DNA of 64,000 nt. Source: Thermoplasmatota archaeon. GTDB taxonomy: Archaea > Thermoplasmatota > Thermoplasmata > UBA10834. This document shows positions 1-64,000 of this stretch, piece by piece. A program made the translations under genes and the position numbers. The stretch is taken from NCBI GenBank assembly GCA_018818785.1, contig JAHIRF010000005.1, positions 1 through 64,000 on the forward strand. Reading direction: 5' to 3'. Positions within the stretch are counted from its first letter, which is position 1. Every line of letters begins with the position of its first letter. A model generated the notes under the pieces. The model saw nothing but the letters and a program-made list of their open reading frames with translations. It searched no databases and had not been told where the DNA came from.

Positions 1-1177
1 ACCGTGCGCCCATCTCTGGGTCGTAGAGGGTCATCACCACGTCATGCTGGAACGCGCCGGGGCTGAACCGTAAGCCCCCTGCCATCCCTTCTGGGAAGGC
101 TGTCTGCAGCAGGTTTATGCCGGCTTTGACATGCCTGTCCGCACGCCAACCGCTCTCACACTCGAACTCGGTGCCCATTCGGGAATATTTCACTCTCCCA
201 CATATCGGGCACCTCCTGCTGCTGTTGTATGGGTCGACCTTGATGACGGGCACGCCTTTCCAGGCTGCCTTGTACTCGATGATGCTATGTAGCTTCCTCC
301 GAGGCCACGAACTCAATCTCCTGTTGAGAGATCTGTCCTTCTTCCGCTTGGCCATCCCCGTGAGGTCCTCGAGCACGACTGCCGCCCTGTGCTCCTCCAC
401 GAAGCCGAGCACTGCGTTGGCCACCTGGTGCATACGATACTCGATTCGATGGCGTTCCCTTCTCCCCTCTCTGTTGCATAATCGCCTAGATGTTCGTCGA
501 TCATGCGCCTTCTTCTTCTGAAGGCGCTTACGTCGGTCGTGATGCCGTGCCTGGATGATTGCAATATCGGGATATGCTGCTTGGACTGGCAGGCTCTCCC
601 CTTTGCTCAGGAACACGCCGTCAAGGCTCCGCTCATTGGTATCGAGCGACAGGGCCGTCTCTGGGGTGTATGACTTAGGTGCACTCTTCCTGAAGGCTAT
701 TATGACCCTGTCAGGAAGGAGTGTCAGTATACCGAGAGAGAAGGATTCGTCTTTCAGAGAGACGCGATGGTAATCGCTCAGGACGAGCCTTAGCTTCACG
801 TGACATCCGGCCCGTATCGGAAGGTCGACCACGCCATTCTCCCGGTCGAGTTTATATGCCTGGTTCTCCGCCTTCATCATCCGTCTACGCACATATGGAA
901 TGCGATGAATCGGACCCTTTCCCCAACGCCTTCGTAGGTTCTTCAGTATCGAACCCGCAACTTCGAAGGAGGAGACCAGATGCTGAGAATAGATGCTCGG
1001 ATGTTCTTTCCTGAAGTTCTTGTACGCAAGCTTCGCTAGGGCATTCCTGGAGGTGACCCTCGCCTGGAGGCCGACTCTTATCGCAGAATTGACTGCCAGG
1101 CGGAAATCCTCCATGAGCATCCTAGCCTCAAATGGGAGCTCCCCCTGAATGTGGAAGACGACTGCTCTGTGGAGCAT
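1..1177 (-). CDS. tnpB: TnpB-like (IS200/IS605 OrfB family) RuvC nuclease, truncated by window edge
   Basis: The reading frame runs from an ATG at 1177 to the left edge without a stop (at least 392 residues). TnpB proteins are RNA-guided RuvC nucleases encoded in IS200/IS605-type elements. The frame shows RuvC-I at LSLDTNE (Asp179), RuvC-II at VVLEDL (Glu270), a zinc-ribbon half CPIC (Cys323, Cys326), then Cys340 and RuvC-III at ADRHVKAGINL (Asp347). The usual second CxxCG is reduced to CESG, so one zinc ligand is missing, and the usual DRDxNAA is DRHVKAG. No frameshift is present in the part visible. No TnpA gene follows upstream. It may be a decayed, domesticated or divergent TnpB. Family assignment is firm; activity is uncertain. 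Confidence 0.85.
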   Translation of the reverse strand, partial: MLHRAVVFHIQGELPFEARMLMEDFRLAVNSAIRVGLQARVTSRNALAKLAYKNFRKEHPSIYSQHLVSSFEVAGSILKNLRRRWGKGPIHRIPYVRRRMMKAENQAYKLDRENGVVDLPIRAGCHVKLRLVLSDYHRVSLKDESFSLGILTLLPDRVIIAFRKSAPKSYTPETALSLDTNERSLDGVFLSKGESLPVQAAYPDIAIIQARHHDRRKRLQKKKAHDRRTSRRLCNREGRRERHRIEYRMHQVANAVLGFVEEHRAAVVLEDLTGMAKRKKDRSLNRRLSSWPRRKLHSIIEYKAAWKGVPVIKVDPYNSSRRCPICGRVKYSRMGTEFECESGWRADRHVKAGINLLQTAFPEGMAGGLRFSPGAFQHDVVMTLYDPEMGAR

Positions 1178-1220
1178 CGAAGAAGGTATCTGGCCATTAG
1201 CATATCGTCTCCATGACTAC

Positions 1221-1259
1221 ATGCACATTACACATACGATCGATGAGGAATGTGTGCAT
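1221..1259. repeat. Imperfect inverted repeat upstream of tnpB-like gene
   Basis: ATGCACATT at 1221-1229 faces AATGTGTGCAT at 1249-1259, an inverted repeat with a two-base slip, about 45-80 bases upstream of the TnpB-like start. IS200/IS605 elements carry subterminal hairpins, so this could be an element end, but no second end or target site can be shown here. Confidence 0.25.
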
Positions 1260-1353
1260 CGAAAAAAGGCCCCGCCAACAACACCACCCGATAACTATAC
1301 AGAACCGAATCGCCGAAAGGCATGTATCTAGCCTCAAGTGTTGAGAAGATGGA

Positions 1354-2151
1354 TTGGTAAGATTGACGAGGAGTATCAAGTTCTTCTACTTCGGCAACCA
1401 GTGTCCTCATAACGGCTATCTGCTGGCTCGAATCAAGACCATCGCCTGGAAGGAGGGTGTGCGACTTGAGTTGTTCGACATCTCAGAGGACTGGTTGGCA
1501 TGTGAGAAATATAGGGTGTTCTCGCCTCAGATGCTCTTGGTGAACGATCGGTATCGTCTGCATGGTCCCTTCACCAAGGAGCGAGTTCGGCAATTGCTCG
1601 AAGATGAGGATGTGGATTCATCCCCTTCTGACATCGAACAGGGGGACCGAATAGTCCGGGGTGACTTGGTGCCGATAACACCCGAATCGGTTCTGTCAAC
1701 ATGTGAGCCCTGCACGAACACTCAGGACAAAGGGCTCTGCAGAGGTAAGGCCGAGTGGACAGCAGCGATGCTCGAGACTCACCATCTGGACCATATCGGA
1801 TACATGCACTTTCAGGACGGTTCCTGCATCGGAGGTGCGGAATTCCTGCCTTCTATGGCGGTACCGTATCCGATTCTGGACAAGGAGGAGGGTGATGCGT
1901 TTCTCACTTGCGTGCATCAGTCACATGAGACCTATGATTACAAGACCCATCCATTAGAACATCTGGTAGCCGATCTCAAGAACCGTGGGTTCAAGAGGAT
2001 CTCCGTAGCCGCAGCCAAGAAGGGCACGTTCCCTAATGGTCCACTGAGTTGGTTCGAGGGGAAGGGGTTCGCGGACAAGGGTCTGCTGGTCATGGAGGAG
2101 CTTCACGACTCGGAAATACATTATTTGCAGTTGGACATCGGAGAGAGATAG
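1354..2151 (+). CDS. Thioredoxin-like domain fused to GNAT-like acetyltransferase domain
   Basis: 265 residues. The first 85 residues look like a thioredoxin-fold domain with a CPH motif (FFYFGNQCPHNG, around residue 18) and a predicted beta-alpha-beta pattern. The last 130 residues (from about HIGYMHFQDG to the end) resemble the GNAT acetyltransferase fold, with the conserved VPYPI, YDYKTHPLEHL and FPNGPLSWFEGKGF segments of the YoaP-like and related GNAT families. The domain order here is thioredoxin-like first, GNAT second. Substrate is unknown. The start is a TTG at 1354, since the upstream ATG at 1349 is closed by a stop; a TTG at 1363 is also possible. It is divergent from the TnpB-like gene and convergent with thioredoxin reductase. 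Confidence 0.6.
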   Translation: MVRLTRSIKFFYFGNQCPHNGYLLARIKTIAWKEGVRLELFDISEDWLACEKYRVFSPQMLLVNDRYRLHGPFTKERVRQLLEDEDVDSSPSDIEQGDRIVRGDLVPITPESVLSTCEPCTNTQDKGLCRGKAEWTAAMLETHHLDHIGYMHFQDGSCIGGAEFLPSMAVPYPILDKEEGDAFLTCVHQSHETYDYKTHPLEHLVADLKNRGFKRISVAAAKKGTFPNGPLSWFEGKGFADKGLLVMEELHDSEIHYLQLDIGER

Positions 2152-2206
2152 ACTGTTGGAAGTGGCTTGTCGCCGACAATCATCGTGGACCCTGACACGA
2201 GTGGTT

Positions 2207-3172
2207 TCAGGTCTTCCTATAGTATGGATTGACCAGGTCTTCAAAGCAGGATAGAGCGGCCGCCGCTCCTCCGTGCACCGCCGCGACGATCTGTCGGATA
2301 CCTCCCGACACATCCCCCGCAGCATAGATGAAAGGCACGCTCGTCCGGAATGACTGGTCCACGATTATGAAGCCACCTGGGTCCTGGTTCAACCCCAGCT
2401 CGGATGCGAGCTGGCTGCTGGGGATTTCACCGATCGCCACGAAAACGCCGCTGACCACCATATCCTGCGTGACCCCGGTTTTCAGATCCCTCAGCTTAAC
2501 GCCAGTTACCCCGTTCTCTCCCAGTATCTCTTCCACCACAGTATCGAATAGCATCTGGATATTCCTTTCCGCAATGCTGTCCTGAAGGTGTTTGTCCGCT
2601 CTGAACGATCCCCTGCGGTGTATTATGGTCACCTTGCAGTCAATCGAATGAAGGTACAGTGCGTCGGTCAATGCGGTGTTTCCGCCCCCGATGACGACGA
2701 CCTCCTTCGTCTTGTAAAAGAACCCATCGCAAGTCGCGCAGTAACTTACGCCCCTGCCCGCCAACTTATCCTCGCCAGGCGCGCCTAACTTCCTGTGAGT
2801 GGCCCCGGTTGCCAGTATGAGTGCCCTGGAAACATATTTCGAGGATGTGGTCGAGAGCTGGAACCGCTCTCCGCTGCGCACGCGCAGAACGTCCTCACCT
2901 TCTCTAATATCGACATACCTTCTCGCGTGCTCGGCCATTATGTCCATCAGCTTCATGCCTTCAATCTCAGGAAACCCAGGATAGTTCTCGATCATCGGAC
3001 TGGTGAGGACCTGGCCTCCAGGAACTCCTTTCTCCAAGATGATACAGTTCAAGCCGGCTCGTTTGGCATATATTCCAGCGGCTAGTCCCGCTGGGCCTGC
3101 ACCAATGATCACGACGTCGAATTCCTGAGGACTGATATCCGAGGAATCTGAGGACACGCCCTCGATTGTCAT
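2207..3172 (-). CDS. trxB: Thioredoxin reductase (FAD/NAD(P)H-dependent)
   Basis: 321 residues from the ATG at 3172. It transfers electrons from NAD(P)H through FAD to a redox-active disulfide and on to thioredoxin in the cytosol. Visible motifs are the FAD-binding GAGPAG (about residues 24-29), the redox pair CATC (145-148), a second dinucleotide motif GGGNTA (162-167) and the C-terminal FAD motif YAAGDVSGG. Length matches the low-molecular-weight family. The frame is open upstream to 3346, but those codons are non-conserved and lie across a TATA box at 3191-3203. That box is about 25 bases from the 3172 ATG, so a leaderless transcript starting there is the better model. Divergent from the antiporter gene. 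Confidence 0.93.
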   Translation of the reverse strand: MTIEGVSSDSSDISPQEFDVVIIGAGPAGLAAGIYAKRAGLNCIILEKGVPGGQVLTSPMIENYPGFPEIEGMKLMDIMAEHARRYVDIREGEDVLRVRSGERFQLSTTSSKYVSRALILATGATHRKLGAPGEDKLAGRGVSYCATCDGFFYKTKEVVVIGGGNTALTDALYLHSIDCKVTIIHRRGSFRADKHLQDSIAERNIQMLFDTVVEEILGENGVTGVKLRDLKTGVTQDMVVSGVFVAIGEIPSSQLASELGLNQDPGGFIIVDQSFRTSVPFIYAAGDVSGGIRQIVAAVHGGAAAALSCFEDLVNPYYRKT

Positions 3173-3190
3173 CACGACGTGAATCGACAG

Positions 3191-3203
3191 TATGATAAAT
3201 AAC
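3191..3203 (-). promoter_or_regulatory. TATA box of trxB
   Basis: On the minus strand the stretch reads TTATTTATCATA, centred about 26 bases upstream of the trxB ATG at 3172. This spacing is typical for an archaeal promoter giving a leaderless mRNA. Confidence 0.6.
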
Positions 3204-3357
3204 GATTGGGCCACCCAATATGAGCAATGAGATATCCATGCATGATAGCTGCGAGGCCAATACAATAAAATACTAACCTGGGCGTTTCTCCGAATGTCGA
3301 GATATTTCGGATTGTAAGACAGATTTCCGTCAGAGAAGACAATCACTCACGGTGTGC

Positions 3358-4656
3358 ATGGATATGGATACGGGGACGATAACGGCATTCATGGCAATCG
3401 GCTCCATCATATTCCTAGGATTCTTCGGGAATGTGATCTTCACTAGATACAGGATACCAGATGTACTGATTCTCATAATCCTTGGCATGGTCATCGGCCC
3501 AGATATATTCGGTGAACGGTTCAATCTGGTCAGCCATGACGCCCTAGAAGCCATCGACAATTTCAAAGAGCTGTTCCTTTCGGCAGCGCTCGTGATAATC
3601 CTCTTCGATGGGGGGTTGAGCCTAGACATAAGATCCGTCATTGAATCCATGCGGCTGTCAGCATTCATGTCCATCGTGGCTTTCTTCCTCACATTCGTGA
3701 CCATCGCCCTCGCACTCCACTTCCTGATGAACATCAATATCCTCCTTTCCTTGACCATGGGTGCCATAGTCGGTGGGACGAGCGGGGCGATCGTGATACC
3801 CATCGTCAGCAAGATGAGGATAAGACCGCAGACAAAGGCTATGCTGATAATGGAGAGCATAACAACGGATGTGCTCGTCATAGTCGTCTCCCTGTCCCTG
3901 ATCCGTGTGATACTGACAGAGGATTTGAATTGGGTATTGATAACAAGGGACCTTGCATCGAAGTTCATGCTCGGAGGGGTCATTGGTTTCGTGGCAGGAA
4001 TACTATGGCTCTTCGTGCTACAGAAGCTTCAGAATCAACCGCTGTCATATATGATCACGATCGCAGCATTGTTCATAGTTGCGGGGATGGTCGAGCTGTC
4101 GCCCATCAGCAGCTCTGGAGCGGTCGCCGCTCTCGCGTTTGGCCTAGCCGTAGGGAACCGTCAGTTCATCAAGAGACGGCTATCCAACATATCACTCACA
4201 TTATCCTCAAATGTGCAGATACAGCAATTCCATTCTGAGATCACTTTCTTTGTCAGGACTTTCTTCTTCGTCTACCTCGGATTGCTGTTCAGGTTCAGCA
4301 CCTTCACAGAGATACACCTGATCGCTGGCTTGCTGATGATAAGTGTCATAGTCCTCGTTCGATGGATAGCCGCAATGCTCGCATTGAAGTTGGGGAATCT
4401 CAACATAGAGGATGCCGAAACGGTCTTCGCCAGCATGCCGAGGGGATTGGCGGCTGCGGTACTAGCCACGTTGCCGGCTGTTCTTCTGGCAGATTCGGCC
4501 ATATGGGATCCCGCTCTCGGCGTGTTGATCCTTAATACCACGCTCATCGTGATATTCGGGACTACACTCCTGACCACGATCTTCAGCGTCATGACCGAGA
4601 AGGGTATCGATAGCAGACAGAGAAAGGAACTGAGGAAGAGATTGACAAAAGCATGA
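3358..4656 (+). CDS. Cation:proton antiporter (CPA1/NhaP-KefB-type transporter)
   Basis: About 432 residues with 12 or so hydrophobic segments from residue 10 to 415, a monovalent cation/proton exchanger of the cytoplasmic membrane. The N-terminal RIPDVLILIILGMVIGPDIF and the glycine-rich MGAIVGGTSGAIVIP segment followed by MLIMESITTDVL are typical of this superfamily (the conserved Asp in ITTDVL corresponds to the ion-binding helix). The C-terminus stops after a short basic tail, with no TrkA-type regulatory domain. A GTG at 3352 precedes the ATG at 3358 and another ATG at 3364; which is used cannot be decided. Ion specificity (Na+ or K+) cannot be read from sequence alone. It ends 6 bases before the convergent isocitrate dehydrogenase stop. 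Confidence 0.85.
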   Translation: MDMDTGTITAFMAIGSIIFLGFFGNVIFTRYRIPDVLILIILGMVIGPDIFGERFNLVSHDALEAIDNFKELFLSAALVIILFDGGLSLDIRSVIESMRLSAFMSIVAFFLTFVTIALALHFLMNINILLSLTMGAIVGGTSGAIVIPIVSKMRIRPQTKAMLIMESITTDVLVIVVSLSLIRVILTEDLNWVLITRDLASKFMLGGVIGFVAGILWLFVLQKLQNQPLSYMITIAALFIVAGMVELSPISSSGAVAALAFGLAVGNRQFIKRRLSNISLTLSSNVQIQQFHSEITFFVRTFFFVYLGLLFRFSTFTEIHLIAGLLMISVIVLVRWIAAMLALKLGNLNIEDAETVFASMPRGLAAAVLATLPAVLLADSAIWDPALGVLILNTTLIVIFGTTLLTTIFSVMTEKGIDSRQRKELRKRLTKA

Positions 4657-4662
4657 TTCCCC

Positions 4663-5835
4663 TCATATCCTCGCAACGATTTCCGCGGCGTATTTCCTCG
4701 TGCCAACATAGCTGCTTGATCCGATCTGCCGCGCCACATCCCAGGTCACAAACCCATCGGATATTGTCATCTCAAGAGCTTTTTCTATCGACCTAGCAGC
4801 TTCTGCAAATCCGATATGATCCAGCATCATCGCGCCGGAGAGAATCAGAGCGCTTGGGTTCGCGATATCCTTCCCTGCATACTTGGGCGCCGTCCCGTGG
4901 ACAGGTTCGAAGACTGCGACACCATCGCCGATGTTCGCGCCTGGAGCGAACCCCAGACCCCCGACTTGGGCGGCACACGCGTCGGCGAGATAGTCACCGT
5001 TGAGGTTCGGGGCGGCCAGCACGGAGTACTCATCTGGCCGAGTCAGTATCTGTTGGAACATGTTGTCCGCTATCCGGTCGTTCAACAGTATCTTGCCATC
5101 TATATCTGTGGCACCTTCGTCTTTTCCTTCGAATATCGTCACATCCGAGAATTCGTCCCTCGCGAGTTCGTATCCCCAGTCGCGGAAGGCCCCTTCAGTG
5201 TACTTCATTATGTTCCCCTTGTGGACGAGTGTCACCGACTTCCTGTGATGTCGGATACCATACACCATGGCTGCTCGGATCAGTCTCTTCGAGGCGAATT
5301 CAGATATCGGTTTGAGACCGAGGCCGGAGTCCTCAGAGATATCAACGCCCAGGTCAGATCGGAGGAACTGTCTCAATCTGCCAATTTCCTCAGAGCCGCG
5401 CTTCCACTCCAGACCCTTGTAAACGTCCTCCGTGTTCTCACGGAATATCACTATGTTCATCTTCTCGGGATTCTTGACGGGGCTAGGAACCCCGCGGAAG
5501 TGACGAACTGGCCGGACAGATGAATAGAGATCCAACACTTGCCTGAGGGCGACGTTCAGGCTCCTTATCCCCCCACCCACGGGCGTCGTCAGTGGACCTT
5601 TGATCGCGATTCCGACCGCTTCTATCCTGTCTATCGTCGCGCGAGGCAGCCATTCGCCAGTTATATCGAAGGATTCCTGTCCGGCCATTAGATGTTCCCA
5701 TTTGATCCTGACCCGATTGTCGGTGGTCTTGTTGAGGGCTGCTTCGATCACGGTCTGGGCAGCTATTGTGATATCTGGACCGATTCCATCACCTGGGATG
5801 AATGGCACGAGCAGTTCCCTGTCCTCAGAAGGCAT
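4663..5835 (-). CDS. icd: Isocitrate dehydrogenase (NADP-type family)
   Basis: 390 residues. It oxidatively decarboxylates isocitrate to 2-oxoglutarate. The N-terminal [12 protein letters not shown] and the substrate loop [20 protein letters not shown] (residues 80-99, with Ser92 and Arg98 placed like the isocitrate-binding Ser and Arg of Escherichia coli Icd) separate it from isopropylmalate and homoisocitrate dehydrogenases. [11 protein letters not shown] (131-141), [12 protein letters not shown], and the C-terminal [11 protein letters not shown] and [12 protein letters not shown] are all present. It is the last gene of an operon with aconitase-type subunits and a DRE-TIM synthase; the gap to the upstream gene is six bases. 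NADP preference is assumed from family similarity. Confidence 0.92.
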
Positions 5836-5841
5836 TCATCA

Positions 5842-6366
5842 TCACTCCATCTTATCCGTCTCCAATGAGAAACCATTGTGTTTCATTATGTGAGACGTGA
5901 GACCACCATCGGACAACAGAATCTGCATGACCTGCGGGATCCTGGAAGTGGACATGACTGTGCCGGTCGATCCCCGGCGAATCTCGCCTTTCGACAGGTC
6001 TACCTCTATCAGGTCACCACTGCGCACCCAACCGGTTTCGCATGTCAACAGAGGAAGACCGATGTTGAACGCGCTCCTGTAGAATATGCGTGCGAAAGAC
6101 TCTGCTATGATCACGGACACTCCGGCAGCCTTGAGAGCTCTGGGAGCCTGTTCTCGGCTCGAACCACATCCGAAATTGCGACCTGCCACGATGATGTCAC
6201 CTTTCTCGATCCTGCTCGCGAAATCAGGGTCGATGTCTTCCATCACATGCTCGGCCAGCTTCCGGATGTCGTCTATCTTGAACTTGTATCTTCCCGAGAT
6301 GATGTAGTCAGTGTTGATGTTGTCGTTCGGATCGAACCTATGCACTCGCCCGCGAAGAATCGTCAA
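5842..6366 (-). CDS. Aconitase/isopropylmalate isomerase-type hydratase, small subunit (LeuD-like)
   Basis: 174 residues, the swivelling domain of a two-subunit aconitase-superfamily hydratase. Motifs seen are NINTDYIISGRYKF (residues 17-29), AGRNFGCGSSREQAPRAL (61-78) and FARIFYRSAFNIGLPLL. The specificity loop following NTD reads YIISGRYKFK, which I cannot match with confidence to the isopropylmalate or homoaconitate loops. The start is TTG at 6366, directly abutting the TAG of the large subunit, with GGTGAT a few bases upstream as a ribosome-binding site, so the two subunits are translationally linked. Neighbouring isocitrate dehydrogenase suggests citrate/isocitrate as the substrate, but isopropylmalate or homocitrate cannot be excluded. 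Confidence 0.85.
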   Translation of the reverse strand: MTILRGRVHRFDPNDNINTDYIISGRYKFKIDDIRKLAEHVMEDIDPDFASRIEKGDIIVAGRNFGCGSSREQAPRALKAAGVSVIIAESFARIFYRSAFNIGLPLLTCETGWVRSGDLIEVDLSKGEIRRGSTGTVMSTSRIPQVMQILLSDGGLTSHIMKHNGFSLETDKME

Positions 6367-7623
6367 CTACATCACCTCTCTGGGATCCGTTATCGTACCT
6401 CTGATTGCGGTTGCCGCGGCTGTCTCCGGAGAAGAGAGAAAGATATTGACACCTTTGTTGTTGCCCATCCGTCCTTTGAAGTTCCTGTTCGCGGTAGATA
6501 GGACCGTTTCGTCATCCGATGGCACACCAGCATGCGTGCCGACACAAGGCCCACATCCCGGAGAGACCACGACAGCGCCCGATTTGATCAATTGATGCAT
6601 GATGCCGGCCTCGATGGCATCCAACAATATCGCTCTCGAGGCGGGTGCGATGATCAGTCGCATCCCCCTCTTCACGGTCCTGCCCTTCAGAATTCGCGCT
6701 GCAGCCTCTAGATCACCCAATCTCCCATTCGTGCAGGTGCCGATGAAGACCTGGTCCACGAGGACGTCTGCGAGTTCGGATGCTGGGCACACATTATCCA
6801 CACTGTGCGGTCTCGCAACCATGGGGACGATGTCGTCTGTGCAGAAATCCATCTCGCTCTCGACTCGTGCATCGGGATCACAAGACAGACCGTGTTCTGC
6901 GTGGATACCCCGTTCGGAGAACCATTTGGCGGTGGTGGAGTCGAACTCGAACGGACAGAACTTGGCCCCCATCTCAACCGCCATATTGGCGACGGTCATC
7001 CTGCCGTCCATGCACATGGAATCTATTGCGGCACCTTTGAACTCGAGAGATTTGTACGTCGCACCATCTGCTGTGAGTTTTCCGATTATGGTAAGTATGA
7101 GATCCTTTGCCCCGATCATCAGACCGAAGTCTCCATCCACTCGAAGGACCATTGTTTCAGGGACCTTGAACCAGAGTTTACCAGTGTAAGCAGCCGCGGC
7201 AACATCGGCTGACCCCAGCCCAGTAGAACAGGCGTTCAATGCACCATAGGTGCATGTATGGGAATCCGCCCCGATCACGAGGTCCCCCGGGAGCACCTTC
7301 CCCTGCTCCAAAACGACCTGGTGACAGACTCCCTCCCCAACATCATGCAGAGGGATTGAATGAGAATCCGCAAAGCTACGGATGGCTTTGTGGATCACAG
7401 AGACATCCGCTGATGGACATGGTGAATTGTGATCTATCACCATGGCCATTCCGCGCTTCGTTTTCGGAGAAACGAACCCCATCGAACGGAGTTCCCTCAT
7501 CATCATCGACGAGGTCCCGTCCTGGGACATGCAGAAGTCGACATCCGCGATCACTATATCCCCCGGACGGCAATCCGACCCGGAATGAGATGACAGTACC
7601 TTTTCAGCGATGGTCTTCCCCAT
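6367..7623 (-). CDS. Aconitase/isopropylmalate isomerase-type hydratase, large subunit (LeuC-like)
   Basis: 418 residues. It is the [4Fe-4S] catalytic subunit of a two-subunit hydro-lyase that isomerises a 2-hydroxy acid to its 3-hydroxy isomer. The cluster cysteines are Cys297 (GTCTNGR), Cys357 and Cys360 (GCGPCVGTHAG). Other conserved elements are DHNSPCPSADV, GADSHTCTYGALNA and NNKGVNIFLSSPETAAATA. Length matches archaeal LeuC-type subunits rather than the 750-900 residue single-chain aconitases. It lies between the DRE-TIM synthase and the small subunit on one transcript. The gene set fits a citrate-to-isocitrate role; leucine or homocitrate pathway activity remains possible because this family is often promiscuous. 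Confidence 0.88.
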   Translation of the reverse strand: MGKTIAEKVLSSHSGSDCRPGDIVIADVDFCMSQDGTSSMMMRELRSMGFVSPKTKRGMAMVIDHNSPCPSADVSVIHKAIRSFADSHSIPLHDVGEGVCHQVVLEQGKVLPGDLVIGADSHTCTYGALNACSTGLGSADVAAAAYTGKLWFKVPETMVLRVDGDFGLMIGAKDLILTIIGKLTADGATYKSLEFKGAAIDSMCMDGRMTVANMAVEMGAKFCPFEFDSTTAKWFSERGIHAEHGLSCDPDARVESEMDFCTDDIVPMVARPHSVDNVCPASELADVLVDQVFIGTCTNGRLGDLEAAARILKGRTVKRGMRLIIAPASRAILLDAIEAGIMHQLIKSGAVVVSPGCGPCVGTHAGVPSDDETVLSTANRNFKGRMGNNKGVNIFLSSPETAAATAIRGTITDPREVM

Positions 7624-7640
7624 GCGTCATCACACTCCAA

Positions 7641-8954
7641 TCAGTGTTTCCACTCGTTGTTTGCATCGACCGCGGAAATCCGCGTCTCGATGTCGGCGTG
7701 GGTAGAGTCCCTGAACGCACCATCCTCCACGATGGTTCTGTAGATCGCGATCAGCTCGGAATCAGTTAGATTGTCCTTCTTGAGCTCCCCTATTCGATTG
7801 ACCTCTATCCGAATCCGTTCCACTGCATCAGCTGAAGCGTCCAGCTCAAGCAGCTTAAGCTTGTGTTTGATGGACGCACTGCCAGAGTGCTTGCCTATGA
7901 CGATTTGTCTCGAGACGCCGAGGATGGATGGATCGAATGCTTCGTAGAGGTGAGGGTCTTTCAGAATGCCATCGACGTGTATCCCGGACTTGTGGGTGAA
8001 CATGTTTCCACCCACGATCGGATAGTTCAGTGGGATGCGGAGCCCGCTGGCGCGCTCGACGCCCCTGCAAAGAGACACTATGTGTTCCACATTGTACTTC
8101 GCTAGACCATAATGTGTTCTCAGGTTCATCACCAGCACCTCGAGTGGGACATTTCCAGCACGCTCACCCAGACCATTGATCGTCGTCGATATCCATATCC
8201 GACGACCATCAAAGGCAGAAGCAGCCTCGCATGCGGAGAGTGCATTTGCGACGGCGAGTCCGAAATCATTGTGAGCGTGGAATTCCAAATCGATATCAAC
8301 ACGTGACATGAGAGAATGGACGAGCCGTGCTGAAGTCGAAGGTGTTAGGATGCCGATTGTATCGCATATTCTGAACCGATCGGCACCCGCATCCAACCCA
8401 GTCTCTGCAAACTCTATGAGATAACTCAGATCCGTCCTCGTGGCATCTCCAGCATTGAAGCAGACGTATACTCCATGATCCTTTGCGAACTCGATGCAAT
8501 CGACCAGACGAGAGAGCTGTTGCTCCCTGGTGATCTTGAGCTTTGTCGATAGCGAGATGTCGGAAGTGTCTGTGGAAACGGAGACCGCATCGACATCGTG
8601 GCCGATGGAATCGGAGATATCGGTCTTGACGAGCCTGTTCCAGCCCATTATCGATATGCTTCCCATCTGTGCCCGGAGCTGCTTCGCGCATTTCCTGTCG
8701 CTGTCGTTGTAGGTCGCGAATGTCTCGATCTGCTCGACCCCTATCTGCTGCAACCCGCCGGCGATCATCAACTTGTCATCACCTGTGAATGCGACTCCGG
8801 GCATCTGCTCTCCGTCGCGGCAAGTGGTGTCGACGATGCGCACTTCCCCGAGACGAGGACTCCCTGAGCCAACAGAATTCGTTCCAGCATGCATCCCATC
8901 ATTCCCACAGGAGCCATTGTTCGATCCAATGGTCGTTCTGTCTTTCGCATTCAC
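7641..8954 (-). CDS. DRE-TIM acyl transferase: Re-citrate synthase, homocitrate synthase or isopropylmalate synthase
   Basis: 437 residues from a GTG at 8954, preceded by GAGGTGAT at 8959-8966. The frame is open upstream to 8990 without further support. The family condenses acetyl-CoA with a 2-oxo acid. Motifs: VDTTCRDGEQMPG (the DRE-TIM loop, with Cys instead of the more common Leu), EFHAHNDFG (metal-binding HxH), NGLGERAGN, and GGNMFTHKSGIHVDGILKD, which is like NifV/homocitrate synthases and their relatives. It heads the operon with the two-subunit hydratase and isocitrate dehydrogenase. Because the last enzyme is isocitrate-specific by its substrate loop, citrate as product (a Re-citrate synthase) is the inference that best closes the pathway. 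No separate Si-citrate synthase is in the window. Confidence 0.8.
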   Translation of the reverse strand: MNAKDRTTIGSNNGSCGNDGMHAGTNSVGSGSPRLGEVRIVDTTCRDGEQMPGVAFTGDDKLMIAGGLQQIGVEQIETFATYNDSDRKCAKQLRAQMGSISIMGWNRLVKTDISDSIGHDVDAVSVSTDTSDISLSTKLKITREQQLSRLVDCIEFAKDHGVYVCFNAGDATRTDLSYLIEFAETGLDAGADRFRICDTIGILTPSTSARLVHSLMSRVDIDLEFHAHNDFGLAVANALSACEAASAFDGRRIWISTTINGLGERAGNVPLEVLVMNLRTHYGLAKYNVEHIVSLCRGVERASGLRIPLNYPIVGGNMFTHKSGIHVDGILKDPHLYEAFDPSILGVSRQIVIGKHSGSASIKHKLKLLELDASADAVERIRIEVNRIGELKKDNLTDSELIAIYRTIVEDGAFRDSTHADIETRISAVDANNEWKH

Positions 8955-9285
8955 ATAGATCACCTCGATTCGACGGCGCAGGTCGACCATTCCACTTGGT
9001 CAGCGTTTCCATCCTTCGATGAGGACAAACGACCTCGGGAGTGGCTGGTTGCGTCACGGGAAAGTGCCCAATCCCATGATTATCATTATGCCCATTATTC
9101 TTACAATATATAGACTGTATGTCGTGAATATGACTTCGATAAATGGCGATTGTCCACTCTTGCATCAATATAGTGTTCATATGAATTTCGAATCCTCTCG
9201 AATTCGGAGGCAGGCTTCCGCTATCGACATAGAAAGTATGATCGAGCTCTCGCGGGCACGGATTGCAGAGCCCTGTTAGACGAGT
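8955..9285. other. 331-base intergenic region with possible promoter
   Basis: AT-rich stretch 9070-9180 between the DRE-TIM synthase and the enolase stop. A TATA-like CTATATATTG is read on the minus strand at 9104-9113, which would give a leader of about 120 bases before the GTG at 8954. The open frames here have no coding character. No tRNA, riboswitch or conserved hairpin is recognised. Confidence 0.4.
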
Positions 9286-10668
<1,383 letters not shown>

Positions 10669-10749
10669 TCATGAAAGGCCCGGAAGGTCGGAGGCTTTCT
10701 TCCTCCCGGGAAATTGATTCGTAAGAGGTTTCGCCGATCAGCGGTCGAA

Positions 10750-12057
10750 TCACTCGACATACACCATCGAGAACTCGAACAGGAATTCGTCCCAGAGCGT
10801 ATCGTCTACAAGGTCGAGGTCGCTGGTCAGATAGTTCTCGTACAGCTTGTCCCACGAGCATGTGAAGTAGATCGATATGCCATATGTGTCGAGGACTCCG
10901 CCGGATACGGAAGTGACCGATCGGACATGGATTACCACTTCATCGAGCAGTGCGAAGGTCTCATCACAGAGCGCGGCCAGATCCGGTATCTTGTCGGCCA
11001 TGAGCGTCACATACCAACCGATGTCCACGAACGGGAACTGCTCACCTGCAAACTGAAGCTGCGGTGTCTGTGACTCAGAAGACTCGATGGCTCCCCTGAG
11101 GAAGTAGTCGTCCGCGAGGTCCAGAAGTGCCGCGGCCAACGGATCGATGCCGTTGATCACCAGATCAGTCACCTTGGATAGGTCGAATGCAGATGCGCTG
11201 ACATATGGATATCCTGCTATCCCGTTTCCAGCACAGATCTCGTACGATGTTATGTACGCGTCGACGGTCGCGATTGAGACCGCCTCAGCAGTCTTCTCAT
11301 CCAGCGCCTGAATCGAGTTCAGCAATCCAGTGTAATCCCAGCCAAAACCAGGCACTGTGGTGATCGATGCGACCATGTAATCTGCGATGTTCCTGTTCTC
11401 GTAGGCTATCTCGACCATACCCATGAAGCATGCATCATACCCGATGATGTCGAGGTGCACGTCCGCTGCCTCGACTGCGGTCGCGACCTCATTCATGGTC
11501 AGCCGGTCTTTGCTGCCACTCGGCAGGAAAGAGTTGTCGTCGTAGCAGACGCCCCACCAGCCACCGCCGTGGTCCCAAAGATCGAGCATGTAATGATCGG
11601 CAGGTGCATATGCGACGGCCGTCTCGAGGAAGTAAGTGAGCGTCGCGGGATCACCCATGTTGAGCTCTCCCGGGCATACGCCAGCTATCGCTTCGCATTC
11701 GCAGGCGTTTATCCCCTCTTCGACATTGACATGATCACTGCCAGCTTCGATGAAGTACCAGTGCGTGCCCTCGATAGCGTCATATGTATCCATCATGACA
11801 ATCACGTTGACGCCACCGACTGAACCGACGACTTCCATCTCTGCAAGATCCTTCAACGCGTCTTGCTGGAGATTGTTGTCGCCATCCAAGTAGACCATAA
11901 TGGTCCATTCGGCTCCATCGATTGGACCATCAATGGATCTTCCAGTCATCGATTTGTTCAAAAGGTCGGGTTTCGCGAGCCCGGCCATACTTGCCATGGA
12001 TATGGCAGCGATCAGCATGAGCATAGACACAGCTATTCCAGATATTCTCTTTCTCAA
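10750..12057 (-). CDS. Secreted clostripain-like cysteine peptidase (family C11)
   Basis: 435 residues from a TTG at 12057, preceded by GAGGGG at suitable spacing; an in-frame TTG at 12081 adds eight residues. The N-terminus LRKRISGIAVSMLMLIAAISM is a signal peptide or anchor. The mature part begins with AEWTIMVYLDGDNNLQ, as in clostripain-type peptidases. The catalytic pair is seen as His in DLWDHGGGWWG and Cys in DIIGYDACFMGMVE. The ICAGN and YGISIYF segments also match. The enzyme would cleave extracellular proteins, often after Arg. Such secreted peptidases have been reported for protein-degrading sediment archaea. No sorting motif or C-terminal membrane segment is visible. It stands alone. 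Confidence 0.9.
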   Translation of the reverse strand: MRKRISGIAVSMLMLIAAISMASMAGLAKPDLLNKSMTGRSIDGPIDGAEWTIMVYLDGDNNLQQDALKDLAEMEVVGSVGGVNVIVMMDTYDAIEGTHWYFIEAGSDHVNVEEGINACECEAIAGVCPGELNMGDPATLTYFLETAVAYAPADHYMLDLWDHGGGWWGVCYDDNSFLPSGSKDRLTMNEVATAVEAADVHLDIIGYDACFMGMVEIAYENRNIADYMVASITTVPGFGWDYTGLLNSIQALDEKTAEAVSIATVDAYITSYEICAGNGIAGYPYVSASAFDLSKVTDLVINGIDPLAAALLDLADDYFLRGAIESSESQTPQLQFAGEQFPFVDIGWYVTLMADKIPDLAALCDETFALLDEVVIHVRSVTSVSGGVLDTYGISIYFTCSWDKLYENYLTSDLDLVDDTLWDEFLFEFSMVYVE

Positions 12058-12269
12058 GATTTTCCCCCTCGTTGGCCGCAAATCGAAAGTGGCGATAGAT
12101 AGTCATTTTGGTACAAGAATAGAACTATACTGACGGATCCGAGAATATACATACGAGTCCAGGTCGCAAACGTGGATGAATCCGATTGCAGACGTTCCAT
12201 GTGGTTGGAGCATTGTCGGAGCAAGAATCATCTGAGTAAGACAGGGATATTCATCCACCTAAGGCGGAA

Positions 12270-12279
12270 GGTTTTATAC
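12270..12279 (+). promoter_or_regulatory. TATA box of the 12305 helicase gene
   Basis: The sequence GGTTTTATAC lies 25-35 bases upstream of the ATG at 12305, giving an essentially leaderless transcript. Confidence 0.6.
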
Positions 12280-12304
12280 CCAAATGTGGACTGAGTCAGA
12301 GTAG

Positions 12305-15049
12305 ATGAACGTCTTCATGAGGCTAGATAGGAGGATCCAGAATCTTCTCGCGAATCGAGGGTTCCTCGCGCCCACTGAGCCGCAGACGAAGGCGATACCT
12401 CCGATCCTTGCAGGAGAGCACGTGTTGCTCGTTGCCCCTACGGGCATAGGGAAGACCGAGGCTGCGATGCTTCCCATACTGCACATGCTCAGTATAGGCA
12501 AAAGGGAGGGCATCAGGTGCGTGTACGTGACACCCCTTAGGGCTCTCAACCGAGACCTTCTCAAGCGCCTTGATGAGATAGGTGATTCCGTCGGGCTCAA
12601 GGTCGCTGTAAGGCACGGCGACACGTCACAATCTGAACGGACGGCGCAATCGAAGAATCCTCCAGATGTTCTCATAACCACGCCCGAAACGCTCCAAATA
12701 ATGTTCACTGGCCGCAACCTGAGAAAGCATCTGAAAGGTGTGAAGCACGTCATAATCGATGAGATACACGAACTTGCAGAGGACGAGAGGGGTGCTCAAC
12801 TATCAGTTGCCCTTGAGAGGCTCACGCACCTAGCAGGGGAGTTCCAGCGGATCGGACTCTCGGCAACCGTTGGTTCCGTGGAAGAAATATCGGCGTACCT
12901 CGCGGGCGAAGGAAGGACGGTCACTTCACTCAGGATCTCGGCCATGAAGGATATGAGGATATCTGTCGAGAGCCCGACCGTGGAGGACGGCGACAAATCG
13001 CTGGCGGACCGGCTTCAGACCGACCAGAAGCATGTGGCCTGCATGAAGAGGAGCAGGCAACTGGTAGAGGAGAACACTTCCACCCTATTCTTCGTCAACA
13101 CGAGAGACTACGCAGAGGCATTGGGAGTCAGATACCACCTTTGGGACGAGTCGTTCACTGTGGGCGTGCATCATGGTTCTCTGTCGAAAGACATTCGAGT
13201 GCAGATGGAGGACGATTTCAAATCGCAGAAGCTCAAGGCATTGATATGCACATCGTCACTCGAACTGGGGATCGACGTGGGCTCAGCCGATTTCACGCTG
13301 CAGTTCAACTCCCCGAGACAGGTCACGAGGCTGATCCAGAGGGTTGGTCGGTCAGGACACCGACACGACGCTGTCTCCTTTGGCAAGATCATAACGACGA
13401 CGCCTTCGGAAACCGCGGAGAGCATGGTGATAGCGAGGAAGGCGATGGTAGAGGAGCTCGAGCGCTATCGGATAAGGCAGAATCCACTCAGCGTCCTAGC
13501 CAATCAGATCGTCGCTATGACGATGACCGAACCGAAGGTGGACAAGGAATGGGCGTACGCGATCGTCCGCAGGGCTTACCCATTCAGAAACCTCATAAGA
13601 AAGGATTTTGACGACGTGTTGCGCCTATTGGGAGAGCTGCATATCATCTGGAACGACGAAGACCAATTCCGTCGCAAGACCACAGGGATGAGACATTTCT
13701 TCGACAACATCTCTATGATACCAGACGAGCGCACCTACAAGATCAGAGACGTATCCTCGAGAAGTATCATCGGAACCCTCGATGAGAGTTTCGTTGCCAG
13801 CTACGCTGAACCATATGCCACATTCGTCGCGAGGGGGAGGACTTGGAGGGTGGTGGAGGTCGGAGAGGATGAAGTCATCGTTGAGCAGATAAACGAGATC
13901 GGGGCGACCCCGTCCTGGATAGGCGAAGAGATACCGGTACCATATGAAATCGCGCAAGAGGTCGGTGCCATGCGGCGGCTCCTGCCGCTGGACATATATC
14001 CGGCTGACGAGGAGACCAAGAAGGAGATCATCAAATGGGTGTCTGGTCAGAAGGACCATGTCGTTCCGAGCGATAAGTTGATCACGATCGAACAGGGAGA
14101 CGGTGTGATAGTCATCAACTGCTGCTTCGGCACCAAGGTCAATGAGACCATCGCGAAGCTGATCACCACATTACTTGCAGCGCGGTTCGGTGAGAGCATC
14201 GGTGTGAACACGGAGCCATATTCCATCGTGCTTGAGACACCGAGAGGACTAGGAGTGAGCGACGTGGTCCGAGTGATCAAGGAGACCGACGTATCGACCC
14301 TGCACCAGCTGATGAGGCTGATCGTCAGGAACTCTTCCGATCTGCGCTGGCAGTTCGTACATGTAGCCAAGAAGTTCGGCGCGGTTCGGAAGGATGCCGA
14401 TTACAAAATGCTCAATGTTTCGAAGCTGGTCGACGTGTTCGAATACTCGCCGATGTTCGAGGAGGCGATCGCCAAGACCCTATGGGAGAACATGGATGTC
14501 GAGGACACGGCGACCGTGCTCAAACGCATCCAAGATGGGGCGATAGAGCTAGTCACCGGCAAGCTGTCGCCGATGGGGTTCGAGGCCATAGGCGAGAGAA
14601 GGCATATCGTCCAGCCGCAGAGGGCAGACAAGACCGTGCTGATAGCACTGAGTGACAGGTTGCAGGCCGAGGAGATCGTGATGGTCTGCATGAATTGCAG
14701 GAGTCAACGGAAGGGGAAGGTCGCAAACCTTCCTGAAAGAATCTCGTGCAGCAGATGCGGTGGAGTCGTCATCGCTGCGATACAGCCATACGTGAAGAAG
14801 GATTTGAAGATACTCAAGAAAGGGGCAGCGAGTGAAGAGGATCGTAAGACTCTGAAGAGGATATACAAGAACGCCAACTTGGTCACGGCTCATGGGAAGA
14901 AGGCGGTGATGGCCCTCGTAGGAAGAGGAGTGGGTGTGGACACGGCAGCGAGGATACTCGCTCGATGTCACATGGAGGAGTACGAATTCCTGAGAGACCT
15001 CCTGGCGGCGGAGATAACCTATGCCAGGACTAAGAGGTTCTGGGATTAG
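12305..15049 (+). CDS. Lhr-type superfamily 2 DNA/RNA helicase with C-terminal zinc ribbon
   Basis: 914 residues. ATP-dependent nucleic-acid helicase of the Lhr group. Motif I is APTGIGKTEA (residues 44-53), motif Ia VTPLRALNRD, motif II DEIHEL, motif III GLSATVG, motif V TSSLELGIDVGSADF and motif VI QRVGRSGHR. A winged-helix and Lhr-core-like region follows to about residue 780, and a zinc ribbon near residues 798-822 (CMNCR, CSRCGG) precedes a basic C-terminal region. Length and the trailing zinc ribbon fit archaeal Lhr-core proteins rather than the long bacterial form. The last 20 bases overlap the convergent RlmE gene. Likely roles in repair or RNA metabolism are inferred from the family. 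Confidence 0.85.
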   Translation: MNVFMRLDRRIQNLLANRGFLAPTEPQTKAIPPILAGEHVLLVAPTGIGKTEAAMLPILHMLSIGKREGIRCVYVTPLRALNRDLLKRLDEIGDSVGLKVAVRHGDTSQSERTAQSKNPPDVLITTPETLQIMFTGRNLRKHLKGVKHVIIDEIHELAEDERGAQLSVALERLTHLAGEFQRIGLSATVGSVEEISAYLAGEGRTVTSLRISAMKDMRISVESPTVEDGDKSLADRLQTDQKHVACMKRSRQLVEENTSTLFFVNTRDYAEALGVRYHLWDESFTVGVHHGSLSKDIRVQMEDDFKSQKLKALICTSSLELGIDVGSADFTLQFNSPRQVTRLIQRVGRSGHRHDAVSFGKIITTTPSETAESMVIARKAMVEELERYRIRQNPLSVLANQIVAMTMTEPKVDKEWAYAIVRRAYPFRNLIRKDFDDVLRLLGELHIIWNDEDQFRRKTTGMRHFFDNISMIPDERTYKIRDVSSRSIIGTLDESFVASYAEPYATFVARGRTWRVVEVGEDEVIVEQINEIGATPSWIGEEIPVPYEIAQEVGAMRRLLPLDIYPADEETKKEIIKWVSGQKDHVVPSDKLITIEQGDGVIVINCCFGTKVNETIAKLITTLLAARFGESIGVNTEPYSIVLETPRGLGVSDVVRVIKETDVSTLHQLMRLIVRNSSDLRWQFVHVAKKFGAVRKDADYKMLNVSKLVDVFEYSPMFEEAIAKTLWENMDVEDTATVLKRIQDGAIELVTGKLSPMGFEAIGERRHIVQPQRADKTVLIALSDRLQAEEIVMVCMNCRSQRKGKVANLPERISCSRCGGVVIAAIQPYVKKDLKILKKGAASEEDRKTLKRIYKNANLVTAHGKKAVMALVGRGVGVDTAARILARCHMEEYEFLRDLLAAEITYARTKRFWD

Positions 15050-15668
15050 ACCGCGGCTTCCTTGACCCCAGGCCGATGACATAGACCTCTGAGCTCGTCT
15101 TTCTAGAAGCGCGTGGATGATGGACGTTCACACTATAGAACAAGCGTTTCACGGACGCGACATAATCCTTGCTCAGATCCCCGAAGAACATCTTCGCAAC
15201 AAAATTGCCGTTCGGTTTCAGTACTGTGGAGGCGAACCTGAGAGCGTGCTCGCATAGTTCGATCGACCGGGCGTGGTCGTATGAATAGTTGCCACTTATG
15301 TTTGGTGCCATGTCAGATATCACGACATCCGCACCCTCGGGTATGAGTTCGAGAAGGCCAGCGACGACATCGGCATCCCGGATGTCCCCTCGTATGAACG
15401 TGACCCCATCAATCGGAGCAAAGCGGTCCATGTCCAGAGCGAACACTCTCGATCCCTCGCCTACGAGCTCGACCGCCACCTGTGACCAGCCTCCAGGAGA
15501 GGCCCCGAGGTCGACCACCGTGTCACCAGGATGGATCATCCCGAAGCGTTCGTTCAGCTGCAGAAGCTTGTAGGACGCCCTGCTCCTATATTGCTCCTCC
15601 TTGGCCTTGCGGTAGTAATAATCCCTCTTACGTTGGGCCCGCCATTGCTTCGACACGACCCTCCCCAT
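15030..15668 (-). CDS. rlmE: 23S rRNA (uridine-2'-O-) methyltransferase, RlmE/FtsJ family
   Basis: 212 residues from the ATG at 15668; the frame is open to 15707 without family similarity. It uses S-adenosylmethionine to 2'-O-methylate rRNA. Motifs: YRSRASYKLLQL with the first catalytic Lys, the SAM-binding VVDLGASPGGWSQVAVE, ALDMDRFAPIDGVTFIRGDIRD, the catalytic Asp in DVVISDMAPNISG, Lys in NFVAKMFFG and Glu in SSEVYVIGLG. This completes the K-D-K-E set. No C-terminal TRAM domain is present. Its 3' end overlaps the Lhr-type helicase gene tail to tail by 20 bases. It is divergent from purM, and a TATA-like element at about 15703-15716 lies between them. Confidence 0.95.
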   Translation of the reverse strand: MGRVVSKQWRAQRKRDYYYRKAKEEQYRSRASYKLLQLNERFGMIHPGDTVVDLGASPGGWSQVAVELVGEGSRVFALDMDRFAPIDGVTFIRGDIRDADVVAGLLELIPEGADVVISDMAPNISGNYSYDHARSIELCEHALRFASTVLKPNGNFVAKMFFGDLSKDYVASVKRLFYSVNVHHPRASRKTSSEVYVIGLGSRKPRSNPRTS

Positions 15669-15750
15669 TCCTTCGATCGGATTTATTGATTCCCACCGAG
15701 AGGGCAAAAAGTATAGAAGTGGTATGCGATGCTGATTAGAGGCGAACCCA

Positions 15751-16773
15751 GTGCCAAAAGGTATGACCTATGCGCAGGCTGGAGTCGATATAGACAAGAA
15801 ATCGAGCAGCATAAACGCCCTTGTCAAGCATCTGAAGTACAAGAGAAAAGGCGTCGGGAAGCCGCTCGATATTCCAGGTCATTTTGCAGGATTGCTCGAC
15901 CTTGGGGACCGAGCGCTCACACTGTGCACGGATGGGGTCGGCACCAAGCTGCTAATCGCAGACGCCCTGAAGAAATGGGACACGATCGGAATCGATTGCA
16001 TAGCGATGAACGTGAACGATACCATCTGCGTCGGCGCTGAACCGATCGCATTCGTAGACTACATAGCGATCGACCGACCCGACGCCAGGGTCACATCCGA
16101 GATAGGTAGGGGGCTGGAGAAAGGCGCGCGCATGTCCAACATGACCATAGTTGGCGGCGAGATCGCAGTCCTCCCAGAACTCGTGAATGGGTTCGACCTT
16201 GCAGGGACGTGTCTTGGGATCGTTGACAAGAAACGCATCATAACAGGCGCGGGGATAAGGCCTGGTGACGCACTCATAGGACTGCCGAGCTCAGGGATCC
16301 ATTCGAATGGATTGGCACTCGCCAGGAAGATAATCGAGAGGAACGGGATCGGATATCGGAAGAGAGTCAAGGGACTCGCGAGACCGGTCGGCCTTGAACT
16401 CCTGGAACCGACCACGATCTATGTCAAACAGGTCCTGAAGATCATCGGGAAGCACCAAGTCAAAGGAATGGCAAACATCACCGGTGGCGGATTGCGGAAT
16501 CTTCTGAGGTTGAAGAACGGGGTAGGGTTCCAGATAACGGATCCGATCACCCCGAATCCTGTGTTCGAAGTGCTCCAGGAGCTGGGGAATGTAACTGACC
16601 AGGAGATGTATCAGACATTCAACATGGGCATGGGATTCTGTATCGTGGTCAGAGGAAAGGAAGCCGACGATGTTCTGAGGACTGCAGGCAAAGGTGCCAA
16701 GATCATAGGTCGCGTGACCAAGAGCAGGAGTGTCACTGTCCCGGAATTGGGACTCGAATACACCGTATATTGA
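15751..16773 (+). CDS. purM: Phosphoribosylformylglycinamidine cyclo-ligase (AIR synthase)
   Basis: 340 residues. It closes the imidazole ring in purine synthesis, converting FGAM plus ATP to AIR. Motifs are MTYAQAGVDIDKKSSSI, LCTDGVGTKLLIAD, CIAMNVNDTICVGAEPIAFVDY, the glycine-rich VGGEIAVLPELV, GLPSSGIHSNGLALAR, ANITGGGLRNLLRL and the C-terminal FNMGMGFCIVV. These match the PurM fold and active site. The start is GTG at 15751 or ATG at 15763; the GTG gives the usual N-terminus. No other pur gene is nearby. Confidence 0.95.
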   Translation: MPKGMTYAQAGVDIDKKSSSINALVKHLKYKRKGVGKPLDIPGHFAGLLDLGDRALTLCTDGVGTKLLIADALKKWDTIGIDCIAMNVNDTICVGAEPIAFVDYIAIDRPDARVTSEIGRGLEKGARMSNMTIVGGEIAVLPELVNGFDLAGTCLGIVDKKRIITGAGIRPGDALIGLPSSGIHSNGLALARKIIERNGIGYRKRVKGLARPVGLELLEPTTIYVKQVLKIIGKHQVKGMANITGGGLRNLLRLKNGVGFQITDPITPNPVFEVLQELGNVTDQEMYQTFNMGMGFCIVVRGKEADDVLRTAGKGAKIIGRVTKSRSVTVPELGLEYTVY

Positions 16774-16793
16774 TTGAATCACCGTTTCGATCA

Positions 16794-17324
16794 TCATCGG
16801 CCTAGAAGCGATCCGATGACAACTCCTAATGCGGTGCATGTTTCCAGAGATAGACCGCGTCCAGTGATGTCCATGTGCATGCGAGCCATGTTGAACACAT
16901 CTTTTGGCAACCCATGAGGGCCCAGACCGAATACGAGCAACGCTGATTTCCCAGATGCGACCATAGACCTCACCTGAGCGGTCGACACCGCATTCGCAGG
17001 CTGCGGTTTTCTTGTGGTGATGATCACTTCACCCATCTGCGGCGGGAAGCCTTTCTTTGGGAAATCGAAGCAGGAGAATCTACCCTTCTCCGAGAGTTCC
17101 ACGAGATATCCCCCACTCTCCCCGATGGTAGTCGTGGTCGAGACCCATTTGGCTATTTCGACCGGGGTTGACAACTCTGTATCGTAAGGGAAACCGAAAG
17201 TGGCGAGGTTGCAATCGAATGCGAGTGCCAGCGGCCCGGCTCTTGCCAATACGCGCCTGTGAGCCTCACGGAACTTCACTGGGTCGTAGGAATTGAAGAG
17301 ACCGATCGTGACTCGTCCAGGCAT
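16794..17324 (-). CDS. DUF531 family protein (archaeal, SPOUT-like)
   Basis: 176 residues starting at an ATG at 17324. The sequence matches the archaeal DUF531 type as I remember it: MPGRVTIGLFNSYDPVKFREAH at the start, and FGLGPHGLPKDVFNMARMHMDITGRGLSLETCTALGVVIG at the end (shown here only as conserved landmarks). The C-terminal LPKDVF to ETCTALGVV region resembles the knotted cofactor-binding loop of SPOUT methyltransferases, so an RNA methyltransferase role is possible but unproven. It follows the 55-residue gene after 58 bases, possibly on the same transcript as it and hdrA. Confidence 0.65.
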   Translation of the reverse strand: MPGRVTIGLFNSYDPVKFREAHRRVLARAGPLALAFDCNLATFGFPYDTELSTPVEIAKWVSTTTTIGESGGYLVELSEKGRFSCFDFPKKGFPPQMGEVIITTRKPQPANAVSTAQVRSMVASGKSALLVFGLGPHGLPKDVFNMARMHMDITGRGLSLETCTALGVVIGSLLGR

Positions 17325-17382
17325 GTGTCACACATCCTCGTGCAGAGGCCGGGAGAGGCATCGATGGCCGGCCGGATCACGG

Positions 17383-17550
17383 TTATTGGGGAGCGTCCCT
17401 TGGTCTGCTGCAAATCGCATATTCGTCCCCGTCGAAGAAAACATCCAGATCAGGGTTCTGGTCCTGCAGCTCCTTGATCTTCTCGAGCACCTCGCGCAGG
17501 CTGAGCTCTGTGCCGTCTTTCTTTATCTTGATCAGAACCCTTTTCTGCAT
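17383..17550 (-). CDS. Small conserved-looking acidic/basic protein of 55 residues
   Basis: Starts at an ATG at 17550 preceded by GAGGTG at good spacing, and has its own TATA box at 17605-17616, so it is a real small gene. The longer frame to 17664 crosses this promoter. The protein begins MQKRVLIKIKKDGTELSL, continues with REVLEKIKELQDQNPDLD (a helix) and ends DVFFDGDEYAICSRPRD. The layout of a beta strand, a helix, and a second strand pair suggests a compact alpha/beta fold. There is one cysteine. I do not recognise the family. It sits between hdrA and the DUF531 gene. Confidence 0.7.
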   Translation of the reverse strand: MQKRVLIKIKKDGTELSLREVLEKIKELQDQNPDLDVFFDGDEYAICSRPRDAPQ

Positions 17551-17604
17551 AGTACACCTCTGCGCTCGGCCAGGCGAGGAGTATAGATTCCTATGGGAAA
17601 TCTG

Positions 17605-17616
17605 GATATAAATAGG
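17605..17616 (-). promoter_or_regulatory. TATA box of the 55-residue gene
   Basis: The minus strand reads CCTATTTATATC, 55-66 bases upstream of the ATG at 17550. Transcription would start near 17582, giving a leader of about 32 bases that includes the GAGGTG ribosome-binding site. Confidence 0.55.
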
Positions 17617-17677
17617 TTTACTCAGGCTGGAGTCACGCATGCGCAGGCTCACGTCCATGCGCACTCGTCATTGTCGG

Positions 17678-17700
17678 GCGCATGCGCATATGCATGCGCG
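17678..17700. repeat. 23-base strictly alternating purine-pyrimidine palindromic tract
   Basis: Every base alternates purine and pyrimidine over 23 positions. The tract contains CGCATGC facing GCATGCG around a central ATAT-containing core. It begins five bases past the hdrA stop codon (17705-17707). Further GCATGCGCA-like units occur at 17639-17660. The tract could form Z-DNA or a hairpin acting as terminator of hdrA; the sequence shows only the symmetry. Confidence 0.7.
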
Positions 17701-17704
17701 AAGG

Positions 17705-20116
17705 CTATTCAGGGCACTTCTTGAACACGGGGTCGTATTGCTCTTCTGCGGCCTCAAGAGCGTTCTTCCTCGCCTCTTTCGGAAGCCGGCCAAGTTGTTT
17801 GATCTTCTTGTCGAAAGTGTCCACGAACTTCGGCAGAACCTTGTAGATCGGCAGGAGCATCGGGACGAAGGTTAGGCGTTCCTTGCCAATCCCAAGCTGG
17901 TCCAATTCGGGGATGAGCGCCTTCACGCGGCGCTCGATAATCTCCGCCACCTCGCCCCCTTCCTCATCGGACAGCATGACGCCGTCCGCACCGTTTGCGA
18001 ATGTCAACAGTATCTCCCTCCGCGCAACTCTGGCTGCAGAAGGCACCCTAAGAATCCTCAAGGTTGTCGGATATTCCATGCGTGCAGTACCGGCAGAGTC
18101 GGCTGCAACGTATGCCAGGATGTCACCGAAGAAGCCGACTATTCTAACATCTTCTGACGGCTCTGCCAAAAGGCCGCGGACTTCGGCATCGATCTGCGCG
18201 TCAGTGTAGTGCGCGAGATCGAACACATGTGTAGGGCACTCGGATACGCAGGCGCCACAACCGATGCATGCGATCTGATCGATCAGAGGCATGTCGCTGA
18301 CGGTTATCGCATGTACAGGACAGATTAGCTCACATGCTCCACACTGAATGCACCTGCTCGCATCCACAATCAGAGCTTTGACCGGGTCGAGCAGCATCTT
18401 CCCGGACCCGAGGAACTCGATCACATGGGCAGCGGTGCTCCTCCCATCCACGACACTGTCCCGAACGTCTTTGGGCCCCAGAATCGCACCCGCAGCGAAA
18501 ATGCCCGACCGGTGCGAGGACACGGGATCGAGCTTTGGATGCTTCTCCGATACAAACCCGTCTTCCCCGAGAGGTACCTTGAGTGTGCGCGCCAGTGTGT
18601 CGGTCCCTTCAGAAGGCGTCATCGAGGTGCATAGGACGACCATGTCGAATTCGTTCTCTATGATCTCTCCGAGGGTGACATCCTCCGCTCGGACCATGAT
18701 GCCGTTCTTACCATTCTGGATGTCGGAAACACGGCCGTGCACGTACTTGACATTGAATTCCTCCTGTGAGCGGACATAGAACTCCTCGAACCCGCGGCCA
18801 GCCGATCTGATGTCTATATAATAGATGTAAACCTGCATGTATGGGAAGGTCTTCCTGAGAATCACGGCCTGCTTGATCGCATAGTTGCAGCATATCTTGC
18901 TGCAGTATGGCATGCCCACCTTGCGCGTCCGCGAACCTGCACATAGTACGAGGGCGACCTTCTTCACCCTGTTGCCATCGGTCTTGCGTTTGAGGACCAT
19001 CCCAGCTCCGCACTCGTTGATCATCAGCCGCTCCATCTGGGTCGCTGTGATGACATCGGGAATCGACGTGTCGTATTCTCCGAGCTTCCTGACATCGAAG
19101 AGGTCGAAGCCCGTCGCGATCACGATCGCACCTACCTCGATGTCTTCGAATCGCTCCTTCTCATCCATGTCTATCGCATGGGCGGAGCAGACCTTCTCGC
19201 ATGCTCCGCACTCCTTACAGTTGTCGAAATCGACCACATAAGCCGCAGGGACTGCCTGCGGAAACGGTTTGTAGATCGCTTTGCGCTCGTACAATCCCTC
19301 CTCGAATTCGTTGGGGACCTTCGCCGGGCACACCTTCTCGCACTTCGCGCACCCGATGCATTTCTTCAGATCTACGCCCCTCGGCGCCACCCTCACGCGT
19401 ACGGAATAGTTGCCTGGAGAACCGGATACGGATAAGACCTCAGACCTTGTGTACAGCGCGATCCTCGGATGCGATGCAATGTCGACCATCCTCGGGCTGA
19501 GGATGCACGGGGCACAGTCGAGGGTGGGGAAGGTCTTGCTGAGCTGAGCCATCCTCCCACCAATGCTCGGGTTCCGTTCGATCAGATGGACCTGATATCC
19601 AGAATTTGCCAGCTGGAGTGCGGATGATATCCCCGCGATCCCGCCGCCGATGACAAGCACTTCCTTGGAGAGCTCTATCTCTTTGGGATTGAGACATTCC
19701 AGGTGGACCGCACGAGACACGCCGGCGCGCACGAGGTCCTTGGCCTTCTTGGTCGCCTCAGCTTTGTCCTTGTGCACCCATGAGCATTGTTCCCTCAGGT
19801 TGATCACCTCAAGGACGTACGGGTTCAGACCTGCGTCCTGGAGGGTCTTCCTGAAGGTCTTCTCGTGCATCTTCGGAGAGCATGATGCGACCACGACCTT
19901 CGTGAGACCATGTTTCTTGATGTCTTCGGCTATCTGATTCTGACCTGGCTCGGAGCATGTGTAGATGTTATCCCTACTGACCACTACATCATCCAGAGTG
20001 CCGGCATAGTCCGTCACGAGCTTGCAGTCCACCGTGCCACCTATATTGGTGCCACAGTGACACACATAGACTCCGATCCGTTCCCTCTTGTCCTTCGTAC
20101 CCCTGTCTCCAGTCAT
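17705..20116 (-). CDS. hdrA: HdrA-like heterodisulfide reductase subunit A fused to cysteine-less MvhD-like domain
   Basis: 803 residues from an ATG at 20116. HdrA is an FAD and iron-sulfur flavoprotein that bifurcates or relays electrons in the cytosol. Visible: N-terminal VYVCHCGTNIGG (Cys19, Cys21), Cys79, Cys111, an FAD-binding GGGIAGISSALQLA (157-170), LDCAPCILSPRM (Cys201, Cys204), and four ferredoxin-type clusters at 253-263, 300-310, 589-599 and 617-627. Residues 648-770 align in position and secondary structure with the MvhD/FlpD domain that often follows HdrA. None of its usual cysteines is kept: VGFFGDILAY replaces the Cys-rich start and MLSDEEGGEV the Cys-His loop. No hdrB, hdrC, mvhA or fdh genes are near. 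Start codon chosen because upstream residues are not HdrA-like. Confidence 0.9.
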   Translation of the reverse strand: MTGDRGTKDKRERIGVYVCHCGTNIGGTVDCKLVTDYAGTLDDVVVSRDNIYTCSEPGQNQIAEDIKKHGLTKVVVASCSPKMHEKTFRKTLQDAGLNPYVLEVINLREQCSWVHKDKAEATKKAKDLVRAGVSRAVHLECLNPKEIELSKEVLVIGGGIAGISSALQLANSGYQVHLIERNPSIGGRMAQLSKTFPTLDCAPCILSPRMVDIASHPRIALYTRSEVLSVSGSPGNYSVRVRVAPRGVDLKKCIGCAKCEKVCPAKVPNEFEEGLYERKAIYKPFPQAVPAAYVVDFDNCKECGACEKVCSAHAIDMDEKERFEDIEVGAIVIATGFDLFDVRKLGEYDTSIPDVITATQMERLMINECGAGMVLKRKTDGNRVKKVALVLCAGSRTRKVGMPYCSKICCNYAIKQAVILRKTFPYMQVYIYYIDIRSAGRGFEEFYVRSQEEFNVKYVHGRVSDIQNGKNGIMVRAEDVTLGEIIENEFDMVVLCTSMTPSEGTDTLARTLKVPLGEDGFVSEKHPKLDPVSSHRSGIFAAGAILGPKDVRDSVVDGRSTAAHVIEFLGSGKMLLDPVKALIVDASRCIQCGACELICPVHAITVSDMPLIDQIACIGCGACVSECPTHVFDLAHYTDAQIDAEVRGLLAEPSEDVRIVGFFGDILAYVAADSAGTARMEYPTTLRILRVPSAARVARREILLTFANGADGVMLSDEEGGEVAEIIERRVKALIPELDQLGIGKERLTFVPMLLPIYKVLPKFVDTFDKKIKQLGRLPKEARKNALEAAEEQYDPVFKKCPE

Positions 20117-20433
20117 TTTGCATCTAAGAATCAATGCGTGGGTTATTGGCCTTTTGGTCGAGTCTATAGAGGGGTGCGAGGTACGGACCGACCTATAACC
20201 ACGTAATACGATGTGTATAGCCTGAAGTAACCGATAGATGAATTCACAATAACTGGCCTCCGAACACGGGCCGGGCAAGTATATATATGGAGGCCAGGTT
20301 ATTTAGCGTGTCCATAGTCTCGAATGCACAACATGAGGCACATTATGGGAAAACGTGCTATATTGGGGTTAATGATAACCCCTAGAGTTGATTTCACAAG
20401 TCCGATCCATTCGAAGCTCAGAGGAGAACAGGA
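20117..20433. promoter_or_regulatory. 317-base divergent promoter region with hairpin
   Basis: For hdrA a TATA-like CCTCTATAGACT is on the minus strand at about 20161-20172. For the plus-strand gene, AGTATATATATGG lies at 20278-20288 and a second AT-rich GCTATATT at 20357-20364. A perfect seven-base inverted repeat, GGGGTTA then TAACCCC with a four-base loop, occupies 20365-20382. It is followed by a GAGGAGA ribosome-binding site just before the ATG at 20434. Confidence 0.5.
20365..20382 (+). repeat. Perfect inverted repeat in the 20434 gene leader
   Basis: GGGGTTA at 20365-20371 and TAACCCC at 20376-20382 with loop ATGA. It may be an operator or an RNA hairpin about 50 bases upstream of the start codon. 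Confidence 0.6.
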
Positions 20434-22815
20434 ATGCCGAAAAAAGATGACGCGGAAAAACGACACGCCTTATGTCCGAATTGCGGGCGGAAGTCTTCCG
20501 TTTCCGAGGGCAGTTGTGAGCACTGTGCTGCTCCCTTGGTAGAGGATTCTCCTTCAGGCGAGGGGGACGTCGAGAGACTTATGTCGGTTCCGGGAGTCGG
20601 CGAGGCAAAGGCTCATCTATTGCTCAAAGCGGGCTATAGGAATGTCAATGACCTGCAGAACGCAGACCTTGGCGAACTGGCCGGGATCAAAGGCATCGGC
20701 GACAAATTGGCCGCAAAGATACTCGAAGGCGCCCGATCGCAGGTGAACCCTGAGAACAAGGAACTCGCCCATTGGCTGGCCGGGGAGGACGAAGGTCTGT
20801 CCGCATGGATCTCGGGCGAGAACCATGGGGAGAAGGAAGCGGTGGCCACGACCGAACCGGGACTCGACCATGATGATTCACTGGCCAAATGGCTCGCCGG
20901 CACCGAGGATAGTCTAGATTCATGGCTCGATGAGCCCAAGATCAAGAGAGTCTCCAAACCCAAGAAGAGCGTGCCCGAGGAGATGCTCGAGCACGGAGAG
21001 GAGATCACACAACTCCGCGAAACACTGAGACAGACGCTGAAGCAGTTCGAGACGGAGGGGTTCAATCCTCAGGCGGTCCTTGAACAATTGGCCCACACGA
21101 AGAGCGAAGTCGAGGCCGAGCGCGTTCACAGGAAACAGCTGGAGGAGGAGCTGGAGAACGTCAAACGCGGAAGTATCGCAGTCATCAAATTCATCAAGAA
21201 GCAACAGGGGGCGCCAGCTGATGCGGAGAACCTCGCGGACAAGCTCGCGTCCGAGATGGCCCAGAAGGAGGATCTCGAGCTGAAAGTCATGGAGCTCGAG
21301 AACCAACTGAGGGATCTCAAGGAAAAGACGGAGAAGGGTATCGCCGAGATGCCAGTGGACGCACAGACCCTCAAGCGCCAGGAGATCGAGCTATCGCAGA
21401 GGATGGCACAGATCGATGCCTATGAGTTACAGCTCAAGGCCAAGGAAGACACGCTCCAGGAAGGCATAATATCCTATGGCAGAGGGCCTTCGGACAGTGA
21501 AGAACGCATCAGGGAGCTGGAGGAGTCCTCCGCCAAGGAGCGCGAGCTCAACGAGCAGATACACGAATTGGAGGCGAAGCTCTCCCGGACAGAATTCGAC
21601 ATGAAGCATCTGGAAGAGAAAGCGAAGATATCAGAGGCGAAGGGTTCCGTGCTGGACCCAGAGCTGATGAAGAGGTTGGAACAGGCCCAGAGCCTCGAGC
21701 GATCGTTCGCTCTGAGAGAGCAAGAGATCGAGAAGCTGAAGGAAGAGTTGAGGATACGAGACGACGAGACGAGGAAGCTCAAGGAACCGTTGGCCTACAA
21801 AGAGCGGGAGATGATCCGCCGAGAGGAGGACCTGATGTTCAGGGAGAGGCTCCTAGAGGAGGAACTGAAGAGGGTCTCCCAGCAGAAAGCCGGCCTAATG
21901 AACACTGACGAATTAACCACGAAGCAACGCCTCGAAGAGCTGCAGGGGCAGATCACCGAGAAGGAAGAAGAGATTAGGAACAAGGAGAAGTACTTCTCGA
22001 TGAAGGAGGACGAACTCCGTGCGAGGGAGCAGGGGCTCATAACAGATGAGATTGAGAAGAGGGAGCAGGACAGGCTCATCGAACTCAAGCAGGAGAAGGT
22101 CAAGACTGGAACCACCAGACTCGATGATCTGCTTCTGGGCGGCGCGCCCTTCGGATCGAACATGCTGATCTATGGTCCGCCCTTCACGGGCAAGGAAGTA
22201 CTCATGAATTCATTCATCGCAGAGGGGTTGAAGAAAGGCATCCCTGCGATATGGGTCATCACCGAGAAATCACCCAAGGAGATCAGAAACGAGATGATGT
22301 TCGTGCTCTCGGGATACGAGGAATATGAGAGCAGGGGGCTCGTCAGGTACGTGGACACCTATTCCCGGAGCATGGGTGACGAGACCGAGGACCCGTACAC
22401 GGAATACATCGAGGCACCCACTGATTATGAATCGATCCAGAAGGCGCTGGAGAAGGCCGCCAAAGGGTTCAAGAAAGACCACGAATACTATAGGATGGCG
22501 TTCAGATCGATCTCCACACTCATAGCGTATCTTGACCCGAACACAGCATTCAGATTCCTCAGTCCAGTCGCCGGCAGAAGGAAGAGAGACAAGGCGGTCT
22601 CGATGTACACGATCGAGAAGGGCGTCCATGGAGATCAGGAGATCCAGATGCTCGGATCGCTCATGGACGGCATGATCGAGTTCAAACTCGAGAACCTGAA
22701 CATGTTCCTATCTGTGAAAGGTATCTGCGAGGTTCAGTCGAGAGCCTTCATAAGATATTCTTTCACCAAATCCGGACTGAACATCGGATCGTTCTCGCTT
22801 GACCACATAAGATGA
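20434..22815 (+). CDS. Zinc ribbon, HhH, long coiled coil and KaiC/RecA-like domain with lost catalytic residues
   Basis: 793 residues. A four-cysteine zinc ribbon (Cys14, 17, 28, 31) is followed by a helix-hairpin-helix pair at about 47-95 (VPGVGEAKAHLLLKAGY, IKGIGDKLAAKIL), an acidic repeated HWLAGEDEGLSAW/KWLAGTEDSLDSW segment, a coiled coil from about 190 to 570 and a KaiC-like domain to the end. The Walker A position reads GPPFTGKE (581-588), with Glu where Ser/Thr binds magnesium. The segment where the Walker B Asp is expected reads AFRSIS (Arg691). LDPNTAFRFL is otherwise typical of the KaiC-like archaeal family. It is therefore probably a non-hydrolysing pseudo-ATPase scaffold. Start supported by GAGGAGA upstream. 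Confidence 0.85.
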   Translation: MPKKDDAEKRHALCPNCGRKSSVSEGSCEHCAAPLVEDSPSGEGDVERLMSVPGVGEAKAHLLLKAGYRNVNDLQNADLGELAGIKGIGDKLAAKILEGARSQVNPENKELAHWLAGEDEGLSAWISGENHGEKEAVATTEPGLDHDDSLAKWLAGTEDSLDSWLDEPKIKRVSKPKKSVPEEMLEHGEEITQLRETLRQTLKQFETEGFNPQAVLEQLAHTKSEVEAERVHRKQLEEELENVKRGSIAVIKFIKKQQGAPADAENLADKLASEMAQKEDLELKVMELENQLRDLKEKTEKGIAEMPVDAQTLKRQEIELSQRMAQIDAYELQLKAKEDTLQEGIISYGRGPSDSEERIRELEESSAKERELNEQIHELEAKLSRTEFDMKHLEEKAKISEAKGSVLDPELMKRLEQAQSLERSFALREQEIEKLKEELRIRDDETRKLKEPLAYKEREMIRREEDLMFRERLLEEELKRVSQQKAGLMNTDELTTKQRLEELQGQITEKEEEIRNKEKYFSMKEDELRAREQGLITDEIEKREQDRLIELKQEKVKTGTTRLDDLLLGGAPFGSNMLIYGPPFTGKEVLMNSFIAEGLKKGIPAIWVITEKSPKEIRNEMMFVLSGYEEYESRGLVRYVDTYSRSMGDETEDPYTEYIEAPTDYESIQKALEKAAKGFKKDHEYYRMAFRSISTLIAYLDPNTAFRFLSPVAGRRKRDKAVSMYTIEKGVHGDQEIQMLGSLMDGMIEFKLENLNMFLSVKGICEVQSRAFIRYSFTKSGLNIGSFSLDHIR

Positions 22816-22830
22816 GAGAACGCAGGCCTA

Positions 22831-23268
22831 TCAGGCCACTTCCATCGACGATTTATGGTCCTTCCCGCCCGGCATCTTGGCGTTCCGTTTCATCGCTACT
22901 TGCGGAGGCGGCAACGGCGGCGGCAGGCCTATGTCCCGCGCAACGGTGACGGTTGCGGGCATGCAGTTCGCGAAGATCGCGTTCAGGATAGGGTTGAATA
23001 CGGTCTGAGGGAGCTCCTTCTTGTTGGCCCATTGGGACGCGATTGTCTGGGCTTCCCCGTCCCATACGACTTTACCTTCGATCTTGATTATTCCGACGCC
23101 GACATAGCTGACGGTGAAAGTGAATTCCACCAGGGCATCCTTCTCGGACATCGCAGATATGCTCGTCACTGAAGTATTGTGATCGACCCTGAGCTGAGGA
23201 ACCCGTTCCCCCAATTTCGTGAATCTCTTCGCATCGAGCGATACTAGTTCGAATGATTTGATCGGCAT
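22831..23268 (-). CDS. Conserved hypothetical protein, possible SecB-like fold
   Basis: 145 residues from an ATG at 23268 with GGAGAAC upstream. The central part alternates strands (ALVEFTFTVSYVGVGIIKIEGKV) and is followed by a helix and a proline-rich ATVTVARDIGLPPPLPPP ending, with a lysine-rich tail. This order of four strands, a helix and a Pro-rich end resembles the SecB chaperone fold, but no diagnostic residues can be named. Archaeal SecB-like proteins are known in some methanogens. It lies convergent with the preceding pseudo-KaiC gene, 15 bases away. Function is unassigned. Confidence 0.6.
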   Translation of the reverse strand: MPIKSFELVSLDAKRFTKLGERVPQLRVDHNTSVTSISAMSEKDALVEFTFTVSYVGVGIIKIEGKVVWDGEAQTIASQWANKKELPQTVFNPILNAIFANCMPATVTVARDIGLPPPLPPPQVAMKRNAKMPGGKDHKSSMEVA

Positions 23269-23378
23269 TCTTGTTCTCCTCCGTCCTGTCGCGTATAGAA
23301 CATATCAAGGACATGAATCTATTCCAATAAAGGGTTGCAGGTCGAAGAGCAATACCTCGACCATCCTGGACAAGGGAA

Positions 23379-23454
23379 TGGTGCCGTGGGCCGGACTCGA
23401 ACCAGCGACTTCAAGATCTTCAGTCTTGCACTCTCCCAACTGAGTTACCACGGC
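23379..23454 (-). tRNA. tRNA-Phe (GAA)
   Basis: 76 bases including an encoded CCA (23379-23381 as TGG on the plus strand). The acceptor stem GCCGTGG pairs with CCACGGC. The D-stem ACTC/GAGT, anticodon stem CAAGA/TCTTG with loop CTGAAGA (anticodon GAA), and T-stem GCTGG/CCGGC with loop TTCGAGT all fold. The discriminator base is A. No intron. Confidence 0.97.
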
Positions 23455-23657
23455 TCGATGCTGGGAAGGGCAGTTAGGCGGAACTCGGTATTAAATCTTC
23501 GGTGATTCGCATCATGCGGAGTGCAAGAACTGAAATCGACGGTATCGATGAGGGGTTCGGACGAGATTGATCAGCATCGATGGTCCGTACGACCAAGCGA
23601 ATCCGCTCAATCTGGGGTGGCAAAAAAGGTGTCTTCCAGACGATACCAGAAACGAAG

Positions 23658-23668
23658 GCTTTAAATAT
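23658..23668 (+). promoter_or_regulatory. TATA box of the pilus-like operon
   Basis: CTTTAAATATG at 23658-23668, 50-60 bases before the ATG at 23718. It gives a short leader and is the first promoter of the five-gene cluster. Confidence 0.55.
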
Positions 23669-23717
23669 GTTTCAGACGCTGATTAGGTTGCTTCAGAAAC
23701 CCCCCTTCGGTGGTAGG

Positions 23718-24710
23718 ATGGACTTGTCAGAAATTCGAAATAGCTATTCTGGAAACTCCGTTGTTGGCCGTATTAAGCGATCGCCAAGATGGAACGATGA
23801 TGAGGGGGTTGCCTCTACAATCGGCACCATCATGTCGCTGCTTGTGTTCCTTACGTTCATGGGCATGTTCACCAACCAGTTCGTCCCTGTCTGGATGAGC
23901 GATAACGAGAGCGCGCATATGGCGACAGTTGTCCAGCAGATGATCTACCTCAAGTCCCAGGTCGACGGGCTGGTCGCAGATTATTCGAACAGCCTTCTGG
24001 CCCCTACTCCCGTTTTCGTCCCGATAACTTTACATGCCCAGGGCATACCAATATTCGCTGCACCGACAGCTGGAATATTACAGTTCGGTTCTCAATCCAC
24101 CACCGGGTATCCATCGTTCAATGCGACATTTGTGGGCGACGAGCAGACATTGAGCACAAACGATGACGGACACGCCGGCGGATACGTCGACTTCTATGCA
24201 CCTAACAGGTACTATGTCGAGCAGCATCTGACCTATGATTGCGGTGCCCTGATACTCAACCAGTCAGATGGAGAATATATCATAGCAGGGCTCCAGTTCT
24301 CGGTCACGAATATCGTTGCAGGGGCTGACACGAGCCGAGTTGTCAAGCTGACACAGGTCTCGATGCTCGGCCTGGACAAGACCGTGGGTGGGACTGGCAC
24401 GAAGGGGATATATGTGGATCTCCTCTATGCCAACACCAATGCATACGAAAGCGATGTGGGAGCGGACCTCACGTTCACGATAGTGAGCAAGCACGGAAAC
24501 GCTTGGCTGACCTATTTCAACAAGGCGCTCAACAACTCGATGGCGGGCTTGACATACGATACTGACTTCTCAATAGGACCTCTCACGCTACATGATTCGG
24601 AAGGCACCCAGAACGATTACTACACATTGACAGTCACGATCAAGGATGTGAACGTTTTGGACCACACGCACGCGACGATCCTGGTAACACTGGGCGAGGT
24701 GGCCCCTTAG
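23718..24710 (+). CDS. Archaeal type IV pilin-like surface protein
   Basis: 330 residues from an ATG at 23718 with GGTGG upstream. The frame is open further upstream but crosses a TATA box. The N-terminus is basic, then has DDEGVASTIGTIMSLLVFLTFMGMF, in which an acidic patch and the EGVASTIGTI stretch precede a single hydrophobic helix (about 32-55). This is the pattern of archaeal pilins and archaellins processed by a class III signal peptidase. The rest is a beta-rich extracellular domain with many Asn, Thr and Tyr and possible N-glycosylation sites. It is the first gene before the secretion ATPase, so it may be the pilin or a minor pilin. No peptidase gene is in the window. Confidence 0.7.
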   Translation: MDLSEIRNSYSGNSVVGRIKRSPRWNDDEGVASTIGTIMSLLVFLTFMGMFTNQFVPVWMSDNESAHMATVVQQMIYLKSQVDGLVADYSNSLLAPTPVFVPITLHAQGIPIFAAPTAGILQFGSQSTTGYPSFNATFVGDEQTLSTNDDGHAGGYVDFYAPNRYYVEQHLTYDCGALILNQSDGEYIIAGLQFSVTNIVAGADTSRVVKLTQVSMLGLDKTVGGTGTKGIYVDLLYANTNAYESDVGADLTFTIVSKHGNAWLTYFNKALNNSMAGLTYDTDFSIGPLTLHDSEGTQNDYYTLTVTIKDVNVLDHTHATILVTLGEVAP

Positions 24711-24720
24711 AGGTGAGCTT

Positions 24721-26481
24721 TTGTCTGAGGCAGATGCGAAAATTGAATATGACATACCCGTTAAAGCCCGTAAACAGCCGATAGGCGCTCGCATCTGGCA
24801 TGGATACATCAACGCTGTGAGCAGGCTCAAATCCGAACCCATCAAAATCAAATCCGCGAAGGGTGCAGCTGCCAGGAGGAAGCAGTGGAAGGACGGGAAG
24901 GGGTCACCGTACACCGAGATCCCCCCCATAACGGACCCTGATATCCAGGAGATGGCATTCTATCCAGTGGTTGATCCGTTCAGCTATGTGAGGGTAACTT
25001 ACAATGCAGCCACTAGCGATTACATAATGAACGTGATCGAGCCAGTGCTGACCGAAGACGAAGATGCGCTGTTGAAGAAGATCAAGACCACCTTCGAGAT
25101 GATCCTCGATTACGAGTGGGCCAAGCTCGACCATATGAACAAGAAGACCTACCTGGAGAGGAGCGTGGACAGCTACATAAAGTCGAGGGGTATCAGACTC
25201 GAACCGATCTCGGAAGATAAGGTGAAGTACTTCATCACGAGGGATTTCGTCGGATATGGCCCCATAGATGCAATGATGAGCGATACTCATGTCGAAGACG
25301 TATCCTGCGATGGCGTAGGCATCCCGCTGTTCCTGTTCCATAGCAAGTTCGAATCCATCAAGACCAATGTCGTGTTCGAGGATGAGGACGACCTCAACTC
25401 GTTCGTCATATCGCTTGGCCAGAGATGTGGGAAACAGCTCTCCGTCTCGAACCCCATACTAGACGGTACTACGCCGGAAGGACACAGAGTCCAGGCGACC
25501 TACGCGAGAGAAGTGACCACGAGAGGTGCCTCGTTCACGATCAGACGATTCAAGGAGAAACCGTTCACGCCGGTCGAACTGATCAAGTACGGCACGGCAT
25601 CACCAGAGATAGTCGCGTATCTGTGGCTCGGTGTGGAGCATGGAGAGTCGGCCATCATAGCCGGAGGCACGGCGAGTGGAAAGACGGCGACGCTCAACGC
25701 CATGTCACTATTCATACCCCCTGGTGCCAAAGTCGTCACCATGGAGGATACAAGAGAAATCAACCTACCTCATGAGAACTGGATTCCCGGCACGACAAGA
25801 TCTGGCTCAGGTGAGCGAGGGCCGGACGGAAAGGCCGCTGGTGAGATAGACATGTACGACCTCGTCAGGGCCGCGTTGAGACAGAGGCCGAACTACATCA
25901 TCGTAGGAGAGGTGAGAGGAAAGGAGACCTACACCATGTTCCAAGCGATGGCGACCGGTCACACGACCTTCTCGACCATGCACGCGGATTCTGTCAAGGG
26001 CATGGTCAACAGGCTTGAGAACCCACCGATCAATTGTCCCAGGATTCTGCTCACTGCCCTCAGAAATGTCATCATCCAGACACATGCAAGAGTGGGAATG
26101 GACATGGTCAGGAGAGTCAAGCAGCTCATCGAAATCGTCGGTTTCGAACCCGAAACGAACGAGCTCATCAGCAACACGGTCTACGAATGGGATCAGGCAA
26201 CGGACAAGTTCATCTTCAAGGGCCACAGTTTCCTGTTTGACAAGATCATGGAGATGAAGAACCTGACACACGAGGAACTGCTGGAGGAATTCGAGCGCCG
26301 TGTGGATATCGTGAAATACATGGTATCGAAGGACATGTCTGACCATGTGGACATCTGGAACATCATCAAATCATATTACAAGGACCCGAAGGGAGTGGCG
26401 GAAATGGCTCGAAAGGAAATGTACCCGGCAGCCTCCCAGAGTGGTTTGAAGATGCCGACAGGAGGTGTCGACTCTGCCTGA
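24721..26481 (+). CDS. Type II/IV secretion-system ATPase, TadA/FlaI-like (copy 1)
   Basis: 586 residues. Hexameric cytosolic ATPase that powers pilus assembly or archaellum-like machines. The start is TTG at 24721 with GAGGTGA five bases upstream. An N-terminal domain of about 200 residues precedes YGPIDAMMSDTHVEDVSCDG. Then come the Walker A GGTASGKTATLN, the Asp box MEDTREINLPHENW, the Walker B IIVGEVRGKE, and the His box GHTTFSTMHADS. The C-terminus holds YKDPKGV. It overlaps the next gene by 17 bases, pointing to translational coupling. A second, equally long ATPase closes the cluster. FlaI and TadA families cannot be separated from sequence alone. Confidence 0.9.
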   Translation: MSEADAKIEYDIPVKARKQPIGARIWHGYINAVSRLKSEPIKIKSAKGAAARRKQWKDGKGSPYTEIPPITDPDIQEMAFYPVVDPFSYVRVTYNAATSDYIMNVIEPVLTEDEDALLKKIKTTFEMILDYEWAKLDHMNKKTYLERSVDSYIKSRGIRLEPISEDKVKYFITRDFVGYGPIDAMMSDTHVEDVSCDGVGIPLFLFHSKFESIKTNVVFEDEDDLNSFVISLGQRCGKQLSVSNPILDGTTPEGHRVQATYAREVTTRGASFTIRRFKEKPFTPVELIKYGTASPEIVAYLWLGVEHGESAIIAGGTASGKTATLNAMSLFIPPGAKVVTMEDTREINLPHENWIPGTTRSGSGERGPDGKAAGEIDMYDLVRAALRQRPNYIIVGEVRGKETYTMFQAMATGHTTFSTMHADSVKGMVNRLENPPINCPRILLTALRNVIIQTHARVGMDMVRRVKQLIEIVGFEPETNELISNTVYEWDQATDKFIFKGHSFLFDKIMEMKNLTHEELLEEFERRVDIVKYMVSKDMSDHVDIWNIIKSYYKDPKGVAEMARKEMYPAASQSGLKMPTGGVDSA

Positions 26482-27508
26482 AGTCTCCGATGTCTTCGAG
26501 AGGGTCGAGACCAAGAAGGGAGAGTACCTCAAGACGAAGCTGACCCAGAGAGGGGAGGACATCGGACCTCATGGGGTCCGATTGACCAAGGGCGCCGTCC
26601 CCGACTATGTCAGCCTGACCAAGTTTCAGGATTTGTCCTGGCGCATAATGGGCAAGTTCGCGAGCGATAAGATGACCAGCGCCAACAACCAGGCCCTTGA
26701 GGAATCACTCACCAAGGCCCATATGAGGATACGGGTCGAAGAATACTATGCCTATGTGCTCATGAGCACTATCATCGCATTCGCCATAGGGGTGGTCATA
26801 GCAGTGGTCGTCGGCATCATCCTCTTCGGGGTGCTCGGCGTATCGATAATCGTCAGGATCATGATATCAGGCATAGCGATCGGTCTGTTACCCATGATGG
26901 CGTTCATGATGCTCATGGGATCACCGGCCTCCAAGGCCAAGTCGAGGGGCAGGGATATCGACAAGAGGATCGCGGCTGCTATGAGCTTCATCTCTGCCAT
27001 GGCATCGGCGGATGTCAACATAGATGTCATATTCAAGGAACTCTCGAGGCAGAAGGTCTACGGTGAGATCTCGGCGGAGTCCTCGTGGATCACGCGTGAT
27101 ACGGAACTACTGGGATCGGATATCCTGACCGCCATCAAGAAGGCTTCGAAGAGGTCACCCTCGGCCAAGTTCCAGGAGTTCCTGCAGGGTGTCGTCACCA
27201 CTTCCACATCAGGTGGGCAACTCAAGCCGTACTTCCTGCTCAAGGCGGATGAATACCAGAAGGAGAACAAGCTCGCCATGAAGTCCCAGATGGAGACGCT
27301 TGGCATGCTCGCCGAATCCTTCGTCACTGTCGTCGTTGCTTTCCCCCTGTTCCTTGTTCTCATCATGGCGATCATGGCAATCGTCGGTGGAGGTGACTCC
27401 AACATGATGGTCACGCTCCTGTACCTGATCGTCCTGGGGATGATCCCGATCTCGCAGTTTGGATTCATATTTGTCATTTGGAACATGTCACAGGAAGGGG
27501 CGATGTAG
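26465..27508 (+). CDS. TadC/FlaJ-like membrane protein (type II secretion system F-type)
   Basis: 347 residues. The polytopic platform component of the pilus machine. Hydrophobic segments are at about 96-140 (STIIAFAIGVVIAVVVGII, VSIIVRIMISGIAIGL) and 282-343 near the C-terminus, with a cytosolic region between them containing IAAAMSFISAMASADVNID. The GTG at 26465 sits inside a GGAGG-type ribosome-binding sequence (26461-26465), with only the codon itself overlapping it. A CTG at 26474 would have normal spacing, so the true start is uncertain. Overlaps the previous ATPase gene by 17 bases. Confidence 0.8.
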   Translation: MSTLPEVSDVFERVETKKGEYLKTKLTQRGEDIGPHGVRLTKGAVPDYVSLTKFQDLSWRIMGKFASDKMTSANNQALEESLTKAHMRIRVEEYYAYVLMSTIIAFAIGVVIAVVVGIILFGVLGVSIIVRIMISGIAIGLLPMMAFMMLMGSPASKAKSRGRDIDKRIAAAMSFISAMASADVNIDVIFKELSRQKVYGEISAESSWITRDTELLGSDILTAIKKASKRSPSAKFQEFLQGVVTTSTSGGQLKPYFLLKADEYQKENKLAMKSQMETLGMLAESFVTVVVAFPLFLVLIMAIMAIVGGGDSNMMVTLLYLIVLGMIPISQFGFIFVIWNMSQEGAM

Positions 27509-27509
27509 G

Positions 27510-28442
27510 ATGGCAACGAAGAAGCTCAGCCGGGCAGAACAGGAGAGGGCAATCAAGAAGATCCTTTCCACTGAGAAGTCCGACAAGACCAGAACCATCC
27601 TGGCAGGTTCGTTCGCCGCTGTGGGCATATGCGTGTTCTTGGCGATCATAGATGGGATAGGCAGCCTTTCGCTCCCGTTCGAACCGATCGATTACGTAAT
27701 CTTTGGGATATTGGCATTCCTTGCACCCTACGGGTTCTACACATCGGCGAAGGAGAAGCATATCAGGGAGATCGAGACCAGACTACCCGATTTCCTCAGA
27801 GATGTGGCGGAGGCCGGAAGGTTCGGCATGACGCTGGCGGACTCGATCGTCATCGCATCGTCCGGCAGATATGGCCGATTGACTCCGGAAATCAAGAAGA
27901 TGGCTGCGCAGATAGAATGGGGTGTGCCCGCATCTGAGGCCATCAGGTTGTTCTCGGAAAGGGTCAAGACACCTCTGGTCATAAGAATGACATCGATAAT
28001 CAGGAAGGCCAACGATGCTGGTGGCAACGTCGCCGATGTCCTCACCATGGTGTCCCATGATGCCAAGGAATCCATCCTCACACAGGAGGAGAGGAACGTG
28101 ACCATGTCGACCTATGTGATGGTCGTCTACATTTCATTCTTCGTGTTCATTGCGACAATATTGATCCTCAACCTGCAGTTCCTGCCCAAGATGGAGGAAG
28201 CAGGGACGACTGTGAACGAATCAGCTCAGGAAATGGGGTTGCAGGAGATTCCAGGAGTCAACATCAAGGTTGCCGTCATCGACGAAGTCGGATTCGTGTT
28301 CCTGCTTGCGATAGTGGTACATGCGGTCGGGGATGGAATACTCGCTGGTGTGATTCAGAAGGGTAGCATCCCCATAGGGATGAGGCACAGCTTCATCATG
28401 TTGGTCGCAGGATTCGTTTCCCTCAGAATACTGTTTGCGTGA
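27510..28442 (+). CDS. TadC/FlaJ-like membrane protein, second copy
   Basis: 310 residues from an ATG at 27510, preceded by AGGAAGGGG and one base after the previous stop. Hydrophobic pairs are at about 30-50 and 60-80, then at 208-235, 262-285 and the C-terminal 290-310 region. The middle contains LPDFLRDVAEAGRFGMTLADSI and KTPLVIRMTSIIRKANDAGGNVADVL, typical of the type II secretion F-type family. Two different platform-type proteins encoded side by side recall TadB/TadC pairs, although the pair here need not be orthologous. The stop overlaps the next gene's start. Confidence 0.82.
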   Translation: MATKKLSRAEQERAIKKILSTEKSDKTRTILAGSFAAVGICVFLAIIDGIGSLSLPFEPIDYVIFGILAFLAPYGFYTSAKEKHIREIETRLPDFLRDVAEAGRFGMTLADSIVIASSGRYGRLTPEIKKMAAQIEWGVPASEAIRLFSERVKTPLVIRMTSIIRKANDAGGNVADVLTMVSHDAKESILTQEERNVTMSTYVMVVYISFFVFIATILILNLQFLPKMEEAGTTVNESAQEMGLQEIPGVNIKVAVIDEVGFVFLLAIVVHAVGDGILAGVIQKGSIPIGMRHSFIMLVAGFVSLRILFA

Positions 28443-30193
28443 TTGAGATGTCTGAAACCGAGCAGGCCAAGATAGAAACGGAAGAACAGCAGCCAAACGC
28501 GCCTGAAGCAGATGAGACTCCCCCGCCAGAGGAGGAGAAGGCGAAGAGCGGAGGCTTTTTCGCAGCGTACTACGGTTTCCTTATGAAGATAAAGCCCAGA
28601 CCTGCGATGATCGCGATCACCAAGAACGAGGTGAAGGTCGATATCAGCCAGATCACGGAGATACCCAAGCTGACCGAGCCGAACATCGACGAGGTCGAGA
28701 TGGTCCCGGTCAAACAGAATTATTCATATGTCAGGATAAGGTACGACAACAAGGCCAACGAGTACACATATGAGGTGATCGAGCCTAAGCTGCTGGGGGA
28801 CGAGGCGGCTGTGCTCGCTCTGCTGAAAGAGACCCTCATCGCATCTGTCGAGAAGATGACCGAGGAGGAACCTTCCGAGAAGGAGAAGTACCTCAGACGG
28901 ATTATCGAGGAGCTCATGGACCAGCTGGGCATCTCGTTGCATCCAGTATCCAAGGAGAGGGTGATGTACTATCTCCTCAGGGATTTCCTCGGCTACGGCG
29001 TCATCGACGTGATGATGACCGAACCCAATGTTGAGGACTGCTCGTGCGATGGAGTCGACGTCCCGTTGTACATCTATCACAGGAAATACGGCTCAATCAG
29101 GTCCAACCTCAGGTTCGAGAAGGAGGTGGAACTCGATGGTTTCGTTGTATGGCTTGCTCAGAAGTGCGGCAAGCACATCTCGGTTGCGAGCCCACTTCTG
29201 GACGCTACGATCCCGGACGGCTCCAGACTGCAGGCGACCCTCGGGAAGCATGTCACGAAGAGGGGTTCGTCATTCACAATCAGACGGTTCAAGGAGAACC
29301 CTTTCACTCCGCTCGACCTACTCAAATTCAAGACGATGAGCACGGAGATGATGGCATACCTCTGGATAGGCATCGAGCATGGAGAATCGATGCTCGTGTG
29401 TGGAGGTACCGCGAGTGGAAAGACCACGACCTTGAACGCCGTTCTCCTTTTCATCCCCCCGCAGATGAAGATCGTCTCCATCGAGGACACCAGGGAGCTC
29501 AACCTACCACATGAGAACTGGGTCCCGGGACTGACCCGAGAAGGCTTCGGTGGGAAGAGCATGATCACTGGAAGATCTTCCGGCGAGATAGACATGTTCG
29601 ACTTGCTCACGGCAGCCATGAGACAGAGGCCTCAGTATCTGATGGTCGGTGAGGTCAGAGGCAAGGAAGCGTATGTCGTGTTCCAGGCCATGGCAACTGG
29701 CAAGACCTGCTATTCCACGTTCCATGCAGAGGATGTCCAGGCGATGGTTCACAGGATGGAGAACGACCCCATCAACCTGCCCAGGGCATTGATAACCGCC
29801 CTCAATATCGTGCTATTGCAGGCTCAGGTCAAGGTCGGGACCAAGATGACCAGACGAGTCAAGTCACTGACGGAGATCGTCGGCATCGACCCCGAGACCG
29901 ATGAGCTGATCACAAACTCCGTCTACACGTGGAATCCAGCAGATGACACTTTCAACTACAGCGGTCACAGCTACGTGTACGAGAAGGTCAGAATGGCCAG
30001 AAACTGGGCACCTCGCGAGATGGAAAGGGAGATCAAGAGGCGTGTCGACATTCTCGAGTACATGAAGAAGATGAGCATCGACAATCACAAGAAGGTTGCC
30101 ACCATCATATCTGCATATTACAAGGATCCTGACAAGGTGATGAAAGAGGTCCGGGCGAAACTGGCAGAGACTGGACCTCCTCAGCGAACCTGA
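28439..30193 (+). CDS. Type II/IV secretion-system ATPase, TadA/FlaI-like (copy 2)
   Basis: 584 residues from a GTG at 28439 overlapping the previous stop; an ATG at 28448 is the alternative. An acidic, proline-rich N-terminal 35 residues differs from copy 1. The core has YGVIDVMMTEPNVEDCSCDG, Walker A GGTASGKTTTLN, IEDTRELNLPHENW, Walker B LMVGEVRGKE, and KTCYSTFHAED. Sequence similarity with copy 1 is high throughout (for example SFTIRRFKE followed by PFTP in both), so the pair arose by duplication. Both keep intact nucleotide-binding motifs, which suggests either a heteromeric ATPase or separate extension and retraction roles. Confidence 0.9.
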   Translation: MIEMSETEQAKIETEEQQPNAPEADETPPPEEEKAKSGGFFAAYYGFLMKIKPRPAMIAITKNEVKVDISQITEIPKLTEPNIDEVEMVPVKQNYSYVRIRYDNKANEYTYEVIEPKLLGDEAAVLALLKETLIASVEKMTEEEPSEKEKYLRRIIEELMDQLGISLHPVSKERVMYYLLRDFLGYGVIDVMMTEPNVEDCSCDGVDVPLYIYHRKYGSIRSNLRFEKEVELDGFVVWLAQKCGKHISVASPLLDATIPDGSRLQATLGKHVTKRGSSFTIRRFKENPFTPLDLLKFKTMSTEMMAYLWIGIEHGESMLVCGGTASGKTTTLNAVLLFIPPQMKIVSIEDTRELNLPHENWVPGLTREGFGGKSMITGRSSGEIDMFDLLTAAMRQRPQYLMVGEVRGKEAYVVFQAMATGKTCYSTFHAEDVQAMVHRMENDPINLPRALITALNIVLLQAQVKVGTKMTRRVKSLTEIVGIDPETDELITNSVYTWNPADDTFNYSGHSYVYEKVRMARNWAPREMEREIKRRVDILEYMKKMSIDNHKKVATIISAYYKDPDKVMKEVRAKLAETGPPQRT

Positions 30194-30327
30194 TTTCGAT
30201 GATCCCGTTCTCGATAGACATCATGTATGCAATGAGCCGCGGCTCGATACAATACACATTAGTGGCATTGAAACATAAGAAATGAAAAACCGTCAAAGGG
30301 TTTGTGAGTTTTGAGGATGGCAGCAAC

Positions 30328-33300
30328 CTACTGCTGATCCTCGTCGGTGTAGGATCCGTTGCCTTCGTTACCCGAATCCCTGGCTATAGGAGTCTTGATG
30401 ATCTTCTTCGGGACCACCTTTCGATCGATGGGCCTTCTGATGACCATCTTCGGTGCTGCAGCCTGGGGAGGGCGCGGTTGTTCTGAAGTTCTCTCGCCTG
30501 ATGGGGCGGGTTCGACTCCAGATGATTCTGGCAACGCCTCGTCTGAGGACGGTGGGGTGGGAGGTTGCCTTCCGGGAGGCACTTCCGTCTCGACTCCGAA
30601 GACCGTGCCACACTTGTGGCATACAGTCGATTCCTTCGGGTTCATCGTGCCACAGACAGGGCACGGTACTGGTCCCTCCTTCCGCTTCTCCTCTTCCTTC
30701 GCGAGCCAATCATCGAACGAGATATATGTCGGCTGGGTTGCCCACCACTCTTCGAACTTCTTGTCGCTAAACTTCTTGCCGAGTTCGGGCTTCGCCAACT
30801 CACGGTACTTCGAGACCATCTCATCGTACTCGCGCCTCATCTTCTCGAGGTAATCCTCCTCGCCAATCTCCTCGCCGACGAACTTCACGCCGCAGTTGGG
30901 GCACTCGGTCGATTCCGCAGGCACCCATGCTCCGCACTCAGAGCATTTCATCGTGCCGACTTCGAACTCAACTCCACACTTCGGGCATCTCTTGTTCCCA
31001 GCCGGGATGAATGCGCCGCATTCTCCACACTCGACCAGTTTGCCGAGACCTCTGAAATAGATATAAGCAGTGACACCGAGGACGGACCCGACGATCACGC
31101 CGATTATCACGAGCCAGACCCACAACGCGATGCCGCGTCCAGAGACCTCGCCATCTATGCTTATCGTAAGCGAGAAGCTAGGCTGCTCGTCTCCAAGAAT
31201 CACTGGGACCAGCGTGTACTGACCAGTCTCCAGACTTGTCAGGAGCACCACTGTGAATGATGCTTGGCCTGTAGCGGATGTCGAAATCGGATCGGCGCGC
31301 ACGAGGACGATGCCATCAGGGCTCACGAGGTTCACGGAAACGCCTGGCAGCCCAGATACCGCTTCCTCGTTACCAACATCCGGCGCAGTCGCACCATAGT
31401 AGACATACAAGGTCACGAGGGCGTTGTCGCCCGCCTTGTACTCGCCCGTGTCGGCGTTCGCAGTCACGGCGATGTGATACACGAGATCGACGATTTCGAA
31501 ATCAATCGCTGCTTCGTTGTTCGTCTCGTCCTTCTCATTCGTATAGTTGTTATCATAGTCGACGTGTACGGATATGGAATATGTTCCACCGATCGTCTGG
31601 TTTATCGTATACTGCATGAAAACAGGCGTCATCATACCCATACCCCAAGGTATGTTTGTCTCCCTTATGCCAATCTCATACACCAGAGACCCGAATGTGA
31701 GGTTGAATTTGATGCTCACACTTCCGGGGTCTGTCCCACCCAGGTTGTAGATGTTGGCCGTGATCGTGATCAGTCTCCCGAATTCATGAGCATTCGAGCC
31801 GTCGTCCACGGAGATGTCATCTACGCCGACTTTGAAGTCCTCGCGGATATCAAGGACGGTTATCGCGGCGGTCTCGACGTTGTTTGTCAGGTCGGTCTCC
31901 ATCACTGCCCCAAGGGGGTTCGCTTCCATGGTGAACGTAAACACAGTATCGTTCACCACAGTAGGTGTGGAATACGCGAACTCGACCGAGAATTGATCAT
32001 TCTCGTTGAGAATGCCATACAGTGTTTGATAATAGATCTCCTCCGATGAGTCACCATAGTTCACAGTCAACGATACTACAGGGTTCGAGACAGGAGCCTC
32101 GCCCATGTTGTATAGCACCGATTGGACATATACGACCTGACCACCAGGCACGTTCGTCGCAGTGTCTAGCGGGTTGCCGGCCATGAATTCTATGGTATCC
32201 AATGTGAGATCGGCATAGTCCATGACTCGGATCAGGACTGATTGCTGGTTGTTGGTGAATGATAGCTCATCGAAATCCGGGGTTCCGCCCAGTCCACCGT
32301 TGATCACAACCCATATTGTGAAAGTTCCGACGCTGCTCGGAGTCCATGCTATATGGGCGGTCACCTGGCTGCTCGGTGTTATAGTCGAGATCTCTGTCGA
32401 ATTCAGAAGAGTTGCTGTCGTGCGTTCGACTCCGATCAAGAACTCAACCAAGACATCTTCTGCGACAGCATCACCATAGTTCTCGATTGTTGCATAGATT
32501 GTGCATGGAGTGTTATACACGACATTCATCGGCTCGAACGAGATAGCACCAGAATTTATGGCGAGATCGGGAAGTATGACTGTGGACATCCTCAGCACGG
32601 CGAATGTTGCATTCTCCGTCAATGGCGCCGTATACGGCATGACACCGATGGATATCGTCTGATCCGAGAAGTGTAGGACACCGTCACTCAAGTATGTCGA
32701 ATTGATCTTGTAGTTGCCGATGAACGTTGAGCCTTCGGATGTCAGTATTGTCCCTAGGGAATTGATTCGTGCTATCCCTGATTCGTTGCTGACTGCGCTC
32801 GACCAGTATGTATTGTTCACGAAGAACCATGCCGAAACAGTCGCTCCAGAAAGCTCATTTTCTCCGCCATCCAGGACGGTGACGTGAATCCACCTGTAGA
32901 TCAATGCTATTGCATCATCCTTCACCACGATTGATGGTACAGTCGAGTTCGTAAACTCTCCCAATGCATTGCCAGATAGTACTGGCGCCACAGAAAGCGT
33001 TGAGTCAACGACCACGATCCTAGCCGAAGAGTCCCATGAAGTGGTTATCTTGCCTTCGAAGGCAGTATCTCTGAGAATCACAAGTGCATCATCCATGGCG
33101 ATTATGTTCACGCCATTCATGGTCGATCCTGTGACTTCGAGCGTGCCGTGACCCTTCACAATGATGTTAATCGCGAGTGCGCTGTTGACCTTAGAGTCCT
33201 CGATCACGAGGTTTGCAGTCCCATCGACATAGACGGTCCTCTCATTCGCTATTGATTGGACCAACTCAAAGACCGCGTTCCTCAATGTCAGAGTCCCATC

Positions 33301-35130
33301 TGATGCTACGATGACATCGCCCGCGTGGTAGTAGCTCATGTTCTCAATCAATAGGTCTGGTGGAACAACAAGCCACTTGGACGGATCGGGGCTCTCTGCA
33401 GATATGCCCTGAACATCGACAGTCATATCGAATTGTTGATCCGAGGAAGTCATTGCAGGATAGGCAGGGAATGAGAAGGTCTCAGTGGAACTATATGTGA
33501 CTGTATCAATCTCAGTGCTGCCAGTGATCCCGTATGATCCTACAAAGACAGAGTTGCTAGATCCGCCACTTGTTATCATATCTGTGAGATATGGGATGGT
33601 CGCTCTTCCATCAGCCTTCGTAACAAGGTAACTTTCTGAAGTCTCATCCATATAATTGAGAATTTCGAGCGGAGGAGCTTCGCCAATTCCATTCGCCGTG
33701 AAGTACAAGGCATTCTCGCCCTCAAGTTCGGTCGAACCAGTGAATGTAGCACTGATGGTCGCACCTGGAATCGGGACGCCGTATTCATCTCCGATTGTGA
33801 CATTTAACCATCGATAAATGTATGCATCTCCTCCAACCGTGAACATCAGCCAGAGTCTGTCGAATTCGATAGAACCTGTTCCTGCGGCACCATTGTTGAT
33901 GAATCGAATGTCGGTGTCCAGTACATCTCCAACCGTCTGCAATGATGTTACTGGAAGTTCGGAGTACCAAGTCCCAGATGGACTAGATACCGAGGGTGCT
34001 ATGCCAGTAGATGAATAGCTTCCACCGTCAGGTGCCCATTGAATCGAATTTGTCCCCGCATATGTAGGTGAGACTGAATAGCTGGCTACGAGAGTAATGG
34101 AGCTCACTTCTAATGCAGCGCCCAATAGACTTGGACCCCAAGTATCGATAGCGAGAGTCTCCTGGGCAGCGACTTCGTATGTTGAACCATCGACAATCGC
34201 AAGACTTGCGATACTCTGGCCAGTATTATCTGCGACACCTTTTGTCAAAGGACTTGCAGGCGTTGTGTCCTCACCATCAGACAAAATAGCTGGGGCACGT
34301 GACGCATATGCTCCAGAATATTCGTCAAAGGTGCAACCATAGAGATATGCATGTGAGGTATTGCTTATGACCATCACATTATGAGTGGACAGGTCGTATG
34401 CGCTGAGCGCAGGGCCGAAGTCGACACTGATGTAGCTGTTGACTGCCAACAGAGTCGATTCTCCACTCAGTGTGAAGTTGCTGGCGACAAGACCCAGGAC
34501 AGGATATTCTGGGATACTTGTGATCTCGGAGTCGAACATCATTATCGAACCGTCGATGACTGAGATCGCGGGTCCGTCATCCGCGGTGTCAGTGGCGATT
34601 GTTGGCGATCCCGAGATATACAACGATATATCCTCTGCAGACAGCGCCTCGATTGTACTGTCATACAGTATCAGCTCGCCACCGTTCTGTACGGTGATCG
34701 TGCCTGGGAAACTGAATAACGACTTCGCGGACGCTACGAGCGTCCCTCCATCGATATCAACATCAAGGAACGGCCAAGGATCGATCTGGTCCAGGTAGGT
34801 CGTGAGAGTGCCATGCTCAAGAGTCATGGTTCCACCGGCAGTGACCGTCACCGTCCGTTGAACACCCACGTTGCTGATCACCAGCAAAGAGGCGTTCCGT
34901 ACAATCAGCTCCCCACCACTGACGAGAATATCACCATCTACAGGTTGGTCCACATTCTCGACTGTGTATGTGCCGGCAGTTACAATCAGGTCACCGATAG
35001 GTGTCTGTGCAGCGATAGGCGCGGGATTCGACATTACGAATAGCCCCGCGAACGCCGACAGCACGAATGTGGCGACAATCAATGCGCTCAGAGATCTGTT
35101 GGCCTGAAGAGGGCCAGCTCTGTGTTCCAT
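30328..35130 (-). CDS. Giant surface protein: signal peptide, beta-rich ectodomain, CARDB-like repeats, TM helix, cytosolic zinc ribbons
   Basis: 1600 residues from an ATG at 35130. A signal peptide or anchor (LSALIVATFVLSAFAGLFVMS) is followed by repeated beta-helix-like segments (GTITVQNGGELILYDSTIEAL, GTLTLRNAVFELV, DALVILRDTAF) and, in the second half, CARDB-like adhesion or Ig-like domains (DLAINSGAISFEPMNVV, DLTLDTIEFMAG, VGVDDISVDDG). One transmembrane helix (ALWVWLVIIGVIVGSVLGVTAY) precedes a cytosolic tail. The tail carries three zinc ribbons (CGECGAFIP and CPKCG; CSECGAWVP and CPNCG; CPVCGTMNP and CHKCG), a helical stretch and a basic end (RRPIDRKVVPKKIIKTPI). Start has GGTG upstream and a TATA box at 35182-35194. 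Function unknown; a transmembrane sensor or linker is an inference. Confidence 0.8.
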   Translation of the reverse strand: MEHRAGPLQANRSLSALIVATFVLSAFAGLFVMSNPAPIAAQTPIGDLIVTAGTYTVENVDQPVDGDILVSGGELIVRNASLLVISNVGVQRTVTVTAGGTMTLEHGTLTTYLDQIDPWPFLDVDIDGGTLVASAKSLFSFPGTITVQNGGELILYDSTIEALSAEDISLYISGSPTIATDTADDGPAISVIDGSIMMFDSEITSIPEYPVLGLVASNFTLSGESTLLAVNSYISVDFGPALSAYDLSTHNVMVISNTSHAYLYGCTFDEYSGAYASRAPAILSDGEDTTPASPLTKGVADNTGQSIASLAIVDGSTYEVAAQETLAIDTWGPSLLGAALEVSSITLVASYSVSPTYAGTNSIQWAPDGGSYSSTGIAPSVSSPSGTWYSELPVTSLQTVGDVLDTDIRFINNGAAGTGSIEFDRLWLMFTVGGDAYIYRWLNVTIGDEYGVPIPGATISATFTGSTELEGENALYFTANGIGEAPPLEILNYMDETSESYLVTKADGRATIPYLTDMITSGGSSNSVFVGSYGITGSTEIDTVTYSSTETFSFPAYPAMTSSDQQFDMTVDVQGISAESPDPSKWLVVPPDLLIENMSYYHAGDVIVASDGTLTLRNAVFELVQSIANERTVYVDGTANLVIEDSKVNSALAINIIVKGHGTLEVTGSTMNGVNIIAMDDALVILRDTAFEGKITTSWDSSARIVVVDSTLSVAPVLSGNALGEFTNSTVPSIVVKDDAIALIYRWIHVTVLDGGENELSGATVSAWFFVNNTYWSSAVSNESGIARINSLGTILTSEGSTFIGNYKINSTYLSDGVLHFSDQTISIGVMPYTAPLTENATFAVLRMSTVILPDLAINSGAISFEPMNVVYNTPCTIYATIENYGDAVAEDVLVEFLIGVERTTATLLNSTEISTITPSSQVTAHIAWTPSSVGTFTIWVVINGGLGGTPDFDELSFTNNQQSVLIRVMDYADLTLDTIEFMAGNPLDTATNVPGGQVVYVQSVLYNMGEAPVSNPVVSLTVNYGDSSEEIYYQTLYGILNENDQFSVEFAYSTPTVVNDTVFTFTMEANPLGAVMETDLTNNVETAAITVLDIREDFKVGVDDISVDDGSNAHEFGRLITITANIYNLGGTDPGSVSIKFNLTFGSLVYEIGIRETNIPWGMGMMTPVFMQYTINQTIGGTYSISVHVDYDNNYTNEKDETNNEAAIDFEIVDLVYHIAVTANADTGEYKAGDNALVTLYVYYGATAPDVGNEEAVSGLPGVSVNLVSPDGIVLVRADPISTSATGQASFTVVLLTSLETGQYTLVPVILGDEQPSFSLTISIDGEVSGRGIALWVWLVIIGVIVGSVLGVTAYIYFRGLGKLVECGECGAFIPAGNKRCPKCGVEFEVGTMKCSECGAWVPAESTECPNCGVKFVGEEIGEEDYLEKMRREYDEMVSKYRELAKPELGKKFSDKKFEEWWATQPTYISFDDWLAKEEEKRKEGPVPCPVCGTMNPKESTVCHKCGTVFGVETEVPPGRQPPTPPSSDEALPESSGVEPAPSGERTSEQPRPPQAAAPKMVIRRPIDRKVVPKKIIKTPIARDSGNEGNGSYTDEDQQ

Positions 35131-35181
35131 AAGTTCACCCACCCAGATGCTGGGTATTGCGAATCAAAGTAAGCAGTTCGG

Positions 35182-35194
35182 CTATATAAAAAGC
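35182..35194 (-). promoter_or_regulatory. TATA box of the giant surface protein gene
   Basis: Minus strand reads GCTTTTTATATAG, about 52-64 bases upstream of the ATG at 35130, giving a leader of roughly 28 bases. Confidence 0.55.
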
Positions 35195-35240
35195 TATTTG
35201 CCACATTTTCATGACAAAGAAGGGTTTGAGTAGATGCTGG

Positions 35241-36251
35241 CTAAGCAACCTTTTTCTTGACGATCTTCTTGACAAAGACCTGCGGCGGCTTCTTCTGTTC
35301 CTCTGAGATCTTCGCCTCGTCGCGACTCCCTTCGCCATCCGCCTCTAATTGTGCCGCTCTCAGATCAGAGCCGCAGGCGTAGCACATTATCGCACTCTTG
35401 CTGACCAGCGTCTTACACTTCGGACAGGACACCTCATCCTCCTCGGATGATTCGGCATCGGTCTCTTGGTCAGATGGCGCCTCAGACATCTCCTCTGGCT
35501 CGACATCCCTCAGTTGGTGACCGCATGAATAGCACATTATGGCATCCTTGCTAATGACGGTCCTGCACCGTGGACATTCGGTCTCATCGTCGCCAAGATC
35601 AGGCTTTGCCGTTTCCATGGCATCGGCCTGCTCCATAGAGGCGTTCTCGATCACTTCGGTCTGCCTATTTAGGAGTTTTCTGGCATCTTCCGAGAGTCTC
35701 TCGCGATCATTCCGGATGGATTCCTCCTCCGCTGCCAGGGAACGCTCACGCGATATGAGCGAATCTCGCCTCGATGCCACTTGTTCCATGAGTCTCTGGA
35801 GTTCCTCCTCGGACTTCTTCATCTGATCTTCCCGATCGAGGAGATCCTTGCGTTTTTGCGTCGCCTCGGCCTGGGCGCGCGACGATTCCGATAACGAGGT
35901 CGCGGCTTCCAGCTCCCTCGCCTCCGCGCTCGCCAGTGCAACCTTCGATCGTTCCTCGAGTTTCAGGACCTCGGCATTCTTCGCATCCATCTGAGCTACG
36001 CTATTCTGGACGGACTCCTCACGGGCTGTGATCTCTGACACCTTGATCTCGAGGGACGATTCTCTCTCCCTCAAGGCATCTTCCTTCTCGCGGAGCCTCT
36101 GCTCACCTGACTCCAGTTCGGCCTTCATCTTCTGAAGTTCGGACTTCTGGGTCTGAACGTCTTGGTCCTTCTTGCGGACCTCGGCCTCCTGGGTCCTGAG
36201 GCTCTTGACTGCGTCTTCGATTATCTGCGAAATGCTCTGGTCTTCTGTCAT
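35241..36251 (-). CDS. Coiled-coil protein with duplicated zinc ribbon and basic tail
   Basis: 336 residues, start ATG at 36251 with GGTGAGG upstream. Residues 10-205 form a nearly uninterrupted acidic/basic coiled coil. Two near-identical zinc ribbons follow (CPRCRTVISKDAIMCYSCG and CPKCKTLVSKSAIMCYACG). The C-terminus ends PPQVFVKKIVKKKVA. This basic tail resembles the KVVPKKIIKTPI end of the adjacent giant surface protein. It is downstream of the KaiC-like gene and probably co-transcribed with it. The arrangement parallels the zinc-ribbon/coiled-coil/KaiC fusion at 20434, here divided between two genes. Not a known enzyme; likely a scaffold. Confidence 0.75.
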   Translation of the reverse strand: MTEDQSISQIIEDAVKSLRTQEAEVRKKDQDVQTQKSELQKMKAELESGEQRLREKEDALRERESSLEIKVSEITAREESVQNSVAQMDAKNAEVLKLEERSKVALASAEARELEAATSLSESSRAQAEATQKRKDLLDREDQMKKSEEELQRLMEQVASRRDSLISRERSLAAEEESIRNDRERLSEDARKLLNRQTEVIENASMEQADAMETAKPDLGDDETECPRCRTVISKDAIMCYSCGHQLRDVEPEEMSEAPSDQETDAESSEEDEVSCPKCKTLVSKSAIMCYACGSDLRAAQLEADGEGSRDEAKISEEQKKPPQVFVKKIVKKKVA

Positions 36252-36370
36252 CGCCGATTCCTCACCTTGTTGACAATGTCATTCGTGATACGCGCCAAAT
36301 CCCAGAGGGACGGAAGGCGCGTACTCGTAGGGTTTCACGCAACACGAGCCGCGTCGGCCATGTCGCCTCG

Positions 36371-37084
36371 TCAAGTGCTGAGCAACGGGCCCAGCACCTG
36401 CATCCCGGAGTTGTTGACTTCGATGGCGTGCTTCTCCATGCTGTGCTCCGCGGCCCTCATCTTCTCGACCTGGAGGTATCTCACCAGCTTACCCCTCTGG
36501 CGGTCAAGGCCCAGCATCACGATGCCGTCTGCGAGAAAGCCTTCGTTTCCGAGAAGCTGCGACTCACCTGTCAACGACCGTTCCATGATAATGAATGATG
36601 TGAGGTTGTTGTCCCTTAGCATCTTGAAGAAATAGAACATCTTCTTCCTCATGTCCTCCGCGTTCTCCATCAGGGAGTAAAGCGCGCCCAGCGAGTCGAG
36701 GACGAATATCGAGAACTTGTCCCCATGGGTCCTCCTGAAACGCTGTATCATCTTCTCAATGAAGAGCACGTAATCCGTCTGTGCCGAATCGCCGATGACC
36801 TCGTCGATCTGGTCGATCTCCCTGAGGTCGGTCATATCCGATATCTGCATCTTCGCGGAGAGCTTCACACCCATGCTCTCCATGTTCTTCAGGTGACTGT
36901 CGACCGTCTCTTCGAGAGTGGCGTAGAGGCCGAACTCGTTCTTATCTCTCAGGTAGTGCGACATCAGAGAATAGCAGAAGCTCGTCTTCATCGATCCTGG
37001 AGGACCGGTGACGAGTATGACTTTGGGCCTCTCGATGTCGTTCTTGAAAACCTTTTCCAGACCTTGTATCGAGTCTCTAAACAA
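36371..37084 (-). CDS. KaiC-like RecA-fold ATPase
   Basis: 237 residues, a single KaiC/GvpD-type RecA domain. Start TTG at 37084 preceded by GGGAGGG. Motifs intact: Walker A VTGPPGSMKTSF (about 26-37), Glu in the ATLEETVDSHLKNM region and Walker B FVLDSLGAL. The C-terminal part has KLVRYLQVEKMRAAEHSM, typical of the archaeal KaiC-like family, which is related to FlaH of archaella. Gene order on the minus strand is this gene, then the coiled-coil/zinc-ribbon gene. A cyanobacterial-type clock role is not implied; the family is signalling or motility related. A TATA box (CCTTTATTAG, 37145-37155 minus) is upstream. Confidence 0.85.
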   Translation of the reverse strand: MFRDSIQGLEKVFKNDIERPKVILVTGPPGSMKTSFCYSLMSHYLRDKNEFGLYATLEETVDSHLKNMESMGVKLSAKMQISDMTDLREIDQIDEVIGDSAQTDYVLFIEKMIQRFRRTHGDKFSIFVLDSLGALYSLMENAEDMRKKMFYFFKMLRDNNLTSFIIMERSLTGESQLLGNEGFLADGIVMLGLDRQRGKLVRYLQVEKMRAAEHSMEKHAIEVNNSGMQVLGPLLST

Positions 37085-37211
37085 AGTGCAGCCCTCCCTG
37101 TTCGAGCGAGTCGGACTCCTCTGCGGATTTCAATAGATTGTCTACTAATAAAGGTTTGCGGGTCGTTATCAAGAGTGAGACGCGGGCCAGATGGTAGAAA
37201 AATCCACCTGG

Positions 37212-39794
<2,583 letters not shown>

Positions 39795-39804
39795 GAGTGA
39801 TCAC

Positions 39805-42110
<2,306 letters not shown>

Positions 42111-43376
42111 ATGGCGACTAGAAAGAAGATCAATTCTCCACTGGAAATGAAGGGGGTCTGCAGAGCGGAAAGAATCGCGCCAGACAAGTTGACCAGATTG
42201 TTCGAAGACGGGAGAGTGGTGATCCCATCCAACCCAAGACATAAGAACCTCCGACCGAGAGCCATCGGTGAAGGGTTGACGGTCAAAGTCAACGCGAATA
42301 TAGGCACCTCCAAGGACAGAATCGATCTGCCCGAGGAGCTGGAGAAGGTCAGGGTCGCTCTGCGATATGGTGCTGATGCGGTGATGGATCTCAGCACTGG
42401 AGGAGACCTTCATGAAATAAGGAAGAAGGTCATCGGATTGTGCGACGCTCCGGTGGGGACCGTCCCGATCTACGAGGCAATATGTAGGACATCGAAATCT
42501 GGCGGACCGATGTCGATGACCAGCGACGATCTTTTCAAAACCATCGAAAAGCATGCGAAGGATGGTGTCGATTTCATGACCGTGCACTGCGGCATAACCA
42601 AAGAGACGGTTTCCACGTTGAGAAGCCACAAGAGGCTGACTGGCGTCGTATCCAGAGGAGGGGCGATCCTTGTCGCATGGATGCACGAGAACGATCGGGA
42701 TAACCCCCTCTACGAGGAATACGATTACCTCCTGGAGATGGCAAGGGAACATGGCTTCGCGCTGAGCCTGGGGGATGGACTGAGACCGGGGTCGACCGCC
42801 GATGCCACCGATGGACCGCAACTTCATGAGCTGATCGTCCTCGGGAAACTCGTCGAGAGAGCGCGTGCAGCCGGCGTCCAGGCCATGGTCGAAGGGCCCG
42901 GACATGTGCCTCTGAACCAGATAGAGGCGAATGTCGTGGCGGAGAAGACCATCTGCAAGGGAGCGCCGTTCTATGTCCTTGGGCCGATCGTTTGCGATGT
43001 GGCTGCAGGCTATGATCATATCGCCGGAGCGATCGGTGGAGCCTTGGCCGCGTATCACGGTGCGGACTTCCTCTGCTACGTCACCCCGTCGGAACACCTT
43101 TCACTGCCGACCGTCGACGATGTCAGGGAAGGTGTCATCGCGAGCAAGATAGCGGCCCATTCGGCCGACCTCGCAAGAGGCAGGGGTGGCGACAAGGATC
43201 GGAAGATGTCATGTGCCAGGAAGGCTTTCGATTGGGACACCATGTTCGAACTGTCGTTCAATCCCGAGAAGGCAAGGACTTACAGAGACCGTCGCAAGTC
43301 GAAGAGCCCCGATGTCTGTTCGATGTGCGGAGATCTCTGCGCGATGAGGATGGTAGACAAGCTCCTAGACGAATGA
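42111..43376 (+). CDS. thiC: Phosphomethylpyrimidine synthase
   Basis: 421 residues. A radical-SAM enzyme with an unusual C-terminal cluster that converts aminoimidazole ribotide to HMP-phosphate in thiamine synthesis. Motifs are RHKNLRPRAIGEGLTVKVNANIG, ADAVMDLSTGGDL, PVGTVPIYEA, MTVHCGIT, SRGGAILVAWM, SLGDGLRPGS, MVEGPGHVPLNQI, and ALAAYHGADFLCYVTPSEHL. The C-terminal CSMCGDLCAMR gives the CxxCxxxxC cluster ligands. Length is that of archaeal ThiC, without the bacterial N-terminal extension. The TATA box is 31-39 bases upstream, so the transcript is nearly leaderless. No other thiamine genes are in the window. Confidence 0.97.
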   Translation: MATRKKINSPLEMKGVCRAERIAPDKLTRLFEDGRVVIPSNPRHKNLRPRAIGEGLTVKVNANIGTSKDRIDLPEELEKVRVALRYGADAVMDLSTGGDLHEIRKKVIGLCDAPVGTVPIYEAICRTSKSGGPMSMTSDDLFKTIEKHAKDGVDFMTVHCGITKETVSTLRSHKRLTGVVSRGGAILVAWMHENDRDNPLYEEYDYLLEMAREHGFALSLGDGLRPGSTADATDGPQLHELIVLGKLVERARAAGVQAMVEGPGHVPLNQIEANVVAEKTICKGAPFYVLGPIVCDVAAGYDHIAGAIGGALAAYHGADFLCYVTPSEHLSLPTVDDVREGVIASKIAAHSADLARGRGGDKDRKMSCARKAFDWDTMFELSFNPEKARTYRDRRKSKSPDVCSMCGDLCAMRMVDKLLDE

Positions 43377-43382
43377 TGGTCG

Positions 43383-44318
43383 TCAGAAAATTATCCCTAT
43401 CGGCAATCGCATGAAAGAGCCGACGATGAGCGCGATTATTCCTGCAGCGACACCTGCGAGGATGGCGCACAGAGCTGCGGAACCCGTCGATATGTCGTTT
43501 GCTATTCCGATCGCCTTGCTCACGATACGCAGGATCCACACCAGACCAGCAAGGACCAAGACCAGGAATATCGTGCCGAATACCATGGCTTGTTGAATCT
43601 CATCATCCGCCCAGCTATCGACGCCCGCGAGATCGAGACCTACAAACCCGTAGTCGAATATGGACAACAGGATTATCGAAAGTACAACGAACCAGGGATA
43701 ACAATGAGCGACCAGGGTGAGGGTCGATCCTTTGTCTCCCCGCCCTCCGAAGATCTCGAAGGACAGAAGCGCAGCCACGACTCCGAATATGAGGAACGAT
43801 AACAGGGTGACGATCCATCCCACGACCCCCTGTAGGACGATGCCGACTGCATCCCTTGAGGTGTAACCGACCACTTCAGCCATATCGTGCGTGATGAGTA
43901 CACTGAATATCGTGGAGATCACGCTGAATACCAGGACCATCGCGATCGCGTGTCTCAGATCGGTGGACAGATACAGATTCGTCAAGGACTTGGTCGGACG
44001 GATCGATGTCATGACCATGTTCCGAAGGTCGAATCGTGGAGCGTGTCTGGGTTGAATGTAAAGACCAGGATAGTGGCTCTTGGTCGTCTGGCCACCCCCG
44101 AGTTCGATAACCTCGTCAGGATGGGTCGGTGGCGCAACTCCGGCTACGATCTCGCGGATAACAGGACTACCGCAGTTGGGGCAGACGAACTTGGCTTTTC
44201 CATCACCCTGGACCTGCAAGTAGTCCGAGATGGAGGTGCCACAGTTCGAGCACTTGGAATCGGGGATGAACACAACGGATTTGCCCGACATCAAAAAGGC
44301 CGATTGACTCGTTGACAT
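43383..44318 (-). CDS. Zinc-ribbon Yip1-like membrane protein
   Basis: 311 residues from an ATG at 44318. The N-terminus has two CxxC pairs (CSNCG and CPNCG, around residues 22-52) making a zinc ribbon, then a short linker. Five or so hydrophobic segments follow (about 122-142, 162-188, 205-228, 246-268, 281-308), with WIVTLLSFLIFGVVAALLSF. This arrangement, a cytosolic ribbon followed by a Yip1-type membrane domain, is common in archaea with undefined function. It ends a few bases after thiC, convergent, so its stop is 6 bases from the thiC stop. Could affect membrane organisation, by analogy with eukaryotic Yip1 proteins only. Confidence 0.65.
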   Translation of the reverse strand: MSTSQSAFLMSGKSVVFIPDSKCSNCGTSISDYLQVQGDGKAKFVCPNCGSPVIREIVAGVAPPTHPDEVIELGGGQTTKSHYPGLYIQPRHAPRFDLRNMVMTSIRPTKSLTNLYLSTDLRHAIAMVLVFSVISTIFSVLITHDMAEVVGYTSRDAVGIVLQGVVGWIVTLLSFLIFGVVAALLSFEIFGGRGDKGSTLTLVAHCYPWFVVLSIILLSIFDYGFVGLDLAGVDSWADDEIQQAMVFGTIFLVLVLAGLVWILRIVSKAIGIANDISTGSAALCAILAGVAAGIIALIVGSFMRLPIGIIF

Positions 44319-44352
44319 ATTAGAGTTGTCACTTGGACAACGAGGGTGGACA

Positions 44353-44456
44353 TGGAGCCACTGGAGGGTTTCGAACCCCCGGCCTGCAGTTTACGAAACT
44401 GCCGCTCTCTAGCGGCACCTGCATGGTCGCAGGCGCAACCGCTGAGCTACAGTGGC
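44353..44456 (-). tRNA. tRNA-Thr (CGU) with intron in the D-loop
   Basis: 104 bases including encoded CCA, 75 after removal of a 29-base intron. Acceptor GCCACTG/CAGTGGC, anticodon stem-loop GCAGT TTCGTAA ACTGC (anticodon CGT, U33 and A37 kept), T-stem GGGGG/CCCTC with loop TTCGAAA, discriminator T as in archaeal tRNA-Thr. The D-arm is canonical only if 44409-44437 is removed: GCTC AGCGGTA GAGC. A promoter-like CTTAACTA lies on the minus strand near 44484-44492. It sits between a Yip1-like gene and the divergent DnaA-like gene. Confidence 0.93.
44409..44437 (-). other. 29-base bulge-helix-bulge intron in tRNA-Thr D-loop
   Basis: The precursor forms outer helix GCTC/GAGC, a three-base bulge AGA on the 3' side, a four-base central helix AGCG/CGCT, a three-base bulge GTT on the 5' side, and the intron hairpin GCGCCTGC/GCAGGTGC with loop GACCAT. 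Cutting between the second and third base of each bulge leaves GCTCAGCGGT joined to A plus GAGC, the standard tRNA D-arm. This is the substrate of the archaeal splicing endonuclease. Confidence 0.88.
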
Positions 44457-44591
44457 AGACGGAATGTTGGGAAGATTGTCTCTGTAGTTAAGCCTTTTGA
44501 CATGGTAATGGCAGCATCGGTCCACGCCAGCGGTTATGACGAGCAACAAGGGTTAATAGGTTTCGACAGTATTCACGGAACGGACCCAGAC

Positions 44592-46730
44592 ATGGCTAGT
44601 GATCTCCGAATCCCTGAGGGGATAATCGTAAGGACCGCCAAAGGAGGCCCTGATTCATTAAAAGGCATACTGTCGGATCTGAAACAATACAGTTTCACTG
44701 GTTACCTGAAGGTCACGCTCGAGAAGTCCGTGATGAACTCCACGGGTTACATAGTGGTGGAGCTTGGGACGCCAGTCATGGCGATCTACGAGTTTGAGAA
44801 ATCGAAACCCAGGGAGCTGCGGAGGATATACACCGGAGAGAAGTCGCTGAGATTCATACTCGAAGACTCGCAGGACAAGGAGTCCAACATCGAACTCCAC
44901 AGCCGTGTCCCCAAAGAGGAGTTCGAACGCCGGTTCCCCGATGCCTATATTGCTGGAAGAGTCGCCCCCAGACCGACCCCTAAGGCCCGAGACGAAGCGA
45001 AGGTCAAGGAAGAGACGGAGATCGACCCGTATGCGGATAAGATAGAGCAATGGCGCAGGAAGGGGTACAAGGTGGAGACTCTTGAGACGGCGAGGGAGCA
45101 AGGTGTTCAGGAGATCTCCAAGGAACTGACTGGCTTCGAGCGCGATACGAACAAGCTCAGGCAGTTCGAGACGATCCTGAACAATTTCCCGATACTCGGA
45201 CTCGAGCCGGAGATTGCTGAGATAAGGACGAAACTGAACGATCGCACTCGCATCGCGGAGATAGAATCGGACATCGAGTTCCTGCAGGAGAAGATCCGCC
45301 GCAAGATACAGAAGAGGAAGGCAGAAGAGGATTCGATAAAGCAGGAGATGGAACGTAAGAAGAGGGATGAGAAGGCGTCGGATGTATACGACTTGATCCT
45401 CAAGTACCAGACAACGCCCGATGGTGAGGAGGCAGCGAAAGGCGGGAAGTGCCCCATCTGCGGCGGGGAGATGGAAGATGGACAGTGCGGCAAGTGCGAG
45501 AAGGAGCAGAGGTTCACCAGGTCATTCACGCCAGAGATGAGGTTCGACAACTTCGTGATAGGACCGGGTTCGAAGTTCTCGGCAGCGACCGCGGTCGCGG
45601 TGGCTGAGAATCCAGGCAAGGCATACAACCCGCTACTGATATTCGGTGCGACCGGCCTGGGAAAGACACATCTTCTGTCAGCCATCGGAAACCACATACT
45701 GAACAAGAACAGAGAATTGGTCGTCCTGTACGCGCCGGCCGACAAGCTAGTCGATGCAGTCGAACACAGTGCGACTTCAGATGCCATCAAGAAGCTTAGG
45801 GAGGAGCTGAACCACGCCGAACTCCTGCTTGTCGACGACATGCAGTTCCTAGGGGCCAGTGAACAGGCTCAGGGCGAGATGGTACACATCATCGACTCGC
45901 TCATCGACTCCGGAAAGCAGGTCGTGCTTGCTAGCGACAGGCTACCCACGGCGATCCCAGGCTTCAGCGACAGGCTGAATGCCAGGATCCAGAAGGGATT
46001 GACCGTCGATCTGCTGCCGCCAGACGAGAACACCAGGGTCAAGCTCGTCAGGGTGAAGGCTCATGAGAAGAAGTTGAAGCTCAGCGATGAGATAGTCAAG
46101 TACATCGCCGAAAAGGTCACTCAGAATGTCCGTGAGATAGAGAGCACGCTGAACAAGGTCGTCGCGTTCTCTACCATAATGAAGATGGAAATAGACATGA
46201 CCCTCATCTCAGACATACTCAAGCCGCTCGCCCCCGTGCAAGAGACTAGGAAGGAGATCATGAAGGAGGTCAATATCCAGCCTGGCCATTGCTACCTGAT
46301 AGAGGAGGAGAAACCGACCTACAGCAATGTCCTGATGGAACGAATGATGGCCGAGAACTACAGAGGGCTCATAATAACGAGGATGAACCCAAAGAGGATC
46401 AGAGATGCTTTCGTAAATGACCCACGGATACTCTGGCTTACGGACAAGGATAGTTCGATAGAGAAGACGATCCCGCCATCACTGGAGATGATCATTCACA
46501 AGATCCAGGAGTTCATGTCGGAGGAGGGGAACAGCATGGTCGTCCTCGACGGCATACAATACCTTATCAGCAACACCAATTTCGATTCAGTGCTCAGGTT
46601 CCTGAGGAGCATAATCGATGAAGTGTCAGAATCGAAATGCATATTCGCAGTCTCGATAAGTCCTGAGACCATGAAGGAGCAGGAGATATCGATAATGGAG
46701 AGGGAGATGGAGGTTCTGAACCTGACCTGA
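44592..46730 (+). CDS. DnaA-type AAA+ protein with DUF4388-like N-terminus, zinc ribbon and DUF835-like C-terminus
   Basis: 712 residues from the ATG at 44592; ATGs at 44502 and 44508 are also in frame but the bases between have non-coding character, and the frame upstream of 44502 is the tRNA. Residues 1-110 resemble DUF4388 (SLKGILSDLKQYSFTGYLKV). A basic/acidic coiled region 140-280 and zinc ribbon (Cys287, 290, 299, 302) follow. The AAA+ core (about 310-555) has FDNFVIGPGSKFSAATAVAV, Walker A GATGLGKT (352-359), Walker B LLLVDD (411-416), sensor-1 LASDRLP, Arg-finger segment DRLNARIQKGL, and NVREIESTLNKV, the order and spacing of DnaA. The DnaA-box-binding domain IV is absent; residues 560-712 resemble DUF835. 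Not a proven replication initiator. Confidence 0.85.
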   Translation: MASDLRIPEGIIVRTAKGGPDSLKGILSDLKQYSFTGYLKVTLEKSVMNSTGYIVVELGTPVMAIYEFEKSKPRELRRIYTGEKSLRFILEDSQDKESNIELHSRVPKEEFERRFPDAYIAGRVAPRPTPKARDEAKVKEETEIDPYADKIEQWRRKGYKVETLETAREQGVQEISKELTGFERDTNKLRQFETILNNFPILGLEPEIAEIRTKLNDRTRIAEIESDIEFLQEKIRRKIQKRKAEEDSIKQEMERKKRDEKASDVYDLILKYQTTPDGEEAAKGGKCPICGGEMEDGQCGKCEKEQRFTRSFTPEMRFDNFVIGPGSKFSAATAVAVAENPGKAYNPLLIFGATGLGKTHLLSAIGNHILNKNRELVVLYAPADKLVDAVEHSATSDAIKKLREELNHAELLLVDDMQFLGASEQAQGEMVHIIDSLIDSGKQVVLASDRLPTAIPGFSDRLNARIQKGLTVDLLPPDENTRVKLVRVKAHEKKLKLSDEIVKYIAEKVTQNVREIESTLNKVVAFSTIMKMEIDMTLISDILKPLAPVQETRKEIMKEVNIQPGHCYLIEEEKPTYSNVLMERMMAENYRGLIITRMNPKRIRDAFVNDPRILWLTDKDSSIEKTIPPSLEMIIHKIQEFMSEEGNSMVVLDGIQYLISNTNFDSVLRFLRSIIDEVSESKCIFAVSISPETMKEQEISIMEREMEVLNLT

Positions 46731-46745
46731 CCTCATCGATCGAGG

Positions 46746-48455
46746 TCACATGGTCTTCTTCGACATCTCTTTGAATTCCCTCAGCTCTCTGAGCGCCTGC
46801 GAATAGTTCTTCGATTTCGTCAGGTTGGTCACCGACTTCAATATCGTCAGCATAGGCGTTATGTTCACGTTTCGGATCTTCGCATCGACGAGCAGGTGAC
46901 GAGCGTTCTTGATCTCTTCAGTGAGTCGCTCAGGGATGGCCGCGTTGAGGCGCTCGTTCGTCTGCGTGATGAGCATCTCGGCCTTATCGAAGTCCCTGGA
47001 ATCAAAGGCTTTGTTGGCCTCGACGAAAGATGCACGTGCCTCCCTTGTATCGAGTATGAGCATCTCGCAATCCGAAAGCAGTGATTTCAATGATTTGAGT
47101 TTCGTCTTCGCTTCGTTGTATCTGCCAGTGATCGGAAGGAGCTCGTTCGAGACCTTGGCTGAATAGATGAAGGCGGCCTCCACATCACCACTGGATTTGG
47201 CCTTCTCCATCTCGCTTATGTATGTCTTCGATCGAGATACCTCGCCGCCGAGCTCCTCGGCCACCTGGACCTCTTCCCTCAGCTGATCGAGCGTCTCGGC
47301 CAGCCTCGCATCTATTGAATCCATGAGGGACGCGCGTGCGGTGTTAACGAGCTCAAGGGCTTTCTCGAGCTGTCTCTCTCTTCCAGCTATGGCCGCGTCA
47401 TCGATGAGCTGCTTACTCTCGGATATCTCGATCTCATTCTGCATGGCGAGGGACAGGAGTGGCTTCATCTCCGCCACCATCCTCGCAAGCTCCTTCCCCT
47501 TGTCCTTCAGCTCCGCATTCATGGGAGTGGTCTTCGGGGCTGGGGTAGGTCTGGTGAACTCCGGTTCGTGTATCCTTGGCTGCGGCTCGTCCTTCAGATG
47601 GCGCAATGGCCCGGCCTCGACGTGGTCATGCTTGTCCAGAGGTTCGGGCTCTTGCTCTAGCTCCGCCTCTTCTTGGGCATCGTCCTTCTTGCGCTTCTTC
47701 AGCCAGCCGAATGGTGAGCGAGTCTTCTTCTCCTTAGGAGCAGCCTTCTCAGGCGCTTCCTCCTCATCAAAAGAGGGTTCCTCGGCATCCTCTGGTTCGA
47801 CCTCCACATTCACGATTGGAGTCTCGCTTACGGCCGGGACTTCAGCGATCGGTGGTTCGAGCTCCTGCTGAGGTTCCACTGACGCAGCCGCTTCCTCCTC
47901 GGATTCGACGAACATGGCGCCACAACCAGGGCAGGTCTTGGCGGCGACATTGACGAGCGTGTTACATGCAGGACATTGGAATACTTCTGTACCTTCGTCT
48001 GAGAAGATAACACCGCAATTCGAACAGGATGATGCGGTGATGCTCACTCTTGCGTCGCACTCTGGACATGCGAATTGGTCCTCCTGGGTGGGCTCGGTCA
48101 CTTGTGCCTTGGGAGGGACCTCTTCCTCGACAGCTGCCAGTTCCTCCGTTTCAGGATCGGCATCAGATATGGATTGCGAGAACAGCGACGCGGCAGTCGC
48201 AGCGGATTCATCTGAGACCTCTGTCTTGGGGGTCTCAGGGACCTCGGGCTCATTGCGAGGAGCTGATAAGACCTCGCGAACCATCGTATCGATTGATTTC
48301 TTTGGAGCCGGAGCGCTAGGCATGGGCTGAACAGGCTCTTCGACATCCATATCGAATATGGACAAATCTGTCCCACAGAACCCGCACTTCTTCGATCCGG
48401 GCTGGAGTGGAGAATCGCAGATGGGGCAAAGTTTGTCCCCGCTAGAATTTGGCAA
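46746..48455 (-). CDS. Multi-zinc-ribbon, coiled-coil protein
   Basis: 569 residues. Start TTG at 48455 preceded by AGGAGG. It opens with a four-cysteine ribbon (CPIC at 10-13, CGFCG at 24-28), has an acidic linker, then two more ribbons (CPECDARVSITASSCSNCG and CPACNTLVNVAAKTCPGCG). A long acidic/proline-rich linker is followed from about 325 by a helical region with a coiled-coil pattern (KGKELARMVAEMKPLLSLAMQ to the end). The helical part has repeated spacing resembling tandem helical hairpins (NTARASLMDSIDARLAETL, MEKAKSSGDVEAAFIYSAKV). It is convergent with the DnaA-like gene, 15 bases away. Function unknown; adaptor or scaffold is an inference. Confidence 0.75.
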   Translation of the reverse strand: MPNSSGDKLCPICDSPLQPGSKKCGFCGTDLSIFDMDVEEPVQPMPSAPAPKKSIDTMVREVLSAPRNEPEVPETPKTEVSDESAATAASLFSQSISDADPETEELAAVEEEVPPKAQVTEPTQEDQFACPECDARVSITASSCSNCGVIFSDEGTEVFQCPACNTLVNVAAKTCPGCGAMFVESEEEAAASVEPQQELEPPIAEVPAVSETPIVNVEVEPEDAEEPSFDEEEAPEKAAPKEKKTRSPFGWLKKRKKDDAQEEAELEQEPEPLDKHDHVEAGPLRHLKDEPQPRIHEPEFTRPTPAPKTTPMNAELKDKGKELARMVAEMKPLLSLAMQNEIEISESKQLIDDAAIAGRERQLEKALELVNTARASLMDSIDARLAETLDQLREEVQVAEELGGEVSRSKTYISEMEKAKSSGDVEAAFIYSAKVSNELLPITGRYNEAKTKLKSLKSLLSDCEMLILDTREARASFVEANKAFDSRDFDKAEMLITQTNERLNAAIPERLTEEIKNARHLLVDAKIRNVNITPMLTILKSVTNLTKSKNYSQALRELREFKEMSKKTM

Positions 48456-48637
48456 TTCGCAGGGCCTCCTTAGACATGATTTACAAGTCTACGGTATGCC
48501 TGGATAAATAGTTAACCATTTTGATTCCGGCTGACGATAACCAGGGAGGAGGGTGGCGAAACGCCAATGCGTCTGCCAGCCATGCGGAGAAAGATTTTTC
48601 CCGACGATCGGCCTTCTTCCTAAATGGGTTTGCTGTC

Positions 48638-49120
48638 ATGAAAATGCAATCAGTCGAGATCGTGCTCCCGGACAATGCGAATGTCGTGATAGGGCAGAGC
48701 CATTTCATCAAGACGGTGGAGGACATCTATGAGGTGATAGTCAGTACGGTCCCACAGGCCAAGTTCGGGGTCGCGTTCTGCGAGGCTTCGGGTCCATGCC
48801 TGGTTAGAGTGGACGGGAATGATGAAAGCCTGATGAAATCGGCATCCGAGAATGCGATGAGCATCGGCGCGGGACACACTTTCGTCATCATATTGAGGGA
48901 CTCGTATCCGATCAACATCATGAACAGGCTTCGTGATGTGCAGGAGATATGCACCATATTTTGCGCCACCGCGAACCCTTTGGACGTGGTCGTGATCGAG
49001 AACGAGAGGGGAAGAGGGATCATCGGAGTGATCGACGGCGAAAGACCAAAAGGCGTGGAGACCGAGAAAGATGCGGACGACAGGAAGGCTCTCCTCCGCA
49101 AGTTCGGATACAAGAGATGA
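48638..49120 (+). CDS. Adenosine-specific kinase family protein (DUF355/PF04008)
   Basis: 160 residues from an ATG at 48638. The sequence carries the conserved VEIVLPDNANVVIGQSHFIKTVEDIYE, KFGVAFCEASGPCLVR, DGNDESLMKSASENAMSIGAGHTFVI, CATANPLDVVV and GRGIIGVIDGERPKGVE segments of this family, which was named from an archaeal crystal structure with adenosine-related ligands. ATP-dependent adenosine phosphorylation is the proposed activity; evidence in general is limited. The ATG at 48644 is an alternative start. A TATA-like CTTCCTAAATGGG lies just upstream at about 48614-48625. Followed by the DNA glycosylase gene after about 20 bases. Confidence 0.85.
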   Translation: MKMQSVEIVLPDNANVVIGQSHFIKTVEDIYEVIVSTVPQAKFGVAFCEASGPCLVRVDGNDESLMKSASENAMSIGAGHTFVIILRDSYPINIMNRLRDVQEICTIFCATANPLDVVVIENERGRGIIGVIDGERPKGVETEKDADDRKALLRKFGYKR

Positions 49121-49142
49121 TCGGTGATTGGAAGATACCATC

Positions 49143-50009
49143 ATGAGATTCACGCTAGAGATCGAGCCTCTGGATCTGGACCTGACCCTTGGATGTGGAC
49201 AGGTGTTCAGATGGTCCAGGACAGGTAGGGGCGATTGGATCGGTCCTATCGGGAGACATCTGGTCACTCTAGGATGGGAGAACGGCCGATTGTCCGTCAG
49301 TGCTCAGCCTGGAGAAACTAGGATGCCTGCACGAGTCTCCGAGTTTCTGAGGGCGTCGGATGACATCATGGAGATCCAATCGACGCTTTCCGGTGATTCG
49401 GTGTTGTCCTCTGGACTCGAACGGTTCAGAGGACTCAGAATCGTCAAAATGGATGAATGGGAATGCCTGGCGAGCTATGTGTTGGCAACATACGCGAACA
49501 TCCCTAGGATCGCGAAGATGATCGACGAGGTCTCCATGCGGTTCGGCCACGAAATCGTGGATGGGGTGCGCTCGTTCCCATCACCTTCCGACCTAAGAGA
49601 AGCCAGTGTGGGGGAACTACAGAAGTGCGGGCTTGGATACAGGGCGAAATATCTCCACTCCATCTCCAGATGTATTGATCGAGCGGAGATCAGGCGATTG
49701 AAGCTGCTCGAGTACCGGGACCTGCGGAGAGAGCTGATGACCTTGCCGGGGGTCGGAGAGAAGGTCGCTGATTGTGTTTCTCTGTTCGGTTTCGGCAAAC
49801 TGGATGCGTTCCCGATCGACGTCTGGATAGAACGTGCGATCTCACGATTGTTCAATCTCGAAGGGTCGTACAAGACGATCAGAGGGTTCGCTACCCAGAG
49901 ATGGGGAGATTTCGCTGGTTATGCGCAGGAGTACCTCTACTTCAATGAGAGGGCCTTGGCAAAGAGCAGCGGCTGCGAATTCTCAAGATGCGCACAAGAT
50001 CAGGGATGA
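49143..50009 (+). CDS. ogg: Ogg-type 8-oxoguanine DNA glycosylase (HhH-GPD family)
   Basis: 288 residues from an ATG at 49143; a TTG at 49128 in frame is possible. It excises oxidised guanine from DNA. The N-terminal DLTLGCGQVFRW is the Ogg1-type signature. The helix-hairpin-helix GVGEKVADCVSLFGFG with catalytic Lys in VGEKVAD and the Asp of FPIDVWIERAI form the HhH-GPD active site. The shorter archaeal AGOG and Ogg2 types lack the N-terminal FRW domain. The end has an iron-sulfur-like cluster only partly: two cysteines (CEFSRC) are seen, so a cluster is not indicated. It ends 13 bases before the convergent Lhr gene. Confidence 0.88.
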   Translation: MRFTLEIEPLDLDLTLGCGQVFRWSRTGRGDWIGPIGRHLVTLGWENGRLSVSAQPGETRMPARVSEFLRASDDIMEIQSTLSGDSVLSSGLERFRGLRIVKMDEWECLASYVLATYANIPRIAKMIDEVSMRFGHEIVDGVRSFPSPSDLREASVGELQKCGLGYRAKYLHSISRCIDRAEIRRLKLLEYRDLRRELMTLPGVGEKVADCVSLFGFGKLDAFPIDVWIERAISRLFNLEGSYKTIRGFATQRWGDFAGYAQEYLYFNERALAKSSGCEFSRCAQDQG

Positions 50010-50022
50010 TGGCAGGATGGAA

Positions 50023-53000
50023 TCAACCCATCCCAGGGTGGCTCTTCCTATAGAATTCCATGATCTCCCACTCGGATAGACGGCCCTCCTCCCTATCCGC
50101 GAGGGCGACGCCCAGTCTCTTCGCGAAGGACTCTATGATCTCCGAGCATCCTTCATCACCCTGAAGGTCCTCGACCGCGAGTTTGCTCTGTTCCACGCGT
50201 CCGACGAACGAGCCGATCAGGTTGGACCCTGAATACACCGCATATCTTCCGGTCTCTGGAAGGGAGTCTCTGAAGTTGGCTCGCAGATATCCGACGATGT
50301 TGTCCTCTGGAGATATCACGACCGGGGCATGCGACTCCGCCTTCCCCAGTAGCGCGTGTGCCTCCTCGGTCGCCCAGTATAAGGTAGTGGAGCCACGGAG
50401 CAGATGGCCTTTCACTAGAATGCCCTCCGCCTCAAGGAATCTCAGGATGCGTCTCAGCTCGCGCATGGGAATCTCCGAACCTATCATCGTCGAGAGCGCT
50501 TCAGCTGTGCAGATGCCGTAGCTTTGGAACATCCGCGTGATTATCCTCACCCAGGCAGATCTTCTGGAGAGGCGCGTCCTTGGAGCAGCGACGTATCCAT
50601 TGGAGGTATCGAGATACAACACTGAGGAGTAATACAGTGATTTGAGGGCCTCGATCGTGTCCTCAGCACCCAATGGTGATATAGTGAGGGCCCTGTCCCG
50701 ACGGATCGGCTGCTGGTCCTTCACGATCCTCAGGATCAGCTTCTCCGCTTGGGTCAGGTCGCGGGACCTGGCTGCCCGATAGACCGATGCGTCATCCTTG
50801 GTGCAATATCCGACTCTGTCAGGCACGAGGCGGCCACGGACGACCAGCCCCTTCTTCAGGAGTATCTTCAGGGGCACGAACCCGTCGACGCGGATGAGCG
50901 CCTCGGAGTTGCTCCTCAGGCCACCGTACTTCGCAAGGGCCGCCGACATGTCATCCAATATCTCCCGATCATTCCAATGCTGCAACGAGAATACCACGTC
51001 CAGCAACTCCGACCTCTCGTGACAATCCATCACAAGAGAGCCTTTGACCAACATCCCGTTCGACGCTCTATAACCGTGGCCATGAAATTCCTTCAGCACT
51101 TCGGCATCCAATTCCATGACATCCGATCCGAAGGCCCGTTTGACTCGGATGATGTCCACGTTGATCGACCTGTAGAACTCCATCACGCCGTCCAGCTCGT
51201 CCAGCAAAGGCCCGAGCAGGCTCCGGTCGTCCAGTCGGATATCACGTATGTCGATCGCTCCCGCCATCAACCACTCCTCCACCATTCCTGCAACCTGGCC
51301 GTTGTGGATGACGGGGAATATCCAGCCTTCGCCGTACTTCGATGTGACCTCGACCCATCGATCTCCAAGAAATGGATCGTATAGTGATAGCACGCGAACC
51401 CGTGTGTCGGCCCCTCGCCTCTTTCCGATATCCGACAACTCATCCTTCATCACGAACATCTCGGTCTGTTCCAGACCGACGGTTATCGGTTCCGCTCCGA
51501 TCTTCCTCAGGAGAGCTCGGGCCGCGTCGACTTCGATGTCGAGATGGGACGCTGCCTGAAAGGCTGTCACTGGACCGTATCCACGGACGTACTTCGAGAG
51601 CACGAGTTCGAACGCGCCGTCGACCTCAGGCTCGACCGTGCAGACGGCATACACGTTCCTCGAAGTCCATACATCAGATCCGTCGAACATCCTGAAGAAG
51701 TACCCTTTTCGGTCGAGGGATTCGAAGTGTTCCCGCATCACCTCCCCAGGTATGTTGGCCGCCTCGGCGATCTCCTGATAGGTGCCGGGCCCCAACCGTT
51801 CAGCTGCCTTCAGGATGGCACTCTCATACTTCGACAGACGACCCTTTCTAAAAACCCCGAGATAGTACTGTGCCTCCTCAGCCAGGACATACCTCAATCT
51901 CCCCCGGACAAACCTGCCGAGCACCACTTCCCCGCGGTCCCTCATCCCTCCAAATTCCTCTATGGAGAATCCTCGGACCCTGACGGCAATGTCGTATGGC
52001 ATGCCGACGTCGCCGAACCGATCGAAGAATTCGCGCGCGGAGTGGATGTCGCCGAGTAGCTTGGATTCGACATAGGAGCGGACTGTCTCCCGATCGAACA
52101 CCGGGCGTTCCTTGGAGAGTAACGCCAGGTAATCCCTGGCGAGCATGAACTGCTGTTGCTCGCCTATGACGAACCTGCCGGACACCACCAGCTCCTTCGC
52201 AAGGAGCGACCTCAGTGCTTTCTCGGTCGCCTCCTCGCTTGTGCCGACCTCATAAGCTATATCCTCGATGGACAGAGGGGCATGGTATGCGAGGTGCCTC
52301 ATCACCGCCTCTCTGGCGCAATCGTCGATTTCGACTGGATCGTGCGTGGATAGCGAGTACTGGAAACGCCCTCCGCGGATGCCGCTCCTATGCACCAGGT
52401 TGGCAATCTCCAGTCGTTTGACGATATCCTTCACGTCATCCTTGCCTAGGTCGAGGCGTTCGATGAGCATCGAGATATCAAGAGGTCCATCCGACAGCTC
52501 ATCCATCAACGCCCTATCAACGACGGAAGGGGTGCGCGGGCGACTATGTAGACTCGAATAGAGTGACCAATCGGCAGAATGGACATAGACGTCCTCGCCG
52601 ATCCATACGGAACGGACCTTCCCGTCCCTTAGAAGTTCGGTGGACCATGAATGGAGGGCGTCGAAGTCCCCCTTTGAGCGTGTGTATATGTTCTCGCCCT
52701 TCTCCTTGAAGAGATTCATGGGGCCCACGAGTCGCAACGCATCCAGGATATCGTGCTTGGTCCGGATACAGGGGAACTTGGCGTCGAAGTATTCCGCAAC
52801 GGTATCCGCGTCGAAGGTGTATTCGGATAGGGCGTCGTCGCCAAGCACCCTGGCCAGAACCTTCCTGTGAAGGTCTCTCAGGAGCATGCTCCGATCCTCC
52901 ATCAGGACAATATCGGACACACCGATCAGTATCACGTTGTGCGCCAAAGGGGACGGCACCCCGGAGAACTGGATGTACTCGACCGAACGAGTACCGCCCT

Positions 53001-55404
53001 CGATCGTCGACAGCACTTCCCGTGCGTGCTCGAGATCCATCACCTCGGTAAGAATCTCGGAATATGTTTCGGACATGACGGGGAAGTCTGATAGCTCGTG
53101 CAATGCGTCCAACAATCGCTGAGAGCGCAGCTGTTGCCTCGCCACGGACATTTGCCGGCCCTTGTAATTGCGCAGGACCATGAAGCTCCTGGTCGCCGTA
53201 TGCCTGAACCTATGATGGAACAGCTCGGAGTCCTTGACCGCCTCCCTCAGTATGTCCTCTATGTCCCGCGAACTCAGCAGCCGTTCTATGCCATCCAACT
53301 TGAAATCCCTGGGCGCCGTGAGCATGAAGCAATCATCTGTCACAGATACTGTCACGTTGCACCCGAGCTTCTTGGAGAGCACCCACGCGTATGACCGACT
53401 GAGCGCGTCATTTACCCGGCGGCCGAATGGGAAATGGAATATGGCATTCCTGTTTCCGGAGGGATCAATGTACCCTTCAATGACGAGGCGATCATCGGTC
53501 GGGAGCTTCGCGACCATCTTCTGCTCTCGGAAATAGCTGATGATCGTAGTAGCGGAACCCTCATCCACCATGAATTCGTCCATGATCCACTTAGATATCA
53601 TATCGTCCGAGTCTCTGCCGAGCCTCTCCTCGAATTCCCCGCGGAACTTGCCGATGAGAACGGACAGGTCGAAGCTTCTCGGTAGCGTCTCTCCAGTCCA
53701 TGATGGGACCGTGGGCTTCCTGCCGCTCGCGCTCTTGACGAATGCCTTCGTGCCTTTCGCCCGAACGAACTCGTAGCTCCGCCCCCCGAGGACGAATATG
53801 TCCCCCACTGAGAGGCGTTCGACGAACTTCTCAGACAGAGAACCTATCGGGGCGCCACGCTCGGAGTATATCTTGTAATCCGCTTCCTCAGGAATGGTGC
53901 CCTGGTTCAGGTAAAAAATCATCCTGGAACCGCGTTTCTTGCCGAACGTGTCAGTACTGACATCATACCATATCTTGGAGTAGACTCCTTCGAAATCGTC
54001 CTTGCCGGCGAGATACTTGACCACGCTGCGCATCTGGTCGATCGAGAGGGTCCTGTAGCAGTAGGACCGCGTGATCAGTGAGAATGCCTCGTCAACGGTC
54101 CATGGTCGATCGAGCGACAGGCCGACTATCATTTGCGCGAGGACGTCGAGGGAGTTCACTGGTATCGAGACCCTGTCGATCAGCTTCTTATGAGCCGCCC
54201 TCGAGAGGACCGCGCATTCCACCAGATCGTCGTTGTCGAAGACGAGCATACGCCCTTTGGACGTGCCACCATACTGATGCCCCGCTCGACCTATCCTCTG
54301 CAAGCCCTTCGCCACGGATTTCGGAGAACCTATCTGGACAACCAGGTCGACGGATCCGATATCGATTCCAAGTTCGAGGGATGTCGAGGAAACTACCGCC
54401 TTGAGCTCGCCCCTCCTGAGACGCTCCTCGACCTCGAGCCTGGTCTCCCGGCTCAGGCTGCCATGGTGTGCGCCCACGTTCTCGAGGCCTCGCTCCTTCA
54501 ATTTATACACGACGCTCTCCGTGCCACTGCGCGTGTTGGTGAAGACCAGAGTGGTCTTGTGAGAGTCGATCATGTCCTTGAGGACGTCGTACATCTTGGA
54601 GTTGACCACCTCGAATGAAAGGGAAGTCATGTCACTGGCAGGACACAGAACCTGCAGGTCCAAAGACCGCTGACGGTATACCTCGATTATCTTGATCGCT
54701 CGGGGTTTCCCGCCTTCGACACCTGCCAAGAAATCCGCGACCTCCTGAATGGGTGCTACCGTGGCTGAGAGTCCGATCCTCACGAAATCTTTGGGACAGA
54801 TACTCCTGAGCTTCTCAATAGCCAGAGAAAGAGCGACGCCGCGTTTCGAATCGCATAGCTCGTGGACTTCGTCCACGATCACATAGCTAACTTGCTCGAA
54901 CTTCTTGCGAAACACTGGCGTGGACAGCACCAAGGACAACGATTCTGGAGTCGTGATGAATATATGCGGTGGCAGTCGGAGTTGCTTCTGCCTCTCGTTG
55001 GGAAGAGTGTCTCCCGTCCTCACGCCCACCCTGATCCGTGGAACTGGACGCCCTTTGCTTCGAAACAGCTCTGAGATCTCATCGAGCGGGCGGATCAGAT
55101 TCGCGTTTATATCGTTGGCGAGGGCTTTCAATGGAGAGACATAGACGGCATAGACCCGGTCCTCTAGTTTCTCCTTCTCCGCCATGAGGGTGAGTTCGTT
55201 CAGGATCGCCATGAAGGCAGTCAGGGTCTTTCCTGAGCCAGTGGGGGAGGAGACCAGGACGCCTTCCCTAGAATGGATGAGCGGGACCGCCATGGCCTGA
55301 GCTTCGGTCACTTCCGTGAATCGGGACTTGAACCATTCTGCGATGATCGGGTGCATGAGAGAGAGGACTCTTGCTGTGCTCGCACTACTCTTTCTCGTTC
55401 TCAT
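50023..55404 (-). CDS. lhr: Giant Lhr-family helicase (1793 residues)
   Basis: ATP-dependent 3'-5' helicase of the Lhr group, unusually long (Escherichia coli Lhr is about 1538 residues). Helicase core: SSPTGSGKT (about 52-60), SPLKALANDIN, DEVHEL, GLSATVAP, SSTSLELGIDIGSVDLV, and QRIGRAGHQ. The Lhr-core winged helix region continues to about 850. The C-terminal 900 residues hold several winged-helix-like units and a segment YDPFLGDRWVEVTSKYG (about 1337) with IFPVIHNGQVAGMVEEW, resembling the AlkZ-like HTH_42 winged-helix domain of Lhr C-terminal extensions. No frameshift. The ATG at 55404 follows a TATTAATATG box on the minus strand (55446-55457). It lies tail to tail with the Ogg gene. The long tail may aid strand recognition or repair; this is inference. 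Confidence 0.9.
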   Translation of the reverse strand: MRTRKSSASTARVLSLMHPIIAEWFKSRFTEVTEAQAMAVPLIHSREGVLVSSPTGSGKTLTAFMAILNELTLMAEKEKLEDRVYAVYVSPLKALANDINANLIRPLDEISELFRSKGRPVPRIRVGVRTGDTLPNERQKQLRLPPHIFITTPESLSLVLSTPVFRKKFEQVSYVIVDEVHELCDSKRGVALSLAIEKLRSICPKDFVRIGLSATVAPIQEVADFLAGVEGGKPRAIKIIEVYRQRSLDLQVLCPASDMTSLSFEVVNSKMYDVLKDMIDSHKTTLVFTNTRSGTESVVYKLKERGLENVGAHHGSLSRETRLEVEERLRRGELKAVVSSTSLELGIDIGSVDLVVQIGSPKSVAKGLQRIGRAGHQYGGTSKGRMLVFDNDDLVECAVLSRAAHKKLIDRVSIPVNSLDVLAQMIVGLSLDRPWTVDEAFSLITRSYCYRTLSIDQMRSVVKYLAGKDDFEGVYSKIWYDVSTDTFGKKRGSRMIFYLNQGTIPEEADYKIYSERGAPIGSLSEKFVERLSVGDIFVLGGRSYEFVRAKGTKAFVKSASGRKPTVPSWTGETLPRSFDLSVLIGKFRGEFEERLGRDSDDMISKWIMDEFMVDEGSATTIISYFREQKMVAKLPTDDRLVIEGYIDPSGNRNAIFHFPFGRRVNDALSRSYAWVLSKKLGCNVTVSVTDDCFMLTAPRDFKLDGIERLLSSRDIEDILREAVKDSELFHHRFRHTATRSFMVLRNYKGRQMSVARQQLRSQRLLDALHELSDFPVMSETYSEILTEVMDLEHAREVLSTIEGGTRSVEYIQFSGVPSPLAHNVILIGVSDIVLMEDRSMLLRDLHRKVLARVLGDDALSEYTFDADTVAEYFDAKFPCIRTKHDILDALRLVGPMNLFKEKGENIYTRSKGDFDALHSWSTELLRDGKVRSVWIGEDVYVHSADWSLYSSLHSRPRTPSVVDRALMDELSDGPLDISMLIERLDLGKDDVKDIVKRLEIANLVHRSGIRGGRFQYSLSTHDPVEIDDCAREAVMRHLAYHAPLSIEDIAYEVGTSEEATEKALRSLLAKELVVSGRFVIGEQQQFMLARDYLALLSKERPVFDRETVRSYVESKLLGDIHSAREFFDRFGDVGMPYDIAVRVRGFSIEEFGGMRDRGEVVLGRFVRGRLRYVLAEEAQYYLGVFRKGRLSKYESAILKAAERLGPGTYQEIAEAANIPGEVMREHFESLDRKGYFFRMFDGSDVWTSRNVYAVCTVEPEVDGAFELVLSKYVRGYGPVTAFQAASHLDIEVDAARALLRKIGAEPITVGLEQTEMFVMKDELSDIGKRRGADTRVRVLSLYDPFLGDRWVEVTSKYGEGWIFPVIHNGQVAGMVEEWLMAGAIDIRDIRLDDRSLLGPLLDELDGVMEFYRSINVDIIRVKRAFGSDVMELDAEVLKEFHGHGYRASNGMLVKGSLVMDCHERSELLDVVFSLQHWNDREILDDMSAALAKYGGLRSNSEALIRVDGFVPLKILLKKGLVVRGRLVPDRVGYCTKDDASVYRAARSRDLTQAEKLILRIVKDQQPIRRDRALTISPLGAEDTIEALKSLYYSSVLYLDTSNGYVAAPRTRLSRRSAWVRIITRMFQSYGICTAEALSTMIGSEIPMRELRRILRFLEAEGILVKGHLLRGSTTLYWATEEAHALLGKAESHAPVVISPEDNIVGYLRANFRDSLPETGRYAVYSGSNLIGSFVGRVEQSKLAVEDLQGDEGCSEIIESFAKRLGVALADREEGRLSEWEIMEFYRKSHPGMG

Positions 55405-55502
55405 GATGTCATCCTGACCGTCGATTCTGCTTCGTTATCAGGTGTCCATATTAATACGTTTTCAGAAGGGTGTACGAATCATGTATGGGAGGTTTCGGCA
55501 AA

Positions 55503-55511
55503 CGTATTTAT
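55503..55511 (+). promoter_or_regulatory. TATA box of the 55548 surface protein gene
   Basis: CGTATTTAT, 37-45 bases before the ATG at 55548. Confidence 0.5.
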
Positions 55512-55547
55512 CGCAACTACGTGATTGATGACCACTGGAACATACGC

Positions 55548-57176
55548 ATGACGCCTCAACCAAGGCCTCGGTCCGTCAAGGTCCTGCTCGCTGCGGTCCT
55601 CGTACTTTCGATGATTCCAGCCGGGAGCCTGCTCCAATTTCAGGTAGCAGATTCCGATCGTGCCACTATTCAGGCGATTGGATACAACTCGACCATCGTC
55701 GTTACCGTCACTGACGACGTAGGAAGAACAATCGAAGGAGTACTCGTGCAACTGGTTGGCACAACCCTCAGCAATCAGACAAACACCAGCGGCGTGACTG
55801 TGTTCACAGGGTTGATGGCGGATACGAATGGAACCCTCTACAATGTTTCATCCCAGAAGGTTGGATACACCCCCTCGGGGGTCGTAGGGGTCGTAACGAC
55901 GCCTGGAAACGTGACTTCGGTGACACTGACGATATATGGAGGCAGTGTGCTTGGCACCGTCAGCGATTCCATGGGACCGGTCACGGGCGCGTTGGTTTCG
56001 ATATCCTCCCTGGGATACTCGAACATCACCGATAGTTCTGGGCACTATCGACTGGATGGCGTACCTGGCAACACCTTTCCATATGCATTGACTGCAAGCG
56101 CTCATGGATATGTGAACAAGACGAATGACGTGTATCTCAGCACCGGAGGCGTAGCGCAATCAGATTTCGTTCTGACTTCGCTCACTGGATCGATATCGGG
56201 GACTGTCAGGGATTCGGAGAACCTTGAACCGCTCGCTGGTGCGACCGTCTCGGTGGTCGCTGGAACTGTGACTGTCACAGCGACGACGAATGTGAACGGG
56301 ACATACATGATACCGAACCTCGTTGCGGGATCATACTCGCTGAACGCTTCGTTGGAAGGGTTCGATTCGGGGACGATCTCAGACGTAGTGGTCGAAAGCG
56401 GTGTGCATACTATCGGCATCAACATCTTGCTCACAGAGAAACCGACGCGCCTTTATGGAGTCGTGAAAGCCGGCACGTTTCTGATCCCCGGAGTACTGAT
56501 CACGATCGTGGGCACCGAGTTCATGACGAACTCGTCGATCGATGGCGAGTACGAGATATTGAATGTGACCGCGGGCGCATACACCATCGTTGCATCGCGG
56601 GAAGGATACGTCACGACCACGGTAATCAATGTAATAATCCCGAGAGGCGGGGAGAGGCTGCTCAATGTCGACCTCCAAGGGTTGCCAGGGTCGCTGTCCG
56701 GAAAGGTAATCTCCAGCGAGACCAGTCAGCCGGTATCGGGGGTCAAGGTCACGATCATCAACATCATAATGCAGCGGGAGACCGTGACCAACATCTATGG
56801 GGAGTTCGAGTTCACAGGAATGGACGCTGGCAATTACACGTTAAGGTTCGTTCTTGAAGGGTACAAATCGAAGGAACTTGGACCGGTCAAGATAATTCAG
56901 GAGGAGACTGCGACGCTCGATCAAGTCCTGATGGAACCAGCAAGCGAGAGCTTCGGTGGGTTCATATTCGGTTTCGATCTAGCGCATTCGATGATGATAC
57001 TCGCACTATTCCTGACGATAATAATACTCGCTCTCGCCGTCATCCTAAGGATACGGACTTTCGAAACGCCAGACAATGCCCCTGCGGTGTATGACGAAGA
57101 AGAGCCTGAGCCCGAGAAAGAGAAACTGGACGAGACGGTTGACCGCGAGATCGATAAAACAGAGATAGAAGGCTGA
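55548..57176 (+). CDS. Secreted, membrane-anchored protein with carboxypeptidase-regulatory-like repeats
   Basis: 542 residues from an ATG at 55548. A signal peptide (VKVLLAAVLVLSMIPAGSLL) precedes about five beta-sandwich repeats of 70-80 residues of the carboxypeptidase-D regulatory-like type, each with a conserved glycine-rich turn and a YXL motif (GSVLGTVSDSMGPVTGALVSI, GSISGTVRDSENLEPLAGATV, GSLSGKVISSETSQPVSGVKV). A single transmembrane helix near the end (SMMILALFLTIIILALAVIL) is followed by a charged acidic cytosolic tail (DEEEPEPEKEKL). Extracellular adhesion or cell-surface structure is the likely role, by family. It is divergent from the Lhr gene. Confidence 0.82.
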   Translation: MTPQPRPRSVKVLLAAVLVLSMIPAGSLLQFQVADSDRATIQAIGYNSTIVVTVTDDVGRTIEGVLVQLVGTTLSNQTNTSGVTVFTGLMADTNGTLYNVSSQKVGYTPSGVVGVVTTPGNVTSVTLTIYGGSVLGTVSDSMGPVTGALVSISSLGYSNITDSSGHYRLDGVPGNTFPYALTASAHGYVNKTNDVYLSTGGVAQSDFVLTSLTGSISGTVRDSENLEPLAGATVSVVAGTVTVTATTNVNGTYMIPNLVAGSYSLNASLEGFDSGTISDVVVESGVHTIGINILLTEKPTRLYGVVKAGTFLIPGVLITIVGTEFMTNSSIDGEYEILNVTAGAYTIVASREGYVTTTVINVIIPRGGERLLNVDLQGLPGSLSGKVISSETSQPVSGVKVTIINIIMQRETVTNIYGEFEFTGMDAGNYTLRFVLEGYKSKELGPVKIIQEETATLDQVLMEPASESFGGFIFGFDLAHSMMILALFLTIIILALAVILRIRTFETPDNAPAVYDEEEPEPEKEKLDETVDREIDKTEIEG

Positions 57177-57212
57177 CCGGTACGAATGATCCGGTCAGTC
57201 GATTGAGATCGT

Positions 57213-57812
57213 TCACTTGAGACCGAGCCGCTCTCTGGCCTTCGGTTCGTTCGCCTTGATCTTGACACCCACATCGGCATAAAGACTGTTGCCGTGTGCA
57301 TCGATCGCGACGGTCAGAGGTCCGAAGTTATACGCATCCATTATCCATATGGCCTCCGGCATCCCCAGTTCATACCACTCGACGCCTTGAACATTCTTGA
57401 TGCCCTTGGCTGCGAGCACGGCCGCGCCGCCAGTGATGGCGAGGTAGACACATCCATACTTCTTCATGGCATCGACCGTCGGCTGGGACATCCCGCCTTT
57501 TCCTATGATGGCGCCTGGCCGGAACTGCTCGATGAACTGTGGTTCGAGAGAGTTCATCCTCGATGATGTCGTGGGACCAGCAGCGACTACAAACCACTTG
57601 TCATCGACCTTCTTCATGATCGGCCCGCAGTGGAATAGCGTCGCCCTATTGAAATCGACGGGGATCTTCTTGCCATGCTCGAGGTGCTCCAAGGCGTGTA
57701 TATGGACCTCATCCCTGCCGGTATAGATGACTCCGTCCAGGTAGATCGTCTCTCCGGCCCTGAGTCCGCGAGCGTCTTCTTCCGACAGTGGTGTCTTCAA
57801 TCTCTTAGGCAT
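57213..57812 (-). CDS. fumB: Fumarate hydratase class I, beta (C-terminal) subunit
   Basis: 199 residues. The C-terminal domain of a two-subunit iron-sulfur fumarase, interconverting fumarate and malate. Start ATG at 57812 with GAGGGGTGAG upstream (the GTG at 57821 in frame overlaps the preceding stop). Motifs are DARGLRAGETIYLDGVIYTGRDEVH, FHCGPIMKK, GPTTSSRMN, GAIIGKGGM and LAITGGAAVLAAKGI. The subunits overlap at the operon boundary. The partner subunit is directly upstream. Confidence 0.93.
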   Translation of the reverse strand: MPKRLKTPLSEEDARGLRAGETIYLDGVIYTGRDEVHIHALEHLEHGKKIPVDFNRATLFHCGPIMKKVDDKWFVVAAGPTTSSRMNSLEPQFIEQFRPGAIIGKGGMSQPTVDAMKKYGCVYLAITGGAAVLAAKGIKNVQGVEWYELGMPEAIWIMDAYNFGPLTVAIDAHGNSLYADVGVKIKANEPKARERLGLK

Positions 57813-57817
57813 CTTTC

Positions 57818-58690
57818 TCACCCCTCATGGGTCGGGAAGGTGGTCTTACCGTCCGGATAGATCCTGACGTTGCCCCTTCTTCCGGCCCAACATTGCACAT
57901 TGATCGCGACTGGCAAGCTAGCAGTGTGGCAGTATGCATACTCGATATTGAGTCCGAGCATCGTTGTCTTGCCGCCCAGACCCATGGGACCTATGCCTAG
58001 CATGTTGATCGCCTCGTATAGCTCCGTCTCGAGTTTTGCGATCTCCGGATCCGCGTGCCTCTGGTCCAACGGCCGCAGTAGAGCCTCTTTGGCCAACTTC
58101 ATGCAGATGTCCGATGAACCACCGATACCCATTCCGATGATGGTCGGTGGGCACGGGTTGCTACCAGCCCTCAGGAGAGTGCTGATCGCGAACTCCTTGA
58201 TACCCTTCAATCCCGCACTGGGAGTGAGCATCGCCAGGGCGCTCATGTTCTCTGACCCTGCACCCTTGGTCATCACTGTGATCTCGATGTAGTCCTTGTC
58301 TCCGACCTTCCAGTTGATGTACGGCATTCGGTCTCCGACGTTGTCTCCTGGGTTCTTCCTCGTTATCGGATGGACCGCGTTCGGTCTCAGAGGGACCTCT
58401 TTCGTGGCCCTCCTCACACCTTCGATGATGCCCTTCTCGACGTCTACCTTGCACTCCTTGGGAAGGGTCACATAGAATATCGTTACGCCAGTATCCTGGC
58501 ACATCGGTGTGTTCCCCTTCTTCGCGAGATCTATGTTGTCCAGGATTGCCTTCAGCTGCATCCGGGGGACCTCGTCGGTCTCAGTCTCATAGGCCTTATT
58601 CAAGGCCTGCTCGACATCGGATGGAAGTCTGACGACGGTCTTCCTAAGCAGCTCGACAACCGCATTCTGGATATCGGCTTCAGTGACCAT
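57818..58690 (-). CDS. fumA: Fumarate hydratase class I, alpha (N-terminal) subunit
   Basis: 290 residues from an ATG at 58690. The cluster-bearing subunit of a two-subunit [4Fe-4S] class I fumarase. Cluster cysteines are in MCQDTG (about 63), SNPCPPTI (about 182) and AYCHTA (about 266). Other motifs: RPNAVHPITRKNPGDNVG, KGAGSENMSALAML, and GIGPMGLGGKTTMLGLN. Length and split organisation match archaeal fumarases. The tail overlaps the start of the beta-subunit gene region. Links to the 2-oxoglutarate branch at 4663-8954, as both supply tricarboxylic-acid intermediates. Confidence 0.95.
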   Translation of the reverse strand: MVTEADIQNAVVELLRKTVVRLPSDVEQALNKAYETETDEVPRMQLKAILDNIDLAKKGNTPMCQDTGVTIFYVTLPKECKVDVEKGIIEGVRRATKEVPLRPNAVHPITRKNPGDNVGDRMPYINWKVGDKDYIEITVMTKGAGSENMSALAMLTPSAGLKGIKEFAISTLLRAGSNPCPPTIIGMGIGGSSDICMKLAKEALLRPLDQRHADPEIAKLETELYEAINMLGIGPMGLGGKTTMLGLNIEYAYCHTASLPVAINVQCWAGRRGNVRIYPDGKTTFPTHEG

Positions 58691-58764
58691 GATGACTGTC
58701 TCCGCTCACGGTAGGCAACGATAGAATTAATGCCTTTTCATGGAACTCAGCGCGAACGAGACGA

Positions 58765-59802
58765 CTACCAGCTGTCGCTGAGCACATACACGCCGAGCCT
58801 CGTCTTTACAAGGCGAACCTGCTCACCTTCGCGAAGGAATCCCACGGGTTTCCTCAGGTCCAAAGGAATCATGGTCTCCGGATCGAGCACCTGGATCTCC
58901 TTATCGGTCTCTATGAGCACGATCGCGCTCCTGATCTGGGAGGCACGGACAGAGAGTCTGAAGTCTGATGCCTCTTTCATCTTCAGAGGTCTGGAGTCCC
59001 CTTGCTTGAGGTCGATGCCATGGACCGACCCCTTGGACATGCTGCGGACGAAGTAGTCTTTCGAGTCGTACTCGATGATGTCCCCCTTGTCGAATCCGGG
59101 CATCCTTATGAGATAGGTCATCCTGGAGACCTCCTCCCCCTCACGCATCCCCCACATGCTGGATGACTCCTTGTATTCGGCGCATCGGGTGTCCTGCAGC
59201 TCCCTGGCCACGTTCCTGGCGGGCTGCGGCTTGCTGAAGTAGAAGTCCAGGCCGCCCTTCACCCGCTCGATCTTGCTTATGAAGAGGTCTCGGCTATTCC
59301 CCTTCATCGATTTCATCCTCTCGGTGACGAAGGTGTTGAGTTCCTGCTCCATCTCATCGTCCATGGATTTGCCGGTGCCTCTTACTTGGAGAATGGCCTC
59401 GAAATAGTTGCCCATCTTCTTCGAGCATTCGTTGCATGCACCGCGCTTGAACCTCACGAGGGTAGAGATGGCCCTCTCGAAGTTGGCGCCGCGCGATGAG
59501 AGCGTGATGTCCACCTGAGCGAGGAAATTCCTCGGATCATTCTCCCGCAGCGTGACCCGCGTGTCGACGAGCTTCGAATCTGGAGGTATGGAAATCGAAC
59601 CGATGACCGCCGATTCCATCGCACCCTTCATGGAATCGACGGCTTTCCAGCGCCCTTCGATCTCGACGTGTGAGCAGTGGGCGCAGATGGTCAGATCGAC
59701 ATGGTCCGGTATCGTCGCCCACACGTGCTTCTTGGCGTAGCACTCCCTGCAGAGAGAGTCGACGATCTCACAATCCTCCGCCCCGCACTCGACACAGAAC
59801 AA
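58765..59802 (-). CDS. nmd3: NMD3-like 50S ribosome export/biogenesis factor
   Basis: 345 residues. The archaeal homologue of the eukaryotic 60S export adaptor, which binds the large subunit late in maturation. The N-terminal cysteines occur in CVEC, LCRECY, CAHCS and CNECSKKM groups, forming the zinc-binding domains. The later part has GGLDFYFSKPQPARNVAREL and beta-rich segments as in NMD3. The nuclear export tail of the eukaryotic protein is missing, as expected. Start ATG at 59802 is next to the stop of DUF424, and MCM is one gene further upstream, so all three are likely co-transcribed. Confidence 0.9.
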   Translation of the reverse strand: MFCVECGAEDCEIVDSLCRECYAKKHVWATIPDHVDLTICAHCSHVEIEGRWKAVDSMKGAMESAVIGSISIPPDSKLVDTRVTLRENDPRNFLAQVDITLSSRGANFERAISTLVRFKRGACNECSKKMGNYFEAILQVRGTGKSMDDEMEQELNTFVTERMKSMKGNSRDLFISKIERVKGGLDFYFSKPQPARNVARELQDTRCAEYKESSSMWGMREGEEVSRMTYLIRMPGFDKGDIIEYDSKDYFVRSMSKGSVHGIDLKQGDSRPLKMKEASDFRLSVRASQIRSAIVLIETDKEIQVLDPETMIPLDLRKPVGFLREGEQVRLVKTRLGVYVLSDSW

Positions 59803-60099
59803 TCAGATCATCCTCGCCAACTGAGCATGTGGGACGCCACCTATCACGATCACATTATCCGGGTCGACAAAACCATTGTCCACGGCTATGCCAACAGTCC
59901 GCTTTCCCACGAGGTTCGCAACGGTGGCCAGGCGGAGCCAGTTCAGCAGGACTTCGTCCTCCACGACGTCCTCCTTGTAGAACGATTCCGTGACTTCTAT
60001 CCTGAGTTTGCCGGAGCTGAACGTCTTGCCCACGATATCGGCGTCGCATGCGGCCAACAGACGTTCGGTGCCCCTCGTGTGCACTCTGATGCAGATCAT
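59803..60099 (-). CDS. DUF424 family protein
   Basis: 98 residues starting with an ATG that overlaps the MCM stop (ATGA at 60096-60099) and ending next to the NMD3 start. The sequence fits DUF424 (PF04242), an archaeal protein family found beside translation and replication genes: GTERLLAACDADIVGKTFSSG and LATVANLVGKRTVGIAVDNGFVDP. It is small and mostly alpha/beta. Function is not known. The neat packing suggests co-expression with MCM and NMD3, but not a shared biochemical pathway. Confidence 0.85.
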   Translation of the reverse strand: MICIRVHTRGTERLLAACDADIVGKTFSSGKLRIEVTESFYKEDVVEDEVLLNWLRLATVANLVGKRTVGIAVDNGFVDPDNVIVIGGVPHAQLARMI

Positions 60100-62300
60100 C
60101 CGATCCGCTCCTCGGTCGCAAGCTTGAAGTATCCTGGTTGCGGAGAGTATACCTCCCCGGCATCGCTCAGGCGCTTGAGCAGCGAACGTACCTGCTCCTC
60201 GCTTATGTTATCGGAACTCGCCTTCTGGATGAGCTCGTCCATGCTGACGCCTCTGCGCTCATCGGACAGCTGTTGCACGAGGCTCTTCAGGACGTAAATC
60301 TTCTCCCTCTGGCTTCTGCTGGTCCCTGTCGCAAGGATGTCTATGTCCATCCGTCCGCCCTCGCTGGCGACCTTGTTCAGATAATACTGGACTATGCCGA
60401 TGGCCCTGCTAGCGTCTTCCGCGCTGACTACAGTCATCAGTCTCGCCCTCGCGCTCGCCTCAGACATACGGATGAGGGCCTCGAGCTGTCTAGCAGTGAT
60501 GGGGACGGACGCCCCCTCGCCCTCTCCTAGCTTCCTTATCGACACATAGTAGTTCTCAATCGTCCGCATCGCCTCGTCACTCATGATAGGCGTGATGCGC
60601 TTGCTGAATGCCACGTATTTCCGGAGGAAATCGCGCTCCATCGTCGGCATCAGCACATCGCTATCGCTGATTATCTGGTCCCTGTCGACCCCTGGTATCA
60701 TCTCGGAAGATTCGTGGAGCATGACCTCGCCTCGCCTGTGGACAGTGAGTATGTGTTTCGCGATCCTCGTGTCCATCTCTGAATTCGGACGGTCGGTCAT
60801 TGTGAATATCGCATCGAACCTGGAAAGCAATGCCGGAGGGAGGTCGATCTGTTCCGCAATGCTCCTGTTCTCGTCGAACCTGCCGTACTTCGGATTCGCA
60901 GCCCCAAGGACCGCGCATCGCGACTGAAGGGTGGCCGTTATCCCGGCCTTGGCGACGGATATCGTGCCCTGCTCAAGGCTCTCGTGGATGCTGGAACGGT
61001 CCTGATCGCTCATCTTATCAAGCTCATCAATGCAGGCGAGACCTTTGTCCGCGATGACCAGAGCGCCGGCTTCGAGCGTCCATCTACCCTCTCCGAACTC
61101 GTCCTTGACCGCCGCCGCGGTAAGGCCTGCCGCGGATGATGCCTTGCCAGATGTGTATATGCCTCTAGGGGCGAGCATTGCCATGTATCGCAGGATCTGG
61201 GATTTCGCAGTTCCAGGGTCGCCGATCATGACGATGTGTATGTCACCTCTGATACGGGTCCCGTCGTCGAGCGTCTTGGAGACGCCGCCGAAAAGCTGCA
61301 GCGCGAGTGCCTCTTTCTCCTGCGTATACCCGTATATCGTGGGAGAGATAGATGACACCACCTTATCCAGCACATCCGGAGACGCCGCGAACTCCCGTAT
61401 CATCTCCTCGTCCTCAGGAGTTATCACGATCTCCTCGTACTCGTGCTCTTCGTATTCCACTGAATTGACATCGATGCTGATGTCGAAGAGCGTGGACTTG
61501 ATCTGAGCGCCCTTCTGTTGGCTCTTCAGGATGCCGTTGATTATGATCCTGTCACCAGGAGACAACTTACCAGCGATGTCGTCTTCGATGTAGCCGACAA
61601 GCCGTTCTGGCTGAGCGCCTCCCCTCAGGCCCTCAGGAGGTTCCTGTATCTCGATCTTCTGAGTGTCCACGAAGGTAGAAGGGTCCGTGACCAATCGGAA
61701 TTTCGTGGACCCTGATCCCCTTCCGCAACCACCATCATCCTTGGGACATTCGAGCGGTTCCTGGAACTGCATGCCATCCTGGTCGACAGATATCTGGAAA
61801 CCGCAGCGGGCGCACTCGAACTCGGCGATCGTCACGCGCGGTCGGACCTCCGTAGCCTTCCTTACCAACCCTTCGACGGAGACGAACGTGCCGAGATGCT
61901 TCGCCCGCAGTTTCCTGACCTCCACCCTGGAATCGCGCGGAAGGCCCTTGATCCGGAAGTGTAGGAAGGGGTTCGTCAGAGCGTGCGAGACCATCCTCTT
62001 TATCGCGTCCTCGGCCGCGCCGAGGGACCGCGCAGGATTTGTCAGCGTGTAATTGGCAAGGTCTGGATCGAACTTCTCAATGGATGAGAACTCAACGTAT
62101 ATACTTCGCACGTCTGGATATAGGTCGGCGATGGTGGAGACTTGGTGCCTTCGCTCCTGATCTCCGAGGAACTCTTCCCATATCGCTACTAGATCTTCAG
62201 GTGTGTAATCCTTGGGCGTCGGTTCTCCCCCCGTTTCAGTCGATGAAGCATGATTCCGATAGACCCTTAAGAAGGGGTATGGAATGGCAGTTTGATACAA
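60096..62300 (-). CDS. mcm: Replicative minichromosome maintenance helicase
   Basis: 734 residues. The archaeal replicative helicase, a hexameric AAA+ motor on the leading strand. N-terminal zinc finger FECARCGF and CPKDDGGCG; OB fold; AAA+ core with Walker A GDPGTAKSQ, Walker B CIDELDKM, sensor-1 AANP, and Arg finger SRFD. A winged-helix C-terminus follows. The TTG at 62300 fits a leaderless start 30-38 bases below a TATA-like CTATACTTG (minus strand 62330-62338); no in-frame ATG occurs before conserved sequence. The N-terminal 30 residues are not typical of MCM, so a later start with no AUG is also conceivable. Linked to Tsr3 upstream and DUF424/NMD3 downstream. Confidence 0.95.
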   Translation of the reverse strand: MYQTAIPYPFLRVYRNHASSTETGGEPTPKDYTPEDLVAIWEEFLGDQERRHQVSTIADLYPDVRSIYVEFSSIEKFDPDLANYTLTNPARSLGAAEDAIKRMVSHALTNPFLHFRIKGLPRDSRVEVRKLRAKHLGTFVSVEGLVRKATEVRPRVTIAEFECARCGFQISVDQDGMQFQEPLECPKDDGGCGRGSGSTKFRLVTDPSTFVDTQKIEIQEPPEGLRGGAQPERLVGYIEDDIAGKLSPGDRIIINGILKSQQKGAQIKSTLFDISIDVNSVEYEEHEYEEIVITPEDEEMIREFAASPDVLDKVVSSISPTIYGYTQEKEALALQLFGGVSKTLDDGTRIRGDIHIVMIGDPGTAKSQILRYMAMLAPRGIYTSGKASSAAGLTAAAVKDEFGEGRWTLEAGALVIADKGLACIDELDKMSDQDRSSIHESLEQGTISVAKAGITATLQSRCAVLGAANPKYGRFDENRSIAEQIDLPPALLSRFDAIFTMTDRPNSEMDTRIAKHILTVHRRGEVMLHESSEMIPGVDRDQIISDSDVLMPTMERDFLRKYVAFSKRITPIMSDEAMRTIENYYVSIRKLGEGEGASVPITARQLEALIRMSEASARARLMTVVSAEDASRAIGIVQYYLNKVASEGGRMDIDILATGTSRSQREKIYVLKSLVQQLSDERRGVSMDELIQKASSDNISEEQVRSLLKRLSDAGEVYSPQPGYFKLATEERIG

Positions 62301-62329
62301 ATGGTTTTGCTACTCTATATCCGCCCTTA

Positions 62330-62338
62330 CAAGTATAG
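62330..62338 (-). promoter_or_regulatory. TATA-like element upstream of mcm
   Basis: Minus strand CTATACTTG, 30-38 bases upstream of the TTG at 62300 and just after the Tsr3 gene. Supports the TTG start and an mcm-specific transcript. Confidence 0.45.
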
Positions 62339-62340
62339 TC

Positions 62341-62862
62341 TCAGGGCGCACGTCCCACGATATCGTTCTGGATCGCACAGACTTCGGCACTAGTCTCTAC
62401 GGATGCGTACGCGTCAAGTATCTCTCTGTTCACCTCTATGAACACTGGCCCCCACTTGAACCTGGACATCACCCTCTCGGCCTGCTCCGGGAAACCGAGT
62501 ATATAAATAGCCGCGGCGAGCGCCTCTGCAGTCGTCAGCTTCTGTGCCTTGCCGAAGTTGGTCGGGTTCGCGGCGAGGACGAACGGGAGAGCACGGTGTC
62601 TGAGCCCCGCGCGGACGAACGGGAACTTCGAGAGCTGGTTCCAGGAGCAATCGACAGCGAGAAGACCCAGCTTCATCACGGCATCCCGGTCCTCCCTCGA
62701 TATGGACTTCTCGGCTTCCGGGTCGAGGACTATCGAGCCACCCGGTATGCGTGACCTGTCCCTGACCGACCTCGCCTCTTCGAACTTCGTGAGCCTCGCG
62801 GCGGTACATTTGCGGGGGTCGTCTTCGTGCTCCATCAAGATGTATAGACGTATCTGCTGCAT
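62341..62862 (-). CDS. tsr3: Tsr3-like rRNA aminocarboxypropyltransferase (DUF367)
   Basis: 173 residues. Tsr3 moves an aminocarboxypropyl group from S-adenosylmethionine to a modified pseudouridine of small-subunit rRNA. Motifs: MEHEDDPRKCTAARL, IVLDPEAEKSIS, LAVDCSWNQLSKFPF, RALPFVLAANPTNFGKAQKLTTAEALAA and EVNREILDAY. The start ATG at 62862 gives IRLYILMEHEDDP, as in the family; an in-frame ATG at 62835 is the alternative. Encodes rRNA maturation next to NMD3 (ribosome biogenesis) with MCM between. Confidence 0.92.
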   Translation of the reverse strand: MQQIRLYILMEHEDDPRKCTAARLTKFEEARSVRDRSRIPGGSIVLDPEAEKSISREDRDAVMKLGLLAVDCSWNQLSKFPFVRAGLRHRALPFVLAANPTNFGKAQKLTTAEALAAAIYILGFPEQAERVMSRFKWGPVFIEVNREILDAYASVETSAEVCAIQNDIVGRAP

Positions 62863-63070
62863 CTCGTTGAGTGAGTGACAGCCATAGTATTTTAGGATAT
62901 GTCGGGAGAGCTGGACAAGGGTTCATAAAGGTGGGATGGATATGTGATAGTGCCACCGTGACGAAAGAATTCCTGCTGATGTGATGATGAAAGACGGGCG
63001 ATCGGAGTGGCAGAGCTGGGCATCTCACGAGATGCCGATGTTCGGACATCGGAAAAGGATGGAAGTCTGC

Positions 63071-63505
63071 ATGGTCACTGGATTCGACTACCTTAGCCAC
63101 GACAGGGCTTTGCGTGAGCATTGGCTGAAACGGTTTGTAGCCCTGATGATAGATTTCGCCATAGTGTACACGCCGATTTGGATCGTATGGATCGCGCTCG
63201 GTCTTCCGCTGCTATTCCCAGGCTACTTCGCCGGTGTGGCACTGTTCGCATATTCATTCCTCTTCGAATCCACAATAGGAGGGACCGTGGGGAAGATGAT
63301 GGTCCACATGAAAGCGGTTCCGATCCATGGGACCATGTCTCCGTCACAGGCGCTCATAAGGAACTTCACCAAGGTGTTCCCGATCTTCCTCATCCTCGAC
63401 TGGATAATAGGGATGGCGGTCGACACTAAGGATCCCAGGCAGAAATGGACGGACCAAGTCGCGCACACTGCGGTCATCGTCTACGACCATCCGAGAGCGC
63501 CTTGA
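63071..63505 (+). CDS. RDD family membrane protein
   Basis: 144 residues from an ATG at 63071 (further in-frame ATGs lie upstream to 62981). Three hydrophobic segments at about 20-40, 46-66 and 106-126 and the RDD-type pattern: LKRFVALMIDFAIVYTP, STIGGTVGKMMVHMKAV and RNFTKVFPIFLILDWIIGM. Function of RDD proteins is mostly unknown; some act in ion transport. No operon partner. The preceding 200 bases hold only non-coding DNA. Confidence 0.8.
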   Translation: MVTGFDYLSHDRALREHWLKRFVALMIDFAIVYTPIWIVWIALGLPLLFPGYFAGVALFAYSFLFESTIGGTVGKMMVHMKAVPIHGTMSPSQALIRNFTKVFPIFLILDWIIGMAVDTKDPRQKWTDQVAHTAVIVYDHPRAP

Positions 63506-63508
63506 GAG

Positions 63509-63757
63509 TCATTCGGGGAGGCTCCACAGCCAACCCCGCCTCTCGTGCGACACTTCTCCTCGGATGAGTCCCTTCCTCCGCATCTTCGTAAGGAAGATCA
63601 CGGTCTGATCGGGACACTTCTTCTCCTGTGCAGCTGCGAGCAGCTCGATCTCCATGGTCGTCAATGGTCCTCTCGAACGCAATATGGCGATGACGAAAGA
63701 CTCGGCGTCGGAGGGGGTCATCGATACGATCGAATCGTGGCCCATCGAATCCCCCAT
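63509..63757 (-). CDS. Small winged-helix DNA-binding protein
   Basis: 82 residues, start ATG at 63757; a TATA-like TCTTAATGAC on the minus strand lies 30-38 bases upstream (63786-63795). MTPSDAESFVIAILRSRGPLTTMEIELLAAAQEKKCPDQTVIFLTKMRRKGLIRGEV has the helix-turn-helix-wing pattern of small archaeal transcription factors, ending HERRGWLWSLPE as the wing strand. The alternative start at residue 13 is possible. Target unknown. Its stop is convergent with RDD, three bases away. Confidence 0.7.
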   Translation of the reverse strand: MGDSMGHDSIVSMTPSDAESFVIAILRSRGPLTTMEIELLAAAQEKKCPDQTVIFLTKMRRKGLIRGEVSHERRGWLWSLPE

Positions 63758-63919
63758 GTGTGTGGATGTTAATCCCTGTTGCCGTCATTAAGAGATGATA
63801 CGGGGGGATCCTCGGGACTGGAGTCGTGAAAATGGAATCGCGAGAAGATGATGATGAAGAATCGAGAAATAGTAGAAATGGAAGGGGTTTTATTTGACCA
63901 ACTCAAGCACACGATCCGT
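63758..63919. other. Intergenic region of 162 bases
   Basis: Purine-rich 63840-63890 (GAAGATGATGATGAAGAATCG). Contains the winged-helix gene promoter on the minus strand. GGGTTTTATTTGACC at about 63886-63900 is a possible T-rich terminator or TATA element. No gene is recognised. Confidence 0.4.
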
Positions 63920-64000
63920 CTAACCGTTGAAGTTGATGGAAGTCATCGAGCTTGCGGTCGGACCGTATATCAGGGTTATCGTGTAGGTGCTTGTGCTCAA
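63920..64000 (-). CDS. 3' end of a gene truncated by window edge
   Basis: The last 26 codons of a minus-strand frame, ending at the stop 63920-63922 (TAG on the minus strand). Residues visible are rich in Ser, Thr and aromatic residues (YTITLIYGPTASSM), as in secreted or pilin-like proteins. Too short to identify. Called partial because the frame runs off the edge. Confidence 0.55.
   Translation of the reverse strand: MSTSTYTITLIYGPTASSMTSINFNG

Follow-up and report, generated by a model that had tools for sequence, protein, structure and literature searches.

Many Thermoplasmatota archaea have multi-domain proteins in which the DnaA engine looks like a replication part that has been reused as a regulatory switch, because they lack a DNA-reading part and have KaiC-type signalling neighbours. 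The protein analysed here is encoded at 44592..46730 of the window (the whole stretch of DNA analysed, 64,000 nucleotides from a Thermoplasmatota contig). The preferred reading, held tentatively and with a probability somewhat short of even, is that such proteins form a non-initiator branch of the DnaA family across the Thermoplasmatota, and act as an ATP-controlled assembly switch in a KaiC-linked regulatory complex. The gene and its parts are as follows.

44592..46730, plus strand: whole gene, 712 aa, with N-domain, coiled coil, zinc ribbon, DnaA-type AAA+ core and DUF835 (ORF, Pfam, orthologues, model)
44592..44933, plus strand: N-terminal alpha/beta domain, residues 1-114, weakly DUF2226/DUF4388-like
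45024..45416, plus strand: coiled coil, residues 145-275, motif W..kGY.v..Le (model helices and relatives' sequences)
45450..45497, plus strand: zinc ribbon CPICGGEMEDGQCGKC, residues 287-302 (sequence, alignment)
45519..46229, plus strand: DnaA-type AAA+ core and lid, residues 310-546 (PF00308; model against DnaA domain III)
45645..45668, plus strand: Walker A GATGLGKT, residues 352-359 (alignment)
45822..45848, plus strand: Walker B LLLVDDMQF, residues 411-419 (alignment)
45966..45989, plus strand: Arg-finger (box VII) segment SDRLNARI, residues 459-466, with the arginine at the E. coli R285 position retained
46125..46145, plus strand: sensor 2 NVREIES, residues 512-518, with the arginine at the E. 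coli R334 position retained
46269..46727, plus strand: C-terminal DUF835, where DnaA has domain IV (PF05763; inactivated KaiC fold, no P-loop)

The gene starts with the ATG at 44592, and the orthologues begin at the same residue (MxxDLRIPEG); they do not share a longer reading from the GTG at 44346. Two further core motifs, FDNFVIG and the sensor 1 motif LASDRLP, lie at residues 318-324 and 446-452, and every motif quoted in the initial annotation for a DnaA-type order is present at the coordinates given here. A zinc ribbon before the core had also been claimed; there is a single one in the 712-aa protein, and it is missing from several other families. The proposed DUF4388-like N-domain fares less well. 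Among 31 N-domains tested, DUF4388 (PF14332) matches two (best 5.3e-4) and the archaeal family DUF2226 matches nine (best 3.4e-4); the present N-domain's own match is to DUF2226 (E 0.032, under the curated cut-off). Taken alone (model pLDDT 85), this domain has no clear fold match in the PDB, the best values being a VIA Z of 6.0 and a Foldseek E of 0.06, and its fold assignment is therefore withheld.

The C-terminal domain matches DUF835 (PF05763, residues 574-706, E 2.1e-28, 99.3 bits against a gathering cut-off of 33.1; Pfam) and not PF06745, which bears out the DUF835-like segment described initially. A sequence scan of residues 560-712 found no GxxGxGK[ST] P-loop. DUF835 has been described as an inactivated KaiC (iKaiC) domain that serves as the output of response regulators (PMC5847659).

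The AAA+ core is DnaA domain III, as had been claimed, and not DnaC, Hda or Orc1, by profiles, PDB sequences and the structural model alike. PF00308 (Bac_DnaA) matches residues 315-473 with E 3.7e-50 (Pfam). TIGR00362 (DnaA) matches with E 4.6e-82 and 276 bits, under an equivalog cut-off of 343.9 bits, in a model that also spans the DnaA domains missing here (NCBIfam). The Hda model TIGR03420 gives 94.8 bits against a cut-off of 194.8 and the remaining Hda models give less, while the DnaC, DnaI and IstB models reach about 29-53 bits against the 276 for DnaA, and their PDB matches are far weaker too. The nearest PDB sequences are the DnaAs of B. subtilis, T. maritima and A. aeolicus. An AlphaFold model was built on a 36-row alignment (mean pLDDT 88; pTM 0.55, so that the placement of domains relative to one another is unreliable). 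Compared with DnaA domain III, its residues 310-546 reach Z 31.9 and an rmsd of 1.6 A over 237 residues at 40% identity; Hda gives Z 22, 4.8 A and 14% identity, and archaeal Orc1 gives Z about 17. Therefore the core is DnaA-type, beyond a plain AAA+ fold. An Orc1/Cdc6 identity (TIGR02928, Orc1-type core) was not found; PF00308 and the DnaA structures win by a wide margin.

The functional residues were compared by alignment to E. coli DnaA in four members of the same family (f1), in relatives and in 36 bacterial sequences. Walker A and B, sensor 1, R281, R285 and R334 are retained in the four f1 members and in most relatives. The Walker A lysine is retained in all sequences compared, and hardly any of them have changed Walker B aspartates or a changed sensor 2; 5 of 35 class members carry K, L or C in place of the Arg-finger arginine. 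Two positions, V211 and K243 of E. coli DnaA, are ssDNA contacts (initiator-specific motif, ISM). The former is G/E/E/D in f1 and I or V in 36/36 bacterial sequences, the latter S/N/S/S in f1 and K or R in 36/36, and both are partly retained in families other than f1. The pattern in f1 fits an ATP-dependent assembly machine that has given up ssDNA.

Neither domain IV (PF08299) nor DnaA domain I was found in the protein by Pfam, in the case of a DnaA N-domain up to E 1. Across the phylum, domain IV rises above the cut-off in 0 of 282 Thermoplasmatota genomes, and 10 of 10 bacterial controls pass. The claimed absence of domain IV therefore holds, no archaeal homologue with it having been found, and of the two outcomes named earlier as contrary, a core nearer to DnaC or another AAA+ clade and homologues with domain IV, neither occurred. 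Orc1/Cdc6 is encoded in 40 of 40 relatives, as genes separate from the DnaA-core gene, and because it is universal in the relatives, the claim that the protein does not serve initiation is very likely right. Initiation by the DnaA-core protein is, in other words, very unlikely. A second, origin-reading initiator acquired from bacteria could be argued from the full domain III with its ATP-switch residues and from the nearby gyrB-gyrA, an arrangement reminiscent of that at bacterial oriC (dnaA-dnaN-recF-gyrB in E. coli), a region from which dnaA and gyrBA might have been transferred together. This explanation is nevertheless strongly disfavoured, to the point of having almost no probability, by the phylum-wide count for domain IV, the unmatched domain I, the Orc1/Cdc6 genes in all relatives and the existence of living lineages that have lost the AAA+ part.

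With the core profile at E <= 1e-30, the core is found in 119 of 400 genomes of the class (genome G044, see below, remains inside this tally), in 50 of 192 good genomes and in 48 of 105 genera; the orthologous DUF835 is found in 127 of 400 class genomes at E <= 1e-42. No core match came from the f6, f10 and f18 genomes in the sample, many of which are close to complete; in f14 and f25 the core has diverged strongly. The mcrA gene is present in families f20 and f29. The fusion expected in sister genomes is borne out, the core being carried in the class with the same architecture, and the core is old, as had been suggested. Three genes, L239, L240 (G044) and L252 (G625), were considered as archaeal DnaA forms and rejected; they look like ordinary bacterial DnaA and are probably contamination. 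As read from their sequences, L240 and L252 show a bacterial-type domain I, and L252 also a domain IV; G625 is still counted in the phylum tally. Genes from phage and plasmid records that match the core were likewise set aside as bacterial DnaAs.

The tree with bacterial DnaA that had been called for places 32 archaeal cores and 35 bacterial DnaAs from many phyla on opposite sides of one branch (99/95). Since this tree is unrooted and its bacterial sequences were picked for their likeness to the query, it is compatible with an early split as well as with an ancient transfer. A tree that included DnaC, Hda and other distant outgroups was rejected, because long branches scattered the archaeal cores; it was rebuilt without them, and so without a root. 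When cores of other classes were added, the quick tree did not unite the archaeal cores. A constrained tree uniting them scored 41 log-likelihood units higher (p-AU 0.966), and a single origin of the archaeal cores is thus allowed, not proven. The core-fused DUF835 domains of the different classes group in a single clade (99/99).

In f16 and part of f20 there are forms of about 340-460 aa that have the N-domain and DUF835 but no AAA+ core; they occupy two separate places in the DUF835 tree. With an ancestral core, which the clade structure suggests, the class would have lost it at least twice; the N-domain, DUF835 and the neighbours stayed where the AAA+ part was lost. These losses, together with the strong divergence in f14 and f25, might indicate that the AAA+ core is a structural relic in a DUF835-based protein. 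That explanation is very improbable, given the Walker A lysine in every sequence compared, the near-universal Walker B aspartates and sensor 2, and the retention of the core across dozens of genera.

Relatives in other classes of the phylum surround the core with different modules. The N-domain is common to the long relatives, and the coiled-coil motif W..kGY.v..Le is present there in many repeat copies. The N-domain, many coiled-coil repeats, the core and C-terminal zinc ribbons make up L246, L249 and L259; N-domain, repeats, core and DUF835 make up L254, L255 and L264. In L246, L249 and L259 the tandem coiled-coil repeats between N-domain and core are about 80-100 aa long with the motif W..eGY, and no Pfam repeat family was found for those of L246 and L249. 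Short proteins (L251, L253, L261, L262 and others) have an N-terminus, MGLFDWFKKGRKGKKK, which judged by its residues resembles an amphipathic, basic membrane anchor. L250 appears to join a signal peptide, an FN3-like domain and a TM segment to the core, and L263 is a RING-like zinc-finger form with the core. The initial statement that DUF835 replaced domain IV therefore describes one ending among several, since the other-class relatives end in zinc ribbons or a short tail.

DUF835 is not confined to the DnaA-core protein. In the same genome it is also fused to multi-TM proteins, to a long coiled coil and, as read from the sequence, to isoleucyl-tRNA synthetase. The same reading suggests a C-terminal DUF835 on this synthetase in several Thermoplasmatota (L270, at G000:C9:138467; L268; L271), and that of G034 seems to carry zinc ribbons besides its C-terminal DUF835. 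In L274 and L285 (G000:C9:204500-209500) a DUF835 gene adjoins the gene of a TadC-like pilus/archaellum membrane protein. In f1, f2 and f15 the second orc1/cdc6 has a stand-alone DUF835 gene immediately after it, and in f9 the gene right after orc1 is a gcvT-like one instead (L121:4906-6713, L143, L150, L127). The orc1-adjacent DUF835 was tried as the closest relative of the core-fused DUF835 and rejected, as it falls among other paralogues. Within f1 the DnaA-core gene lies about 42-48 kb from the main orc1. GC skew over 40 windows of 20 kb in a single-contig relative gave no clear signal of a replication origin.

The following neighbours of the gene in the window bear on its function; gene neighbourhood shows association, not contact.

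36371..37084, minus strand: KaiC-family ATPase gene (PF06745, 8.1e-34)
37212..41742, minus strand: gyrA and gyrB (Pfam), syntenic with the DnaA-core gene
42111..43376, plus strand: thiC (Pfam), syntenic neighbour
46746..48455, minus strand: partner gene with zinc ribbons and a helical domain, 569 aa, tail-to-tail with the DnaA-core gene (Pfam zinc ribbons)

Among the matches listed, the partner gene is adjacent in 88 of the 124 genomes with a DUF835 orthologue and convergent in all 88, the median gap between the matches being 24 bp. It is retained beside the short AAA-less forms, and is not adjacent in f7, f9, f14 and f25. In L331 the gene after the AAA gene consists of a partner-like helical region fused to DUF835, which links the parts. 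A homologue of the KaiC-family ATPase adjoins the partner gene in f12, f15, f17, f19 and f21, and in f52 another KaiC-family ATPase comes after the FN3-TM-AAA gene. Part of this adjacency may be incidental, given how common KaiC-type genes are in archaea. At L332:8454-11953 a gene row encodes an FN3-TM-DnaA core, a KaiC-type ATPase and a 7TM (HisKA_7TM)-DUF835 protein, and looks like a membrane signalling operon. In the window itself the KaiC-type ATPase gene directly adjoins gyrA-gyrB on the same strand (36371-41742).

Other neighbours point to DNA, namely gyrA/gyrB and RadB. Synteny of thiC and gyrB, and of gyrA in loci long enough to include it, is seen in the taxonomic order to which the present genome belongs and in the mcrA-bearing (Methanomassiliicoccales-like) families. 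No gyrase genes were found near the DnaA-core gene in f12, f15 and f17; in the short-form f20 genomes the gyrase synteny stays. RadB was seen directly after the AAA-DUF835 gene in two families only, f40 and f50, and an OGG-type glycosylase gene lies nearby in f1. Because of the gyrase and RadB synteny, replication or repair regulation by protein contact is the main rival, and such a role is possible.

For replication, the protein would be an ATPase of DnaA type which targets Orc1/Cdc6, gyrase or the replisome, much as Hda targets DnaA, and does not itself read DNA. The gyrase synteny, the distance to the main orc1 in f1, the zinc ribbon, and the separate DUF835 gene after the second orc1 in three families agree with this. 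It is nevertheless rather unlikely, because no gyrase genes were found nearby in three families, the fused DUF835 has closer relatives than the one beside orc1, the AAA+ core disappeared on two or more occasions with gyrase synteny persisting in f20, some relatives are of membrane type, and the GC skew showed no origin. For repair, an accessory ATPase would load or clear RadB/RadA on DNA, with the KaiC-type neighbours as further RecA-fold partners. The RadB and glycosylase genes agree with it; the restriction of RadB adjacency to two families, the loss of the tested ssDNA-contact positions in f1 and the membrane-type N-termini of other relatives make it improbable.

The assembly switch is preferred as the simplest reading of a DnaA engine placed between a coiled coil and DUF835, beside partner and KaiC-type genes. 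The mechanism that we infer from the observed fold, residues, distribution and gene order would run as follows. On binding ATP the AAA+ cores would form a DnaA-like head-to-tail stack, in which each Arg finger would sense the nucleotide of the neighbouring subunit. The stack would cluster the N-domains, coiled coils and DUF835 domains, and this clustering would gather or release the zinc-ribbon/helical partner and the KaiC-type ATPase; ATP hydrolysis would then reset the stack. The output would be regulatory and not origin melting: the protein would signal or act as a scaffold, in other classes possibly at the membrane. The membrane-type N-termini and the apparent FN3-TM form in relatives support such a switch. 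Against it count the gyrA/gyrB synteny, RadB in f40 and f50, the partial retention of the ssDNA-contact positions outside f1, the Arg-finger substitutions in 5 of 35 members and the four families in which the partner is not adjacent. The KaiC neighbours and the presence of DUF835 on membrane proteins lend contextual support to the putative signalling role proposed initially. A bolder version, unlikely on balance, holds that this is an ancient DnaA branch which split beside all bacterial DnaAs, with no recent transfer from one bacterial group, and whose members now would be membrane- and KaiC-linked assembly switches for cell regulation and not for origin opening.

Among known systems, the core shares with bacterial DnaA domain III (B. 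subtilis 8bv3/8btg, T. maritima 2z4r, A. aeolicus 1l8q) the AAA+ fold with its lid and all ATP-switch motifs in order. Unlike bacterial DnaA, the protein is without domains I and IV, has changed ssDNA-contact residues in f1 (at the positions tested) and other flanking domains, and belongs to a clade separate from the bacterial sequences compared. Hda is likewise a DnaA-type AAA+ without domain IV, and a regulator, not an initiator; it is, however, without DUF835, coiled coil or zinc ribbon, and the protein scores far under cut-off with its models, the structural match having 14% identity. The C-terminal domain is shared with archaeal DUF835/inactivated-KaiC signalling proteins, but here it is fused to a DnaA-family ATPase core and forms its own clade. 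DnaC, DnaI and IstB belong to a related AAA+ clade with weak matches, their scores far below those of DnaA. Orc1/Cdc6 shares the initiator-type AAA+ fold (Z about 17), but is encoded separately in the same genomes.

The usual view assigns DnaA to bacteria as their initiator and Orc1/Cdc6 to archaea. The present protein represents an archaeal DnaA-core family, very probably a DnaA-family AAA+ outside initiator function. In the partial library searched, no paper describing such a family was found, none on DUF835 with DnaA, and none with the phrase 'archaeal DnaA'. Annotation pipelines may call such genes 'DnaA', which would mislead replication studies. A phylum-wide archaeal DnaA branch without DNA reading, in which some lineages can do without the AAA+ part, would reveal what use the DnaA assembly engine has once it is freed from origins. 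It would bear on how the bacterial and archaeal initiator ATPases diverged, and would tie KaiC-type signalling to a new partner.
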